From the NCBI RefSeq assembly GCF_024347495.1, contig NZ_AP025490.1, positions 2,170,001 to 2,234,000 on the forward strand: DNA of 64,000 bases. The letters run 5' to 3'. Both the position numbers and the translations under genes were made by a program. This stretch comes from Vibrio gallaecicus (GTDB taxonomy: Bacteria > Pseudomonadota > Gammaproteobacteria > Enterobacterales > Vibrionaceae). Numbering within the stretch: the stretch's first letter is position 1; each line of letters starts with the position of its first letter. Positions 1-64,000 of this stretch are shown one piece after another. The notes under the pieces were generated by a model. It had not been told where the DNA came from. It did not search any database and saw only the letters and a list, made by a program, of their open reading frames with translations.

Positions 1-708
1 AGACCTCTTCATTACGGAACTTTCGGAGAATCAGGCTGGACTGATATTTTAGTTAAAACGATATGGTTTGTTTTTGGATTTGCAATGACAGCACTTTCAG
101 TTTCAGGAACCATTATTTACTACAAACGAACCAGATCCGAAGTTTCACGCATTATTCGCCCTTCAATGTCTAAATCTAAAAAAAGGCTACTTAAAGCTTG
201 GCTAGTCATTAGGCCCTGGGGTGGCCCAATGTCCGGTTTCAAATATCTTAACTGGGCGTTTATTTTGGTTATGTGCATAGGAATTAGTATTGCCTTCAAG
301 CTTCAACGAGAGGGCACATCCGGTGGCGGATACCAATACCAACAACAAACCGTTGGGCAATGGGATATTAGCTTGCAAGTCGTACTCGGTCTTTTAGAAA
401 AAGACCTGCCTCCAATTAGTCCCGGTAGAAAAACTAACGTTAATGCGTTTGTTGAAGGTGACTTCTCTAACATCAAATTTATGTACGTTGACTTCAAAAA
501 ACCACGGACACTAAGAGCTCCTGGTTTTGTTATCCACGGTGTAACTGGCAATTTAACCGCCCATGTTGTTGTTCCAAAGAAGCTGCCTACCGACGCAAAA
601 CTTTGGCTAACGATTGAAGACTGGAGTGGCGAGTTTTACCAAGCCTCTTGGTCACTCATGCCTGATGGTGTAGGTACGTTCGACAAACGAACAACCGATC
701 TAAATTAG
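1..708 (+). CDS. PepSY-associated transmembrane protein, 3' part
   Basis: The reading frame is open from base 1, so the start lies before the window and only the C-terminal 235 residues are seen. The first codons encode a PLHYGTFG-type motif followed by a hydrophobic helix ending in IIYYKRT, a pattern known from PepSY-TM proteins. A second hydrophobic segment (WAFILVMCIGISIAFKL) and a soluble tail rich in beta-type sequence follow. PepSY-TM proteins are inner-membrane proteins often found beside iron or other metal uptake genes, some with reductase roles. Here it heads a same-strand run of metal ABC transporter genes, with the next start 23 bp away, which suggests one operon. Family assignment is fairly secure; the exact role is inferred. 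Confidence 0.8.
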   Translation, partial: RPLHYGTFGESGWTDILVKTIWFVFGFAMTALSVSGTIIYYKRTRSEVSRIIRPSMSKSKKRLLKAWLVIRPWGGPMSGFKYLNWAFILVMCIGISIAFKLQREGTSGGGYQYQQQTVGQWDISLQVVLGLLEKDLPPISPGRKTNVNAFVEGDFSNIKFMYVDFKKPRTLRAPGFVIHGVTGNLTAHVVVPKKLPTDAKLWLTIEDWSGEFYQASWSLMPDGVGTFDKRTTDLN

Positions 709-731
709 AACGAATAAGAAGGCTTTAAATC

Positions 732-1067
732 ATGTTAAGAAGAGCAACTCTACTCTCAATAACTCTTGGCTCAATGCTTACGAGTATTGCTAGCTTTGCA
801 CACTACCCCATCTTGACTTGCAACGTAGGACACAATGACCAGAGCAAATTGGTGATATGTGAAGCTAGTTTCTCAAATAGAGCTAAAGCCCCAAATGTCA
901 TTATGGAAGTATTTTCTGACGAGGATGAAGTATTGTCCTCTGGCGTGACTGATGAAAAGGCGATGTACCAGTTTCCTCTCCCAGAAGGTGATTACTTCAT
1001 TCTTATGGATGCGGGACCAGGACATGTCCTAGAGATATCTAACGATGAAGTGAATAACAATTTATAG
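732..1067 (+). CDS. Small exported protein in metal-transport operon
   Basis: The 111-residue product starts with a clear Sec signal peptide (residues about 1-23, hydrophobic core then SFA-H). The rest is a small beta-rich domain with two cysteines (in LTCNVG and VICEA). The mid-section resembles the carboxypeptidase-regulatory or transthyretin-like folds of periplasmic metal-operon proteins, but I cannot name the family. It sits 23 bp after the PepSY gene and 3 bp before the next gene. A periplasmic accessory role in metal handling is inferred from position only. Confidence 0.7.
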   Translation: MLRRATLLSITLGSMLTSIASFAHYPILTCNVGHNDQSKLVICEASFSNRAKAPNVIMEVFSDEDEVLSSGVTDEKAMYQFPLPEGDYFILMDAGPGHVLEISNDEVNNNL

Positions 1068-1070
1068 GTA

Positions 1071-1637
1071 ATGCTCGTGAATCATTCCATTGACTGTAAA
1101 GTCAAATCGTTAGACTCAAAGATGGTGTTTGTTGAAATAATTCCACCAGCCGACGGGAAGAAAGAAGACAAAATAGTGTTGAGTTGTATTGTAGCCGTTG
1201 TGCTCACTGCATCCTCATTGCTGTTTTGGTTATACCCGCCAAAAAGTAACCACAAGCCTACTATTCCGCAAGGTATGCACGCGCATTTAACCAGCCTAGC
1301 AAACGCGACAGATGAGATATTAATGATGAGTGAAATGGGCGAAAAATTCCCTAGCCTCTCTGAGTTAGTCAATTTCGACATTGCGCCTTTTACACAGCAG
1401 AACATCGGTAATTTAAGTGTCGTTTCATGGAAACAAGTCGATCACTGCTTTATTGGCGAAACCCACATCAATCAAGTTGATTATCAAATGCGCTTAATCG
1501 TCGGCGATACCAGTGGAGCTTCAATTGCTTGGCGTGTTGCACAACCAGACACACTGGAAGAGTTATGTTCTGTTCAAGCAAATAAGACATGGCACACCCT
1601 AAACTCCACAAATAACAACCAACTGCATAGTCATTGA
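1071..1637 (+). CDS. Single-pass membrane protein of unknown function
   Basis: The 188-residue protein has a cytoplasmic N-terminus of about 35 residues, one strong transmembrane helix (about residues 38-56, ending FWLYPPKS) and a periplasmic C-terminal domain of about 130 residues with two cysteines (DHCFIGE and ELCSVQ). It ends in a short Asn/His-rich tail. I do not recognise a named domain. Small bitopic proteins like this occur between PepSY and metal-binding-protein genes in zinc or manganese uptake operons, and here it is 14 bp upstream of the binding-protein gene. Its function is unknown; a link to metal uptake is inferred from the operon. Confidence 0.65.
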   Translation: MLVNHSIDCKVKSLDSKMVFVEIIPPADGKKEDKIVLSCIVAVVLTASSLLFWLYPPKSNHKPTIPQGMHAHLTSLANATDEILMMSEMGEKFPSLSELVNFDIAPFTQQNIGNLSVVSWKQVDHCFIGETHINQVDYQMRLIVGDTSGASIAWRVAQPDTLEELCSVQANKTWHTLNSTNNNQLHSH

Positions 1638-1651
1638 TATAGGGAATTTTA

Positions 1652-2554
1652 ATGTCTTTTTTACATCGTAATATTTTTGCGATTTTTATCGCTATTTTAT
1701 CCCTTTCTTTACCCTCTTTGGCTTTTGCTAAATTAAACATCGGGATTACTTTACACCCCTACTACAGCTACGTGACGAATATTGTAGGTGATAAAGCAAC
1801 CGTAACTCCTCTAATTGATGCGGGATTCAATCCTCATGCTTATAAGCTATCACCTGCGGATTTGTCGCGATTAAAATCTATGGATGCAATTGTCGTAAAC
1901 GGTATTGGTCATGATCAGTTTGCTGTTGAAGCTTTGGAAAGCTTGAACTTACCGCAGCTCACCGTAATTCAAGCAAATGCCAACGTGCCTCTGATCAGCA
2001 AACCGGGAGGGGAAATACACAACCCCCACACTTTTGTATCCATTGACGCCGCGATTCGTCAGATTTATACCATTACCAAAAGCTTAGCAAAGCTAGACCC
2101 GGAAAATTCAAAATACTATCAACGCAACGCACTGAAGTACGCCAAAAAACTACGCAAAATTAAGTCAACAGCTTTAAAGGAAATTGTCGGCTTAAACGTG
2201 AGTAATATTAGAATTGCGAGTACACATGGCGCGTATGGCTATCTCTTACAAGAGTTTGGTATGACAGTATCTGCTGTTGTAGAACCAGCGCACGGCGTAT
2301 CCCCAAGTGCTTCACAGTTGCAAGAAACCATTAATAAAATTCGAAATGCGAATGTTCAAGTTCTTTTCACTGAACTCAAGATGGCTAATCAATACATCAA
2401 CGTCATTGAGAAGGAGAGCGGAACTCGTGTGTTCCACTTTTCTCACATGACTTATGGTGACTACCGGAAAGATTTGGTTGAAACCGATATGAAACACAAC
2501 CTAAGCACCCTCGTTCATTCACTCAAATATGCAGAGGGAAAGCCAACGTTATGA
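1652..2554 (+). CDS. Metal ABC transporter substrate-binding protein (ZnuA/TroA family)
   Basis: A 300-residue periplasmic binding protein of cluster A-I, which captures Zn2+, Mn2+ or a similar divalent metal for an ABC importer. Residues 1-26 are a signal peptide ending AFA. Candidate metal ligands sit where the family places them: His62 (GFNPHAY), His126 (HNPHTF), His192 (STHGAYGY) and Glu241 (FTELKMANQY). The His-rich loop found in many ZnuA proteins is missing. The stop overlaps the next gene start (ATGA), showing translational coupling to the ATPase. Which metal is carried cannot be read from the sequence. Confidence 0.88.
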   Translation: MSFLHRNIFAIFIAILSLSLPSLAFAKLNIGITLHPYYSYVTNIVGDKATVTPLIDAGFNPHAYKLSPADLSRLKSMDAIVVNGIGHDQFAVEALESLNLPQLTVIQANANVPLISKPGGEIHNPHTFVSIDAAIRQIYTITKSLAKLDPENSKYYQRNALKYAKKLRKIKSTALKEIVGLNVSNIRIASTHGAYGYLLQEFGMTVSAVVEPAHGVSPSASQLQETINKIRNANVQVLFTELKMANQYINVIEKESGTRVFHFSHMTYGDYRKDLVETDMKHNLSTLVHSLKYAEGKPTL

Positions 2555-3297
2555 GTTGTTTAATTCCAGATGTTATTTTAGGTCCGTTAATCACACTCAA
2601 AAATGTGGGCTTGGTCGAAGGGAAGTTAACCATACTTGAAAACATTAACACCGAGCTAAAAGCGGGTGGTTGGCACGCTATTTTAGGACCGAATGGGGGC
2701 GGAAAAAGCACTCTATTAAAAACCATTTTAGGATTAACTGACCATTCAGGTGAAGTGGCAATACATTGGCCGCATTCTTCCGACTATTCCCAAGCTCACA
2801 TGAATGACATTGGTTATATGCCACAGCTATCCCCATTTGATTCGAGCTTACCAATCTCTGTGCGTGATTACGTACTAATGAGTCTATCCACCAAACCAGT
2901 TTGGTTTACTCGAACTTTAAAGAAAAACGTGCAATTAGCGCTAGAAGAATTAGGTCTAGACGACAAATTAGAACGCAAACTAGGCGATCTTTCAGGTGGA
3001 GAACGACAAAGGCTCATTCTTGGTATCGCGCTCCTCAAGAAGCCGAGTTTGCTCATTTTGGACGAACCGATGACAGGTTTAGATCAACAAGGCCAAGAAC
3101 AATGCCTTAGCCTCTTATCAAAATTCCACCGCTCTGGAGGAACACTTCTCATGGTCGAACATGATTGGGAAGTAGTTAAAAAACACTGCCAACAGGTGTA
3201 TTGGATAGATAAAACAATTCAAACCCAAGACCACTCAAACACTTTTTTTGCTCAATACCAGCAGCCCAATAAGCTTCACCCTATCGTCAATAAATAA
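2551..3297 (+). CDS. Metal ABC transporter ATP-binding protein (ZnuC-like)
   Basis: A 248-residue ABC ATPase that powers the metal importer from the cytoplasmic face. Walker A is GPNGGGKST (residues 46-54), the signature is LSGGERQ (147-153), Walker B is LLILDEP (167-173) and the H-loop lies in MVEHDWE. All catalytic motifs are intact. It overlaps the binding-protein gene by 4 bp and precedes the permease by 14 bp, so the three form one transporter. Length is normal for the ZnuC/MntB-type family. Confidence 0.92.
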   Translation: MSCLIPDVILGPLITLKNVGLVEGKLTILENINTELKAGGWHAILGPNGGGKSTLLKTILGLTDHSGEVAIHWPHSSDYSQAHMNDIGYMPQLSPFDSSLPISVRDYVLMSLSTKPVWFTRTLKKNVQLALEELGLDDKLERKLGDLSGGERQRLILGIALLKKPSLLILDEPMTGLDQQGQEQCLSLLSKFHRSGGTLLMVEHDWEVVKKHCQQVYWIDKTIQTQDHSNTFFAQYQQPNKLHPIVNK

Positions 3298-3311
3298 TCT
3301 AAAGAGCTCAA

Positions 3312-4193
3312 ATGAACAAAGTATATGATTTTTTTGCTTACAGGGTTGAGCAAGGCATATTGCCACAAATGTTTGAATACGAATTTCTCATCAATGCGCT
3401 GTTAGCCAGCATGATGATTGGTCCTTTACTTGGTCTGCTTGGCACTCTTGTCGTGGTGAAGCGCTTAGCCTTCCTTTCAGAAGCCGTCGGGCATAGTGTC
3501 TTAACAGGTGTCAGCATTGGAATTTTGCTTGGAGAGCCCGCAACATCGCCTCTTATTAGCTTGTTCAGTTTCTCTATTTTGTTTGCTCTATTACTGCAAT
3601 GGGTTAAAGGTCGTTCAACCATTCCTTACGACGCTTTGATCGGTGTGTTTTTATCTTTTGCACTCGCGACAGGCGCAGCGTTACTCCTCTATGTTGCTAA
3701 GAAAGTCAATGCCCACCTTATCGAACAAGTGATGTTTGGCTCAATCTTGGTTGCGAGTACGAGTGACTTAATCATGCTCGCGATTATTTGCTTTATTGTA
3801 CTAATTCTAAGTTACTTCTATGGTAATCACGCTTACTTAGTCGCTATTTCCCCCGATATTGCCCATAGCCAAAGAATCAAAACCAAATTACACGACTATG
3901 CATTTGTCATTTTGATCGCCTTGATTACCGTCGCCTCAGTTAAGATCATCGGGGCGGTATTAGTCGGTGCACTGCTGCTTATTCCTGCCGCCAGTGCTCG
4001 TTTGGTTGCACAGAATCTAAAACAACTTCTTATTTTATCCGTACTCTTTTCCACTACGGCGTCCGTTTTCGGAGTCCTAATTCCCATGTATCTACAGTGG
4101 CCGATATCCGCCGGACCAGCGATTACACTCTTCGCCTGCGGGTGGTTCTTGATTAGCCTTGTTCATCGACAAGCGAATAAAAAGGCAGCCTAA
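3312..4193 (+). CDS. Metal ABC transporter permease (ZnuB-like)
   Basis: A 293-residue integral membrane protein with about eight hydrophobic helices, typical of the ABC-3 permease family for Zn2+/Mn2+. The AFLSEAVGHSVLTGV stretch near residue 60 and the GALLLIPAASARL segment near residue 220 are characteristic of the family. It forms the membrane channel with the preceding ATPase. Its stop is 2 bp before the next start, so the second binding-protein-like gene is in the same operon. Confidence 0.92.
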   Translation: MNKVYDFFAYRVEQGILPQMFEYEFLINALLASMMIGPLLGLLGTLVVVKRLAFLSEAVGHSVLTGVSIGILLGEPATSPLISLFSFSILFALLLQWVKGRSTIPYDALIGVFLSFALATGAALLLYVAKKVNAHLIEQVMFGSILVASTSDLIMLAIICFIVLILSYFYGNHAYLVAISPDIAHSQRIKTKLHDYAFVILIALITVASVKIIGAVLVGALLLIPAASARLVAQNLKQLLILSVLFSTTASVFGVLIPMYLQWPISAGPAITLFACGWFLISLVHRQANKKAA

Positions 4194-4195
4194 CA

Positions 4196-5071
4196 ATGAC
4201 TTTAATCCGACTTATAGTTAAACACCGTGTTGCAGTATTCATTAGCTTACTTGCTCTTACCTATCGCTCATCTTTTGCACAAACCGATGAAGATAACCAT
4301 CTCAAGATCGTGACAGTCATTCCTGTTGTCGCGAGCATGACAGAGGAGCTGGTTAAGGGCACAAACATCACTGTGAAGCTGCTACCGCCTTTGAAGTACA
4401 ATATAAAACGTATCCCTGGGTGGTTGGAACGACAACCTTCAGAGTCTTACCCCATTGCAGATGCTGTCATTGGAATATCCTCAATTTGGTCGAATGTTGA
4501 CGCCTATCCAGCTTTGCGCAATCAAAATATAGCGATAATCCCCATAGACATCGCGCAAGCGTTAATACCAAAAGGTGAAAGAGTCGCAGTGCTGAGCTCA
4601 CAAGGTAAAGTTTCGAGCTATTTTTGGTTAAACCCAGCGAATGCTCTTGTTATGTTAGGCATTCTGCATAGAGATTTATCCCTTATTCTTGATTACAAAG
4701 GAAATAAAGGATCCAAGGAGGAAAAACAAAGGTTAAATGCCAATTTTGCACAAATGAACAAGTCTTTACGTCAAAGCCAAATCACATTTGATAACATCAT
4801 TTTCAATAGCGAATCCATGCTAGTCATAGTGAATAAGCCAGAACTAAAAGGACTTGCTTCTGCCACTCTGCTGCCATTAGTTGAACGTAGAGATGCGATT
4901 GAAGATGGGCTTCAAACCCTTTTGGTCACAAATAGAAAATTACACCACTCTTCCTTAAAAGAGCTTCCAGACAATATTGTTATTTGGAGCGTGGATGACT
5001 TCGCGAAACAGCGTAAAGGATCATTTACCGAGCGTTGGAAAATGAACATGAAGGCTTTGCCCTCAAACTAA
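4196..5071 (+). CDS. Divergent second metal-binding-protein-like protein
   Basis: A 291-residue exported protein (signal peptide about residues 1-28, ending SSFAQ) with the overall pattern of a cluster A-I binding protein. The segments expected to carry the first two metal-binding histidines read PPLKYNIKR and SSYFWLNPANA, both without His. The family would show a PH motif and a motif like DPHVWL there. It may therefore have lost metal binding or changed ligand, perhaps acting as a partner of the first binding protein or a metallochaperone. It ends the operon and is followed by a terminator hairpin. The homology call is by eye and moderate. Confidence 0.68.
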   Translation: MTLIRLIVKHRVAVFISLLALTYRSSFAQTDEDNHLKIVTVIPVVASMTEELVKGTNITVKLLPPLKYNIKRIPGWLERQPSESYPIADAVIGISSIWSNVDAYPALRNQNIAIIPIDIAQALIPKGERVAVLSSQGKVSSYFWLNPANALVMLGILHRDLSLILDYKGNKGSKEEKQRLNANFAQMNKSLRQSQITFDNIIFNSESMLVIVNKPELKGLASATLLPLVERRDAIEDGLQTLLVTNRKLHHSSLKELPDNIVIWSVDDFAKQRKGSFTERWKMNMKALPSN

Positions 5072-5134
5072 GCTAGGCTGTGTTTAAGCGGATCTAATTT
5101 GAAGCACCTGAAAGTTTATACGACTGAGACTTAA

Positions 5135-5164
5135 GCGACTAAAAGTGCAAGTCGCCCTTTTTTT
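5135..5164 (+). terminator. Rho-independent terminator of metal operon
   Basis: GCGACT pairs with AGTCGC across a short loop, followed by seven T (5158-5164). It lies 60 bp after the last gene of the metal operon, in the right orientation. Confidence 0.7.
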
Positions 5165-5286
5165 GCTACTGAAGAATCGAAACCTTTCACTACGAAGAAC
5201 GACCGAACGTATCTACGTTCAGTCCTCTTTGTCTGACTCAAGTTCAACGGAAAAAATACAGTTCAACGGAATAAAAGTACCGTACT

Positions 5287-6351
5287 CTAATCAGCCCCGA
5301 ATGCCGTGTGCACTTTCTTTATAAATAGGTCTTTTTGCTTCATATTGATAAGAGATTTAAACGTCGTCACAGCAAAAGGTAATTCGGCTACACCGCTTTT
5401 TTGCCCTGTTGGAATGAGCGCTATTAACGGATTACGTTTATACCCTTTTACCTTTTTGTTCTTTAGTTTTTTGACTATCGACTTTGCGACGTACTCACCT
5501 TGCTGTTGAGCAAGATAACCCAGTTTAGGTTCACCAACATCAGCAACATCACCTAACGCGTATAAGTTGTTTTGTCCGGTGACCTCCAATTTATCATTCA
5601 CTTTGACGAATCCTTTAGTGTCTAAGATATGCGGTAAATGAGGTTGCAAAAATTCACTGTTCGGTAATGTACCCACTGCCTGAAAAACAAAATCAGCATC
5701 ACTGGTTTTCCCTGTATTGCTATCAATGTACGCCCCATCGACATTGCTATAACTAATATTAAATTCAACTTCAACACCAAGGCTTTTCAATTGTTCTAGT
5801 GCAATTCTGCGTGTTTTTTCTTTAAAACCGTCTAATAATGCACCTGTGTTATGGGCTAACACGGTTTTCTTTACAGGAAATGCGTAGGCAATTTCGCCAG
5901 CTAACTCTACGCCTACAACACCGCCTCCGATAATAAGTACTTTGTCTGCGGATTTTAGTTCGTCGTTGTATCCAAGCATTTCGCCATTTCGTGTTTCTAG
6001 ATCCAATGCCGTTTTTGACTTAGCGATAGGCATAGTTGGGTAGCGTGTTCCTGAAGCAATGATGGCTTTCTTGAATTCTACCAATGTCCCATCCTCTAAA
6101 GTCGCAACACTACTTTTAAGTTTAGTCACTCCGCTTTGTATAAACGATCCCGTCAAAAAGCTTTTATACTGTTTTCTAGCTTTATTTTTTGTGATGTCAG
6201 GAGCAGCCACATTGCGCAGAGTGGCAAAAGTAACTTCGAAGTAGTCCTTTTTATCAACTAGCAACGTTTCTATACCATTTTTTTCTAATTTCTGAGCCGC
6301 TGACACACCAGCAAAGCCACCACCTATAATTAAAATATCGACTTTTTTCAT
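5287..6351 (-). CDS. FAD-dependent pyridine nucleotide-disulfide family oxidoreductase (NDH-2/AIF-like)
   Basis: A 354-residue flavoprotein. The N-terminal FAD site is IIGGGFAGVSAA (residues about 7-18) and a second Rossmann site is LIIGGGVVGVELAGE (about 139-153). The late motif LYALGDVAD is the second FAD-contact motif. This layout fits NADH:quinone oxidoreductase type 2 and AIF/FSP1-like enzymes, which pass electrons from NAD(P)H to quinones. No redox-active CxxC is seen, so it is not a thioredoxin reductase. It is divergent from the LysR gene at 6470, which may regulate it. Confidence 0.83.
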   Translation of the reverse strand: MKKVDILIIGGGFAGVSAAQKLEKNGIETLLVDKKDYFEVTFATLRNVAAPDITKNKARKQYKSFLTGSFIQSGVTKLKSSVATLEDGTLVEFKKAIIASGTRYPTMPIAKSKTALDLETRNGEMLGYNDELKSADKVLIIGGGVVGVELAGEIAYAFPVKKTVLAHNTGALLDGFKEKTRRIALEQLKSLGVEVEFNISYSNVDGAYIDSNTGKTSDADFVFQAVGTLPNSEFLQPHLPHILDTKGFVKVNDKLEVTGQNNLYALGDVADVGEPKLGYLAQQQGEYVAKSIVKKLKNKKVKGYKRNPLIALIPTGQKSGVAELPFAVTTFKSLINMKQKDLFIKKVHTAFGAD

Positions 6352-6469
6352 CTTCGATTACCTTACTTTTCCATCTAACTCGATTCAGTGAAACTAAATT
6401 AGCGCGTTTGATTTTTTGGTAAATGAGCGAAAATACGACAATGATGCGCATTTATGCAACGGTTAAGCA

Positions 6470-7351
6470 ATGAACAAATGGAATGAAATAAGAACCGCTT
6501 ACAAGCTAGCTCAATACCAAACTCTCAGCGCGACGGCTCAGGACATTGGCGTCCACAGATCAACGGTCATGCGCCATATTGATGCACTTGAAGAAGATCT
6601 GGGAGTGGTGCTTTTTCAACGGAATGACAAAGGGTATATTCCAACTGAGGCTGGGCTAGAAATTATGCGATTAGGAGAAGTGACCGAAAACCAATTCTCA
6701 CAATTCACTTCTCAAATAATGAGCAAAGAACAAGCACTGGAAGGGACACTTACAATTACAACCATCGGTGATATGGCCAGCTCGCTTATGCCTTTTATCC
6801 AAGAGTACCAACATAGTTACCCCAACATGCGCGTCGATTTTATTGGTGACATTCGAAACTACAACCTCGAATACGGCGAAGCGGACATTGCAATTAGAGG
6901 TGGAGAAAAACCAACAACGCCAGACAACATCGTATTTCCAATTGCCGATTTAGAGATAGTGCTATGCGCACACAAGAACTATATCGAACTCATGGGAGTG
7001 CCAACTGAAAAGGAGCTACCCCAGCACAGATTTATCGCCATGAAGGAAAGACCTTCTCATTTACCATGGAATGAGTGGATTCACACCAATATTCCCGAGA
7101 AGAACATTGTATTCCTATGTTCAAGCCTGCAAATCGCAGTAAGAGCACTGGAAGCTGGCAGCGGTATTTGCGCTTTACCAAAAGAGATTGTGGATGACAA
7201 TTCTGACCTGATAGAAATTTCATCAAACTTACAATGGCAACTTCCAATATGGGCGTTGGTACACAGAGACATGTTTAACCTAACCAAAATCAAAGCGTTT
7301 ATCGATATATTACGCAGCTCCGAAGGTAAACCAATTAACTTTAAACTTTGA
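6470..7351 (+). CDS. LysR family transcriptional regulator
   Basis: A 293-residue regulator with an N-terminal winged helix-turn-helix (about residues 1-60, containing STVMRHIDALEEDLG and LFQRNDKGYIPTEAG) and a C-terminal effector-binding domain. Divergent orientation to the oxidoreductase 118 bp away is the classic LysR arrangement, so control of that gene from the shared promoter region is likely. The effector cannot be predicted. The Shine-Dalgarno sequence is weak. Confidence 0.88.
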   Translation: MNKWNEIRTAYKLAQYQTLSATAQDIGVHRSTVMRHIDALEEDLGVVLFQRNDKGYIPTEAGLEIMRLGEVTENQFSQFTSQIMSKEQALEGTLTITTIGDMASSLMPFIQEYQHSYPNMRVDFIGDIRNYNLEYGEADIAIRGGEKPTTPDNIVFPIADLEIVLCAHKNYIELMGVPTEKELPQHRFIAMKERPSHLPWNEWIHTNIPEKNIVFLCSSLQIAVRALEAGSGICALPKEIVDDNSDLIEISSNLQWQLPIWALVHRDMFNLTKIKAFIDILRSSEGKPINFKL

Positions 7352-7497
7352 GAATTTACTCTCTAGTGAATTGGCAAATTAAGCCACTTAGTTAAAGTTT
7401 TAGAAATAAAATCAAACCTGAAACTAAAAAACCGGAACAATACTGTAATAACGGCTAACAGAACGTATACGAAATATTCAAAAAGGGCTGTTTGCAT

Positions 7498-7528
7498 AAA
7501 AAAGCCAGCCATAGGGGGCGGCTGGCTT
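7498..7528 (-). terminator. Terminator of the chitobiose operon
   Basis: On the minus strand AAGCCAGCC pairs with GGCTGGCTT (9 bp, 9-nt loop), followed by a T run. It lies 20 bp after the stop of the GH20 gene. Confidence 0.8.
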
Positions 7529-7548
7529 ATTCCTACTACTAAGGTTAT

Positions 7549-10326
7549 TTATTGATGAACGCTTTCCACACGGCTACTACGACCGGAGTGTGCTATGCTT
7601 CGAATTTTTACATTCTTCACATGACTAACATCAACGGAACCATAGTATGGAACCCATGTTTGTCCTTCATCTAGAGAATATTGATTTTGTAAGCCAGGGA
7701 ATCTTGTATTAATACTTAGTTTATCAGCTTCAATTACTGCACCAGGTAACGGAATGCGGTAATTGACCCCTACACTTTCAATAATTTGATTATAAGTGTC
7801 AACAGGTTGGATATACTCCAGCCTTACTAAAGCATGTTTACCTAAAGTGTTTGAGAATACATCCCACGCACGATCCATCGCTGTTTTTCCATTTATATCA
7901 GGTTTACCTTCTACAGGCATATCTGTCACCCATGCACGCTCGGCGACACCCAACAATTTAGGAAATACTAAGTATTCCATGATTTCTGGTGACTTCGCAT
8001 TTTCTGAAAACAACTGTCCCTGTATTCCTGATACATTATTTTTACCTTCTTCAGACAAATGTACCCAAGCCGGATTCCAAGGAACAGCATTACCTAACTT
8101 ATCGATTTTCCCATTAGCGTAAATATTAAAAGGACGATATTCAAAGGTTTTCTTAGTGTCTGTGTAACCCGCCCAGTGGTAGCCAATTTCGTCAGGGTGT
8201 TTGTTATATGCGAGATCAAAATACAGATTCGTCGCATGAGACAGCACCACCTTATAACCTTGATTAGCAAACACATAGGACTGATGTTCATTTCCCCACC
8301 CCCATACGTTGTTCCAAAATATAGGGTAAATGTCACCGTAGTCCGCGTTACCTGTACCATTATGAGTAAGTACGTCACCCCAACTCGCCATTTGGAAACC
8401 ATTTTGACGAATGATATTCGCCCACTTTACAAAAAAGTAATCAAATAGTTCCGCGTCTGTTTTGCCTGCAGTTTCTGGGTTGTCTTGGATAACTGGCGAT
8501 TTTGCCCACCACTCATTAGGCCCTAAGTGAGGCAACTCATCACCACCACCATGAAGACGTGTTACCTTTGCTCCTGGAACTGCATCATACATAGCTTTAG
8601 TTTCGCTAATCACTTTGTTCAAGAACTCATATGTACCAGGCAAAGATGGATTAACCAAGTTATCGGTGTAGAATTGTGGTGTGTAAAATTGTGATTCATC
8701 CAGTGGATCAATCAATCTATATCGATTCGCTTCAACGGGATCACTATCTTTGTATTTGTTGTAACGGTATTCCATTGCTTTGATCGCTGCACGAGCGTGA
8801 GCTGGAAAATCATATTCTAAAATAACATCTATGTGACGGTCGGCAGCGTATTTAAGAATCTCTTTAAAATCCTCAACCGTATAGTATCCCCAGCCTTTAC
8901 CTAAGTAGTTCTGCTGCGCTACCTCAAACCCTTGAAATGCAGGCAAGACTCCGTTATTCGCTTCAACCATATTAGTTGGCTTACCTTCAATGCCATCACC
9001 CGACTGAAACTCATTACTTGAGCCCATAAATGTATGTAACATTGTTGTTTCTTGTGTGTCAAAACCCCTCTTAGATCCAAAATCAGTCAACTCTGGGATC
9101 CCCGGAATTTCTATTCGCCAACCTTCATCGTTGGCAATGTTGATTTCAAACTTATTGATCTTGTAATATGCCAACAGATCAATCAGCTTCAATACCGTTT
9201 CTTTGCTTTGGAAGTGACGAGCAACGTCAAGCATCATGCCTCGATATTCAAAGCGAGGCGCATCCAGGGCCGTCATTGCAGGCAATACTGCGTGTTGCAT
9301 TTTGTTGCCAACCACAGATGCTTTATACACATCTTGTGGGATTAACTGCCTGAGCGTTTGGATACCATAAAATACCCCGCTTGTATCTTTCCCTTCAATG
9401 ATGATGCCATTAAACGGGTCGATATCAATTCTATAACCTTCACTATCTGGCGTTCCGTCCGAGTCTGTATCTAAGTTAGGGTTCAACTTAAGCGTGATCA
9501 GATTGGAGGTGTGAGCTGTTCCCGAATTAATTGGAAACTCACCGACTATAAGATCTTGCAAAGCGCTCTGTAAATATAACGCTTCTTTATTAAGGCTATC
9601 AGGTGCATCAATCGCCCCCATCCAACCAAGTAGGGTTAGAAACGCGCCGTCTTTATCTTTAGCCGATTGCAGTTGAGGCACAACCTGGTTTTCCAATGCT
9701 AGGTCCGTAATTGGTGTAGTGTTTTCATCAAACCGAAGTCCTGGGGTTTGCACTGGCATTGTGTCATGTATGCTCTGTCTCGTTTGTTTTAGATCTGACG
9801 GGTCCATTTTAACGTCAACAGAAACAGCCCTTGGCGTCTCTCCATTAAATGAAATGTGGAAACCTGAGGGCGAATCATTTTTCAGCATTTGCCAATACTG
9901 AGCCGTAATGAATATTTCGCGCGATTCTCCTGGGTAAATTGGTTCAAACCCAGTAACAGGTTCTAAGACAAAGTAATCTCCACTTTTTGATACATCAGCA
10001 TTTTCTAGCACAAGGTTTTGCGCTGCTATCTCTTCGCGTGCAAGAATTCCGTCTGCACTATCCAAAGGCAATACTGATGCAGGAGGTCTCACTGAACTGT
10101 AATACAGCGACCAACCGCTTTCCCCTAATGCTTCTGAGCCATTATTCGTGATAGTCAAACTGCCAAGAAATTTATTCTCACCTATATCATGATCGATAAC
10201 TTTCCACAGCAAATCCAACTGTTCCGCTTGCGGGTGGTAGGTATCAGCAAGCGCGGTAGTAGGCATAGCCATATTTGAAGCCAATGCGATCGTCAGAAGT
10301 TTTAATGGTAACTTTACCTTGTTCAT
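7549..10326 (-). CDS. Beta-N-acetylhexosaminidase / chitobiase (GH20)
   Basis: A 925-residue exported enzyme that releases GlcNAc from chitobiose and chitin oligosaccharides. Order: signal peptide (about 1-27, ending ALA), CHB/HEX N-terminal carbohydrate-binding domain (about 30-180), GH20b domain (about 200-350), catalytic GH20 barrel (about 355-800) and a CHB/HEX C-terminal domain. The catalytic pair lies in HGGGDELPH, Asp596-Glu597, matching the Asp-Glu pair of Serratia chitobiase. It is the last gene of the PTS operon after a 149-bp gap with a palindrome. An exported hexosaminidase beside a chitobiose-type PTS suggests joint use of chitin breakdown products. Length is normal. Confidence 0.93.
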   Translation of the reverse strand: MNKVKLPLKLLTIALASNMAMPTTALADTYHPQAEQLDLLWKVIDHDIGENKFLGSLTITNNGSEALGESGWSLYYSSVRPPASVLPLDSADGILAREEIAAQNLVLENADVSKSGDYFVLEPVTGFEPIYPGESREIFITAQYWQMLKNDSPSGFHISFNGETPRAVSVDVKMDPSDLKQTRQSIHDTMPVQTPGLRFDENTTPITDLALENQVVPQLQSAKDKDGAFLTLLGWMGAIDAPDSLNKEALYLQSALQDLIVGEFPINSGTAHTSNLITLKLNPNLDTDSDGTPDSEGYRIDIDPFNGIIIEGKDTSGVFYGIQTLRQLIPQDVYKASVVGNKMQHAVLPAMTALDAPRFEYRGMMLDVARHFQSKETVLKLIDLLAYYKINKFEINIANDEGWRIEIPGIPELTDFGSKRGFDTQETTMLHTFMGSSNEFQSGDGIEGKPTNMVEANNGVLPAFQGFEVAQQNYLGKGWGYYTVEDFKEILKYAADRHIDVILEYDFPAHARAAIKAMEYRYNKYKDSDPVEANRYRLIDPLDESQFYTPQFYTDNLVNPSLPGTYEFLNKVISETKAMYDAVPGAKVTRLHGGGDELPHLGPNEWWAKSPVIQDNPETAGKTDAELFDYFFVKWANIIRQNGFQMASWGDVLTHNGTGNADYGDIYPIFWNNVWGWGNEHQSYVFANQGYKVVLSHATNLYFDLAYNKHPDEIGYHWAGYTDTKKTFEYRPFNIYANGKIDKLGNAVPWNPAWVHLSEEGKNNVSGIQGQLFSENAKSPEIMEYLVFPKLLGVAERAWVTDMPVEGKPDINGKTAMDRAWDVFSNTLGKHALVRLEYIQPVDTYNQIIESVGVNYRIPLPGAVIEADKLSINTRFPGLQNQYSLDEGQTWVPYYGSVDVSHVKNVKIRSIAHSGRSSRVESVHQ

Positions 10327-10350
10327 TCTAATTTAACTCCATGATTAAAT

Positions 10351-10373
10351 CACATGAGTAATCTACTCATGTG
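10351..10373. promoter_or_regulatory. Perfect 10-bp palindrome before the GH20 gene
   Basis: CACATGAGTA and TACTCATGTG form a perfect inverted repeat with a 3-bp centre, 25 bp upstream of the chitobiase start. No T run follows on either strand, so it is probably not a terminator. It could be an operator or an mRNA hairpin that sets separate expression of the last gene. Confidence 0.5.
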
Positions 10374-10475
10374 TATACAAAATGATTGGGGTTTTATCCG
10401 AACTCAATAGCTAAGGTCCATTCATCAATTGGATGAACCTTGCTATTTGATATCAGCCTATTTGGCTAATAACTG

Positions 10476-11357
10476 TTATCTGCGGTTGATCATCCGCTTA
10501 TATTGGTGTCGACGACCGCGGAGGGTGAAACCAAGTCGCATGATGTTTTCCGGTGGTGCTATACCGCTGTACCCACCATCACCGATATGTACGATGTCCG
10601 CGCCAGCGGCTTTCGAAGCCATTGCAACTTGCTCAATATAGGATTCTGTTGCTCCTTCTTGAGAAGTACCAATAGCTAGCATGCCTAACATACCGCTTTG
10701 GTGTACCGCAGTGATCATTTCTTTTGCCACATCAGCAGTGACACCAGGGGTAGTGTACGGTGCAGGGAACATCATGATATCTGCACCAGCTTCCGCAAAT
10801 CCGGGAACGATGTTGAGGTTGTAATCATTTCCAACGCCACCAGCGTGCATTTTACCCGCTACAATGATGATCTCTTTCGAGATACTTCTTACTAAACCAA
10901 TGGCTTCCATGATGGTTTCTTGAGTCACACAGTTGCCCGGATTTCCAGTTAACATCACATAATCAAGACCGATCTCAACTGCTCGTTCAACCGTTTCTTT
11001 CGTTACCGTTCGACCTACATCTACATGGCTTACATCAGCTGGAATCGGCTCTAAATTGCAACCAATTAAACGACCAGTTAACAACTTCACTTGCTCGATG
11101 GTCATGAACTCATCGGCGACTTCCGACAGTACTTTGATCTTTGGGTCCATAACATCTAAACAATTTAGCGTAATCATGTCTGCACCGAATGCAGCCGCAA
11201 TTTCCGGCCCTGACACTAAATCAATTGGTGGGGTTATTGATACTACGTTCTCCACCATTATGGTGCGACCTTCCGAATTTCTGATACTGTTTACAATTTG
11301 TTCGCGCGAGGCATTTCGAACATCTTCAGCCGTGTAATCAAATATGCGCTTTTTCAT
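10476..11357 (-). CDS. Conserved TIM-barrel-like protein of PTS operon
   Basis: The ATG at 11357 (protein start MKKRIFDY) is preferred because AAAGGAGT lies just upstream. The frame is open to 11396 but without such a site. The 293-residue product has alternating beta/alpha sequence with Gly-rich turns (GADMITLNC, GLDYVMLTGNPG, IVAGKMHAGG, GADIVHIGDGG), which suggests a TIM barrel. I relate it to the DUF7916-type proteins seen beside cellobiose/chitobiose PTS genes; this is from memory and the function is unknown. It overlaps the end of the IIA gene by 20 bp, so it is translationally coupled to it. Confidence 0.75.
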   Translation of the reverse strand: MKKRIFDYTAEDVRNASREQIVNSIRNSEGRTIMVENVVSITPPIDLVSGPEIAAAFGADMITLNCLDVMDPKIKVLSEVADEFMTIEQVKLLTGRLIGCNLEPIPADVSHVDVGRTVTKETVERAVEIGLDYVMLTGNPGNCVTQETIMEAIGLVRSISKEIIIVAGKMHAGGVGNDYNLNIVPGFAEAGADIMMFPAPYTTPGVTADVAKEMITAVHQSGMLGMLAIGTSQEGATESYIEQVAMASKAAGADIVHIGDGGYSGIAPPENIMRLGFTLRGRRHQYKRMINRR

Positions 11358-11700
11358 GAGTACTACTCCTTTGTAACTGATAATGAATGGCGACAATCTC
11401 TTCGGCTAACTCACGACACAACATCGTAGTCATAATATGGTCTTGGATATGAGTCAGGATTAATGTCATGGTGACTTTTCCCGCTCCCTCATCAAACCCA
11501 ATCAAAGACGTTTGAGATTTATGAACATCCACTAAAGCTTGATCTCCCGATTTAAGAAAGGTCTCAGCCTTCTTAAATTCTCCTTTTCTCGCGACACGCA
11601 TAGCTTCCATAAAAGAAGAACGAGCTTCACCAACCTGGCAAAGTAGAGTCATCAAAAACTCTTCAGTGATTTCAGATTCACTATTAATTTCGAACTGCAT
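11338..11700 (-). CDS. PTS lactose/cellobiose-family IIA component
   Basis: A 120-residue helical phosphocarrier of the Lac/Chb IIA family. It receives phosphate from HPr and passes it to IIB. The expected active histidine is in the LTHIQDHIM region near residue 80, where the family has its QDH motif. It overlaps IIC by 17 bp and the downstream gene by 20 bp, in the order IIB-IIC-IIA as in the E. coli chb operon. Confidence 0.9.
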   Translation of the reverse strand: MQFEINSESEITEEFLMTLLCQVGEARSSFMEAMRVARKGEFKKAETFLKSGDQALVDVHKSQTSLIGFDEGAGKVTMTLILTHIQDHIMTTMLCRELAEEIVAIHYQLQRSSTHEKAHI

Positions 11701-13030
11701 CTAAGCCGCCCTCCGCTACCGTTTTAGTTTCCGATTTCTTCTTAGAATCCATCACTTTTTCTTCTGCTAATAATTGGCGTTCATGAACCTTAAGGAATGG
11801 GTAGAAAACAGTGGCACTCACTACGATACTGCTTAATACAACTAATGCTGCTGTACCTGAATTCGTAGCGATAATGGCACCAATTGGTGCTGGCATTGTC
11901 CATGGTGGAATTGCAATAATTTTTGCTAAGAAGCCCGTTTTGAAGGCCATCCATACGATGGTCGTATTCAGTGTTGGCGCTAACATCCAAGGAATGAAAT
12001 AAATTGGATTCATAACGATTGGAGTACCAAAAATAACCGGTTCATTAATGTTAAAAGTTCCCGGAATAATCGACATTTTTCCGATTGTTTTCAATTGAGT
12101 AGCTTTAGAGCGGATCATTAATACCACAAGACCCCACGTACCACCGGCACCACCTACAAAGATGAAAAAGTCCATGACTGGGTTTATGAAAATAGCAGGA
12201 AGTGGTTCGCCAGCGGCCAGCGCATCTTGATTCAACCCTAAATTGATCAGGAGCATAGGACCAATGATACCGCCAACAACAGAGCCTCCATGAATGCCAC
12301 TAAACCACAACATTTGAACCAGTAAGACAGCAATCAAACACGCGATGAAGCTATCTGATGCAAGAACGAGAGGTTGGAAGAGCTCCATAATCGCGGAAGG
12401 AATTTTCATACCGTATTGATTTAAGTACACGTTCACTGACATCACGATGATTGAGATAAATACGATTGGAATTAACAAATCAAATGATGCAGAAATCTTT
12501 GGAGGTACAGCTGCAGGCATTTTAATTCTAATATTGTACTTAATAAGTAAACGTTGCATTTCAGGAACTAGAAGACCACAAATAATGGCTGTAAATGCTC
12601 CAGTGCCACCAAGATATGCACCAGGTAATACACCGCCAATGTCAACGCTCACCATAGGTGCGGCTGAAAGTAAGAAAGCAAACATAGATAGCATGCCCGT
12701 GTTCATCGGGCGTAATTTATAAGCTTCAGCAAGACTAAACCCAATGCCAAAAGAAGCGTATACCGCAAAGATGCCCATACTTAATTGGAATGGGGCCATG
12801 ATGTTGTCAAAACCAATAATTTCAATTAAACCATGCCATGCATTAAAGAATGCATTCCCTTCTGATGGAGGAAATGCCAATACCAATAACATTGAGCCTA
12901 CAATCAAAAATGGCATCGTAGAAACAAAACCATCTTTGATTGCATTGACGTGCTTTTGTGCCGATATTTTACCTGCCACTGGGGCGACTACGTTTTCAAC
13001 AAAACTTAATACCTTATCGAAAATTGCCAT
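11684..13030 (-). CDS. PTS cellobiose/chitobiose-family IIC permease
   Basis: A 448-residue integral membrane transporter with about ten hydrophobic segments. It brings a beta-linked disaccharide across the inner membrane with phosphorylation. The N-terminus and the later GTFNINEPVIFGTPIVMNP segment (substrate and glutamate site) are typical of the Lac/Chb IIC family. It sits 4 bp after IIB and overlaps IIA. Chitobiose as substrate is inferred from the GH20 gene in the operon; cellobiose cannot be excluded. Confidence 0.92.
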   Translation of the reverse strand: MAIFDKVLSFVENVVAPVAGKISAQKHVNAIKDGFVSTMPFLIVGSMLLVLAFPPSEGNAFFNAWHGLIEIIGFDNIMAPFQLSMGIFAVYASFGIGFSLAEAYKLRPMNTGMLSMFAFLLSAAPMVSVDIGGVLPGAYLGGTGAFTAIICGLLVPEMQRLLIKYNIRIKMPAAVPPKISASFDLLIPIVFISIIVMSVNVYLNQYGMKIPSAIMELFQPLVLASDSFIACLIAVLLVQMLWFSGIHGGSVVGGIIGPMLLINLGLNQDALAAGEPLPAIFINPVMDFFIFVGGAGGTWGLVVLMIRSKATQLKTIGKMSIIPGTFNINEPVIFGTPIVMNPIYFIPWMLAPTLNTTIVWMAFKTGFLAKIIAIPPWTMPAPIGAIIATNSGTAALVVLSSIVVSATVFYPFLKVHERQLLAEEKVMDSKKKSETKTVAEGGLDAVRN

Positions 13031-13034
13031 TGTG

Positions 13035-13358
13035 TTAACTCTCCATTATTGCGTGTGTTTGATACAATTCCAGAGCTTGATCTAACACCGCATCCCCATT
13101 CAACATGCCATAATCCATCATATTAATTAGCCCACAGCCTTTGCCTAGATTGACCGCGCTAGTCTTAAACTCTTCATATTTAAACTTGACCTGGGGTGCA
13201 ACTAGGCAGACATCACTCCACTGAATGCATTCGTCAAACTCAGAAATGGAGTGAGCTGAAATTTCACACTCCAACCCTTTTTCTTTCGCAGAACTTTCCA
13301 TTTTCGCAACAAGCATGCTTGTCGACATGCCAGCAGCACAGCATAAAAATATTTTCAT
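13035..13358 (-). CDS. PTS lactose/cellobiose-family IIB component
   Basis: A 107-residue cytoplasmic phosphotransfer domain. The phosphocysteine loop is CCAAGMSTSML starting at residue 6, the classic CxxGMSTS pattern of Chb/Lac IIB. It is the first gene of the PTS operon, downstream of the doubled LacI-type operator. Confidence 0.92.
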   Translation of the reverse strand: MKIFLCCAAGMSTSMLVAKMESSAKEKGLECEISAHSISEFDECIQWSDVCLVAPQVKFKYEEFKTSAVNLGKGCGLINMMDYGMLNGDAVLDQALELYQTHAIMES

Positions 13359-13400
13359 CCATCCTCTCCTTAGGTGTAGGTTCCTTTTCCCAGAACGAAA

Positions 13401-13427
13401 TGTAACCGGTTTCAGTAACCGGTTACA
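13401..13427. promoter_or_regulatory. Doubled LacI-family operator upstream of PTS operon
   Basis: Two copies of the palindrome AACCGGTT occur at 13404-13411 and 13417-13424, 13 bp centre to centre. The second is part of the longer palindrome TGTAACCGGTTACA. Central CG palindromes of this kind are typical of LacI/GalR-family operators. It lies 43 bp upstream of the IIB start, so the LacI-family regulator at 13705 is the natural candidate to bind it. Confidence 0.72.
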
Positions 13428-13704
13428 TTTATAGCTCAGTTACATTCTTCGTGTGTATGAATCGCATTGATATGCAACGGAGATCAATCTTTTATAACGT
13501 AATTAGCGATGAAAGTGAGACATGAAACCCTGTTGATAGATTAAATTACAAGCAATTTATAAATCCATCATCGAAAATAAATGTGCGCATTGAAGAAAAA
13601 TGATCCATAAGAGCGGTGCTATTTCGTAAAAGAAAATAGCACCGCAAATAAAGAAGGAAGGAATTAAAAGAAATGGTTTAGGCGTAGGATTTAGCAGATT
13701 AACA

Positions 13705-14703
13705 TTAGATTTGTCGAGTAGAGTCCCGAGAAACTAAGTTCCCTCTCATTATTTCAGGCTCAAAGTCTATTTCTCCTTGAGCCAATTTCTGTGCAACTTC
13801 CATTGCCCGCGCCATGATAGCTTTAATAGGTAAATCAATTGTTGTTAAAGCTGGGGTAACAAAACCACTATATGGGTCATTATCGATACTGACTACTGAT
13901 ACCTCTTCAGGTACTGATATACCTTGCTCATTAAAAGCTTTAATACAACCAATAGCTATATCGTCAGAAGCGGCAAGCAATGCACTGCCAAACTCCCCGC
14001 TTTCCAACAATTTTTTTCCTGCCGCATAACCTTCAATAAAACCAAATGAACAGTCACAGCGGCGAGATGAAATAATGAGGTTTTGATGTTTATCCTTAGC
14101 TAACGCAAAACCTTCGCTTCGAGATATAGATGTAGGGGTAGTCGGCGCAGGACCTATATAAGTAATATCTCTATGACCTAATTCCACTAAATGATCGAAA
14201 GCAAGTGACACTGCATTTTCTTGATCGAATGCGATGGAATAACCTGCTTCAGCGGGCAATATTCGTCCCACATTCACCAATGGAATATCTATCGATTTAT
14301 TTAACGCAATCACCTGTTCGCCTGACAACATGCGGCTATAAAGGACAATCACATCGCACTTTTTCTCAACCAAAGAATGAACCGCCTCTAACTCGCTTTC
14401 AGCTTGATTATGACCATCCGCTATGAGAAGTTGCTTGCCCATTTTGTCTGCGCTGACTGATGCCTGCTTAAGTAAAATACCAAAATAGCTGCCAGTATAA
14501 TCAGATAAAACAAGTCCAACACTATTTCCACTGCGAGTCGCTAACGCTCGCGCCACTGAACTTGGTTTATAATTCAGCTCTTTCATGACTGAATTTACTA
14601 GTTCCTTTGTGCTTTCTTTGACTTGTCCTGTCCCGTTAACCACTCTTGATACAGTGGCTTTCGAAACACCAGCCATACGGGATACATCAGAAATTGTCGT
14701 CAT
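13705..14703 (-). CDS. LacI family transcriptional regulator
   Basis: A 332-residue repressor with an N-terminal LacI helix-turn-helix (TTISDVSRMAGVSKATVSRV, then NYKPSSVARALA as hinge helix) and a periplasmic-binding-like sensor domain. It lies directly upstream of, and on the same strand as, the PTS operon, with the doubled AACCGGTT operator between them. Control of the chitobiose genes is therefore likely, with the transported sugar or its phosphate as inducer. The ligand is inferred. Confidence 0.9.
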   Translation of the reverse strand: MTTISDVSRMAGVSKATVSRVVNGTGQVKESTKELVNSVMKELNYKPSSVARALATRSGNSVGLVLSDYTGSYFGILLKQASVSADKMGKQLLIADGHNQAESELEAVHSLVEKKCDVIVLYSRMLSGEQVIALNKSIDIPLVNVGRILPAEAGYSIAFDQENAVSLAFDHLVELGHRDITYIGPAPTTPTSISRSEGFALAKDKHQNLIISSRRCDCSFGFIEGYAAGKKLLESGEFGSALLAASDDIAIGCIKAFNEQGISVPEEVSVVSIDNDPYSGFVTPALTTIDLPIKAIMARAMEVAQKLAQGEIDFEPEIMRGNLVSRDSTRQI

Positions 14704-15175
14704 TTATGCCTCTTCAGACCTTAAAGCTTATTAAAATAAAGATAACAGAAAATAGAGGGGCTTGAGCAGCTATTATTTTGAATACGAGAGTGTAAACCTA
14801 GAAAGTATCTACTCGATCATTTTACACATGACGATACAGATATACCTCTGTTGTAGAACAAAAATAAACCTTCAGATTGAAATAAATTCCGAGTTATAGA
14901 TGTTTATAGTGACATAAGTATTTCAAGCATTGAAAGCGACTCTACTCTCTAATTACTTGCTATCTTCAGCAGCGGCAACCTTACTTTCTTAATTAGCTCT
15001 AGCTATGTTGTATACAGCCAGAAATCAGAAAAACTCAGCACTAGTCTAAGTAAAATGCAGGTCAGGTGAATGGATTTAAAATGCTAGAAGAGCAGAGTTA
15101 GTATCAAGATTTAGTGCAACAAAACCCTGTAATTCGAGGAGAAGTATATGGCTTGATACGAGCAACGATAGAAAA
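14704..15175. other. Gene-free stretch, LacI promoter side
   Basis: AT-rich spacer upstream of the LacI gene and downstream of the photolyase gene. I see no ORF with family support, no RNA gene and no strong terminator hairpin here. Confidence 0.5.
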
Positions 15176-16753
15176 TCATAACTCCTCAACATTCAATAAC
15201 AAGAGCTTCGCTTTATTAAGAATGATTTGTTGCTGCTCTGCTGATTTTTTCTTCCAGTTAGCATAAACCATTCGAGTTCGTGGATTATTATTAAACTGCT
15301 CAATGTGTGTATGCATAAAGTGCCAATATAGAGCATTTAGAGGGCACGCAGTATCCTCACTCACCTGCTTCACGTTATAGTGGCAATCCGTGCAATAGTC
15401 GCTCATTTTATTCACATAATTACCGCTAGCTGCGTAAGCCTTAGAAGCAACAATACCACCATCCGCAAACTGACTCATGCCACGCGTGTTTGGCATTTCA
15501 ACCCACTCAATTGCATCGATATAAATACCTAAATACCACTCATCTACTTGGTCAGGTTTAATGCCTGTTAACAAGCAAAAATTACCAGTGATCATTAAGC
15601 GCTGAATATGATGTGCATAAGCAAAATCAAGTGATTGCTTAATCGCATGATGCATACAATTCATTTTTGTATTACCCGTCCAAAACCAACTTGGTAATGA
15701 CAATGAAGCATTGAGCTTATTCAAACTTTGATAGGTAGGCATGTTGCGCCAGTAGATCCCGCGAACAAACTCCCTCCACCCTAGAATTTGGCGCACAAAG
15801 CCTTCTATCTGCGCAATATTAATTTCGTTAGGGCGTTGGTTAAATTCCATAATAGCGGCATCAATCACTTGCCTAGGACTGAGGATTTTGGCGTTTAATG
15901 CGAAGGATAAGCGGCTATGGAATAAACTCCATTGCTTTTGAGTGAGCATATCATCGAGCTTACAGGTCATCGCATCTTGAAATTGACCAAACCGTGGCAA
16001 ACAATAACGACAGAAAAACACCAATAATTCACTCGCCTGCTGGCGATTCACAGGCCACAATAATTGCTTATCTACTTGACCAATGGTTTCTATATTATGC
16101 CGGTCTAGGCGTTTCAGAATATCAGATACATCGTTAGCAAATAATAAAGGCATAGGCACAGTATCAAACTCACTGCGCTTTAATTTGTTTTGATTTGTAC
16201 TGTCAAAGTTCCATTTCCCACCAACCGGTTCTCCATCTTGCATTAAAATGTTAAAGCGTTTTCTCATCTTACGATAAAAAGCTTCCATGCGATGATGGTG
16301 ATCAGGCTTAAAATCTTTCTCTATTTGCGTTTCAGATAGGAAGAAATGTTCGCTTTCATAAACTTGAGAAGTTATCGATAACGACAAACAATATTTATCT
16401 AACATACTGCGCAATCGGTATTCATCAGGTAGTTGATATTCAAAGTGAGTAATGTGGTATTCGTCAATCAGGTGGTTTAGTAGATCATCTATTTTTTCAA
16501 ATTGTTGGGTATCATCTAACGTTAAATGTATTACCCGATGTCCCGCCTTTTCTAACGCAGTTGCAAATTGCCCCATTGCAGCAAAAAAAGCACACACCTT
16601 CTGAACATGATGTTTTACATAAACGGCTTCTTGATGCATTTCAGCTATCACATAGAGTGTTTTTGTATCGACTTGCCTAAACCAAGAATGACTGGCATTC
16701 AATTGGTCACCCAAAATAAGTCGTAAACGATGAGGTGTAGCGTTCATGATCAT
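15176..16753 (-). CDS. FeS-type bacterial photolyase/cryptochrome (PhrB-like)
   Basis: A 525-residue FAD protein of the deoxyribodipyrimidine photolyase-related family, whose characterised members repair (6-4) photoproducts with blue light and carry a 4Fe-4S cluster. The N-terminal part (LRLILGDQLN) is the Rossmann antenna domain and the C-terminal half is the helical FAD domain. Cys366, Cys454, Cys457 and Cys470 reproduce the spacing of the cluster ligands in Agrobacterium PhrB (88, then 3, then 13 residues). The start may be residue 1 or the Met at residue 3. It follows the DUF2256 gene by 28 bp. Repair versus signalling cannot be told from sequence. Confidence 0.9.
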   Translation of the reverse strand: MIMNATPHRLRLILGDQLNASHSWFRQVDTKTLYVIAEMHQEAVYVKHHVQKVCAFFAAMGQFATALEKAGHRVIHLTLDDTQQFEKIDDLLNHLIDEYHITHFEYQLPDEYRLRSMLDKYCLSLSITSQVYESEHFFLSETQIEKDFKPDHHHRMEAFYRKMRKRFNILMQDGEPVGGKWNFDSTNQNKLKRSEFDTVPMPLLFANDVSDILKRLDRHNIETIGQVDKQLLWPVNRQQASELLVFFCRYCLPRFGQFQDAMTCKLDDMLTQKQWSLFHSRLSFALNAKILSPRQVIDAAIMEFNQRPNEINIAQIEGFVRQILGWREFVRGIYWRNMPTYQSLNKLNASLSLPSWFWTGNTKMNCMHHAIKQSLDFAYAHHIQRLMITGNFCLLTGIKPDQVDEWYLGIYIDAIEWVEMPNTRGMSQFADGGIVASKAYAASGNYVNKMSDYCTDCHYNVKQVSEDTACPLNALYWHFMHTHIEQFNNNPRTRMVYANWKKKSAEQQQIILNKAKLLLLNVEEL

Positions 16754-16781
16754 CCTCTAACTAAGACCATCATATGGTGAT

Positions 16782-16925
16782 CTATTCTTTGTTGCGACGA
16801 CGTAAAGACTGACAACGTTTAGAGCAATATTTAACCGTAAGCCAATCTCGCTCCCACTTCTTTCGCCAACTAAATGGTCTTTGGCAAACAACACATATCT
16901 TTTTTGGCAGTTGTGTTTTTTTCAT
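16782..16925 (-). CDS. DUF2256 small zinc-ribbon-like protein
   Basis: Translated by hand: 47 residues starting MKKTQLPKKICVVCQRPF and ending in an Arg-rich tail. Four cysteines in two pairs (CVVC and CSKRC) with a conserved FSWRKKWER centre are diagnostic of DUF2256, commonly found next to FeS photolyase or cryptochrome genes. It is immediately upstream of and co-oriented with the photolyase gene. A metal-binding or nucleic-acid-binding accessory role is inferred; the function is not known. Confidence 0.85.
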   Translation of the reverse strand: MKKTQLPKKICVVCQRPFSWRKKWERDWLTVKYCSKRCQSLRRRNKE

Positions 16926-17435
16926 CTTTTTTGCCTGAACTAATTTGTCGTGATAACGATTTTTCCGGCTCTTTGCCGTTATCGATAAACAGTTAATATA
17001 GTTACGTAAAAAAGAGTATTAGGGTTCACAAAAAAAACAGTCATATCAATAAAGTTTAAGTAAAAGGTATATTTGTCATCTCAACGGGGCATATTTAATC
17101 CCACCCCTGTGCACCATGGGGAAAATAGTCATCGTCACCATGATCGCTTATCTAAGAGATCTCATTCATCTTTATATATTTAATGTTACTAACCAACGTC
17201 AGTTTTATAGATGGGCATTTATTGACAAGGCTAGCAATTAGACTACTCTTTAAGAACTGATAGAACATCATCAGTAGGTAAATGAACAAGTTTCAACGTA
17301 AACCGTAACACTGTAAAAGAAAGAAATAGCATGTACATTGTAGAAAAATAGAAAAGCCACTTTTTACATTAAGTGGCTTTTTTTCCAACAAACCATCTCC
17401 GAACAACGTATTTTTATATCGCAAAACCCGCATCC
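16926..17435. other. Gene-free stretch between DUF2256 and methyltransferase genes
   Basis: About 500 bp with no supported gene. It holds the hairpin listed at 17352 and presumably the promoter of the DUF2256-photolyase pair. Confidence 0.45.
17352..17384. terminator. Bidirectional terminator hairpin
   Basis: AAAAGCCACTT pairs with AAGTGGCTTTT (11 bp, 8-nt loop). A T run follows on the plus strand and a shorter one on the minus strand. On the minus strand it lies about 50 bp after the methyltransferase stop. Confidence 0.72.
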
Positions 17436-18074
17436 CTACGTTTTTCTTGCGACAATAAAATAACTAGATGCACCCTTGTAGATCTCTTTAGCTTCAACTG
17501 TCTTAAAATCGCCTTTTCCCAATAAACTATCCAAATCAGAACCTCTGTATTCTCTTATAGTGATGGGGATTATTCCGATCTTCGAGAGTATTCTGACAAG
17601 GTGAATTTGCATGGTAACCAATAGCGATTTTCTCCCCCCTAAACAAGGTGTACTCGAAATCAACAGACCATTAGGTTTGAGTAACTCGTGTATCCTTTGT
17701 ACAACATGATGAGGTTTATCAACGGTATGTAACATATTGAAAGCAAAGATCACATCAAATGACTCGTTTTCATATCTGCTGTCAAAGATAGTAGCTTGAG
17801 TGAAATGAACATTTTCAATGTTGCTATTGGCGGCTTTATTTCTTGCTGATTCAACCATTGCTTTTGAGATATCAATGGCATGAATCTCCTTTACATGGCT
17901 CGCTAACTCGCATGATTTTGTACCGGTTCCACACCCGTAATCCAGCACGATATTGCTAGCATCGAGGTATTTTTCTGCATATTTTCTGGTCATATTATGT
18001 ATGAATTCAAAACGAGCTTCAGACTTGTCATAGCCTTTTGACGCCTTATTCCAGAAGTTTTCAGTCTTGTTCAT
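17436..18074 (-). CDS. Class I SAM-dependent methyltransferase
   Basis: A 212-residue methyltransferase of the UbiE/Methyltransf_11 kind. Motif I is VLDYGCGTGT (about residues 43-52), followed by the acidic loop IHAIDISKAMVE and the post-I region FDVIFAFNMLHTV. The C-terminal third is hydrophobic and probably binds the substrate. The substrate is unknown. It is divergent from the LysR gene at 18215. Confidence 0.83.
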   Translation of the reverse strand: MNKTENFWNKASKGYDKSEARFEFIHNMTRKYAEKYLDASNIVLDYGCGTGTKSCELASHVKEIHAIDISKAMVESARNKAANSNIENVHFTQATIFDSRYENESFDVIFAFNMLHTVDKPHHVVQRIHELLKPNGLLISSTPCLGGRKSLLVTMQIHLVRILSKIGIIPITIREYRGSDLDSLLGKGDFKTVEAKEIYKGASSYFIVARKT

Positions 18075-18214
18075 TACCTACCACCTTTCAGTACTGTGAA
18101 ACCATACACTAGCTATTTCAATTGAATCTCGATGATTTGAAATTCATAAATCACCTACATTCTATCGATGCTATTATGGATTGATAGATGGGAAAATGCA
18201 TAAAAGGTATTCAT

Positions 18215-19114
18215 ATGCGAATAGATTGGAAGGCGGTAGATTTTGATTGGAATCATGCGAGAGCTTTTCTTGCGACGGCTGAGCTGGGTTCTTTGTCAGC
18301 GGCAGCTAAGGCTTTAAATAGCTCCCAGCCTACATTGAGTCGGCAAGTCAATGCATTAGAGAAACAGCTTAAAGTTGCTCTATTTGAACGTGTAGGCAAA
18401 GGGCTTGAGTTAACGCCAAGTGGTATAGAATTGGCAGAATGCGTCAAAAACATGGGGAATGCTGCCGCCCATTTATCCCTGACCGCTTCAGGAAAATCAG
18501 AGGTATTAGAAGGCTCGGTTTGCATAAGCGCATCAGAAAGCATGGCAGTTTACGAGTTGCCTGCGATCATATCGAAGCTGAGAAATATTGAACCCAAAAT
18601 TACGATTGAGTTAGTCGCATCTAACGCGAGTAGTGATTTAAAACGCAGAGAAGCAGACATTGCTATCAGATCATACAGACCTGAGCAGCTAGACTTAATT
18701 GCTAAGAAGATCAGAGACGACCATTTCTATCTTTATGCTGCCAATTCATACCTTAACTCGATAGCAAACCCTCAGACTTTGTCAGATTTCAATAGTGCTA
18801 ATTTTATTGGTCCTTCGGATTATCAAAAAATCATTTCAATGCTAAATCAACGGGGGTTACAGCTAACTCCTGAAAACTTCCCAGTCACAACAAGTAATCA
18901 TACTGTTTACTGGGAGCTAGTTAAGCAAGGCGTTGGTGTTGGTTTTATTCAAGATAGCTTGGTTCAACCAACAGATGATGTAGTAAAAGTACTGCCAGAA
19001 CTTGGCCATTTTCCAACGGAGCTTTGGCTTGTTACCCATCGAGAGCTTCGAACAAATAGACGAATCCAATATGTTTTCGAATTTTTGAGCAAAGAGTTAT
19101 CAAACTATAATTAA
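18215..19114 (+). CDS. LysR family transcriptional regulator
   Basis: The ATG at 18215 (MRIDWKAVDFDWNHARAF) is chosen because AAAAGG sits about 7 bp upstream; an in-frame ATG at 18188 gives nine extra residues. The 299-residue product has a LysR winged helix (LGSLSAAAKALNSSQPTLSR) and an effector domain. It is divergent from the methyltransferase and may control it. The effector is unknown. Confidence 0.87.
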   Translation: MRIDWKAVDFDWNHARAFLATAELGSLSAAAKALNSSQPTLSRQVNALEKQLKVALFERVGKGLELTPSGIELAECVKNMGNAAAHLSLTASGKSEVLEGSVCISASESMAVYELPAIISKLRNIEPKITIELVASNASSDLKRREADIAIRSYRPEQLDLIAKKIRDDHFYLYAANSYLNSIANPQTLSDFNSANFIGPSDYQKIISMLNQRGLQLTPENFPVTTSNHTVYWELVKQGVGVGFIQDSLVQPTDDVVKVLPELGHFPTELWLVTHRELRTNRRIQYVFEFLSKELSNYN

Positions 19115-19749
19115 TCTAGGGTAATAAGAGGGTTCAATTTATACCCGAGAATTTTTATGAATGTAAGAATGCAAGCTTCTAGATAAAGTGAGCTAATTGG
19201 TACATTTAAATCCCCTTATTATTGTCATTGAAAAGAAAAAAGTGCGTTTACTAACCCTTTACTCATTTTACTGAATAGCTTTTCGATCCATCATATGAAG
19301 ATAAGTGTACCCAGAGCCACAAAGACACCTCTTGTAGCTGCACCATTTGTTTACGTTGAATAAACGCTAACACTAACTTTTGAAACTCAGTAACCAACAC
19401 TAAGCGCCTGTTGAACTCATTCAACGCAACTCTTTGTTTCTCTTCAAATCCATTCCTAAAATCAGGTTTGAGAATCTGACAAAGTGTTTTACTTCGAAGA
19501 ATGTTGACTGTTCATTGTGATCCGTTACTAAAAAGTCAGGGGATATCGGCATTTACGATTATTAAATTGATAATGGAAACCAAAGAGCTGGGAAGTGATA
19601 ACAAAAAGATATCTGAACTGTTGGGGGATTTGATAACGAAAATACCAGTTTCAGTTTTTCGTAATGAGAGATAACGCATTTTAGTACCAAGCTGAAAATC
19701 ACGTTATTGATAGAGATAAAGCTTTGATTTGATAGGATTTAGATAGCAA

Positions 19750-19777
19750 AAAGCCGCTCATTAAGAGCGGCTTTTTT
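19750..19777 (+). terminator. Isolated strong terminator
   Basis: AAAGCCGCTC pairs with GAGCGGCTTT (10 bp, 5-nt loop), with T to 19777. No gene ends within 600 bp on either strand, so an unannotated transcript may end here. Confidence 0.7.
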
Positions 19778-19947
19778 AATGGTGATGCTTGCAAGATAAG
19801 TCTGCATAACGCGAACTAACTATCAAAGACTTAAAATAACATTTGCAGCATAAGTTCGCATAAAATTGCAACGAAAGTCTGCAAATTTGAACAACGACTA
19901 AAAATCAACGTAGTAAAATTACCACACTCCAATTAATCCTCTAGCGA

Positions 19948-19969
19948 CATAGTCGACAACATAGTCGAC
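19948..19969. repeat. Tandem ACATAGTCGAC direct repeat
   Basis: ACATAGTCGAC occurs twice back to back, 11 bp apart, about 350 bp before the adhesin start. One helical turn of spacing fits a regulator-binding site, but no regulator can be named. Confidence 0.4.
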
Positions 19970-20316
19970 ATGTGTGTAACAAACTTTTGGACAAAAGTAA
20001 GTTAGTGGCTTTACTAAATTAGTATTACATAGATTACTTTTTGTAATACTAAATTCCTGATCAGAAGACCCCTTTCACTCTATGACTACATCTTGAGATT
20101 AACAACTGCTACCCACTCCTTGAATCCAATATATATGTAAACAAGCTGGTCGGTTAAACGCTAATTAGAGTATTCAAATACATAGTTGTTTACATCCATT
20201 GATACCTAAAACGTAGAACCTTCTCAATTTCTGGTTTTTTCTTTAAAAATTATCCAATTAGCTAGCTAAACCTCTATCTGTGTATTTTACTTAAGATAGA
20301 CAATCACGATTCACGG

Positions 20317-23300
20317 ATGATAAAAATGGCTAACAAAAAAAACGTCGAAGCAAACAAGAAAAATAACGAGCTAGAACAAAAGAAGCCGACACAAAAAAAG
20401 AAGCTCAGACTGCATTCGCACCTTAAAGTTAAAATACCAATTTTTCAATCACTTATGATGATACTACCATCGCTGGCAAAGCACGCATCAGCCAGAAATG
20501 GAGACGATACCAGCGATACGGTAGATCGAGTAAACACAAATAGCGCGACAGAAAAAGGCATCATATCCGACCATGGCAAAGCAGAATCATCAGTGGTTAG
20601 TCATCAAGAAGCTCAAACCGGTGAAGACCACGTAAGCCCGATCTTAAGTACAAACCAGACTCCACATGGTTCTAACAGTCACTTAGTACCTTCTCATCAT
20701 TTATCGACGTTTTCTCACCCACAAGTCCATTATATTCCTTCAGTATCGATGCCTGACATCTCTGCAGGAAGTAACTGGCATCCTATTCCTTCAAGTACAC
20801 CTTCGACACCAGCTCTACCAGTAACTTTTATGCCAGAAGTAATAAAAGGTACATACGGAGAGCTACATGTTGATGTAAATGGTCAATACACATTTGTATT
20901 GAATCCAAAATCTCCTCAATACATCCTGCTGAACCAGCACCAACAAGGTACTGACAATTTTACGTTACATCTATCTAATGGATCGAACATCATTGTTCAG
21001 ATACCGGTAACCGGTAAACAAGACACGCCAAGCATTTCTGGAGACTTAGCTGGTGTTGTAACAGAAGATCACAACATTGATTCACAAGGCTTGTTACATG
21101 CGAACGGTAAAATTGATGTAATAGATCCTGACCAAAATGAAAGTTCAATGAAGCATGAAATCATCTCTGGAAAGTATGGGTCGCTAACTATTGATGCTGA
21201 TGGACACTGGCAGTATCAAGTGGATAACTCTCTTTCGAATATTCAAGCGTTAACCGCTGCCACTTCATTACACGAAAGTTTCACTGTTCACACCAAAGAT
21301 GGAACTCCACAAACCATTGATATGACGATTGGAGGAAACGACGACAATGCCGTAATTTCTGGAGTGGATGCAGGAGTGGTGATAGAAGATTTAACGACAC
21401 AAATCCAAGGTAAACTTTCTGTAGCTGACTCTGACTTTGGAGAAAGTCACTTTCAAGCATCACAAGTAACTGGTCATTTGGGTACACTCAATATCACGGA
21501 AGATGGTGTGTGGACGTACGTTCTCGATAACACAAACCCTGCGGTTCAAGAATTAAGCGCGAATAAAACAACCACCGATACCATTACAGTACATTCAGCC
21601 GATGGTACTGCACATCAGATTACATTAACGATTAATGGCACTAATGACAAAGCCACAGTCAGCAGCGCGACCATCGCCATTGATGAAACCGACCAAGCGG
21701 TGACCACCTCAGGCACGTTGACCAGCACCGATATTGATAATCCAGACAACACCTTCACGCCAGATTCCATTACAGGCGCTAATGGCGATCTCACCATTGA
21801 TGCCAATGGTCATTGGAATTTCACCGCGAGCAGTGCGTTTAATCAATTAAACGTCGGTGACAAAGTCGAAGAGACGTTTACCGTCAATTCGGTTGATGGC
21901 ACGCCATCGACCATCAAGGTCACAATTAATGGTACTAATGATGCTGCCACTGTCAGCAGCGCGACCGTCGCCATTGATGAAACCGACCAAGCAGTAACGA
22001 CATCAGGCACGTTGACCAGCACCGACGTAGATAACCCAGATAATGCGTTTACACCCGGTTCTATTTCAGGCACTAATGGCGATCTGACTATTGATGCCAA
22101 TGGTCATTGGTTGTTCACTGCGAACAGCGCATTTAACCAATTAAACGTCGGCGATAAAGTCGAAGAGACCTTCACTGTGTCGTCTGTTGATGGCACACCA
22201 TCGACCATCAAGGTCACGATTAATGGCACCAACGACAAAGCAACGGTCAGCACTGCAACCGTTGCCATTGATGAAACCGACCAAGCAGTAACGACATCAG
22301 GCACGTTGATCAGCACCGACGTAGATAATCCAGACAACACTTTCATACCAGCCTCGATTACTGGCTCTAACGGTGACCTCACCATTGATGCTAATGGACA
22401 TTGGTCATTCACCGCCAGCAGTGCGTTTAATCAATTAAACGTCGGCGATAAGGTCGAAGAAACATTCACCGTGTCGTCTGTAGATGGCACCCCATCGACC
22501 ATCAAAGTCACGATTAATGGCACTAATGACAAAGCAACGGTCAGCAGCGCAACCGTTGCCATCGATGAAACCGACCAAGCAGTAACGACATCAGGCACGT
22601 TGACCAGCACCGACGTAGATAACCCAGATAATGCGTTTACACCCGGTTCTATTTCAGGCACTAATGGCGATCTGACTATTGATGCCAATGGTCATTGGTT
22701 GTTCACTGCGAACAGCGCATTTAACCAATTAAACGTCGGCGATAAAGTCGAAGAGACCTTCACTGTGTCGTCTGTTGATGGCACACCATCGACCATCAAG
22801 GTCACGATTAATGGCACCAACGACAAAGCAACGGTCAGCACTGCAACCGTTGCCATTGATGAAACCGACCAAGCAGTAACGACATCAGGCACGTTGATCA
22901 GCACCGACGTAGATAATCCAGACAACACTTTCATACCAGCCTCGATTACTGGCTCTAACGGTGACCTCACCATTGATGCTAATGGACATTGGTCATTCAC
23001 CGCCAGCAGTGCGTTTAATCAATTAAACGTCGGCGATAAGGTCGAAGAAACATTCACCGTGCCGTCTGTAGATGGCACCCCATCGACCATCAAAGTCACG
23101 ATTAATGGCACTAATGACAAAGCAACGGTCAGCAGCGCAACCGTTGCCATCGATGAAACAGACCAAGCGGTTAGTACCTCGGGCACGTTGATCAGCACCG
23201 ACGTAGATAATCCAGATAATGCGTTTACACCCGGTTCTATTTCAGGCACTAATGGCGATCTGACTATTGATGCCAATGGTCATTGGTTGTTCACTGCGAA

Positions 23301-26300
23301 CAGCGCATTTAACCAATTAAACGTCGGCGATAAAGTCGAAGAGACCTTCACTGTGTCGTCTGTTGATGGCACACCATCGACCATCAAGGTGACGATTAAT
23401 GGCACCAATGATGCTGCCATAGTCAGCACTGCAACCATTGCCATCGATGAAACCGACCAAGCGGTGACCACCTCAGGCACGTTGACCAGTACCGACGTAG
23501 ATAACCCAGACAACACTTTCATACCCGCCTCGATTACAGGATCTAACGGTGACCTCACCATTGATGCCAATGGTCATTGGAATTTCACCGCGAGCAGTGC
23601 GTTTAATCAATTAAACGTTGGCGATAGAGTCGAAGAAACCTTTACCGTCAATTCGATTGATGGCACGCCATCGACCATCAAGGTCACAATTAATGGCACA
23701 AACGACAAAGCAACGGTCAGCACTGCAACCATTGCCATCGATGAAACCGACAAAGCGGTGACCACCTCAGGCACGTTGACCAGTACCGACGTAGATAATC
23801 CAGATAATGCGTTTACACCCGGTTCTATTTCAGGCACTAATGGCGATCTGACTATTGATGCCAATGGTCATTGGTTGTTCACTGCGAACAGCGCATTTAA
23901 CCAATTAAACGTCGGCGATAAAGTCGAAGAGACCTTCACTGTGTCGTCTGTTGATGGCACACCATCGACCATCAAGGTGACGATTAATGGCACCAATGAT
24001 GCTGCCATAGTCAGCACTGCAACCATTGCCATCGATGAAACCGACCAAGCGGTGACCACCTCAGGCACGTTGACCAGTACCGACGTAGATAACCCAGACA
24101 ACACTTTCATACCCGCCTCGATTACAGGATCTAACGGTGACCTCACCATTGATGCCAATGGTCATTGGAATTTCACCGCGAGCAGTGCGTTTAATCAATT
24201 AAACGTTGGCGATAGAGTCGAAGAAACCTTTACCGTCAATTCGATTGATGGCACGCCATCGACCATCAAGGTCACAATTAATGGCACAAACGACAAAGCA
24301 ACGGTCAGCACTGCAACCATTGCCATCGATGAAACCGACAAAGCGGTGACCACCTCAGGCACGTTGACCAGTACCGACGTAGATAATCCAGATAATGCGT
24401 TTACACCCGGTTCTATTTCAGGCACTAATGGCGATCTGACTATTGATGCCAATGGTCATTGGTTGTTCACTGCGAACAGCGCATTTAACCAATTAAACGT
24501 CGGCGATAAAGTCGAAGAGACCTTCACTGTGTCGTCTGTTGATGGCACACCATCGACCATCAAGGTGACGATTAATGGCACCAATGATGCTGCCATAGTC
24601 AGCACTGCAACCATTGCCATCGATGAAACCGACCAAGCGGTGACCACCTCAGGCACGTTGACCAGTACCGACGTAGATAACCCAGACAACACTTTCATAC
24701 CCGCCTCGATTACAGGATCTAACGGTGACCTCACCATTGATGCCAATGGTCATTGGAATTTCACCGCGAGCAGTGCGTTTAATCAATTAAACGTTGGCGA
24801 TAGAGTCGAAGAAACCTTTACCGTCAATTCGATTGATGGCACGCCATCGACCATCAAGGTCACAATTAATGGCACAAACGACAAAGCAACGGTCAGCACT
24901 GCAACCATTGCCATCGATGAAACCGACAAAGCGGTGACCACCTCAGGCACGTTGACCAGTACCGACGTAGATAATCCAGATAATGCGTTTACACCCGGTT
25001 CTATTTCAGGTGCTAACGGAGACCTGACCATTGATGCCAATGGTCATTGGGTGTTCACCGCTAACAGTGCATTCAATCAATTAAACGTTGGCGATAAGGT
25101 CGAAGAAACCTTTACCGTCAATTCGGTTGATGGCACGCCATCGACCATCAAGGTGACGATTAATGGTACCAATGATGCTGCCACTGTCAGCAGCGCGACC
25201 GTCGCCATCGATGAAACCGAGCAAGCGGTTACCACCTTGGGAATGTTGACCAGCACCGACGTAGATAACCCAGATAATGCGTTTACGCCCGATTCCATTA
25301 CAGGCACTAACGGTGACCTCACCATTGATGCCAATGGACATTGGATTTTCACCGCGAACAGTGCGTTCAATCAATTAAACGTCGGCGATAAGGTTGAAGA
25401 AACCTTTACCGTCAATTCGGTCGATGGCACACCATCGACCATCAAGGTCACGATTAATGGCACCAATGATGCTGCTACAGTCAGCAGCGCGACCGTTGCC
25501 ATCGATGAAACCGACCAAGCGGTTAGTACCTCGGGCACGTTGAACAGCACCGACGTAGATAATCCAGATAATGCGTTTACACCCGGTTCTATTTCAGGTG
25601 CTAACGGAGACCTGACCATTGATGCCAATGGTCATTGGGTGTTCACCGCTAACAGTGCATTCAATCAATTAAACGTTGGCGATAAGGTCGAAGAAACCTT
25701 TACCGTCAATTCGGTTGATGGCACGCCATCGACCATCAAGGTGACGATTAATGGTACCAATGATGCTGCCACTGTCAGCAGCGCGACCGTCGCCATCGAT
25801 GAAACCGACCAAGCGGTTAGTACCTCGGGCACGTTGAACAGCACCGACGTAGATAATCCAGATAATGCGTTTACACCCGGTTCTATTTCAGGTGCTAACG
25901 GAGACCTGACCATTGATGCCAATGGTCATTGGGTGTTCACCGCTAACAGTGCATTCAATCAATTAAACGTTGGCGATAAGGTCGAAGAAACCTTTACCGT
26001 CAATTCGGTTGATGGCACGCCATCGACCATCAAGGTGACGATTAATGGTACCAATGATGCTGCCACTGTCAGCAGCGCGACCGTCGCCATCGATGAAACC
26101 GACAAAGCGGTAACGACTTCAGGCACACTAACCAGTACCGACGTAGATAATCCAGATAATGCGTTTACACCCGGTTCTATTTCAGGTGCTAACGGTGACC
26201 TGACCATTGATGCCAATGGTCATTGGGTGTTCACCGCGAACAGTGCATTCAATCAATTAAACGTTGGCGATAAGGTCGAAGAAACATTCACCGTGTCGTC

Positions 26301-29300
26301 TGTAGATGGCACCCCATCGACCATCAAGGTGACGATTAATGGCACCAACGACAAAGCCACGGTCAGCACTGCAACCATTGCCATCGATGAAACCGACAAA
26401 GCGGTTACCACCTCGGGAACGTTGACCAGCACCGACGTAGATAACCCAGACAACACTTTCATACCCGCCTCGATTACTGGATCTAACGGTGACCTCACCA
26501 TTGATGCCAATGGTCATTGGAATTTCACCGCAAGCAGCGCGTTCAATCAATTAAACGTCGGCGATAAGGTCGAAGAGACGTTTACCGTCAATTCGATTGA
26601 TGGCACGCCATCGACCATCAAGGTCACAATTAATGGCACCAATGATGCTGCCATAGTCAGCACTGCAACCGTTGCCATTGATGAAACCGACCAAGCAGTA
26701 ACGACATCAGGCACGTTGATCAGCACCGACGTAGATAATCCAGATAATGCGTTTACACCCGATTCCATTACAGGTGCTAACGGTGACCTGACCATTGATG
26801 CCAATGGTCATTGGGTGTTCACCGCGAACAGTGCATTCAATCAATTAAACGTTGGCGATAAGGTCGAAGAAACATTCACCGTGTCGTCTGTAGATGGCAC
26901 CCCATCGACCATCAAGGTGACGATTAATGGCACCAACGACAAAGCAACGGTCAGCACTGCAACCATTGCCATCGATGAAACCGACCAAGCGGTAACGACT
27001 TCAGGCACACTAACCAGTACCGACGTAGATAATCCAGACAACACTTTCATACCAGCCTCGATTACTGGCTCTAACGGTGACCTCACCATTGATGCTAATG
27101 GACATTGGTCATTCACCGCCAGCAGTGCGTTTAATCAATTAAACGTCGGCGATAAGGTCGAAGAAACATTCACCGTGTCGTCTGTAGATGGCACCCCATC
27201 GACCATCAAAGTCACGATTAATGGCACTAATGACAAAGCAACGGTCAGCAGCGCGACCGTTGCCATTGATGAAACCGACAAAGCGGTAACGACTTCAGGC
27301 ACACTAACCAGTACCGACGTAGATAATCCAGACAACACTTTCATACCAGCCTCGATTACTGGCTCTAACGGTGACCTCACCATTGATGCTAATGGACATT
27401 GGTCATTCACCGCCAGCAGTGCGTTTAATCAATTAAACGTCGGCGATAAGGTCGAAGAAACATTCACCGTGTCGTCTGTAGATGGCACCCCATCGACCAT
27501 CAAGGTGACGATTAATGGCACCAACGACAAAGCAACGGTCAGCACTGCAACCATTGCCATCGATGAAACCGACCAAGCGGTGACCACCTCAGGCACGTTG
27601 ACCAGCACCGATATTGATAATCCAGACAACACCTTCACGCCAGATTCCATTACAGGCGCTAATGGCGATCTCACCATTGATGCCAATGGTCATTGGAATT
27701 TCACCGCGAACAGTGCGTTCAATCAATTAAACGTTGGCGATAAGGTCGAAGAAACATTCACCGTGTCGTCTGTAGATGGCACGCCATCGACCATCAAGGT
27801 GACGATTAATGGCACTAATGATGCTGCCACCGTCAGCAGCGCGACCGTTGCCATCAATGAGACTGACCAAGCGGTTACCACCTCGGGAACACTAACCAGT
27901 ACCGACGTAGATAATCCAGATAATGCGTTTACGCCCGATTCCTTTTCAGGCACTAATGGCGATCTGACTATTGATGCCAATGGTCATTGGAATTTCATCG
28001 CGAACAGTGCGTTCAATCAATTAAACGTTGGCGATAAGGTCGAAGAAACCTTTACCGTCAATTCGGTCGATGGCACCCCATCGACCATCAAGGTGACGAT
28101 TAATGGCACTAATGACAAAGCAACGGTCAGCAGTGCGACCGTTGCCATTGATGAAACCGACCAAGCAGTAACGACATCAGGCACGTTGATCAGCACCGAC
28201 GTAGATAATCCAGATAATGCGTTTACACCCGATTCCATTACAGGTGCTAACGGTGACCTGACCATTGATGCCAATGGTCATTGGGTGTTCACCGCGAACA
28301 GTGCATTCAATCAATTAAACGTTGGCGATAAGGTCGAAGAAACATTCACCGTGTCGTCTGTAGATGGCACCCCATCGACCATCAAGGTCACGATTAATGG
28401 CACCAACGACAAAGCCACGGTCAGCACTGCAACCATTGCCATCGATGAAACCGACAAAGCGGTGACCACCTCAGGCACGTTGACCAGCACCGATATTGAT
28501 AATCCAGACAACACCTTCACACCAGATTCCATTACAGGCGCTAATGGCGATCTCACCATTGATGCCAATGGTCATTGGAATTTCACCGCGAACAGTGCGT
28601 TCAATCAATTAAACGTTGGCGATAAGGTCGAAGAAACATTCACCGTCAATTCGATTGATGGCACGCCATCGACCATCAAGGTCACAATTAATGGCACCAA
28701 TGATGCTGCCATAGTCAGCACTGCAACCGTTGCCATTGATGAAACCGACCAAGCAGTAACGACATCAGGCACGTTGATCAGCACCGACGTAGATAATCCA
28801 GATAATGCGTTTACACCCGATTCCATTACAGGTGCTAACGGTGACCTGACCATTGATGCCAATGGTCATTGGGTGTTCACCGCGAACAGTGCATTCAATC
28901 AATTAAACGTTGGCGATAAGGTCGAAGAAACATTCACCGTGTCGTCTGTAGATGGCACCCCATCGACCATCAAAGTCACGATTAATGGCACTAATGACAA
29001 AGCCACGGTCAGCACTGCAACCATTGCCATCGATGAAACCGACAAAGCGGTGACCACCTCAGGCACGTTGACCAGCACCGATATTGATAATCCAGACAAC
29101 ACCTTCACGCCAGATTCCATTACAGGCACTAATGGCGATCTCACCATTGATGCCAATGGACATTGGTCATTCACCGCCAGCAGTGCGTTCAATCAATTAA
29201 ACGTTGGCGATAAGGTCGAAGAAACATTCACCGTGTCGTCTGTAGATGGCACCCCATCGACCATCAAGGTGACGATTAATGGCACCAACGACAAAGCCAC

Positions 29301-32300
29301 GGTCAGCACTGCAACCATTGCCATCGATGAAACCGACCAAGCGGTTAGTACCTCAGGCACACTAACCAGTACCGACGTAGATAATCCAGATAATGCGTTT
29401 ACACCCGGTTCTATTTCAGGCACCAACGGCGATCTGACTATTGATGCCAATGGTCATTGGATTTTCATTGCGAACAGCGCATTTAACCAATTAAACGTCG
29501 GCAATAAAGTCGAAGAGACGTTTACCGTCAATTCGGTCGATGGCACCCCATCGACCATCAAGGTCACGATTAATGGCACTAATGACAAAGCCACGGTCAG
29601 CAGCGCGACCATCGCCATCGATGAAACCGACCAAGCGGTTACCACCTCGGGAACGTTGACCAGTACCGACGTAGATAACCCAGACAACACTTTCATACCC
29701 GCCTCGATTACAGGATCTAACGGTGACCTCACCATTGATGCCAATGGTCATTGGAATTTCACCGCGAACAGCACGTTCAATCAATTAAACGTCGGCGATA
29801 AGGTTGAGGAAACCTTCACTGTGTCATCTGTAGATGGCACACCATCGACCATCAAAGTCACAATTAATGGCACTAATGATAAAGCAACGGTCAGTACCGC
29901 AACTGTAAGTGTGGATGAGACTGACAAGGCAGTAACGACATCAGGCACGTTGATCAGCACCGACGTAGATAATCCAGATAATGCGTTTACACCCGGTTCT
30001 ATTTCAGGTGCTAACGGTGACCTGACCATTGATGCCAATGGTCATTGGGTGTTCACCGCGAACAGTGCATTCAATCAATTAAACGTTGGCGATAAGGTCG
30101 AAGAAAACTTTACCGTCAATTCGGTTGATGGCACGCCATCGACCATCAAGGTGACGATTAATGGTACCAATGATGCTGCCACTGTCAGCAGCGCGACCGT
30201 CGCCATCGATGAAACCGACCAAGCGCTAACGACTTCAGGCACACTAACCAATACCGACGTAGATAATCCAGATAATACGTTTACACCCGGTTCCATTACA
30301 GGCACTAATGGCGAGCTGGCTATTGATGCTAATGGACATTGGAATTTCACCGCGAACAGCACGTTCAATCAATTAAACGTCGGCGATAAGGTTGAGGAAA
30401 CCTTCACTGTGTCATCTGTAGATGGCACCCCATCGACCATCAAGGTGACGATTAATGGTACCAATGATGCTGCCACAGTCAGCAGCGCGACCGTCGCCAT
30501 CGATGAAACCGACCAAGCGCTAACGACATCAGGAACGTTGACCAATACCGACGTAGATAATCCAGATAATACGTTTACACCCGGTTCCATTACAGGCACT
30601 AATGGCGAGCTGGCTATTGATGCTAATGGACATTGGATGTTCACTGCGAACAACGCATTTAACCAATTAAACGTTGGCGATAAAGTCGAAGAGACCTTCA
30701 CAGTGTCGTCTGTTGATGGCACACCATCGACCATCAAGATTACTATTAATGGTACCAATGACAAAGCCGTGATAAGCGGAACAAGTGCTGGCGCGGTCAC
30801 CGAAGAATCTCAACTTCAAACCTCTGGCTCACTGACTGTGACTGATGTTGATGCCGGTCAAGCACACTTCTCCAATACCGATATTGCTGGGACTTTAGGC
30901 ACCTTACACCTCACTAATTCGGGGACATGGACTTACGACTTAGATAACACCAACCCAACCGTTCAAGCGTTAGGTAAAGGAACAACCGCTACCGATACCA
31001 TTACTGTTCATTCTGCTGACGGCACACCACATCAAATTACTATTACGGTTAATGGCACTAACGACAAGGCCATCATTGGCGGTACAAACTCTGGTGCAGT
31101 GACTGAAGAATCTCAACTTCAGACGTCAGGTACACTGACTGTCACTGACGTAGATACTGGTGAAGCACACTTCTCCAACACTGATATTGCAGGCACATTA
31201 GGCACTTTACATTTAACTGATAACGGCACTTGGACTTACGATTTAGATAATACGAATCCACAAGTTCAAGCCTTAGGTAAAGGCGCGACAGCGACTGATA
31301 CTATTACTGTCAACTCAGCAGATGGTACGCCGCATCAAATTACCATTACGGTGAATGGGACTAATGATACGGCTGTAATTGGTGGGACTTCTGCAGGCGC
31401 AGTGACCGAAGAAACGCAGTTACAAACCTCAGGCTCGCTGACTATTACAGATACCGATACCGGTGAAGCACACTTCTCAAATACTGATATTAAAGGCTCG
31501 CTTGGGACATTGCATTTAACCGATGCTGGGCAGTGGACTTACGATTTAGATAACACAAACCCAACGGTGCAAGCCCTAGGTAAAGGCGCTGCAACAACCG
31601 ATACCATTACAGTTACTTCAGCAGATGGTACAACTCACCAAGTGACCATTGCCGTTAATGGAACTAATGACAAGGCTGTTATTACTGGTACAAATACGGG
31701 AGCAGTTACCGAAGATCAAGATTTAACAAATCAGTTGAATGTTCACCCAAACTACATGCTTACACAAGGCAAGCTATTCATTACCGATGTAGATACGAAT
31801 GAAGCTACATTTCCGATGCAATCTGGCATTGTTGGCGACCACGGGATCGGCTCATTTACACTTATACCAAGTGGCATTTGGCTATTTTCCGCAGATTCAA
31901 AACAAGCGGCTGTTCAGGCTTTAGGTGTTGGTGAAACTTTAACAGAGTCGACAACAATAACCTCAGTTGATGGCACACAGAAAACTATTTTGGTAACCAT
32001 CAATGGTACCAATGATGCACCTGTTATCACCCCTGTTGCGACGCAAACGGTAACCGAGGATGGCAGTAAAACAATTACCTTCCATGCAACGGATATTGAT
32101 ACGATGGATACGTTGACCCCGAGTGTGTCAGCGACACACGGTAGTGCCTCGCTGAATGCGCAAGGTGAAATCGTGTTTACGCCTGATGCTAATTACAATG
32201 GTCCTGCTACAGTTGTTCTTTCAGTGACTGATGGGCATACGACAACCAGTCAAACTATCAATGTTGATGTAACACCGGCAAACGATGCGCCTGTTATTAA

Positions 32301-35300
32301 TCCGATTGTGCCAGTGAGCGCCACTGAAGATGGTGCAGTAGTCACAGGTCAACTCACCTCAACGGATATTGATACGGGTGATACTGCAACCTTCACAACC
32401 ACATCAACACAGGGTGGATTTACACTCAATGCAGATGGTAGCTACAACCTAGATCCAACAGATGCAAGCTTCCAACACCTTAAAGCAGGTGAGATAAGCA
32501 CGTTCACTATCCCTGTTACCGTGACCGATTCTGCAGGTGCAACAGATACTAAAGATTTAGTGATTACGGTGACGGGCACGAATGATACGCCGGTCATTAG
32601 TGGTGTCGATACGGGGGCATTAAAAGAAGATGTGAGCGCTAATCCTCAGAGTAATGAACTGACTGCGACAGGTAAGTTAGATATTGTCGATATAGATACA
32701 GGTGAAGGTAGTTTTGTATCCCATGGATTTAACAAAACGGCCCTACAAGGTCATTATGGTAAATTGGAGATCAGTCAAGATGGGAGCTGGAGTTACTCTG
32801 CCGATAATTCTCAAACAGCGATTCAATCCTTAGGCGAAGGTGAGCAGTTAACAGATACAATTAAAGTGACTTCGAAAGACGGTACAACGCATGATGTCGT
32901 GGTAACCATCAATGGTACTAATGATACAGCTGTAATTGGTGGAAGTTCAACTGGCGCAGTGACAGAAGAAACACAACTACAAACTACTGGCACATTAACC
33001 ATTACTGATACCGATGGCGGTGAAGCACACTTTGCGAATACCGATATCCAAGGCACCTTAGGTACATTACATCTAACGGATAATGGCGCTTGGACGTACG
33101 ACTTAGATAACACTAACCCAGCCGTTCAAGCGTTAGGTAATGGCGCAACAACCACTGATGTTATTACTGTTAACTCAGCAGATGGCACTCCGCATCAAAT
33201 AACCATTACGGTGAACGGCACTAATGATAATGCTGTGGTAGGTGGAGTAGATACTGCAAGTGTCACTGAGAAAGCGGCTGGAGATAATATGTCACCAGAT
33301 CATGCTCAATCCGGTATGGCGACACTTCGAGTTAGTACACTAAACGCTAATGGACATTTATCTGTGATTGATCCTGACTCTGGTCAGTCTGGCTTTGCTG
33401 ATAATAATGTGGGGTATAACTATCACGGTACATATGGTGACTTAATTTTAAATCCAAATGGCGATTGGAATTACTATGCCGATGCTGGAAGTCTCAGTCA
33501 CATTGGTGGAAGGCCCACAACCAGAGGCTCCGCTATCGATAAGTTAGGTGAGGGTGAAACACTCACAGACACTATCACCGTTCACACAAAAGATGGAACA
33601 CCACATAATATAGTCATCACTATCAATGGTAGTAACGACAGGCCTTATTGCTCTTCAGAAGTACAACTCAATGCAGGTACTGAAGATACAAGACAAACCA
33701 TTACAGCTGCACAACTGTTACAAAATTCAATAGATGTCGATAAAAATGACTCTGGACTGCTTACAGTAGCAAACCTTCATCCAGATCACGGCTCGATTTT
33801 AGATAACCAAAATGGTACATACACTTTCACACCAGAAAAAGACTATAACGGTAAAGTTCATTTCACCTATGATGTCAAAGATGCACATGGCGGTGTCACT
33901 CATACTGGAGCTACCAGCAGTTTAAGTGCAGTTGCTGATAAAGCGGTTATAAGCGGTAGTGATACCGGAACGATTATTGAAGATCATAATGTGGGTCACA
34001 GTTCATTACAGCCTGTCGTTGCATCGGGTTTGCTGAGTGTGACAGATCCTGATGCAGGGCAAGACCATTTTCAGGTCAATCTGTTATTAGGAGAACAGGC
34101 GATTCACGATCCCTTTGGTGGTTTTTTACGCATTACACCAAGTGGCGCTTGGGGATATGAAGTAGCCAATAGTCGCTTGCAATCATTAGCTGAAGGTGAA
34201 GTAGAAAAAGTTGTATATCGTGTTTATTCTGCAGACCACACTGCTCACGATATAACAATAACGGTGACAGGCACCAATGATCAACCAACCATCACTGCGA
34301 CGACACTTGCACATGGCACTGAAGATACACATTACCAAATGCAAGCGAGTCAATTTGGGTTCACCGATATCGACACTGGCGATACGCTACACTCCATAGC
34401 CATCACAGATCTACCATCAGCAACACAAGGTAAGTTTTTACTTGATGGACACGATATTACAACAGGGCAACACATCTCTACAGCTGACATCAGTAAACTT
34501 CAGTTCGTTCCTGCGCAAGATTTTAATGGCGATGTTCAGTTTAAATTTACAGTTAACGATGGACATGTTGACTCACAAGAGGCTACTAACACTCTTCATA
34601 TTGATGCGGTTGGGGATGCAGCAGTAATCACAGGAACGACAACTGGCGATGTCGATGAAGGGCATGGCACCTATCATGATCGGTCACCAAACTACGCACA
34701 GCCTGGGATGGCTAAATTAACCAATGACCCTTTATATACTGATGGCAAGTTAGAGATTATTGACCCAGACACTGGCGAAGCACAATTTGATACAAAAGGC
34801 GTAGGCTACTCGTACCATGGCACTTATGGTCAATTAATACTAAATGCAGATGGCAATTGGCATTATATGGTTACCGTTGGTAGTAACCAACAAAACGTAG
34901 CCACAAAGATCGATCAATTAGGCGATGGGCAAGAATTAACAGATACGATTACTATTTATTCTAAAGATGGTACGGCTCAAGACATCGTTATTACCATTCA
35001 TGGCGATAACGACCGTCCATATTGTTCTTCAGAAGTACAGCTCAACAGTGGCAAAGAAGACCTCGCGCAAACCATCACTGCAACTGAGCTATTGGCAAAC
35101 ACCATAGATGTAGATACGAACGACATAGGCAAACTGACGATTACGAATCTTCATGCCGATCATGGGTCTATTCTAGATAATCAAGACGGTACCTTCACTT
35201 TCACACCAACCAAAGATTATAACGGTCAGGTTCATTTTAGCTATGATGTGACAGATGCGCATGGCGGAACGACTCATACGGGGGCGTCTACCACACTCAC

Positions 35301-38300
35301 GGCTACCCCAGACGGCGCCATCATTTCAGAAGTGACAACTGACCACGTCACTGAAGATGGTTCACACAGCACCCACAATGCAGGAGTTACAACTGAGCTC
35401 GCAAATGGAAGACTACAAGTTGTGGATCCAGATAGCGGAGAGAATAAATTCCAGTACAGCCAGTTTGGTGAATCAGCAGTTCACGATCCGTTTGGTGGTA
35501 TGTTACGTATTGATAGCATGGGCAATTGGGGGTACAGCGTTAATAATGCCAATTTACAACACCTTGCTCAAGGGCAAACTGAAACCGTTGTCTACCGTGT
35601 TCATAGTTATGATGGAACGGCATACGAGTTGCACATAGACGTTGTTGGCACCAATGACGCGCCAACCGTTACCCAAGTTGCGCTAAGTAACGGCACTGAA
35701 GACACACACTACCAAATGCAAGCCAGTCAGTTTGGATTCACCGATATCGACACTGGCGATACGCTACATTCAGTAGCGATTACCGATCTACCATCAGCAA
35801 CACAAGGTAAGTTTTTACTAGATGGACACGATATTACAACAGGGCAACACATCTCTACAGCTGACATCAGTAAACTTCAGTTCGTTCCTGCGCAAGATTT
35901 TAATGGCGATGTTCAGTTTAAATATACAGTTAACGATGGGCATGTTGACTCACAAGAGGCTACTAACACACTCCATATTGATGCGGTTGGAGATGCGGCA
36001 GTAATCACTGGAGCTACAACTGGCGATGTCGATGAAGGACATGGTACCTATCATGACCGGTCACCAAACTACGCACAACCTGGGATGGCTAAATTAACCA
36101 ATGACCCTTTATACACTGATGGCAAGTTAGAGATTATTGACCCTGATAATGGCGAAGCACAATTTGATACAAAAGGCGTGGGCTACTCGTACCATGGCAC
36201 TTATGGTCAATTAATATTAAATGCTGATGGTAATTGGCACTATAAGGTCACAGTCGGTAGCAACCAACAAAACGTTGCCACTCAGATCGATCAATTAGGC
36301 GATGGGCAGCAATTAACGGATACGATTACCATATATTCTAAAGATGGTACTGCGCAAGACATTGTGATTACCATTCATGGCGATAACGACAGACCTTACA
36401 TCAGCTCTGAAGTGACACTTTCCACTGGTAGAGAAGACACAGCTCTTACCTTTACCAAGGCCGATTTGCTTGCTAATACTGTCGACGTTGATGCGAATGA
36501 CACGGGTAAGCTTACCATTGCTCACCTGCTAGTCGATCACGGGTCTGTTGTCGATAACAAAGATGGTACTTATACCTTTACTCCAACCAAAGACTACAAC
36601 GGCCAAGTGCACTTCACTTATGACGTGACAGATGCTCATGGGGGGACGACTCATACAGGCGCAAACACAACCCTTTCAGCAGTTAATGATGCTGCTACCA
36701 TTGCCGGAGTAGACACTGCCGGCGTTACTGAAGATAGCTTCTATGGTATGCAGTGGTTGATCGCCAAAGGGCAACTCACCATCAATGATGCTGATACAGG
36801 TGAAGATAAATTCGATCCAATGCGTCACGCTCAAAATAATGCAGGCATTGGTTATGACACCAAACTTGGTGGACACTTGCTGCTCTTAGAAGATGGTAGT
36901 TGGCAATATAATATGAATAACTTCTCCCCTGCCGTACAAAAACTGGCAGAAGGAGAAACGGCAATAGATACGGTCACGATTCACAGCGAGGACGGCACCC
37001 CGCATGAAATTCAGGTCACCATTACTGGTACCAACGACGTACCGATTCTCGCCGTTAACCAGACATCATCAACAGCAGGCACATTAACAGAGGTCGATGT
37101 AGATGTTACTGACTCTCATACCTTCTCTGTCGTTAGTTCTGCGGGTCAATTCGGTTCACTGTCCGTCGATCCAAATACCGGTGACTACGTCTACACACCA
37201 AATACGTCTATCACAGGAATGAGTTATAACTCTGCCACCAACTCCTATCATGGTGTCGATGTATTCGAAGTCAAAGTCAGCGACGGCCATACTGAGGATT
37301 CGAAATTCATCACCTTTGATGCCTCGGGACATGTCACCATGTCACCAACGGGTGGCCTAGTAATATCAACCACAGTGCCTCAACAACCTACAGTTACAAC
37401 GACACTACCAACCATGCAAATGGTCACCAACGTAGCGCCAACAAACTCGGTGACATTGGATTTGGCATCAACGAGTGACTCGGGTTCGTCGAACACTGAC
37501 AACCTTACCAACGACACTACCCCAACAATTACCGGACACACTGATATTCCGCATTCGCAAGTGACCGTTTACGATGGTTCAACACCCGTTGGACATGCGC
37601 TGTCTGATGCATCTGGACAATATAGTGTTGCGGTAAGCAGCTTATCGGACGGCGATCATAATCTATCCGCCAAAGCACTGGCTCCCTCATCAGTGCTACC
37701 GGCTACGTCTGCGCTTCTTTCTGTCCATATAGATACACAGGTTAGCGTTCCTACGATTACTTTTGAAAACGCAGGGGCAGACAACTTATACAGTAAAGCT
37801 GAAATAGCCCGAGGCCATGCAAATACGATCACAGCAACCGTTACGCCTCCTGGTGATGCCAAAATCGGAGAGCATCTTGTCGTTAACGGTCAGGATCATG
37901 TATTAGATGCTCATACTCTACAGCATGGAATACAAATTGAAGTTCATCCCGGTTCTAATGTACAAGCAACAATGACTGACGAACACGGTAATACCGCAGG
38001 TAGCCAAGGTTTCGCTGCAAGCGCTATTCCTGAACCTATCATTGTCAGACCACCATCGGGAAGCCACCAAGTATCTGGCACGCTTGGGGTTCCACCACTA
38101 TTACCATCTTTAACTCCAGTACCAACAGCACAAAGCGGTTGGCGAATCCATTTACCGAATGGACAGTACGTCACCAGCCACCATGGGCAATATGGAACAT
38201 TAACTATTGACCCTCAGACTGGTCATTTACATTATCAAGAACAAGCCCAAGTTCACACGGGTCCTCATGGCAGCGCTTCAGATCTCGGTCAACATGAAGA

Positions 38301-38859
38301 TAAATTTGAAGTAGCATTGCAAGGGACGAATCAAGATGAAGTTGTCGCCCATGTGAATATCCAGATACTCAGTCATGGACCTGGACATAGTGGAAAGCTG
38401 ACAGTTGGAACTGAAGTGGTTGATATGACAATCACACCTTTGGTCCATACATCACACCCCGCTCCCCCACCACCGCCTCCTGCTCAACATGACGAGTCAG
38501 ACATGGCTTCGCAAGCCGACCTTACGGTCACTCTAAGCGATGATAGTAATCTGGATTTAACCCAGCAGACCCATCAAGAACCCGATCAGAAAACCAGCCA
38601 CCATGGTGCAGCCGCTTATCTGGATGCATTGGGCATTAAACCCGATCCGACATCGACAACAGTTCACGATCAACCTGCAGACATGGATATCGTACTTGCA
38701 CAAGTAGACCAACCAGATGCAGCCACACATGACCAAGCGCACTTGGATATGTCAGACGCGCTGGAACACCATGATGCAAACATCAACCATAACCAAGATG
38801 ATGAGCACCATCATCACAACGACGTAGACGGGCTGCCGGACATTGATGCAAATAGTTAA
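20317..38859 (+). CDS. Giant VCBS-repeat adhesin, type I secretion substrate
   Basis: A 6,180-residue surface adhesin of the BapA/LapA type, expected to mediate biofilm formation or host contact. The N-terminus is Lys-rich, then an Asp/Ser/His-rich linker to about residue 170. Next are early VCBS domains, about 31 near-identical 98-residue VCBS units (about 442-3483), more divergent VCBS and cadherin-like domains, a duplicated 460-residue module (about 4657-5575), a bacterial Ig-like domain (about 5710-5810), a Pro-rich linker (HPAPPPPPPAQ) and a His/Asp-rich C-terminus likely to carry the secretion signal. No RTX nonapeptides are seen. An ATG at 20326 has better ribosome-site spacing than 20317. 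The convergent exporter operon at 38956-44184 is its probable transporter. Confidence 0.9.
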   Translation: MIKMANKKNVEANKKNNELEQKKPTQKKKLRLHSHLKVKIPIFQSLMMILPSLAKHASARNGDDTSDTVDRVNTNSATEKGIISDHGKAESSVVSHQEAQTGEDHVSPILSTNQTPHGSNSHLVPSHHLSTFSHPQVHYIPSVSMPDISAGSNWHPIPSSTPSTPALPVTFMPEVIKGTYGELHVDVNGQYTFVLNPKSPQYILLNQHQQGTDNFTLHLSNGSNIIVQIPVTGKQDTPSISGDLAGVVTEDHNIDSQGLLHANGKIDVIDPDQNESSMKHEIISGKYGSLTIDADGHWQYQVDNSLSNIQALTAATSLHESFTVHTKDGTPQTIDMTIGGNDDNAVISGVDAGVVIEDLTTQIQGKLSVADSDFGESHFQASQVTGHLGTLNITEDGVWTYVLDNTNPAVQELSANKTTTDTITVHSADGTAHQITLTINGTNDKATVSSATIAIDETDQAVTTSGTLTSTDIDNPDNTFTPDSITGANGDLTIDANGHWNFTASSAFNQLNVGDKVEETFTVNSVDGTPSTIKVTINGTNDAATVSSATVAIDETDQAVTTSGTLTSTDVDNPDNAFTPGSISGTNGDLTIDANGHWLFTANSAFNQLNVGDKVEETFTVSSVDGTPSTIKVTINGTNDKATVSTATVAIDETDQAVTTSGTLISTDVDNPDNTFIPASITGSNGDLTIDANGHWSFTASSAFNQLNVGDKVEETFTVSSVDGTPSTIKVTINGTNDKATVSSATVAIDETDQAVTTSGTLTSTDVDNPDNAFTPGSISGTNGDLTIDANGHWLFTANSAFNQLNVGDKVEETFTVSSVDGTPSTIKVTINGTNDKATVSTATVAIDETDQAVTTSGTLISTDVDNPDNTFIPASITGSNGDLTIDANGHWSFTASSAFNQLNVGDKVEETFTVPSVDGTPSTIKVTINGTNDKATVSSATVAIDETDQAVSTSGTLISTDVDNPDNAFTPGSISGTNGDLTIDANGHWLFTANSAFNQLNVGDKVEETFTVSSVDGTPSTIKVTINGTNDAAIVSTATIAIDETDQAVTTSGTLTSTDVDNPDNTFIPASITGSNGDLTIDANGHWNFTASSAFNQLNVGDRVEETFTVNSIDGTPSTIKVTINGTNDKATVSTATIAIDETDKAVTTSGTLTSTDVDNPDNAFTPGSISGTNGDLTIDANGHWLFTANSAFNQLNVGDKVEETFTVSSVDGTPSTIKVTINGTNDAAIVSTATIAIDETDQAVTTSGTLTSTDVDNPDNTFIPASITGSNGDLTIDANGHWNFTASSAFNQLNVGDRVEETFTVNSIDGTPSTIKVTINGTNDKATVSTATIAIDETDKAVTTSGTLTSTDVDNPDNAFTPGSISGTNGDLTIDANGHWLFTANSAFNQLNVGDKVEETFTVSSVDGTPSTIKVTINGTNDAAIVSTATIAIDETDQAVTTSGTLTSTDVDNPDNTFIPASITGSNGDLTIDANGHWNFTASSAFNQLNVGDRVEETFTVNSIDGTPSTIKVTINGTNDKATVSTATIAIDETDKAVTTSGTLTSTDVDNPDNAFTPGSISGANGDLTIDANGHWVFTANSAFNQLNVGDKVEETFTVNSVDGTPSTIKVTINGTNDAATVSSATVAIDETEQAVTTLGMLTSTDVDNPDNAFTPDSITGTNGDLTIDANGHWIFTANSAFNQLNVGDKVEETFTVNSVDGTPSTIKVTINGTNDAATVSSATVAIDETDQAVSTSGTLNSTDVDNPDNAFTPGSISGANGDLTIDANGHWVFTANSAFNQLNVGDKVEETFTVNSVDGTPSTIKVTINGTNDAATVSSATVAIDETDQAVSTSGTLNSTDVDNPDNAFTPGSISGANGDLTIDANGHWVFTANSAFNQLNVGDKVEETFTVNSVDGTPSTIKVTINGTNDAATVSSATVAIDETDKAVTTSGTLTSTDVDNPDNAFTPGSISGANGDLTIDANGHWVFTANSAFNQLNVGDKVEETFTVSSVDGTPSTIKVTINGTNDKATVSTATIAIDETDKAVTTSGTLTSTDVDNPDNTFIPASITGSNGDLTIDANGHWNFTASSAFNQLNVGDKVEETFTVNSIDGTPSTIKVTINGTNDAAIVSTATVAIDETDQAVTTSGTLISTDVDNPDNAFTPDSITGANGDLTIDANGHWVFTANSAFNQLNVGDKVEETFTVSSVDGTPSTIKVTINGTNDKATVSTATIAIDETDQAVTTSGTLTSTDVDNPDNTFIPASITGSNGDLTIDANGHWSFTASSAFNQLNVGDKVEETFTVSSVDGTPSTIKVTINGTNDKATVSSATVAIDETDKAVTTSGTLTSTDVDNPDNTFIPASITGSNGDLTIDANGHWSFTASSAFNQLNVGDKVEETFTVSSVDGTPSTIKVTINGTNDKATVSTATIAIDETDQAVTTSGTLTSTDIDNPDNTFTPDSITGANGDLTIDANGHWNFTANSAFNQLNVGDKVEETFTVSSVDGTPSTIKVTINGTNDAATVSSATVAINETDQAVTTSGTLTSTDVDNPDNAFTPDSFSGTNGDLTIDANGHWNFIANSAFNQLNVGDKVEETFTVNSVDGTPSTIKVTINGTNDKATVSSATVAIDETDQAVTTSGTLISTDVDNPDNAFTPDSITGANGDLTIDANGHWVFTANSAFNQLNVGDKVEETFTVSSVDGTPSTIKVTINGTNDKATVSTATIAIDETDKAVTTSGTLTSTDIDNPDNTFTPDSITGANGDLTIDANGHWNFTANSAFNQLNVGDKVEETFTVNSIDGTPSTIKVTINGTNDAAIVSTATVAIDETDQAVTTSGTLISTDVDNPDNAFTPDSITGANGDLTIDANGHWVFTANSAFNQLNVGDKVEETFTVSSVDGTPSTIKVTINGTNDKATVSTATIAIDETDKAVTTSGTLTSTDIDNPDNTFTPDSITGTNGDLTIDANGHWSFTASSAFNQLNVGDKVEETFTVSSVDGTPSTIKVTINGTNDKATVSTATIAIDETDQAVSTSGTLTSTDVDNPDNAFTPGSISGTNGDLTIDANGHWIFIANSAFNQLNVGNKVEETFTVNSVDGTPSTIKVTINGTNDKATVSSATIAIDETDQAVTTSGTLTSTDVDNPDNTFIPASITGSNGDLTIDANGHWNFTANSTFNQLNVGDKVEETFTVSSVDGTPSTIKVTINGTNDKATVSTATVSVDETDKAVTTSGTLISTDVDNPDNAFTPGSISGANGDLTIDANGHWVFTANSAFNQLNVGDKVEENFTVNSVDGTPSTIKVTINGTNDAATVSSATVAIDETDQALTTSGTLTNTDVDNPDNTFTPGSITGTNGELAIDANGHWNFTANSTFNQLNVGDKVEETFTVSSVDGTPSTIKVTINGTNDAATVSSATVAIDETDQALTTSGTLTNTDVDNPDNTFTPGSITGTNGELAIDANGHWMFTANNAFNQLNVGDKVEETFTVSSVDGTPSTIKITINGTNDKAVISGTSAGAVTEESQLQTSGSLTVTDVDAGQAHFSNTDIAGTLGTLHLTNSGTWTYDLDNTNPTVQALGKGTTATDTITVHSADGTPHQITITVNGTNDKAIIGGTNSGAVTEESQLQTSGTLTVTDVDTGEAHFSNTDIAGTLGTLHLTDNGTWTYDLDNTNPQVQALGKGATATDTITVNSADGTPHQITITVNGTNDTAVIGGTSAGAVTEETQLQTSGSLTITDTDTGEAHFSNTDIKGSLGTLHLTDAGQWTYDLDNTNPTVQALGKGAATTDTITVTSADGTTHQVTIAVNGTNDKAVITGTNTGAVTEDQDLTNQLNVHPNYMLTQGKLFITDVDTNEATFPMQSGIVGDHGIGSFTLIPSGIWLFSADSKQAAVQALGVGETLTESTTITSVDGTQKTILVTINGTNDAPVITPVATQTVTEDGSKTITFHATDIDTMDTLTPSVSATHGSASLNAQGEIVFTPDANYNGPATVVLSVTDGHTTTSQTINVDVTPANDAPVINPIVPVSATEDGAVVTGQLTSTDIDTGDTATFTTTSTQGGFTLNADGSYNLDPTDASFQHLKAGEISTFTIPVTVTDSAGATDTKDLVITVTGTNDTPVISGVDTGALKEDVSANPQSNELTATGKLDIVDIDTGEGSFVSHGFNKTALQGHYGKLEISQDGSWSYSADNSQTAIQSLGEGEQLTDTIKVTSKDGTTHDVVVTINGTNDTAVIGGSSTGAVTEETQLQTTGTLTITDTDGGEAHFANTDIQGTLGTLHLTDNGAWTYDLDNTNPAVQALGNGATTTDVITVNSADGTPHQITITVNGTNDNAVVGGVDTASVTEKAAGDNMSPDHAQSGMATLRVSTLNANGHLSVIDPDSGQSGFADNNVGYNYHGTYGDLILNPNGDWNYYADAGSLSHIGGRPTTRGSAIDKLGEGETLTDTITVHTKDGTPHNIVITINGSNDRPYCSSEVQLNAGTEDTRQTITAAQLLQNSIDVDKNDSGLLTVANLHPDHGSILDNQNGTYTFTPEKDYNGKVHFTYDVKDAHGGVTHTGATSSLSAVADKAVISGSDTGTIIEDHNVGHSSLQPVVASGLLSVTDPDAGQDHFQVNLLLGEQAIHDPFGGFLRITPSGAWGYEVANSRLQSLAEGEVEKVVYRVYSADHTAHDITITVTGTNDQPTITATTLAHGTEDTHYQMQASQFGFTDIDTGDTLHSIAITDLPSATQGKFLLDGHDITTGQHISTADISKLQFVPAQDFNGDVQFKFTVNDGHVDSQEATNTLHIDAVGDAAVITGTTTGDVDEGHGTYHDRSPNYAQPGMAKLTNDPLYTDGKLEIIDPDTGEAQFDTKGVGYSYHGTYGQLILNADGNWHYMVTVGSNQQNVATKIDQLGDGQELTDTITIYSKDGTAQDIVITIHGDNDRPYCSSEVQLNSGKEDLAQTITATELLANTIDVDTNDIGKLTITNLHADHGSILDNQDGTFTFTPTKDYNGQVHFSYDVTDAHGGTTHTGASTTLTATPDGAIISEVTTDHVTEDGSHSTHNAGVTTELANGRLQVVDPDSGENKFQYSQFGESAVHDPFGGMLRIDSMGNWGYSVNNANLQHLAQGQTETVVYRVHSYDGTAYELHIDVVGTNDAPTVTQVALSNGTEDTHYQMQASQFGFTDIDTGDTLHSVAITDLPSATQGKFLLDGHDITTGQHISTADISKLQFVPAQDFNGDVQFKYTVNDGHVDSQEATNTLHIDAVGDAAVITGATTGDVDEGHGTYHDRSPNYAQPGMAKLTNDPLYTDGKLEIIDPDNGEAQFDTKGVGYSYHGTYGQLILNADGNWHYKVTVGSNQQNVATQIDQLGDGQQLTDTITIYSKDGTAQDIVITIHGDNDRPYISSEVTLSTGREDTALTFTKADLLANTVDVDANDTGKLTIAHLLVDHGSVVDNKDGTYTFTPTKDYNGQVHFTYDVTDAHGGTTHTGANTTLSAVNDAATIAGVDTAGVTEDSFYGMQWLIAKGQLTINDADTGEDKFDPMRHAQNNAGIGYDTKLGGHLLLLEDGSWQYNMNNFSPAVQKLAEGETAIDTVTIHSEDGTPHEIQVTITGTNDVPILAVNQTSSTAGTLTEVDVDVTDSHTFSVVSSAGQFGSLSVDPNTGDYVYTPNTSITGMSYNSATNSYHGVDVFEVKVSDGHTEDSKFITFDASGHVTMSPTGGLVISTTVPQQPTVTTTLPTMQMVTNVAPTNSVTLDLASTSDSGSSNTDNLTNDTTPTITGHTDIPHSQVTVYDGSTPVGHALSDASGQYSVAVSSLSDGDHNLSAKALAPSSVLPATSALLSVHIDTQVSVPTITFENAGADNLYSKAEIARGHANTITATVTPPGDAKIGEHLVVNGQDHVLDAHTLQHGIQIEVHPGSNVQATMTDEHGNTAGSQGFAASAIPEPIIVRPPSGSHQVSGTLGVPPLLPSLTPVPTAQSGWRIHLPNGQYVTSHHGQYGTLTIDPQTGHLHYQEQAQVHTGPHGSASDLGQHEDKFEVALQGTNQDEVVAHVNIQILSHGPGHSGKLTVGTEVVDMTITPLVHTSHPAPPPPPPAQHDESDMASQADLTVTLSDDSNLDLTQQTHQEPDQKTSHHGAAAYLDALGIKPDPTSTTVHDQPADMDIVLAQVDQPDAATHDQAHLDMSDALEHHDANINHNQDDEHHHHNDVDGLPDIDANS
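21640..30765 (+). repeat. About 31 tandem 294-bp VCBS units
   Basis: The unit encodes 98 residues, each with VAIDETDQAVTTSGTL-, NGDLTIDANGHW- and FNQLNVGDKVEETFTV-type segments. The span divided by 294 gives about 31 copies. Long stretches are nearly identical at DNA level. Between about 23,280 and 25,040, 588-bp pairs of units are repeated essentially unchanged three times, and another pair near 22,104 recurs at 22,692. This shows recent tandem duplication. Confidence 0.9.
34285..37040 (+). repeat. Two-copy 1,380-bp module in adhesin
   Basis: The block starting GTEDTHYQMQASQFGF and running through DRSPNYAQPGMAKL and DNDRP to the next domain occurs twice, 1,380 bp apart, with only scattered differences. 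It encodes a cadherin-like plus VCBS set of about 460 residues. It is a separate duplication from the 294-bp array. Confidence 0.85.
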
Positions 38860-38880
38860 CCGATAACGAGACTAAACAGA

Positions 38881-38907
38881 AGGGAGCACATGATGTGCTC
38901 CCTTTTT
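38881..38907 (+). terminator. Terminator between adhesin and exporter operon
   Basis: AGGGAGCACAT pairs with ATGTGCTCCCT, followed by T residues, 22 bp after the adhesin stop and before the convergent HlyD gene. It may serve both directions. Confidence 0.78.
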
Positions 38908-38955
38908 ATTATTTGCTGTTGTTATTCGTTTACTCTCAACGACTCTATGTAACGA

Positions 38956-40269
38956 TTACCTTTCACCAAATGCGACACTGACATTGGTGTAGATCGGTTT
39001 CCATAAATACTGGAATACTGATTTCTCACCTGTTGTAATGTCTACCTCTCCCGTCATACCTGGCAAAATAGAGAAGCTTTCCGGGTTATCGCGGAAGTAT
39101 GGCGTATCAACCGACACTACGACTTCATAATAGATCTCGCCACGCTCACTTTGACTGGTGGTTGGTGAAATACTTTCCACCTCACCTTTCAGCGCCCCAA
39201 AGCGACTGTAATCAAACGCATCAATTTTGATACGAGTCGGCTGCCCTACACTCACGAAACCAATGTCTCTTGGCGACAAACGGGCTTTAAAGTCAGCTTT
39301 CCCACCAACAGGAACAATTTCAACCACTGTCCCACCCGGTTGAATAACACCACCATTTTGCGTGCTTGGTAAGCTTTGCACCAAGCCTTGTAGCGGGGAC
39401 ACTAACATTGTATTTGTCAATTTCGCTTGGCTTGAACGTACTCTAGCATTCAGTGCTGATAAATCAGATACAGCTTTAGAGCGATCATCGCTGACTTTTG
39501 CTTTGGCTTCAGCAAGAAGTTGTATGATTTTTTGATCATTACTGTCAGCTTGCCTAATCAATACCGACTTCTTACCACGAGCTTCTTCAATTTTCTGCTC
39601 GATACTGGCCAGCTTTTGACTCATCTCGAGCACACGTAAACGAGAGATATTGCCCGATTTATAGCCCTTTTCCAGTATGTTCAATTCTTGCTTAGTCGCA
39701 TTCAGCTCTTTCTCATAACTCGGCAATGCTTTTTCGACACTTCGAAGCTGCTCTGCAATTTGCTCACTCTCTTTCTCAAGCACCACACGTTTCTGAAAAT
39801 AAAGGGCTTTTTGCGCATTCAACTGCGCCTTTTGCTGGCTGACTATCTCTGGGTAATCGACTTCAAACTCAGCAAGGTTAGGCTCACGTTGTTCAAGCAG
39901 AGCATTCATACGTTCTACACTGGCTAGAAGCGTCACTTGTTGAGATTTCAATTCTTCGAGGGCGGTCCGCTGAAATGTGGCATCAAATTCCACAAGCGGC
40001 TGACCTTTCTCAACCAATTGACCTTCTTTAACTAGAATTTGCTTTAACTTACCGCCAATCGCACTTTGTAATACTTGTTTCTCACCTTCTGGAATCACGG
40101 CTCCTTTAGCTTTAGCGATTTCATCAACTTGAGTGACTACAGACCAAGTGGCAAAAGCGATAACACACAAAGCAACCGACCACGTCGCCAATGCCAATGT
40201 ACGAGCGGTATTCTGTGATTCAACAAGTTCGCCGTAGCGCTTGCCCTTCTCTATAGGTTGTTTAGCCAT
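38956..40269 (-). CDS. HlyD-family periplasmic adaptor of type I secretion
   Basis: A 437-residue membrane fusion protein. It has one N-terminal transmembrane helix (about residues 28-48), a lipoyl half-motif (GGKLKQILVKEGQLVEKGQP), a long coiled coil (about 95-285) and a C-terminal beta-barrel ending in a typical PGMTGEVDITTGEKSVFQYL segment. It links the inner-membrane ABC exporter to an outer-membrane TolC-type channel. It overlaps the ABC gene by 8 bp with a good AAGGAG site. No TolC-like gene is seen in the window. Confidence 0.92.
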   Translation of the reverse strand: MAKQPIEKGKRYGELVESQNTARTLALATWSVALCVIAFATWSVVTQVDEIAKAKGAVIPEGEKQVLQSAIGGKLKQILVKEGQLVEKGQPLVEFDATFQRTALEELKSQQVTLLASVERMNALLEQREPNLAEFEVDYPEIVSQQKAQLNAQKALYFQKRVVLEKESEQIAEQLRSVEKALPSYEKELNATKQELNILEKGYKSGNISRLRVLEMSQKLASIEQKIEEARGKKSVLIRQADSNDQKIIQLLAEAKAKVSDDRSKAVSDLSALNARVRSSQAKLTNTMLVSPLQGLVQSLPSTQNGGVIQPGGTVVEIVPVGGKADFKARLSPRDIGFVSVGQPTRIKIDAFDYSRFGALKGEVESISPTTSQSERGEIYYEVVVSVDTPYFRDNPESFSILPGMTGEVDITTGEKSVFQYLWKPIYTNVSVAFGER

Positions 40270-42478
40270 TAGCGACTCCTTGCTTAGACTCTGATTGTTC
40301 TTTATGGGCTACATCTTGCTGAACTGATGGCTCTTGAGATAACGATGAATCTTGACCCAATAATGGTTCTTGAGAAGCTTGTGGCTCTGAAGGCTGCTCC
40401 GGCTCTAGTGGACCGGCATAAACCACAGCCCCTTCATTTAGCACCACAACTTTATCTGCAAGCTTGATTAAGTCTGGATCGTGAGAGGTGTAGATCACGG
40501 TTGCTTTTCCTTTTTTCGAAGCCAAAAATTCAGCGAATACACACTTGGCATTTGGATGGGCATCAGGCACTGGGTTATCCATTAAGAACATTGGGTAGTC
40601 ATAAACCAGCGCTTTTGCATCAATGAGGATCTGCGCGACGCTGCCTGACAACATGTCAAAAAGACTATCCGGTTGAATACTACTGATGGAAGTATCTAAC
40701 CCACCAGGTAGTATATCTAACCAACGCTTCCCGCCCACCGTTTCAATCGCAGAGATCATTTTCTGATCTTCGACTTTATGACCGTCACTTAGCCACTCTC
40801 GAATACTCAACGTGAGCAAATCAGGATAAGCAGCTCGAATGAAACACCAATGGCGATATAACTGTGGATCGTATTGAACGAGGTTAACCCCTTCAAGCTC
40901 GACCATGCCGTTTTGGATAGGTTGCAAGCCAGACAGCACTTCAATTAATGTTGATTTACCGCTCCCAGAAGGACCAGTAATCGCAACAATTGCACCGGCT
41001 TCAATATCAAAACTCACACCATTCAAGGCGGGGCGACTCTGCTTGGGATAACGCAGTGTCACTTGATCTAATTTCAAGTTGGGCGCTACCGTAGGCAGCG
41101 AGTGGTGCTGATAACTGAATTCACGCTCAGATGGCTGAGACAAAATACGGTTCACCTGCAGCTTGGATTGATTAAAGCTATTAAAACGCATCGCGCTGTT
41201 TGCCAACACCTGAGCAGGCCCAGTCACTTTAGATATCAACATCATTGAAGCAATCAAACCACCGGGGGTCATTACTTGTTCAAAAATGAGCCCTATACCT
41301 AGCCCCATCACGGCTAATGTAGACCCCACACCAATAAAGTAGTAAATCGAAGTGTATCGACTTTGTAGAACCGATTGATTAAAGGTGACTGTAGAGGCAA
41401 GAAGATTGGCTTTTTTGAAGCGTTGAATCCAGTGTTCTGAGAACCCAGCGCTGCGAATAAAGGCAAGCTTAGATGACAGTTCATTAGTCATGTTTTGACG
41501 ATTCGTACCCGCTACCGTCGACTGCATTGAGCGCTTGCTGCTAGAGCGTATCGAACGCTTAGCTAATAGGTAATAAAGAATCAAAGATACGATAGGAACC
41601 AATACCAACCAACCACCTAGAACCCCTATCGCAAATACAAAAATAGCAATAAATGGCAGATCAAATAGAGCATTTCCTAATGGTCCTGATAACACACCTG
41701 AAATACGCTCCGACATCATCACTTGGTTTTGCTGACTAGAAGACGCTGTTTGCTGATTTTGAGCATAACTATTTCGAAGCAGGCGCTGAACGAGAGATTG
41801 AGATATCTCGCGACTCACTCGGTTTGAGACTGAAGCAAACACTCGGCTACGCAATGTTCTTAGCCAGCCCATCATTACAAACAACAAAGCCGCACCAATG
41901 GCAATACCTTGAAGCTCATGTCCTGCGTCACCACCAATCACATGGTCGTAGATCGACATCGTGATGAATGGAACGGCAAGTGCAAATAAGTTGGTGATAA
42001 AGCTGACCAGCAGCAATTTAGGTATGATGGGACGAAATGCATGGAAGCGTTCGCCAACCCAATCAGGAGAAGCTTTCTCTAATGGTGGTCCTTCGATAAC
42101 AACACAAAACTGCGGGACATCGGTGATGTCGTCATTGGCGCTAAAAGCAACAAATTGCTTGGATTCTAAATGACCAGAGACCAACTCCTGTTCACCAAAT
42201 ACCAGCAATACTAATTTATGTTCGCCAACTTCATCTAAGTTGGCAACCAAGCGATAGGGCAATGCGAGCCTGTCGAACAGGGCAAACATATCGTCTATTG
42301 ATTCAATGCCATTTTCATCGACCCATTGATGCGCGAACAACTGGATATTAGCATTAACTTCCAATTGCTTAAGAACGGAAAGGCTCTCGGTTTCTAAATG
42401 GTTCATCACCTCTTTTAGCACGCTGGTTTCTGCACGGTTGCTCGTACCTGAAGGATTACCAGTATCTAAACGATTCAT
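40262..42478 (-). CDS. Type I secretion ABC transporter (permease-ATPase), eroded catalytic motifs
   Basis: A 738-residue exporter subunit: N-terminal peptidase-like domain without an evident catalytic cysteine (about 1-140), six-helix transmembrane domain (about 150-440), nucleotide-binding domain (about 465-690) and a Gln/Ser/Pro-rich tail. Walker A is intact (GPSGSGKST). The signature reads LSGSVAQ instead of LSGGQ and Walker B reads FLMDNP, with Asn where the catalytic Glu is expected. The H-loop (TSHDPD) is kept. It overlaps its neighbours by 4 and 8 bp and presumably forms a heterodimer with the product of 42475-44184 to export the adhesin. Confidence 0.88.
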   Translation of the reverse strand: MNRLDTGNPSGTSNRAETSVLKEVMNHLETESLSVLKQLEVNANIQLFAHQWVDENGIESIDDMFALFDRLALPYRLVANLDEVGEHKLVLLVFGEQELVSGHLESKQFVAFSANDDITDVPQFCVVIEGPPLEKASPDWVGERFHAFRPIIPKLLLVSFITNLFALAVPFITMSIYDHVIGGDAGHELQGIAIGAALLFVMMGWLRTLRSRVFASVSNRVSREISQSLVQRLLRNSYAQNQQTASSSQQNQVMMSERISGVLSGPLGNALFDLPFIAIFVFAIGVLGGWLVLVPIVSLILYYLLAKRSIRSSSKRSMQSTVAGTNRQNMTNELSSKLAFIRSAGFSEHWIQRFKKANLLASTVTFNQSVLQSRYTSIYYFIGVGSTLAVMGLGIGLIFEQVMTPGGLIASMMLISKVTGPAQVLANSAMRFNSFNQSKLQVNRILSQPSEREFSYQHHSLPTVAPNLKLDQVTLRYPKQSRPALNGVSFDIEAGAIVAITGPSGSGKSTLIEVLSGLQPIQNGMVELEGVNLVQYDPQLYRHWCFIRAAYPDLLTLSIREWLSDGHKVEDQKMISAIETVGGKRWLDILPGGLDTSISSIQPDSLFDMLSGSVAQILIDAKALVYDYPMFLMDNPVPDAHPNAKCVFAEFLASKKGKATVIYTSHDPDLIKLADKVVVLNEGAVVYAGPLEPEQPSEPQASQEPLLGQDSSLSQEPSVQQDVAHKEQSESKQGVANG

Positions 42479-44184
42479 GCGACGGCCTCCTGATTACTTT
42501 CACTTTCTTCCGGAATGGCGCGACTTTCCACAGTAATTATTCGATCAGCTAATTCGCGAAGTTTAGGATGGTAGCTCACCATCAGTATCGAACGTCCTAC
42601 GGACATTTCTTCTTCCAACACTTTCGCTAGATTTCCAAGCGCGTCCAAATCAAGTGAAGAGTCCGGTCTTTCTAACATGATAATTGGTTTAGCACTGGCC
42701 AGTTGGGTCGCGATGTTAAGCATTTTCACGTTGCCCATGCTTAGTAAAGAAGCGCTCGTATGACCAATTTGTGTCTCTAACCCATCTGGTAAGCGAGTAA
42801 TCTCTTTGGTTAATCCCAAGCGTTTAGCATAGTCATTGGCATTTTTCGTTCTCTCAGGATCAAAACCACACAAGTTATCGAGAATAGTGCCCGACACCAA
42901 TTGACCTTTAACACCACAGAAGGCTGCAATGCTAGTTACAGATGCACTTGTAACTGCAGTTCCGTTAATGAAACATTCACCCGATTTCAGCTCATCAATG
43001 CCTGCAATCGATGACAATAAATGACTGTTTGTATGGCGTTCTTCACTCTCTAACAATACCAACTCACCTCTACTCAGCTTTACATCCGCATGAGCAAGTT
43101 CACTATACCTTGCAACGGTTGCTTGCTTGATTTCTAGCACTTCAAAGTCGTCCAGAGTTTCGAGACCTGCAATTGGCGCTTGAGATTGATCGGAATATGA
43201 ATGCTCTGAAACTGACTGTTCGGAAACCGATTCTTGATAATTCGAAGAGTCTGAAACAGACAGGTCACTCAATTTTTCAATTGCCCGATTAGCGCTGTGT
43301 ATTGAATTAAGCTTAATTCGAACCCCAACCAGAGCGCTTAATGGCGCGACGGCTCTGCCAGATAAGATAGAACATGCCGCTAACCCACCAGTGGTTAATT
43401 GACCATCAAGCACCCACAAACTACCAGTAATCACGAGTAAAACTGACGTCGCTAATGCTGCTAGCTGAATACACTCTTGGGCGAAGGCGTTCTGTTCCTC
43501 TTCTCTCGCTTTAGACTGAGAACGAACGTTATTGAGGGATTTAAACTGATTGAAGATTCGCGACTCAACAGCCTGGCGCTTGATTCCTTGAATGGTCTGG
43601 CTTAGCAGAATCAAAAACGCTTTTCGCTCCTGCTCATTCTGGGAGGCTTCTTCACTTAGACTTTTAACGCGAATAGAAGATAACCAAACAATTCCGAGAG
43701 TAATCAGCCAAACTGCCAAAGGTATCGCCACTAGCTCTCCGCCGATGTAAGCCACCAATCCCAAAAAGATCAATGCAAAAGGCAGATCAATAAAGCCCGC
43801 GATCACCCCGCCGGAATACCAGTCTTTAACTTTTGATACGGAACCTAACCCCTCTGCCACCCTGCCAACACCAATATGGCGAAGGTGAACTGATGAAGTT
43901 GTTGTCACTCTTTCAACCAAGGATTGATAGGTCGCTTTCTCGGTATTACTGGCAGCGGCAGACAAAAGCCAAGTACGCACAAACCGGATCAGCGCTTCCA
44001 TGGCAACAGCCAACGTCGCACCAGCCAACAATAGTGTGGCAGTACCGTAACTTTGGTTAGGTAAAATACGATCATAAATTTGTAAAACCGATAAAGGAAC
44101 AGCGAGAGAGAGAAGATTTATGAGCAAAGAAGGCAGTAGGACTTTTCCTACCACCTCTTTGTTTTTCATTGAACTTGCGGGCAT
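42475..44184 (-). CDS. Type I secretion ABC transporter partner subunit, degenerate ATPase
   Basis: The ATG at 44184 is preferred (AAGGA about 7 bp upstream) over a TTG at 44190. The 569-residue product has a six-helix transmembrane domain (about 10-290), an Ser/Glu-rich insert (SVSEQSVSEHS) and a nucleotide-binding domain with lost motifs: the Walker A position reads LESEERHTNSHLL without GxxGxGKS, the signature region reads LLSMGN, and Walker B reads IIMLERP. It is first in the exporter operon. Such subunits can be non-hydrolysing halves of heterodimeric exporters. Confidence 0.85.
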   Translation of the reverse strand: MPASSMKNKEVVGKVLLPSLLINLLSLAVPLSVLQIYDRILPNQSYGTATLLLAGATLAVAMEALIRFVRTWLLSAAASNTEKATYQSLVERVTTTSSVHLRHIGVGRVAEGLGSVSKVKDWYSGGVIAGFIDLPFALIFLGLVAYIGGELVAIPLAVWLITLGIVWLSSIRVKSLSEEASQNEQERKAFLILLSQTIQGIKRQAVESRIFNQFKSLNNVRSQSKAREEEQNAFAQECIQLAALATSVLLVITGSLWVLDGQLTTGGLAACSILSGRAVAPLSALVGVRIKLNSIHSANRAIEKLSDLSVSDSSNYQESVSEQSVSEHSYSDQSQAPIAGLETLDDFEVLEIKQATVARYSELAHADVKLSRGELVLLESEERHTNSHLLSSIAGIDELKSGECFINGTAVTSASVTSIAAFCGVKGQLVSGTILDNLCGFDPERTKNANDYAKRLGLTKEITRLPDGLETQIGHTSASLLSMGNVKMLNIATQLASAKPIIMLERPDSSLDLDALGNLAKVLEEEMSVGRSILMVSYHPKLRELADRIITVESRAIPEESESNQEAVA

Positions 44185-44559
44185 ACACAATCCTTATCCA
44201 TGCTTATGAAATAAGATTGGTACAGGCTACTAGGTTATGCAAGGTAACGAGCTGATTTAGTTTAATTTTAAGACATTGCTAAAGTTTTGTTATTTCGAGA
44301 GAATCTTACAGCCAAAATCGCACGTTATCACTAATTTAAGTTATAACGAAAAACATCTAACTTTAGCTAGTTCTGTTCAAATCAAGATTTTCAATATTAG
44401 AGCTTTGTTTAGATTAGTAAATGTATGTGTGACTCATATTAACGGATTATGAATGAGCTTTTATACTAAATGATATTGGGGCACTTTTGAGCTAGAAAGT
44501 GCCGACTGTAACAGCTCTGGATAAAGGCGAGTTTCAACAAGAAACGGATTCCAACAGTC
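44185..44559. other. Gene-free junction between exporter operon and accessory block
   Basis: AT-rich stretch without ORF. It includes the hairpin GGCACTTT/AAAGTGCC (44480-44503), whose right half contains the 12-mer repeated at 46471. It may mark the left boundary of the accessory block, but no transposon end could be identified. Confidence 0.45.
44471..44503. repeat. Direct repeat copy A (pair at 46451-46485)
   Basis: TGATAT followed 12-14 bp later by GAGCTAGAAAGT (44489-44500) recurs at 46451-46485 in the same orientation (12-mer at 46471-46482). A TTGGGGCA element also precedes both copies. The two copies bracket the three-gene minus-strand cassette. Confidence 0.45.
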
Positions 44560-44886
44560 CTATTTGCATATTCCGATAGAGTTCACCGTTAATACAGCAG
44601 TACTATTTTGAATTGAAGTTACCTTTATTGAATCGGCTTCCTCAAAAGTTAATAAAGAAAGGTGTAACGGTAATTCAAATGCGTCAAGGTCGATCGCCTC
44701 TCTGAGGTCATCGGCTTGCTTATCGTCGCGACAGAATATCATTAGGTCGATATCCGACGGATTAGGATCATCACGGTTTACCGACCCAAATAGGTGCCAC
44801 TCCGTATTTGTTGCAATAGAACCAAGAGAGCACGCTAAATTCCTTAATTCTGCAACAATACTTAAACGTGTTATCTTGCTAGACAC
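44560..44886 (-). CDS. Minimal nucleotidyltransferase-domain protein
   Basis: A 108-residue protein with the nucleotidyltransferase core motif FGSVNRDDPNPSDIDLMIF (about residues 33-51): the GS motif, then the DxD-type pair that binds metal and NTP. Families of this size include MNT-type antitoxins and defence-associated enzymes. The usual HEPN partner is not seen. It overlaps the preceding gene by 16 bp, the last of a tight three-gene set. Confidence 0.75.
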   Translation of the reverse strand: MSSKITRLSIVAELRNLACSLGSIATNTEWHLFGSVNRDDPNPSDIDLMIFCRDDKQADDLREAIDLDAFELPLHLSLLTFEEADSIKVTSIQNSTAVLTVNSIGICK

Positions 44887-45512
44887 ACTAATAAATCTCT
44901 ATAAGTTAGGGCTTTAGCTCCCATGGATGCTGCGGCAGATTCGGCTTGGGCTGTTATCGAACCGTAGCTTGTCGACTTCACAACAATGTCAAAATTACCA
45001 ATGCGAGTTTTCGCATTGCGAACATCTTCAGCACTCATGTTGTAAGCGTCAATTACTGCGATTGTGAGGCTAGTTCCTCTAACACGGTCAACGCGAAAAA
45101 CAGAGTCATAGACATACGAAACACTTATTACATTGCTGTGCTGTTGCATACCATTTATGAAGAACCCCATATTTTTATTGCGAAAGGAACCTGCATCCAT
45201 TGTTCTAGCCGCTCGGTCTATATCTCCATAAGTACCGAAGGCAGCATCTTCAGCATGAATAGCGTCAATAGCTAACCCATCCCATAAAATGTCTGAAGGT
45301 AAATTTACCACCAACTGAGGCTTATTGGCTGTTTCAAACAAGGGAAGCACATCCTTATCTTTAACAACACCTCTTATACCAATTACCGCTATGTTGAACG
45401 TGTAACCGTGCTTTCCTTCTACTACAAGAAAATCTTCAGTTGTCCTGCCGACAACTTTTACCTCACCGTCATCTGAAAGCTTATTTTTTACCCATTCGAT
45501 TGCTGTGACCAT
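44871..45512 (-). CDS. Unknown protein, middle gene of HNH-X-nucleotidyltransferase cassette
   Basis: The start at 45512 (MVTAIEWVKNKL) is chosen because it lies 1 bp after the upstream stop; a longer frame reaches 45599 inside the HNH gene. The 213-residue product has alternating beta/alpha sequence (VVKDKDVLPLF, IDAIHAEDAAFGTYGDIDRA, NFDIVVKSTSYG) and no signal peptide or membrane helix. I do not recognise the family. Its position between an HNH protein and a nucleotidyltransferase suggests a shared function. Confidence 0.65.
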   Translation of the reverse strand: MVTAIEWVKNKLSDDGEVKVVGRTTEDFLVVEGKHGYTFNIAVIGIRGVVKDKDVLPLFETANKPQLVVNLPSDILWDGLAIDAIHAEDAAFGTYGDIDRAARTMDAGSFRNKNMGFFINGMQQHSNVISVSYVYDSVFRVDRVRGTSLTIAVIDAYNMSAEDVRNAKTRIGNFDIVVKSTSYGSITAQAESAAASMGAKALTYRDLLVCLAR

Positions 45513-45513
45513 A

Positions 45514-46209
45514 CTAATCCTTATAAATATTTGCCATCTCAACAGGGAAACGAGATGAGTCTTGCCTGACTTCTTCGATATGAAAAGCTTCGAGGTCATC
45601 TATATGCTGGCGAAACTTCTCTGTCGTGATCTTTTCGTTGTCTGACAGTAGATGGCGATTGGCATCCACTATCGATAAGACTTTTCGGTTGTTAGGAATA
45701 ATTATTGTCAAAACCTTGCGCTTCCATTGTTCTGCTGCGCCGCTTTCTGGATTATTCGCTTGCTCAATGTGAGGGCCGTACATTTCGAAAACGGCTCGAT
45801 TTTCAACAAGAAGAGGTTCAACAGCATCCCGAACCGATTCTCTGTTATCAAAATCCTGAACCCCAAAGAGCTTCAGTAATTTTTGCTCATGTTCTCTTTT
45901 CCAACGATGTAACGTTGAATCGGGAAAAGCATCTGGTGCTTTGTCTACCTTTGTATGGCAGTTGGCACACAAAACAATTAGGTTTTCGAATGCTCCTCGC
46001 TCTTCTTCACTTAGTTCTGCGTTCGCTCTGGGTCCGTCATCTTGGGCTGCGAACACATGAGCCAACTCAGCTATTAGAAAGCGCTGTCCTTCTGCCTCGT
46101 CGAATAGTTTTTCTGAGCAACTAGGGTTTTGGCAATATCCTGCGGAAGAGGCGAAGAGCCTTCTTTGAGTCTGTGCATTGGGAGAAGCTTTCCCTCTTGA
46201 ACTAGCCAT
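45514..46209 (-). CDS. HNH endonuclease-domain protein
   Basis: The start at 46209 (MASSRGKASPNAQTQ) has AAAGGAGT just upstream; an earlier in-frame start at 46230 is less likely. The 231-residue protein has an N-terminal HNH domain: a Cys pair (YCQNPSCSE), a core with ELAHVFA, then ENLIVLCANCHTKVD with the second Cys pair and His. A helical C-terminal domain of about 120 residues follows, with no match I know. HNH proteins nick or cut DNA. First gene of the cassette; a defence role is plausible but inferred. Confidence 0.78.
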   Translation of the reverse strand: MASSRGKASPNAQTQRRLFASSAGYCQNPSCSEKLFDEAEGQRFLIAELAHVFAAQDDGPRANAELSEEERGAFENLIVLCANCHTKVDKAPDAFPDSTLHRWKREHEQKLLKLFGVQDFDNRESVRDAVEPLLVENRAVFEMYGPHIEQANNPESGAAEQWKRKVLTIIIPNNRKVLSIVDANRHLLSDNEKITTEKFRQHIDDLEAFHIEEVRQDSSRFPVEMANIYKD

Positions 46210-46450
46210 ATATACTCCTTTACTGACCACGTTGATTAATCAACGCTACAAGCCCCATTTAGCACGCTATCAACCTGAGTGACTTAAGCTTTATGCGTCG
46301 CTGTAGTATGCATAACTATACATTTTTAGGATTTGTTCAGAAGTGACTGCCTTAACAAAAGTACGGGAAGAAGGGAACAGTTTGAGCTGTGTTGAGTAAT
46401 GATTCTAACTAATTTTGGGGCAAAAGTTACTTAGTCTAATGCCATCAGTT

Positions 46451-46485
46451 TGATATGAGTAAGTATCTCTGAGCTAGAAAGTACC
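46451..46485. repeat. Direct repeat copy B (pair of 44471-44503)
   Basis: TGATAT at 46451 and GAGCTAGAAAGT at 46471-46482, in the same orientation as copy A about 2 kb to the left. Confidence 0.45.
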
Positions 46486-46560
46486 ATGAGTAAGATTGAG
46501 GATGTTTCATTATGAAAATCACTAAAGTTTATGGTTGCAATATACTAGTTATCTTCCATA

Positions 46561-46587
46561 CTAAAACTTAGATATTCTAAGTTTTAG
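46561..46587. promoter_or_regulatory. Perfect 12-bp palindrome immediately before tniQ
   Basis: CTAAAACTTAGA and TCTAAGTTTTAG are exact inverted repeats separated by TAT, ending 9 bp before the tniQ start. A homodimeric repressor bound here would block transcription and the ribosome site. Xre-type regulators are known to control I-F3 transposon guides, but none is encoded in the window. Confidence 0.65.
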
Positions 46588-46596
46588 TGGTGGCAT

Positions 46597-47808
46597 GTGA
46601 ATACAGGCATTCAACTTTACCCTGACGAATCGCTCGAAAGCTTCTTGTTGCGCTTATCGCAAGAGCAAGGTTACGAGCGATTCTCTCATTTCGCCGAAGA
46701 TATCTGGTTTGACACCATGGATCAGCATGAGGCGATGGCTGGTGCTTTCCCCCTAGAGTTCAACCGAGTCAATACCTACCACGCTCAAACCACAAGCCAA
46801 ATGCGGGTGCGGGTTCTTATTCATCTTGAGAACCAATTAAAGCTCAATAACTTTGGTGTATTGCGCCTAGCGTTATCACATTCAAAAGCTCAATTCTCTC
46901 CGCAATACAAAGCTGTTCATAGATTTGGTGTTGACTATCCTTATGCTTTTCTTCGTAAGCGCTTCACGCCTATTTGCCCCCTATGTATTGGCGAAGCTCC
47001 CTACATTCATCAGCAGTGGCAATTTATCTCTCACCAAGCTTGTGAACATCATGGCTGTAAACTGGTTCATCACTGCCCTGAGTGTAAGTCGAGACTTGAA
47101 TATCAAAGTACCGAGAGTATTAGCCAATGTGAATGTGGTTTTGAACTCCGAAACTCGCCAGTCGAAGATGCGCCAGAGGCTGAGCTCTTGGTCGCTCGAT
47201 GGTTATCTGGAAATGATTCACAACCCTTGGGGTTACTGAAGGGTGAGATGACGTTATCTGAGCGCTATGGCTTTTTATTTTGGTATGTAAATCGGTATGG
47301 TGATATCGATGACCTCAGTTTTGAGTCATTCATTGAGTACTGTAGCGCTTGGCCAACGGCACTGTGGCAAGACCTCGATGCTTTGAAAGAGAAGGCAGAA
47401 CTCGTTCGAGTAAAAGATTGGAAGAAGGTGTTTTTCAATGAAGCTTTTGGTGCTCTGCTTAAAGATTGCCGTCAGTTACCCAGTCGGCAGTTGAGTCACA
47501 ATATCGTACTTGCACAGGTGCTAGCTTACTTTACAAAGCTAATGGCAACAGTGCCTTCAAGCGCGAAAGGAAATATCGGCGATGTACTGCTCAGCCCCTT
47601 AGAAGCTTCTACATTACTTTCCTGTACAACAGATGAAGTGTATCGGCTGTATGAGTTTGGTGAGATTAAAGCCGCTATCAGGCCGCGAATGCATACAAAG
47701 ATAGCGAGTCACGAGTCGGCGTTTACTCTAAGAAGTGTCATCGAGACAAAGTTGACTCGAATGAGCTCTGAAAGTGATGGTTTAAGTGTGTATCTACCTG
47801 AGTGGTAA
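46597..47808 (+). CDS. tniQ: TniQ of type I-F3 CRISPR-associated transposon
   Basis: A 403-residue TniQ/TnsD-like protein. In I-F3 systems a TniQ dimer binds the Cas6-Cas7 end of Cascade and recruits TnsC to the RNA-guided site. GTG is the start (the ATG 2 bp earlier runs into TGA). The N-terminus (LYPDESLESFLLRLSQEQGY) matches the I-F3 TniQ pattern. Zinc-binding clusters are CPLC (127-130), C149/H152, CPEC (160-163) and CEC (178-180). The C-terminal part carries an HNIVLAQVLAYF segment and ends VYLPEW. It overlaps or abuts cas8/5 and so starts a four-gene operon. Confidence 0.93.
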   Translation: MNTGIQLYPDESLESFLLRLSQEQGYERFSHFAEDIWFDTMDQHEAMAGAFPLEFNRVNTYHAQTTSQMRVRVLIHLENQLKLNNFGVLRLALSHSKAQFSPQYKAVHRFGVDYPYAFLRKRFTPICPLCIGEAPYIHQQWQFISHQACEHHGCKLVHHCPECKSRLEYQSTESISQCECGFELRNSPVEDAPEAELLVARWLSGNDSQPLGLLKGEMTLSERYGFLFWYVNRYGDIDDLSFESFIEYCSAWPTALWQDLDALKEKAELVRVKDWKKVFFNEAFGALLKDCRQLPSRQLSHNIVLAQVLAYFTKLMATVPSSAKGNIGDVLLSPLEASTLLSCTTDEVYRLYEFGEIKAAIRPRMHTKIASHESAFTLRSVIETKLTRMSSESDGLSVYLPEW

Positions 47809-47810
47809 TT

Positions 47811-49898
47811 ATGACTAAATTAAGTGACTTATTAACAATTAAAGGCGAAGCAGTAAAGCAGACTGCGCTAAAGAAGATGTTCATGCCCTATACGGAGAAT
47901 GTCTGTGTTGAAGGGGCTGAAAAAAAGGCGTTAACGATCTTGCTTAATCTCAGTTCAAGCCATAAATCAGATAGATGCTCGGATTGGTTGGATGTAGCCC
48001 GTGCTAAAAGGCATTTAAAAGCGGCTGAGAACCTAAAGGCGTCCCTTGATGAAATCAAATGGTTCCACACTCATAATCTAAAGTTTCCAGACTGCCGAGT
48101 TAAAGATCAGCGAATAATTGCACAGCCTCTTGTGACAACCGAGGCATTTATTTCAAGCGCAGTATTAGAGCAACGCTTGGGGTGGGCGCATAACTCCGCG
48201 ATGTATCGCCATACATTGTGGTTATTGAATCCTTTTCGTTGGCAATCACAGCCCGTATGTATTCTTTCACTTATACAGCAAGAAAGCCCTATTTGGGTTG
48301 AGTTGCTCAAAGAATTTGGTTTAAGCGCTAAGTCACTTACTCGCTTACAAAATACACTGGCAGAAGAGCTCCCTGAGAATAGTTTTCCTAACAGTGTCAG
48401 CATTTACAGCAAGCAACTTCGGTTTCCATGGGGGGATGATTATGTTTCAGTCACACCTGTGGTCAGTCATGCTATTCAGAGCGAGTTAGAAGTGAGATCG
48501 AGAAGTCGAGAAAGTAAGCTCAGCTTTGTGTCTTCGTCACTACCAAACTCGGCAAGTATCGGGAACCTGTGTGGCAGTTTAGGTGGGTATATGAAAGTCC
48601 TAAACTACCCGATAGATGTCAAACCAGCGAAGGGTGGGACGTTAACTGAAAGTCGCAAAAAGAGTGGCCACTACTTAGATGACTATCAGGTAACTAACGC
48701 CAAAATTTGTCATGTGTTAAATCACTTAATTGGATTAGAACCATCAAAAACACAGAAGCAAAGGGGGAGCGCTCGTAAGGTTAGAAGTAAGATATTGCGA
48801 AAGCAGATAGCCCTGTGGATGCTTCCTTTAATTGAGTTAAGAGATATCGTTGATGCTGACCCTAATCAACAGCAATTGGAACATGATGACACTTTAGCTC
48901 AAGCATTTTTGGCGCTACCAGAATCGGATCTGGGCTCTCTAGCTAGTGAATTTAACAGTCGCTTGCATCTCACGTTTCAGCACAACAAGTATGCCGCGAA
49001 GTTTGCCTATCACCCTAAGCTTATGCAGGTCGCCAAAGCCCAAATCGTATGGGTACTTGAACAAATCAGTAAACCAACTAGCAATGAAGATAAGGTAACG
49101 GGTGAGCAGTATATCTATTTGTCATCAATGAGAGTGCAAGATGCGGTCGCAATGAGTAGCCCATATCTGTGTGGCGCTCCTTCTTTGACGGCTATTTGGG
49201 GTTTCATGCACCACTACCAAAGAGAGTTTAACAAGCTAGTTAATTGTGATTCTCCGTTTGAGTTTTCGAGTTTCTCTTTTTATGTTCGAAGTGAAAAAAT
49301 TCAACCGACAGCGAAGCTTACCGAACCCAACTCAGTCGCCAAAGCACGAACGGTTTCTAATGCGAAGCGACCAACTATTCGTAGTGAACGATTGGCGGAT
49401 CTAGAAATAGACCTAGTTATCAGAGTCTATAGTGACAGCCGAATTTCAGATTTTAAGTCCGCACTTAAAACGGCACTTCCAGTTGCTTTCGCCGGAGGGG
49501 CATTATACCAACCACAGCCATCGACGCAGGTTGAGTGGCTTAAGACATTTACCAGCAGGAGTGAGCTTTTCCATGTCTTAAAAGGGTTACCAGCATACGG
49601 GCGATGGTTATATCCAAGTGAAAAACAGCCGAATGATTTTGATGGGCTAGAACGTTTAATCACTAAAGACGCTGATAACTTGCCAGTTTCCATCGGCTAC
49701 CATTTGTTAGAACGTCCAACTAAACGGGGCAACTCAATCACCAGTTGTCACGCTTATGCAGAGAATGCGATAGGGATAGCTAAAAAAGTGAATCCAATAG
49801 AAGTACGTTTTAGTGGAAGAGATCACTTTTTAAACCATGCCTTTTGGTCGATAGAATGCAGTAGCGAAACTATTCTTATAAAAAACTATAGGGATTAA
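47811..49898 (+). CDS. cas8/5f: Cas8/Cas5 fusion of type I-F3 Cascade
   Basis: A 695-residue large subunit. In I-F3 complexes it caps the 5' end of the crRNA and recognises the PAM. The ATG at 47811 is preferred; a GTG at 47802 overlapping the tniQ stop is possible. The length fits the natural Cas8-Cas5 fusions of I-F3 and is greater than the separate Csy1 and Csy2 proteins of I-F1. Recognition rests on operon position between tniQ and cas7, length and general sequence character. It stops 6 bp before cas7. Confidence 0.88.
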   Translation: MTKLSDLLTIKGEAVKQTALKKMFMPYTENVCVEGAEKKALTILLNLSSSHKSDRCSDWLDVARAKRHLKAAENLKASLDEIKWFHTHNLKFPDCRVKDQRIIAQPLVTTEAFISSAVLEQRLGWAHNSAMYRHTLWLLNPFRWQSQPVCILSLIQQESPIWVELLKEFGLSAKSLTRLQNTLAEELPENSFPNSVSIYSKQLRFPWGDDYVSVTPVVSHAIQSELEVRSRSRESKLSFVSSSLPNSASIGNLCGSLGGYMKVLNYPIDVKPAKGGTLTESRKKSGHYLDDYQVTNAKICHVLNHLIGLEPSKTQKQRGSARKVRSKILRKQIALWMLPLIELRDIVDADPNQQQLEHDDTLAQAFLALPESDLGSLASEFNSRLHLTFQHNKYAAKFAYHPKLMQVAKAQIVWVLEQISKPTSNEDKVTGEQYIYLSSMRVQDAVAMSSPYLCGAPSLTAIWGFMHHYQREFNKLVNCDSPFEFSSFSFYVRSEKIQPTAKLTEPNSVAKARTVSNAKRPTIRSERLADLEIDLVIRVYSDSRISDFKSALKTALPVAFAGGALYQPQPSTQVEWLKTFTSRSELFHVLKGLPAYGRWLYPSEKQPNDFDGLERLITKDADNLPVSIGYHLLERPTKRGNSITSCHAYAENAIGIAKKVNPIEVRFSGRDHFLNHAFWSIECSSETILIKNYRD

Positions 49899-49904
49899 TC
49901 GTTT

Positions 49905-50954
49905 ATGGAACTTTGTACTCAGCTGAACTACGTACGCTCTCTTTCCGCTGGCAAAGCATATTTCTACCATCTTTCGAAAAGTGGTGAGATGTGTCCCCTT
50001 GAAATTGATAGAACTAGGTTGCGCGCACCAAAAGGGGGTTATGCAGAAGCATATAAAGGTGGCAAGTTTGTAAAAAAGAATGTTGCTCCACAAGATTTAG
50101 CTTACTCCAATCCTCAGCTCATCGAAGAGTGTTACGTAAAGCCGGGTGTCGATGATATCTACTGTGCATTCCCCCTTCGAATTCGAGCCAACTCTCTAAC
50201 TCCAGATACCTGTAGTGATGATGAAGTGCGCAGTAAACTTTCGTTACTGGCTAATACTTATAAAGAGCTCAATGGCTATCAGGAGCTCGCTCATCGATAC
50301 GCGAAGAATATCCTGCTTGGCCGTTGGCTTTGGCGTAACAGAGAGTGTCGAAAGCTGTCGATAGAAGTGACCACCAGTGACTCGCAAACTTTGATTGTCG
50401 AGAATGCAACAAGGCTTTCTTGGTATGGTTATTGGGATGAGGCTTCAGCAGAATGCCTCGAAAAGCTCACCGCCTATTTGATGCGAGCCCTGTCTGATCC
50501 GACCGAATATTTCTATATGGATGTCAAAGCTAAAATTGGAGTTGGTTGGGGAGATGAGGTTTACCCAAGCCAAGAGTTTTTAGATAGCCGAGAAGATGGC
50601 GTCCCTACTAAGCAGTTAGCTACTGTCGAACTATTAAACGGAAAGGAAACTGTTGCATTTCATGGTCAAAAAATTGGTGCAGCGTTGCAATCGATTGATG
50701 ATTGGTGGCATGAAGACGCAGATAAGCCATTAAGAGTGAATGAATACGGGGCAGACCGAGAATACGTGATTGCAAGGCGACATGTAGCGCATGGAAACGA
50801 TTTCTACCAACTACTCAGAAATACAGAAAACTGGATTGAAAGTATGACAACTTCTCAAATCATCCAAAATGATGTGCATTTTATTATGTCTGTCTTGATC
50901 AAAGGCGGTCTCTTTAATTGCTCAAGTTCAAAGTCTAAAGCGAAGGCTAAATAA
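49905..50954 (+). CDS. cas7f: Cas7f (Csy3) backbone subunit
   Basis: A 349-residue Cas7-family RRM-type protein, several copies of which coat the guide RNA with one flipped base per 6 nt. The N-terminus (QLNYVRSLSAGKAYFYH) and the YAKNILLGRWLWRNRE segment are typical of Csy3/Cas7f. It is 6 bp after cas8/5 and 9 bp before cas6. Confidence 0.92.
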   Translation: MELCTQLNYVRSLSAGKAYFYHLSKSGEMCPLEIDRTRLRAPKGGYAEAYKGGKFVKKNVAPQDLAYSNPQLIEECYVKPGVDDIYCAFPLRIRANSLTPDTCSDDEVRSKLSLLANTYKELNGYQELAHRYAKNILLGRWLWRNRECRKLSIEVTTSDSQTLIVENATRLSWYGYWDEASAECLEKLTAYLMRALSDPTEYFYMDVKAKIGVGWGDEVYPSQEFLDSREDGVPTKQLATVELLNGKETVAFHGQKIGAALQSIDDWWHEDADKPLRVNEYGADREYVIARRHVAHGNDFYQLLRNTENWIESMTTSQIIQNDVHFIMSVLIKGGLFNCSSSKSKAKAK

Positions 50955-50963
50955 GGGAGATGT

Positions 50964-51569
50964 ATGACTAAGCGTTATTACTTCTTAATACGTTACACGC
51001 ATGTTCGAGCCGACTATGAGTTATTAGCAGGGCGTTGTATCTCTCAAATGCACTTGTTTATGGTGAATAACCGACAAGCGATGAATAGGATTGGTGTGAG
51101 CTTTCCTGATTGGAATGAATCTACAGTTGGTCAAACTATTGCTTTTGTTGCCGAAGATAAAGAGGTGATGGTTGGACTCTCTTTTCAGCCTTATTTTTCT
51201 TTGATGGTAAATGAAGGTTTGTTTGAGATCTCCAGTGTTTGTGAGGTGCCTGACATTGCGGCTGAGGTGAGGTTTACCCGTAACCAAACGATCGGGAAAA
51301 GCTTTTTAGGCTCTAAGAAGCGTCGAATCAAACGAAGCATGGTTAGAGCCGAACTATCTGGTGTTGAACCATCATTACCAGAAACTAATGAAGAGCGTGT
51401 CATCGATAGTTTTCATCGAATACCAATCTCTAGTGGCTCATCAGGGGAAGATTATATTCTGTTTGTACAAAAGGAGCTTGTTAGTGAGCGCGGTGCTGCG
51501 AACTTCAATAGCTATGGCTTAGCGACGAACGAAGAAAGAAGAGGAACTGTCCCTGACTTGCGCTTTTGA
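50964..51569 (+). CDS. cas6f: Cas6f (Csy4) crRNA-processing endonuclease
   Basis: A 201-residue Cas6f that cuts the repeat RNA at the 3' base of its hairpin and stays bound to it. ELLAGRCISQMH places His30 at the position of the Csy4 catalytic histidine, and the C-terminus (YGLATNEERRGTVPDLRF) fits the Csy4 ending. AGGGAG precedes the start. It is the last gene of the operon, 128 bp upstream of the first repeat. Confidence 0.93.
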   Translation: MTKRYYFLIRYTHVRADYELLAGRCISQMHLFMVNNRQAMNRIGVSFPDWNESTVGQTIAFVAEDKEVMVGLSFQPYFSLMVNEGLFEISSVCEVPDIAAEVRFTRNQTIGKSFLGSKKRRIKRSMVRAELSGVEPSLPETNEERVIDSFHRIPISSGSSGEDYILFVQKELVSERGAANFNSYGLATNEERRGTVPDLRF

Positions 51570-51697
51570 CCCTTTTTTGAAAGCTCTTTTTCGGGGAAGT
51601 AAAAACAAGGAGTTACAGACGCAAGAAGAAAAAGGGTATTTTATGGATTTGTGATGTAAAACCCGTGGAATTAACAGCTTAGCGACTATAGTTAACA

Positions 51698-51785
51698 CTG
51701 TCCTGCCGCATAGGCAGCTAAGAAAAAACTATAAAATTGAACTCAAAGTAGTTACGGCTGTCCTGCCGCATAGGCAGCTAAGAAT
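51698..51785 (+). CRISPR. Minimal type I-F CRISPR array: two repeats, one 32-nt spacer
   Basis: Two 28-bp repeats (51698-51725 and 51758-51785) differ only at the last base (AAGAAA versus AAGAAT). Each has the I-F hairpin CTGCC-GCATA-GGCAG followed by CTAAGAA. The 60-bp period gives a 32-nt spacer (51726-51757), the standard I-F length. The spacer target is not evident in the window. Single-spacer arrays are usual for I-F3 transposons, which lack cas1 and cas2-3, as here. Confidence 0.9.
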
Positions 51786-51831
51786 AGGCCAGGAAGAAAG
51801 CAACCCACCTGCTGAACAAGCAGTTAGTAAT
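51786..51831 (+). CRISPR. Atypical short guide plus degenerate repeat, ffs-directed
   Basis: After the second repeat comes AGGCCAGGAAGAAAGCAACC (51786-51805), which matches the conserved SRP RNA core AGGTCCGGAAGGAAGCAGCC at 16 of 20 positions. Mismatches are at guide positions 4, 6, 12 and 18. A degenerate repeat follows, with hairpin CTGCT-GAACA-AGCAG (51809-51823), compensated in the stem and changed in the loop. In repeat register it would span 51804-51831, leaving an 18-nt spacer instead of 32. In I-F3 elements such atypical guides send the transposon to its home site; ffs is a known one. Confidence 0.78.
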
Positions 51832-51834
51832 CGA

Positions 51835-51864
51835 AACCATCAAGTTTAGGCTTGATGGTTTTTT
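51835..51864 (+). terminator. Terminator of the CRISPR array
   Basis: AACCATCAAG pairs with CTTGATGGTT (10 bp perfect, 6-nt loop), followed by T to 51864. It starts 4 bp after the degenerate repeat, so the array transcript ends here and no further guide follows. Confidence 0.85.
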
Positions 51865-52002
51865 GTTGGGTTTGAATGTTAACTCGTTCCAGAGCTATTG
51901 TTTACGAAATATATTCATTAGAGCTTATTCGCTAATCAGTTTTGCCAAATTGAATAGGTAGAAACAATATTTGCACCTAGGATGATTGGAAGTGCTATAA
52001 AG

Positions 52003-52527
52003 TTAGCTACTGTAGCCAGTTAAATTATAATGACTTTGGTAAAAAGGTGCTTCACGATTAGCAAACATCATTAACAATGATGCTTTGGTCGCGATGAATA
52101 CTGACTGTGTGTTGTTTCCTGGTCTCGTCGTTAAGGCTGTACGGAGAGAGTATGTAACAGCGACATTCAAAGGCGCGAGTGAGTCGCAATGAACAAACCA
52201 CAGCAAAGATTTTTTGCTTCCATCTTCGAGCGCTTTAAGAAAACCTGAATTTTCTTTTGCGGATAATGCCGCCGCTGCCGTGTCGTATTCAGAAAAGTCT
52301 AAATAGTGAACACCTATGTCTTTGTCATCGGCGAGTTTGGAGGCTTGTTTGATGAAATCAGAGTGAAGTACCGCCGAGTCAGCGATAGAAACTCTAAAGT
52401 CCATACCCCAAGCGTGTTGCACAAAAAGTTCGGGAGTTATGTGATTCTCCGGTAGGGGGCTTTCTTTATTTTTATCCAATTTCAACTCAGGCTCGGCTGT
52501 TATAGTTACGTCAATAGGATAAATCAT
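52003..52527 (-). CDS. Unknown 174-residue protein beside the CRISPR array
   Basis: No signal peptide, membrane helix or known family is recognised. The last 90 residues (SLLWFVHCDSLAPLNVAVTY, then QSVFIATKASLLMMF and REAPFYQ) resemble the strand-sensor region of AAA or STAND ATPases, but no Walker A motif exists, so it could be a truncated or derived ATPase part. It converges on the CRISPR array, with its stop about 140 bp past the terminator. It may be transposon cargo. Confidence 0.55.
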   Translation of the reverse strand: MIYPIDVTITAEPELKLDKNKESPLPENHITPELFVQHAWGMDFRVSIADSAVLHSDFIKQASKLADDKDIGVHYLDFSEYDTAAAALSAKENSGFLKALEDGSKKSLLWFVHCDSLAPLNVAVTYSLRTALTTRPGNNTQSVFIATKASLLMMFANREAPFYQSHYNLTGYSS

Positions 52528-53006
52528 GAGTAGTTAATGTACCACTACAAACCAAGGTTCAGGCTAATGTAGCAAAAGCGCTAACAAGCTTTTGCCCCAT
52601 TGCGCGTTAACGTAATGATTCAGTAGCAAAACAAACCAGTCGATTTCCCATACTGGTGTTGATACCTGACGGTCATCCTATGACGATCGTTTACCGCTTA
52701 ATTTCGACCGTTACGCAATAGTGAATTGTTCAGACAGACATTATCGCTATCACCGTATTTTCATAAGAAATGGTAAAAAACACGACGCTAGTTTTAGAGT
52801 GGTTCTGTTGAAACGCTCAAAAAACACTCGCCAGCAAGCACTGAATCACTGTGTTTTGACCAATATTACGGTTGATTCTCTATATTTCTATGACATTGAG
52901 AGACTCAAAAGCCTGATCTTGGGTTGAAGTTTAAACGCCTCAACAAAGCCATGCAGCATCGCGAGTCCTCGCTTTTGTTCAAAAAACCAAAGCGCTTCGC
53001 GTCAAA
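52528..53006. other. Gene-free stretch between array side and retroelement
   Basis: No supported gene. It contains a hairpin GCAAAAGC/GCTTTTGC near 52573-52596 and one 68-codon ORF without recognisable features. If the transposon module ends before the retroelement, its boundary would lie here, but no clear terminal repeats were found. Confidence 0.45.
52993..53001 (-). other. DGR hairpin after variable repeat 1
   Basis: On the minus strand CGC-GAA-GCG forms a GNA-triloop mini-hairpin 5 bp past the end of variable repeat 1. A DNA hairpin just after the variable repeat is a known requirement for efficient retrohoming in the Bordetella phage system. Confidence 0.6.
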
Positions 53007-53132
53007 TCACTGTCCGCCGCGCACAAGACGAACATGAAAGTCGTCGTTCTTGTTATCGTAGTAGTCGTAACCAAAGTAGAAATTGACGTTCCACGCGCCG
53101 TCATAGTCGTGAGCATAGGGCGAGGAGGACCA
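53007..53132 (-). repeat. DGR variable repeat 1 (VR1)
   Basis: 126-bp copy of the template repeat at 55070-55195. By eye it differs at 20 positions, all at template adenines (coding strand). The constant ends encode WSSSPYA and HVRLVRGG. Confidence 0.92.
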
Positions 53133-53507
53133 ATAATCTGAAGCGGTATTGGGAAATATAACCGAGTTTATCGCAGGATTTATACAGCTTACCTCGACAA
53201 TCGAGTTTAACTCCTTAATATTAGGCAGCCGCCAGTCATTTTCCCCCGCAAAAGCATGCGCCTTAGCAAGGGTAAGCGCTTGTTGCCAAGTATGGCCTGA
53301 TACGCTCCCTATGCAGCTGCCGGCTTTCCATGTTTGCCCAATACTACAGCGCATCCACGTCAACCCCGTTTGTTTATCTGTCGCCGTTCCATCCCCATTG
53401 ACAGTAAAGCGACTGTCAGGGGTTGATTTATCAATGGCATCATTACACGTTGCCATTACGTTTAAGGGCAATAACCAACATAATAGGGTTAATGGTATTT
53501 TATTCAT
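53007..53507 (-). CDS. DGR target protein 2, secreted DUF1566-type
   Basis: A 166-residue protein with a signal peptide (about 1-19, ending VMA) and a single DUF1566 (Lcl_C, C-type-lectin-like) domain: TGLTWMRC, WRLPNIKELNSIV and YWSSSPYAHD are its usual landmarks. The C-terminal 41 residues are encoded by variable repeat 1 and end HVRLVRGGQ, identical to target 1. Its start overlaps the reverse transcriptase stop by 8 bp. It is probably periplasmic or released, and offers a diversified binding surface. Confidence 0.9.
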   Translation of the reverse strand: MNKIPLTLLCWLLPLNVMATCNDAIDKSTPDSRFTVNGDGTATDKQTGLTWMRCSIGQTWKAGSCIGSVSGHTWQQALTLAKAHAFAGENDWRLPNIKELNSIVEVSCINPAINSVIFPNTASDYWSSSPYAHDYDGAWNVNFYFGYDYYDNKNDDFHVRLVRGGQ

Positions 53508-55035
53508 TTAAAGGTCCTGTCGGTAGGTCATTAGCATTCACATTTGGGTTAAATAACACGCGTAAACAACGTTTTTTCAAGCCATTTTTTAGATGGCCTT
53601 GTTCATCACAAAATAGATATGCAAGATTGCCTTGCGCTAAAGCGTGGCATGCCTGCGTTAATTGACTAATCGGTATTTGTATTAAATTAGTTAAGCGAGG
53701 ATGCTTATATATGTTAAAGGTACAAGACATTGCTTTTTCATGGCGACGCTCTATCACGATCTGGTTTCCACACTGCATCAATAATACGAAAGTGGGGAAT
53801 CGTTGTTTAAAATAGTACCATTGACTAGCAAAACTACGCACGTTGGGCGGATACCAAGCCGGGCATAGTTGTTGCGGGCAAGAAAATAATAAGTTCAACC
53901 AAGCATAGCGCTTAAACAAGGTTTGCTTTAACTGATAGCTGTCAGCATGTTTAAAGTGCCCCCAATAACTATTGACTACCGCCTGCAAGTTTTGCACAAG
54001 TTCAGGTTGAAAGTCCCATTGATGTAGAGACGGTTTGAGCCGCCGCTGTGATTGCTTCAATTTTTCATGCAAATTACCTAATACGCGTTTTCGCACTAAG
54101 CGGTAATAAGGTTTAATAATGTAACCTAAAAAATTTGCACCTTGTGTCAATGGGGCAAGTATTTTTTCCTCTTTTAATGACAACGCCAGTTTTTGCTCAA
54201 GAAATTTCTCAATTTCCATTTGCCACTTCTGTAGCTGTGCTTTACTCTGATGACAAAGAATAAAGTCATCAACATAACGCACATAATGGCGACACTTAAG
54301 ATGGTGCTTAATAAATTGGTCGAGTTCGTTCATATAAATATTGGCAAAAAATTGACTGGTTAAATTGCCTATTGGCAACCCCGTATCAAGCGGCGCATTA
54401 CTTAATCTTTTATGTGCTGGCACGTTAGCAAATTCATTTTCACCCCCCAACTTTATAGCGCATTCAACCTCCACTTTTTGCCCGATAATTTGCAGGCACA
54501 ACCAATACAAGTGTCGCGATTTTTCTGTCGTCAGGTTGTTCTTCTTAATTTGCTTAGTTAAGTGCTTATTAAGCAAGTTAAGTAAGATGGGTCTTGACAC
54601 ACTATTAAAGAAGTTAGCGATATCCAACTGCAAAAACCAACCTCGACCATCAAGTTGTTGCATAAAATACTGCAAGCGGTTAACAGCAAAATGCGTGCCT
54701 TTGTTTTTACGGTTTGACGCTGCATCAAAAATAAATTGCGCGTCTAATAGACCCGTTAATTCATTAACCAAGAGGTGGTGTACCACCCTGTCTTCAAATT
54801 GAGCGGCATAAACCTCCCTTGCCTTCGGTTTGGTCACCACAAAACTTATTGGTGGTTTTGGCTGCCAGCATAAGGCTTGCAAACTATCTCGGGTAGTAAC
54901 CAGATGGTCTAGTAGCTGGGTTTGGTATAAACAGGCACCAATCGTATTTTGTTTGCCTTTCCTACATTGACGGTAGGCTCTGTCAATAGCTTGCAAATTA
55001 AAATACGCATAGCACGGTTTACCGCTAGTACGCAT
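53500..55035 (-). CDS. DGR reverse transcriptase
   Basis: A retroelement reverse transcriptase that copies the template repeat RNA with adenine-specific errors. I propose ATG at 55035 (MRTSGKPCYAYF), giving 511 residues. The same frame is open upstream through the template repeat to 55179, but those codons are template sequence. Motifs: LQLDIANFFNSV (136-147, catalytic Asp138), IGNLTSQ (222-228, the DGR-type IGxxxSQ motif) and YVDD (254-257). It is flanked by Avd and the template on one side and target 2 on the other. The true start is uncertain because no strong ribosome site is visible. Confidence 0.92.
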   Translation of the reverse strand: MRTSGKPCYAYFNLQAIDRAYRQCRKGKQNTIGACLYQTQLLDHLVTTRDSLQALCWQPKPPISFVVTKPKAREVYAAQFEDRVVHHLLVNELTGLLDAQFIFDAASNRKNKGTHFAVNRLQYFMQQLDGRGWFLQLDIANFFNSVSRPILLNLLNKHLTKQIKKNNLTTEKSRHLYWLCLQIIGQKVEVECAIKLGGENEFANVPAHKRLSNAPLDTGLPIGNLTSQFFANIYMNELDQFIKHHLKCRHYVRYVDDFILCHQSKAQLQKWQMEIEKFLEQKLALSLKEEKILAPLTQGANFLGYIIKPYYRLVRKRVLGNLHEKLKQSQRRLKPSLHQWDFQPELVQNLQAVVNSYWGHFKHADSYQLKQTLFKRYAWLNLLFSCPQQLCPAWYPPNVRSFASQWYYFKQRFPTFVLLMQCGNQIVIERRHEKAMSCTFNIYKHPRLTNLIQIPISQLTQACHALAQGNLAYLFCDEQGHLKNGLKKRCLRVLFNPNVNANDLPTGPLNE

Positions 55036-55069
55036 CGCTGCGTTCACTGCGTGTTCACCGGCCTGCACG

Positions 55070-55195
55070 TCACTTTCCGCCGCGCACAAGACGAACATGT
55101 TTGTTGTTGTTCTTGTTATTGTTGTTGTCGTTTCCATTGTTGAAATTGACGTTCCACGCGTTGTTATTGTTGTTAGCATAGGGCGAGGAGGACCA
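55070..55195 (-). repeat. DGR template repeat (TR)
   Basis: 126 bp between avd and the reverse transcriptase, rich in AAC/AAT codons on the minus strand, as expected for a template whose adenines are mutagenised. It matches both variable repeats over their full length. At 55075 the template has A (minus strand) where both variable repeats have C, in the segment near the initiation end. No hairpin like those after the variable repeats follows it. Confidence 0.92.
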
Positions 55196-55337
55196 TTTTA
55201 AGTGGTCTTCCCCCTAGCTTCCAATGACCTATCTACTTAAATTAACCGCTTTCATCCAATAGGTAGAATAGGGTCGTTTTTATACCTATTACAAAACACA
55301 CTAAATAGGTGAGTTAGGCGCACAGTGATTTGAGACA

Positions 55338-55718
55338 CTATTTATCAGGCAAACTGTTACCTTGTAAATATTCTGCTCGTGTTTTTTTATACCAACCGCC
55401 CGCTTGCTTACCCAAGCTGACAACCAATTCGGTCAGTTGCTGAAATTGAGCAAAGCCGTTAAATGCTTTTAACTCTTTTGCCAATTGCAACTGAAATTTT
55501 AAATCATCTATCAACTCACTCACCGTTTGCACCAATTTTAATTTACTCCTGTGGCGAGTAAAGGCGCGATGAATCGCTTTACATAATCGCAACGCAGTTT
55601 GCCTTAACTCATCCCCGATAGTGTATTTATGGTAACGAGAAAATTGTCGTACAGACTCCTCTACTGCGAGCAGTAATCCTTGCGACTGTCGCCATATTGG
55701 TAGTTGATGATAATTCAT
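55338..55718 (-). CDS. avd: Avd-like accessory variability protein
   Basis: A 126-residue all-helical protein, the size and character of the four-helix-bundle Avd that forms a pentamer, binds the reverse transcriptase and template RNA, and is needed for mutagenic homing. Basic residues are frequent (RLCKAIHRAFTRHRSKLK). It lies between target 1 and the template repeat, the usual place. Confidence 0.9.
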   Translation of the reverse strand: MNYHQLPIWRQSQGLLLAVEESVRQFSRYHKYTIGDELRQTALRLCKAIHRAFTRHRSKLKLVQTVSELIDDLKFQLQLAKELKAFNGFAQFQQLTELVVSLGKQAGGWYKKTRAEYLQGNSLPDK

Positions 55719-55749
55719 CTTTTACTCCTTAACACAGCAAAACACCAAA

Positions 55750-55760
55750 GCGCTGCGCGC
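55750..55760 (-). other. DGR hairpin after variable repeat 2
   Basis: On the minus strand GCGC-GCA-GCGC forms a GNA-triloop hairpin 4 bp past variable repeat 2. Sequence flanking it (CCAAAGCGCT-type) is shared with the site after variable repeat 1. Confidence 0.6.
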
Positions 55761-55764
55761 CAAA

Positions 55765-55890
55765 TCACTGTCCGCCGCGCACAAGACGAACATGTAAGCT
55801 GTTGCCCTTGTTATCGCAGTCGCCGTTTCCACCGTAGAAATAGACGTACCACGCGCCGCCATTGCTGCCCGCATAGGGCGAGGAGGACCA
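55765..55890 (-). repeat. DGR variable repeat 2 (VR2)
   Basis: 126-bp copy of the template repeat. By eye it differs at 24 positions; 23 are at template adenines and one (coding T to G, silent in an Ala codon) is not. It encodes the final 41 residues of target 1. Confidence 0.92.
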
Positions 55891-58800
55891 GAAAACAGTG
55901 GACTCCGTATTAAGAAAATAATCAGTCTCTATCGCAAGATAAGAAGCGCCGTAATCAACCAGCGAACGCAGTTCTTCTCTGTTTGGCAAACGCCAGTCGT
56001 TGCTCCCACATAAGCCCTGATTATTCACTTGTAAGGCATATTTTTCAGTGTCACAATTTTCATTGTCAACACAACTGCCATTATTTTCCGTGCCCGCATA
56101 GCCACCATCGTTAATCCCCGAGCTATTGTACCAACTGTAAGTATGCTGTTTATCACGCAAGCCTCCGTCTGTGGTTTTCACTTCCCAAATTAGCCCGGTG
56201 TGATTATCTTTAACACAAGACCAGCTTGAAGCACTCGCAGACAGGGGATGACCATTGGTATCAAGCTTCGTAAAGTCAAAACCACCAGCCCCTGCACCGA
56301 CTTTGCTTAATGCTCCTTTAGCCGCTAAGGCATCGCGCCCATGCTCAGCATCTTGCCCCTCATAACCCGTCACAGGGCAATTAAGGCCATTATTTAAAGC
56401 ATCAGAGCAGGTGGTGATGCCTGTGTCGTTGAGTTTGCCGGTGGCAATAATCACGACTTGCTCCACTAAGTTAATGGTAAATGACTGTGTGTTGGTTAAA
56501 CCTTTGTCGTTATTTACAGACACAGTGAAACCCAGTGTTGTCGCCTCACCTTTATCTGGTGTAGTGAAGGTTATTTCACCACCGCTATCAAGCTGTATGC
56601 TGCTTTCATCAAAGGCCCAGTTTGCTTGTTCAACAATGCTATAGCTGCTGATTGTTGACTGGCTACTTGCGGACCATTTTAATGTCACTCGCACCTGCTG
56701 CGCAAAGTTCGCTTGATTTGGCGCGTCAACGGTTAACTGTGGTTTTGTGGTAGGCTCAATGGCGATGCTATTGGCGGTGATTATCACATCGTCAGCGAAC
56801 TGCACTGCCAATTGGTAAGAATACGCCCCTGTTTCAGGTGCTTGTGCATCTAAAAAGCTTGTTTGGCTCTGGCTCATATCCAACACAATTGCTTGATACT
56901 CCGCATTAAAACCGGCTTGAGCTTCAGTAAATGTCGGCGAGCGAGTAATAAATAATGCTTTGACGCTATACAAATCATTTAAACTGTTTACAAAGTTCGG
57001 CCAGTTAAGTTGCAACTGCGTTAATTCATTAACAAAGGCATACGTTACCCCTAAATCGATACGACTTGGGTCAGTTTTGTTAACGAACTCTTCATGGTTT
57101 GAAAAACCATCTCGGTCTTTATCTTGCCCAGCATCAGATTCGTTCGACAAGTCAAACGAATTTTGATACTCCCAGCTATCCGGCATCTTGTCATTGTCTG
57201 TATCTAATGACTTGGGATTGCCTCCTATTTGGAACTCAAGCAAATTTGATAAGCCATCACCATCAGCATCACATAGGGCAGGATTTGCCAATAAGTCTAA
57301 CTCGTCAAGATCACATTGATTATTGTTTTCATTTATTGCTAGCGTAAAGTTAAATCCATAGTGTTTTTCCCAACCGTCACTTAACCCATCGTTATCAGAA
57401 TCAGGGTTTTGTGGATCACTGGCATTAACGCTTGCATCGTTACCATTTAACCAGTTTCTACCCTCTGTATTGGGTGTATCACTAGTCATGGATTTCGGGT
57501 TTGAACAAAAGCTGCTGCTATTAATATGAATGTTATCTTCACCTAAAAATTCTTGGTGATTGCTTAAACCATCGGCGTCAGGGTCAAGCTTAGCATCATT
57601 AAACAGTGGATTGAGCTGGTTTGTATCTTCCCAGCCGTCTGGCAAGCAATCTCTATCGGAATCCCATACTTGCGGGTAGGTGCCTAGTTCAAATTCTTGT
57701 AAATTGGTTAAACCATCAGAGTCTACATCGTCGCTCGCAGCATATTGTAATGATTCAAAGAAACGATTTTCCCATTTATCTGATAAACCATCTTCATCAA
57801 CATCATCACTGACGTTGATGGCTGTTTTTACATAACGCCTTGCGAAGGCTCCAAGGTTACCCCAACCAGAAAAGTAAACATCTAATGACTCCACGGTTGG
57901 TTTTGTTTCATTTGAACCAGGCACAGGCAACTCATCTGGTAGCCAGAAGCTTTGTTGATACGCTTTGCCGGGTACTATAATTTGTAATGGTTCATACTCA
58001 ATACCATCTCGTGGCACCACATCAAACCCGGCACTCTCATCATTAAATTCATTATTTTTACCCGAGTCGTTGACTACACCTTTTACGGTAAAGAGTCGAC
58101 CAGTAACCCCGTTCCTCTCTTCTACTTCCGTTCGATTAGTTAAATACTCAATCTCTAATTGCGGCAGTGAGTAAATAGTGTATTTACCCGTCCATTTTTT
58201 GCCATACTCAATGGGGTTAAATTCAACAAACAGAAAGTCTAAATTTATGCCTGTGTAAAGGTCTAAGCCTAGGTTTGAGTTCAATGTAGTGAGTTGATAT
58301 TGGTAAACATCATCATCAAGACCTGTTAGCAGTGGTAACTGAGCACTGGCTTGAGCACCAAAATTCATATCTAACCAAGGTTGCATTGATAACGTGCCTG
58401 TTGCTACTTCATAAAAGCTCACTTCAAGTGTTGGTATTAAACGAATTTCAGCAGTTGCCTCTACTGACCCATCAATAGAAACAGTGATCTCTTTGTCAAA
58501 CTCACTAGAAGAGACAGGGTAATATTTGCCAATTTCACAAGGCGCGAGTTTACCTGTTTCAGGGTCTTCCTTAGAGTAAGGGTCTGTGCCCGTGGTACAT
58601 AACCTAACGCCGAACTTAATATTAGAGTAGGCTTTAGCCACGGCTGCAGCAGTAACCTGCCCACTTACCTCCGCGGATGCTTTCGCATCTAAGCTTAAAG
58701 TAATTCGCTGATAGATAGGCACAAGCCCAGCGTGAGAAACTTGCACAAAAGTTCGTTTGAATAATTTAAAGTCTTTATTTGCTTTGGCTTCGGCTGCTGC

Positions 58801-60507
58801 TTGAAATTGCGCATATACCATCAATGACAGGTCGACGTCAGCAATCACTTCTGCTTCTGTTATTTTTTTACCTTCAAGCATAAGCTTGGTCTGAAGCTTT
58901 GGCTCAAAATCAAATAGAACATCCATACCCATATCAAAATCGGCAGTTGCTGAAACTTGTAAATTTTGTCCCGCTTCAGCTTTTTCTTCCATCACATCAA
59001 CACTAATGCGTTTGTCTACAAAGTGTGTACCATCTACTTTTGCACGTAAAACAAAACTGTAATTACAAACCCCCTTAATCTTATCTGACTGTGCTTTGAA
59101 AATTAGGCGGTCGTCATTGGTTTTTGATACCGTTAATGCGCCTTTTTCATATTTGCAGGACTTCGATTCATTAGGTTTAAGTGATTCTAATTTTTTAAGT
59201 TTCTTAGGGTTAAGTGGTTCTAAAATAAGTTCATATTTTTTATCTTTTATTGCATCACTTAGTTTTACGTTATAACTGAGGATGAGGTTATCTGAAGCTT
59301 TGATCACAACATTTGTGGTACCACATAATGTAACGCCATTTCTCTCAATACAGTCAACCTCTAAACCATCTGTTGAACGTGAAGACTTGGATGGTTGACT
59401 AGCACTTACTCCAAGCAAGCGGCTCTTAAAGGCGGAGGATATTTCAGCTTCTTCAATATAATTAACCTGCTCTGCATGTAATAGGTTACCACTTGAACGG
59501 TAACCTGATTGAGCTTGCTTCATTGCACCAGCATATTTAGACTTAGCCTTTGCAATCGGTATCGCATTCATCAGCAATGTTGAGTTAATTTCAACCTGAG
59601 AAACCAATTGATCAAGCGACGTTTTTTCACTGACAACAGTGATTTTATCAGTGTTGTCAGTCACTGCAGTCACCTTACGTAGGTATGCTGTATCATTAGT
59701 TGTTTTACCAATAATGATATCACCTGCTTTAGGTATCTCTGTTGCTGTAAGCTTAGAGAATTCAAAACTGTCATTTGGTAGTACAGTTGCTTTTGATAAG
59801 CCATTATCCATTGGTGTATTTAGTGTAATGTTAGGCTGTAATACTGTTTCAATAGATGAGGTTTGGTGTGCAAAAAGTAGGCTAGGATAAGCTTGCCCAC
59901 TATAGGTTCTAACGACTAAAAAGTAGTATTGTTGGCCCGCTACTAGGTTAGCTATCTCCGCTTCATTAACATTGGAAGTTATTACTTTAGGTTGCTTGGT
60001 AGTGTAGTCAAAACCTTTTTCCGTTTCTGCATAGAGTTCATAAGTCACATCAGTAAGATATTCGGTTTCATACCAAGCTAATTTCACTGCGCTTGTGCTA
60101 ACACTGGTAACTGTTAATATTTCGGGGACGCTTGTTAATACGTTATTTGTTAGTGTTATATTGATTGAATCACTATTCTTAGCGCCATTATTATCAGTGA
60201 CAGTCACTTTAAACGTTAATACTTCATCTTTTGTTACTACTGGCGCGACAAAACTCGCAGTTAATGTATCGGTTGCTGACAAATTTACATTTGGGCCCAG
60301 TTGTTGCACCCATTCAATTTTATCTATCGTACCATCAAGGTCTGAGGCACTAGCACTAAAAGTGGCGGTTTCGGATGATACTACAGTAAAATCATCTCCA
60401 GCATTAACAAAGGGGATTCTGTTCTCTCTTTCTGGTGAGCTCTCCCCACCACAGGCCGTTAACATAAATATAAATAGTAACGAGCTTATCAATTTGAATA
60501 ATTTCAT
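55765..60507 (-). CDS. DGR target protein 1, large surface lipoprotein
   Basis: A 1,580-residue lipoprotein (lipobox LTAC, Cys19). Order: PKD/Ig-like domain (about 28-120), fibronectin III-like domain (about 130-220), a large region of unknown fold (about 220-900), Ca-binding thrombospondin-3-type repeats (DVDEDGLSD, DSDNDGLSD and similar, about 925-1190), another Ig-like stretch and a C-terminal DUF1566 domain (about 1400-1580) that includes variable repeat 2 and ends HVRLVRGGQ. It heads the retroelement cassette; avd follows after 46 bp. The layout suggests a cell-attached stalk that presents a variable binding domain. Confidence 0.9.
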   Translation of the reverse strand: MKLFKLISSLLFIFMLTACGGESSPERENRIPFVNAGDDFTVVSSETATFSASASDLDGTIDKIEWVQQLGPNVNLSATDTLTASFVAPVVTKDEVLTFKVTVTDNNGAKNSDSINITLTNNVLTSVPEILTVTSVSTSAVKLAWYETEYLTDVTYELYAETEKGFDYTTKQPKVITSNVNEAEIANLVAGQQYYFLVVRTYSGQAYPSLLFAHQTSSIETVLQPNITLNTPMDNGLSKATVLPNDSFEFSKLTATEIPKAGDIIIGKTTNDTAYLRKVTAVTDNTDKITVVSEKTSLDQLVSQVEINSTLLMNAIPIAKAKSKYAGAMKQAQSGYRSSGNLLHAEQVNYIEEAEISSAFKSRLLGVSASQPSKSSRSTDGLEVDCIERNGVTLCGTTNVVIKASDNLILSYNVKLSDAIKDKKYELILEPLNPKKLKKLESLKPNESKSCKYEKGALTVSKTNDDRLIFKAQSDKIKGVCNYSFVLRAKVDGTHFVDKRISVDVMEEKAEAGQNLQVSATADFDMGMDVLFDFEPKLQTKLMLEGKKITEAEVIADVDLSLMVYAQFQAAAEAKANKDFKLFKRTFVQVSHAGLVPIYQRITLSLDAKASAEVSGQVTAAAVAKAYSNIKFGVRLCTTGTDPYSKEDPETGKLAPCEIGKYYPVSSSEFDKEITVSIDGSVEATAEIRLIPTLEVSFYEVATGTLSMQPWLDMNFGAQASAQLPLLTGLDDDVYQYQLTTLNSNLGLDLYTGINLDFLFVEFNPIEYGKKWTGKYTIYSLPQLEIEYLTNRTEVEERNGVTGRLFTVKGVVNDSGKNNEFNDESAGFDVVPRDGIEYEPLQIIVPGKAYQQSFWLPDELPVPGSNETKPTVESLDVYFSGWGNLGAFARRYVKTAINVSDDVDEDGLSDKWENRFFESLQYAASDDVDSDGLTNLQEFELGTYPQVWDSDRDCLPDGWEDTNQLNPLFNDAKLDPDADGLSNHQEFLGEDNIHINSSSFCSNPKSMTSDTPNTEGRNWLNGNDASVNASDPQNPDSDNDGLSDGWEKHYGFNFTLAINENNNQCDLDELDLLANPALCDADGDGLSNLLEFQIGGNPKSLDTDNDKMPDSWEYQNSFDLSNESDAGQDKDRDGFSNHEEFVNKTDPSRIDLGVTYAFVNELTQLQLNWPNFVNSLNDLYSVKALFITRSPTFTEAQAGFNAEYQAIVLDMSQSQTSFLDAQAPETGAYSYQLAVQFADDVIITANSIAIEPTTKPQLTVDAPNQANFAQQVRVTLKWSASSQSTISSYSIVEQANWAFDESSIQLDSGGEITFTTPDKGEATTLGFTVSVNNDKGLTNTQSFTINLVEQVVIIATGKLNDTGITTCSDALNNGLNCPVTGYEGQDAEHGRDALAAKGALSKVGAGAGGFDFTKLDTNGHPLSASASSWSCVKDNHTGLIWEVKTTDGGLRDKQHTYSWYNSSGINDGGYAGTENNGSCVDNENCDTEKYALQVNNQGLCGSNDWRLPNREELRSLVDYGASYLAIETDYFLNTESTVFWSSSPYAGSNGGAWYVYFYGGNGDCDNKGNSLHVRLVRGGQ

Positions 60508-60895
60508 TTTTCTCCCTTGAAAAGGTAAATCCAGAACAATCGACGTAATATCAGGCTATGTTTCCATTAACTGCTGCCGAATCCGAAATGGATAGTTTTC
60601 ATCCGTAGTGTTTTGTCGGTCAATCAAATTGTGCTTTCTAGCCCCCGTCACCTCAACTTGATTTTGTACGACTGTATTCCATCTCTCTTACAGCCACTTA
60701 AGCGATAGTCGATATGTAATTCAACAAGCATCATTATTTCCTGTCACCATACTTACAATCGATTCCTGTTTTTGATAATTTATTAGATAGCAGTGGCAAA
60801 TATATCCGGCACTTATTGATATATTCAAGCAATGCCACATCGCTCATACTTATAGTGTCTATATAGCTTTAAATACTTGATAAAAAGGAACTAAA
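60508..60895. other. Divergent promoter region of retroelement and HTH gene
   Basis: 388 bp between divergent starts of target 1 and the HTH protein. No ORF is supported. It should hold the promoter of the retroelement cassette. Confidence 0.5.
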
Positions 60896-61741
60896 TTGAA
60901 AAAGTCTCGTACAGAGTTGGAGGAGATTGTCCAGCAATATCGATCAGATGGAATAAGAAATGGAAAAAGGCGAAAGCTCACAACAAGAGAATTTGCTAAA
61001 CAAGTAGATATTGGTGAATCTACCCTCTATTTGAGGTGGAGAGAGCCAGAATCGTTTCAAGATAAGGAGTTATTGGCGATCGCTAATCTCATTGATATCA
61101 CGCTAGAGCAAGCAAAAGAAAAAGCAATAATTAAACAAGCGTCAGATAATCAAAGCACTCCTCCTCAAGACTGTGTATCTAATAAGAATAGCGCTCTAAT
61201 AGAGAAAAAATCTTCTCTAAATCGATCTAATTCCTACTTTCGCTTTGTTAGTTTTGCGCTATTAGTTGCAATATTTATATCGGGTATTCTTCAAGCAGTT
61301 CCTGTTTTCCAAAAATGGTTACTACCAGTTGAATTTAATTCAACTTTTCAGGGCTATGCAGAAGACCTTGATGCCAATGAACTAGGGCAAGCGCTTGACC
61401 TGCATTCGAAGCTGTATAACTACAAATTGATCGATCTGATAACTACAACCCGTGGTGAAAAAATAGAAATGACAGGTACTCTCGAATGGTCTTCTCTTCT
61501 AGAAGGCGGTGAAGTCGATAAAACAGCCATTTTTTCTGCTAGTGGTACTCACATTGGAGATACCGCTGCGTTGATTTATGCAATTGAAGATGAAGCTAAT
61601 CAAGAGAGCTGGATTGGCACATTAATACTTCATTTGCCCCGTTCGGGTCCCATTAACGGGTATTGGGTCTCACAGCACACGGAAGAAGATCCGATATCAG
61701 ATGGCCCTTTTGCTATTGGTCGTGTCAAATTAAAACGCTAG
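60896..61741 (+). CDS. Membrane-anchored helix-turn-helix protein
   Basis: A 281-residue protein with a predicted TTG start, preceded by AAAAGGA. Residues about 25-75 look like a helix-turn-helix (LTTREFAKQVDIGESTLYLR). A polar linker, one transmembrane helix (about 116-136) and a periplasmic domain of about 140 residues follow, giving a ToxR-like one-component topology. It is divergent from the retroelement and could sense an envelope signal and regulate the neighbours; this is inferred. A decayed inverted copy of part of this gene lies at 62140-62400. Confidence 0.7.
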   Translation: MKKSRTELEEIVQQYRSDGIRNGKRRKLTTREFAKQVDIGESTLYLRWREPESFQDKELLAIANLIDITLEQAKEKAIIKQASDNQSTPPQDCVSNKNSALIEKKSSLNRSNSYFRFVSFALLVAIFISGILQAVPVFQKWLLPVEFNSTFQGYAEDLDANELGQALDLHSKLYNYKLIDLITTTRGEKIEMTGTLEWSSLLEGGEVDKTAIFSASGTHIGDTAALIYAIEDEANQESWIGTLILHLPRSGPINGYWVSQHTEEDPISDGPFAIGRVKLKR

Positions 61742-62707
61742 GAGTTGCAGTGGCTTTGTTACAACACTAAATATGACTCTTCGACGTTTGTTGGACTAAG
61801 CTAACACTCTTGTACATAAGACATTAAGCAGATCTCTGCTACTTTTAGTTCTTCTTATTTTGATGCTTAAATTAGAACGACATACGCATTGATTGCTCAT
61901 TGGGTTTCGTTTTCTAATTCGAGTTCAGGTAAAACTCGCATCATATGACTAGGGCGTGTAGATCTTTGCTGTAGGTTCATGCTCAGTAATATATCTGCAG
62001 CCATATTAACACGAAAAGCAGCGATAACTTGCTAACACAATACCCTCCTAACTTGTCACCTTCATTAGAAGTCGCATGACAATGCTTAATCCTATCAAAA
62101 GTATTTTCTGATAACGAGAAAATGAGACTTGGCGTTTTTAGAGGGAATTTTTTCGCTATTAGAGCGCTATTCTTATTAGATACACAGTCTTGAGGAGGAG
62201 TGCTTTGATTATCTGACGCTTGTTTAATAATTGCTTTTCTTTTGCTTGCTCTAGCGTGATATCAATGAGATTAGCGATCCTTATCTTGAAACGATTCTGG
62301 TTCTCTCTACCTCAAATAGAGGGTAGATTCACCAATATCCACTTGTTTAGTTACCTCTCTTGTTGATAGCTTTAACCTTACCCATTATTCATTCTATCTT
62401 ATCAAATTTTCAAGACCAAACCTTCCAATTTGTATCGTAAGTCTCCTGTTCCATTTACTTATTTATCAATCATATAAAACTATATATCGACTTTTTTGTT
62501 GAGTCTGCCTGCATGGCTTGAGCCCATTGATGATTACCAGATATGCTGCCTGGTGTAATTCAATGAATTAACAAAAACAGTGACTAATTGTAAGTGTAAG
62601 GAAATAGTGAAAGACCATATCGCGGTCAAGGTTTAACCATAAAAATTCATGGCTTGCCGATCGCTCGGCATCAATAAATATAAATTACAAAAAATATAGG
62701 AATACTC
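61742..62707. other. Gap containing decayed gene copy and lipoprotein promoter
   Basis: No intact gene. It includes the inverted copy at 62140-62400 and a hairpin TGCCGA-TCGC-TCGGCA (62655-62670) about 40 bp before the lipoprotein start. Confidence 0.5.
62140..62400 (-). pseudogene. Inverted decayed partial copy of the HTH gene
   Basis: The minus strand here is closely similar to roughly 60,960-61,215 of the HTH gene, covering the helix-turn-helix and linker codons. An 11-bp deletion removes part of the EL-LAIAN codons and breaks the frame, and both ends fade. It lacks start, membrane segment and C-terminal domain. Confidence 0.8.
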
Positions 62708-64000
62708 ATGACAACATCTTGGCTATATCAACATAAAAAAACGCTTTTAGCACCTGCAATTACCGCTGCTCTTTTAAGTGGCTGTGGTGGCAGTGACTCA
62801 GAGCCCAAATCAACAACGTTTTCCGTCACTGCAATTGATGGATACCTACATAACGCAGAAGTTTTGGTAGATACCAATCAAGACAATACCTGCGATAAAA
62901 CATTGGGCATGACTAATGAGCAAGGTAAATTAGATGTTGATACCGTTTATCAAAATAAACGAATTTGCGTTACAGCAAAAGCCGGTGAAGCCATAGACTT
63001 AACGCGCGGCGTAGTTGAAAAAGAGTTTATTCTTAAAGCCCCCGCAGGATCGAAAGTCGTTACCCCTTTCACTAATCTCGTCGTTGATATATTGACCATC
63101 AATGATAGGTTAACCGCAGAAGAAGTAAAAAAGGATTTACTTGCAGCCATTCAAGATAGTGGCATAGACGTTGATGAAACAACAGCATTTGGTGATTACC
63201 TCGCCTCTGCGCAATCCTTAACGCCAGAACAGCAAGTTAAAAGTAAAAAACTCGAAATTATCGGCGAAGCATTAGTTGATGCTCAAGGTAAGTCAAACTA
63301 CGCTGCTGCAACGCAATTAAACCTCGTGAAAGCAATTGCCGAACAAATTAAAGACATTAATAAATTGGTAGATCTTCAAGATATCCAGCCTACAGTAAAA
63401 GAGGATGGCACCCTAGTGCCTGCAATTAATCATCGACCTAAATTTATTGGAAATGATTTAGAACCTTACGAAGCATCGATTGTTGATGGAGAAGAGATGC
63501 TACAAATTGATCGAAGTGTCGAACTCAAATTCACAGATTCAGATGCTAACAAGCTTACGTTTAAAATCAAATCACTAACAGGTGACCAACCTCATGTGAC
63601 GATCTCTGACGAAGGTATTATTTCGGGTATTCAACAAAATAAAGCGGGAAATTATCTTTTTCATATTTATGTCATCGATAGTAATGGCGCAAAATCTCGT
63701 CCTGTCCCATTTAAATTGACACTAATAACCTCAAATAAAGCGCCAGTCCTAAACCCTACACAAGCAGAAGAATTTATATTTGACATCAAAGCGTTAGAAT
63801 TTGTCAAAGGCATTAATTTTCCTGAGCAAGTTTTTTCACTTAACGACATATTTACCGATCCAGATGGAGATGTGATTACTTATACAGTGACTACCGCACC
63901 AAAAGCGAATGGCTTGAATGTATCAATTAACCAACAGCAACTCCAAATTAGTGGTACGCCTATTCAATCAGGTAATCTTGACATCACTATTACTGCTACG
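62708..64000 (+). CDS. Large lipoprotein, N-terminal part (runs off window)
   Basis: An open frame of 431 codons without a stop before the window end. The ATG is preceded by AGGA. Lipobox LSGC places the lipidated Cys at 26. A carboxypeptidase-regulatory-like segment follows (SVTAIDGYLHNAEVLVDTNQ), then a helical region with VVTPFTNLVVDIL. Next come cadherin or putative-Ig-type domains (DSDANKLTFKI, DPDGDVITYTV, LQISGTPIQSG). It is like large surface lipoproteins of marine gamma-proteobacteria. Whether it ends in a DUF1566 domain cannot be seen. Confidence 0.78.
   Translation, partial: MTTSWLYQHKKTLLAPAITAALLSGCGGSDSEPKSTTFSVTAIDGYLHNAEVLVDTNQDNTCDKTLGMTNEQGKLDVDTVYQNKRICVTAKAGEAIDLTRGVVEKEFILKAPAGSKVVTPFTNLVVDILTINDRLTAEEVKKDLLAAIQDSGIDVDETTAFGDYLASAQSLTPEQQVKSKKLEIIGEALVDAQGKSNYAAATQLNLVKAIAEQIKDINKLVDLQDIQPTVKEDGTLVPAINHRPKFIGNDLEPYEASIVDGEEMLQIDRSVELKFTDSDANKLTFKIKSLTGDQPHVTISDEGIISGIQQNKAGNYLFHIYVIDSNGAKSRPVPFKLTLITSNKAPVLNPTQAEEFIFDIKALEFVKGINFPEQVFSLNDIFTDPDGDVITYTVTTAPKANGLNVSINQQQLQISGTPIQSGNLDITITAT

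Follow-up and report, generated by a model that had tools for sequence, protein, structure and literature searches.

A 46-nt ffs-directed homing unit in an I-F3 CRISPR-associated transposon of Vibrio gallaecicus and its probable use by a smaller Cascade

The last unit of a CRISPR array in Vibrio gallaecicus (positions 51778-51823 of the window, by which we mean the whole analysed stretch of 64,000 nt) probably encodes a 46-nt homing crRNA of an I-F3 CRISPR-associated Tn7-like transposon (CAST). The guide of this crRNA would be 20 nt long, would be carried by a Cascade with four Cas7 copies and would lead to insertion nearer to its target, and we hold this reading with good confidence. The argument rests on what can be read from the genomes: the unit length, the limits of pairing between guide and target, the conservation of both in relatives, the TSDs, and insertion points that track the length of the guide.

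The transposon and the last unit of its array

The transposon is 53 kb long and extends from 19783 to beyond the window end at 64000 (no strand assigned), with its left end TGATGCTTGCAAG at 19783. The scan of the window with Rfam gave no match reaching the gathering score, and the ffs (SRP RNA) gene was therefore sought in the host genome, where the Rfam SRP model found it (RF00169) at C1:2242869-2242965, 9 kb beyond the window. Reading the sequence on past the window we found that the transposon adjoins this gene, its end lying directly behind ffs at about window-equivalent 72859. The left TSD, AATGG, occupies 19778-19782 (no strand assigned) and its right copy, outside the window at window-equivalent 72860-72864, is placed between the right transposon end and ffs; the 5-bp duplication that marks an I-F3 CAST is present on both sides. 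The left end was located via this TSD pattern, and a pattern search for TnsB sites returned mostly noise among the matches listed. The TGATG-type ends go with TSD AATGG here and with AAAAG and CCTTA (G317) in relatives. An end reading TGT with TSD TTTGA was also considered and was rejected, as it gives no duplication at the window element.

The gene set of an I-F3 CAST is complete. On the forward strand tniQ (46597-47808, PF06527), a cas8/5 fusion (47802-49898; PF09614 over residues 438-579, called a fusion from its length and kinship), cas7 (csy3, 49905-50954, PF09615) and cas6 (csy4, 50964-51569, PF09618) form one gene run, while tnsA, tnsB and tnsC together with an HTH gene were found by Pfam outside the window (L002:8850-12760; PF08722, PF09299 and PF05621), the HTH_3 protein lying beside tnsC. 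I-F Cas2/3 (TIGR02562) has no match anywhere in the genome of the window, and no Cas12k effector of the V-K CASTs occurs beside the array, whose neighbours are tniQ and the I-F cas genes. The traits of the I-F3b ffs group are an att site at ffs, a TC PAM and an atypical last repeat, all of which are present, and a homing guide of 32 nt, which is absent, the unit being 46 nt long and pairing to nt 20. The group also has an RtbC-type Xre regulator, and the HTH_3 protein next to tnsC is a candidate for it, with RtaC kinship as the alternative.

The cargo of the transposon includes a diversity-generating retroelement (DGR) at 52980-60507. It consists of an RVT_1 reverse transcriptase (53500-55179, reverse strand), an Avd-like protein (55338-55718, reverse strand), a template repeat at about 55043-55195 and two variable repeats (52980-53132 and 55738-55890) each at the end of an Lcl_C-domain protein; template adenines account for 27 of 40 and 30 of 43 of the repeat differences. 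A repeat protein of 6180 aa is encoded at 20317-44190 beside HlyD and two ABC-transporter genes, a set that may represent a giant adhesin and a dedicated type I secretion system.

Behind tniQ-cas8/5-cas7-cas6 (46597-51569) stands a small CRISPR array on the forward strand. Two repeats of typical I-F sequence (51698-51725 and 51758-51785, the last base of the second being T and not A) enclose an ordinary spacer of 32 nt (51726-51757). We presume a repeat register of 28 nt with an I-F handle of 8 nt; by this register, taken from the repeat and the preceding 32-nt spacer, the end of repeat 2 (51778-51785) provides the 5' handle CTAAGAAT of the homing crRNA. The 20-nt guide AGGCCAGGAAGAAAGCAACC follows at 51786-51805, and after it come a linker of 3 nt, CAC (51806-51808), shorter than the 5 nt that precede the stem in typical repeats, and the atypical hairpin CTGCTGAACAAGCAG (51809-51823), the presumed Cas6 site. 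As the preliminary description had stated, this hairpin is degenerate and compensated, both sides of the stem being altered while its 5 bp are preserved. The last repeat finishes at 51824-51831 with TTAGTAAT, a degenerate stretch resembling a handle, and an intrinsic terminator with an 11-bp stem and a T-run (51835-51864) closes the unit, again as described. From the handle through the end of the hairpin the last unit measures 46 nt, compared to 60 nt for an ordinary unit. In strict repeat register the spacing is 18 nt; by conservation it is read as a guide of 20 nt and a linker of 3 nt.

The hairpin of the unit is weak (-5.8 kcal/mol), the stem of the terminator being stronger, and the 46-nt unit folds no better than 200 shuffled versions of it (z 0.03; 92 of 200 as good). 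The support for this hairpin, judged from the sequences, is its conservation and not its fold energy.

Guide pairing with ffs and the length classes of relatives

Of the 20 guide positions 16 agree with the host ffs, beside a TC PAM, and among all 20-mers of the window compared with all 20-mers of ffs on both strands the guide forms the only pair with at least 16 matches. Together with the position of the element at ffs and its TSD this confirms that the guide is directed at ffs for homing. The mismatches lie at positions 6, 12, 13 and 18. The preliminary description had listed 4, 6, 12 and 18, which needs correction: position 4 matches, the host having C there, and position 13 does not, the host having G.

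To place the unit among its relatives the Cas6 protein of the window was used as query, and relatives were found in 84 of 329 genomes of the host's family. The stretch behind cas6 was read in 70 loci from 67 of these 84 genomes. An ffs guide was found in 58 of the 70 loci, 51 of them in short units of 46-49 nt and 7 in long units of 60-62 nt; a guide shorter than the standard by about two steps of 6 nt, noticed at first in the window, is thus common to a whole group of relatives. The other 12 loci are without a scorable ffs guide: two end with their contigs (L014, L078), two gave no array (L085, L098), four have no ffs guide (L099-L102), three aim at an AraC-family gene (L064, L071, L073), and in L023 the unit, of 46 nt, lies 2 kb further on and is visible in L171. 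Two guides had no ffs match (G143, G084), leaving 56 of 58 for scoring, and one more had no transposon end (G186), leaving 55 distances. The relatives share history, and counts over them are not independent.

Scored each against its own ffs and with the flipped positions left aside, the short guides (49 rows) match in 795 of 833 cells over nt 1-20 (without 6, 12 and 18) and in 126 of 490 cells over nt 21-32 (without 24 and 30); of these 126 matches 104 come from columns 26, 31 and 32, which fall in the hairpin. The seven long guides match in 55 of 70 cells over the same distal positions. Short guides hence pair to nt 20 and long guides to about nt 32. In the 38 aligned units of 46 nt position 19 is C in 38 and position 20 is C in 37, nt 21-22 being variable. 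These pairing limits and the conservation of nt 19-20 indicate a guide of about 20 nt. Over the 29 distinct guide/ffs pairs (24 distinct guides) nt 1, 2, 5, 8, 9, 11, 16 and 19 match in all 29, and nt 10, 14, 17 and 20 in 28. Of 42 units of 46 nt, 32 carry the hairpin CTGCTGAACAAGCAG unchanged and 10 carry a near-identical form that retains 5 bp. A PAM tally gave TC 55 times and CC once, and is no independent survey, the search patterns having presupposed GG[TC]C before the protospacer.

The suggestion had been made that the guide of the window is deliberately tolerant at the flipped positions. The observation behind it stands, for positions 6, 12 and 18 match in only 2 of 147 cells of the short class. 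However, the long guides match in 0 of 21 cells at these positions and in 0 of 14 at 24 and 30 (together 0 of 35), and the mismatches are therefore, as far as the aligned guides tell, a trait of ffs guides generally and not of the short form. Positions 6, 12 and 18 of the 24 distinct guides hold A 44 times, T 24 times, C three times and G once. This suggests that pairing of the flipped bases, or G, is avoided in both length classes, with counts inflated by relatedness.

In a scan of GTDB species genomes with one peptide pattern we found 47 loci, several of which are contigs already in the family set. A short ffs unit occurs in 22 of them (Vibrio, a Vibrionales record and Neiella) and a long unit in 18 (Photobacterium, Enterovibrio, Grimontia, Marinomonas, Maribrevibacterium, Marinobacter, Neptunomonas, Pseudoalteromonas, Ferrimonas and an Aeromonadaceae MAG), the remaining 7 loci being without a readable ffs unit; the units of L171 and L197 were classed by hand. 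Viral contigs contained no relative. Unit lengths fall into two groups, 46-50 and 60-62 nt. In a tree of Cas6 nearly all short forms (55 rows) stand together, apart from the long forms and Tn6900, with weak support for the fork uniting them (84/43) and with the 49-nt form of G084 outside the group. In the three loci directed at an AraC-family gene (Pfam HTH_18, HTH_AraC) the unit measures 60 nt twice and 50 nt once, the target of the Vibrio penaeicida plasmid locus being assigned by guide likeness only. The two 60-nt AraC guides belong to the short Cas6 group, and unit length therefore seems tied both to the guide and to the lineage.

Further arrangements were seen in some loci. In G042 (L065) a 60-nt unit with an atypical repeat lies ahead of the 46-nt ffs unit, and this array perhaps holds two homing guides. 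CRISPR-repeat-like remnants occur at about 12.2-12.3 kb in L210, on the tnsA side of the Vibrio penaeicida plasmid CAST. Five genomes, G311 (L157), G024 (L154), G022, G020 and G031, have a second, diverged copy of ffs close to that end of the element where the array lies, its location being read for the first two; it may be a decoy site, a relic or a spare SRP RNA.

Insertion distance, guide length and alternative explanations

The transposon end lies 68-75 nt from the PAM in 48 of 48 rows with short guides and 79-81 nt from the PAM in 7 of 7 rows with long guides. Of 36 short rows with TGA-type ends, the type of the window, 34 have the end at 68 and 2 at 69, array and ffs being on different contigs in 5 of the 36. 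The other 12 of the 48, at 68-75, have other ends, may partly be second elements, and include an outlier at 75 (G042). As left ends were not found in the stretches read for G290, G024, G050, G003 and G315, and the array-side end of G152 is tentative, most of these distances rest on end similarity. The values can be written as 68 = 20 + 48 and 80 = 32 + 48, although the length step is inexact, the units differing by 10-16 nt and the insertion points by 10-13 nt (TGA ends) or 4-13 nt (all short rows). In the window, insertion lies 48 bp past guide nt 20, inside the 46-52 bp that characterise an I-F3 CAST; counted from a 32-bp target it would be 36. PMC10201428 gives 46-52 bp past the 32-bp target for VchCAST, and a distance of 36 past nt 32 does not fit such a target.

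A second end family (TGTCGC/TGTCGT/TGTTGTT) was also observed to abut ffs (L035, L054, L057, L060, L106, L108, L110, L112, L113, L122, L127, L134). In some of these genomes the nearby array belongs to the TGA-ended group, and tandem CASTs are possible. Such an end at the SRP-RNA is listed for V. cholerae DRAKES2103 (PMC6360697, Table 1).

The two ffs classes are set apart by transposon ends and family as well, and taken by itself the difference between them might reflect family; guide length is separated from family by two cross-checks only. One of them is the Vibrio plasmid pTHAF190c, a near relative with a 46-nt ffs unit and TGA-type ends, whose element splits a plasmid methyltransferase gene. 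Outside the array itself, the closest counterpart of its 32-nt spacer within the 42-kb locus lies in this gene, where 23 of 32 positions agree next to a CC PAM; the element starts 47 nt past this protospacer with TSD AAAAG. As 200 shuffled versions of the spacer gave a mean of 18 and a maximum of 24 matches within 4 kb, the match alone is within chance, and it is its place and orientation that count. The other cross-check is a pair of elements at the same spot of the AraC-family gene, with the same guide start and end type. Insertion lies 51 nt past nt 32 in G122 (unit of 60 nt, TSD GCGTT) and 37 nt past nt 32 in G290 (unit of 50 nt, far end not found in the stretch read), a shift of 14 nt. 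The latter comparison is one against one, and the former involves one element.

With these data the alternatives can be weighed. It could be argued that a short guide is used by a normal Cascade with six Cas7 and that the nearer insertion is due to the transposase of the family or to a TnsB preference beside ffs. The different ends of the two ffs classes agree with this, and local preferences of TnsB are described as shifting the site (PMC10201428), yet within the 46-52 bp of the 32-bp target, a range that excludes the observed 36. Moreover, the near relative with TGA-type ends sits 47 nt past its 32-nt protospacer, and the AraC pair shows a shift in the same direction at an unrelated gene with the same end type. 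We therefore regard this explanation as unlikely. On these grounds the insertion distance seems to be governed by guide length, which is what one would expect of a homing Cascade with four Cas7, and the smaller Cascade proposed from the window sequence is suggested by the nearer insertion of short guides, at the AraC gene as well as at ffs, and by the 47 nt of pTHAF190c.

Two further explanations concern the unit itself. If its last hairpin were unused, the crRNA could reach to the terminator hairpin or be trimmed otherwise, giving a long crRNA with an unpaired distal part. Such a reading takes its strength from the weakness of the unit hairpin, which is no better than shuffles, beside the stronger terminator stem. 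It leaves unexplained why the 5-bp hairpin is kept in 42 of 42 units of 46 nt and why the insertion distance fits 20 nt, and an unpaired distal part should block licensing, to go by PMC12774636; we consider it very unlikely. Even less probable, in our estimate, is that the unit is a decayed full-length guide that became superfluous once the element resided at ffs. The last repeat is indeed degenerate, but guide positions are conserved across the 29 distinct guide/ffs pairs, and against decay stand also the two length groups (46-50 and 60-62) and their matching insertion points.

Proposed mechanism and related systems

For the short homing guide we propose the following. Cas6 would cut after both hairpins and release an 8-nt handle, the 20-nt guide and a short 3' stem. 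According to PMC7296934 the spacer length in I-F Cascades is L = 6N - 4, by which 20 nt would seat four Cas7 and not six. TniQ and TnsC would then be placed about two Cas7 steps (12 bp) nearer to the PAM, and, with about 48 bp from guide end to insertion, a guide ending at nt 20 would give 68 from the PAM where one ending at nt 32 gives 80. As the array also carries a 32-nt spacer, one protein set might form complexes of two sizes, the long one for use elsewhere and the short one at home. The RNA processing, the number of Cas7 copies with the size of the complex, and the advantage of a private guide are inferred.

The short guide may omit about two tolerant segments, keep the seed and move the licensing end forward. 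In VpCAST (I-F3a) transposition tolerates mismatches at 13-17 and 19-23 with little loss, is severely impaired by mismatches at 7-11 and is abolished by those at 25-29 (PMC12774636); the tolerance suggests that about 12 nt are dispensable. The loss at 25-29 speaks against the proposal, the required pairs 25-29 being absent from a 20-nt guide. Shortened spacers were reportedly inactive in Tn6677 in the original study behind a later review. The summary that this review gives of shortened spacers in a CAST is ambiguous (PMC10188703). As to immunity, assembly, binding and R-loop formation are retained in I-F1 complexes shortened by 12, while Cas2/3 is not triggered (PMC7296934); a resident I-F1 Cascade with a 20-nt R-loop could likewise bind ffs without triggering Cas2/3, which would leave the self-directed guide harmless. 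I-F1 Cas2/3 (TIGR02562) occurs in 4 of 63 genomes searched, all four with short guides, which is uninformative since most guides are short. On balance we lean slightly towards the fuller reading, in which one protein set builds a six-Cas7 or a four-Cas7 complex by guide length alone, the two least-contributing middle segments are dropped, and the guide is private from I-F1 Cas2/3.

The closest known systems are the I-F3 CASTs with full-length guides at ffs, namely the Aeromonas salmonicida pS44-1 element, presumably Tn6900, and those of Photobacterium, Enterovibrio and Grimontia. They share tniQ-cas8/5-cas7-cas6 and tnsABC (annotated for pS44-1), the guide start, the atypical last unit and the lack of matches at 6, 12 and 18 (7 scored rows), and pS44-1 carries an ffs-like unit of 60 nt. 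They differ in unit length (60-62 nt, against 46-49 in the short class), in insertion distance (79-81 nt from the PAM in 7 of 7, against 68-75) and in pairing that continues to about nt 32. The V-K CASTs use Cas12k and have no Cas7 backbone. Their homing crRNA for the att site is truncated and kept apart from the other guides (PMC11406308), a likeness to the unit reported here, whereas their targets are mostly tRNA genes and their effector is unrelated. The laboratory I-F1 Cascades with spacers shortened by 6, 12 and 18 are similar in that 20 nt should seat four Cas7 and the form shortened by 12 binds and forms an R-loop; they are engineered, and were assayed for interference by Cas2/3 and not for transposition (PMC7296934). 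The open literature searched, in its accessible text, makes no mention of a short ffs homing unit, which may nevertheless have been described before.

Public genomes suffice to check the length classes and the insertion points, and the R-loop length needed to license transposition would become testable with wild sequences, which bears on the need of VpCAST for pairs 25-29. The unit also hints at a compact guide format for laboratory tools. A short guide would be a further way, besides atypical repeats and mismatches, to shield a self-directed guide from host immunity. If the proposal is true, a natural RNA-guided transposase homes by an R-loop of reduced length, and the distance at which it inserts moves with the length of its guide.
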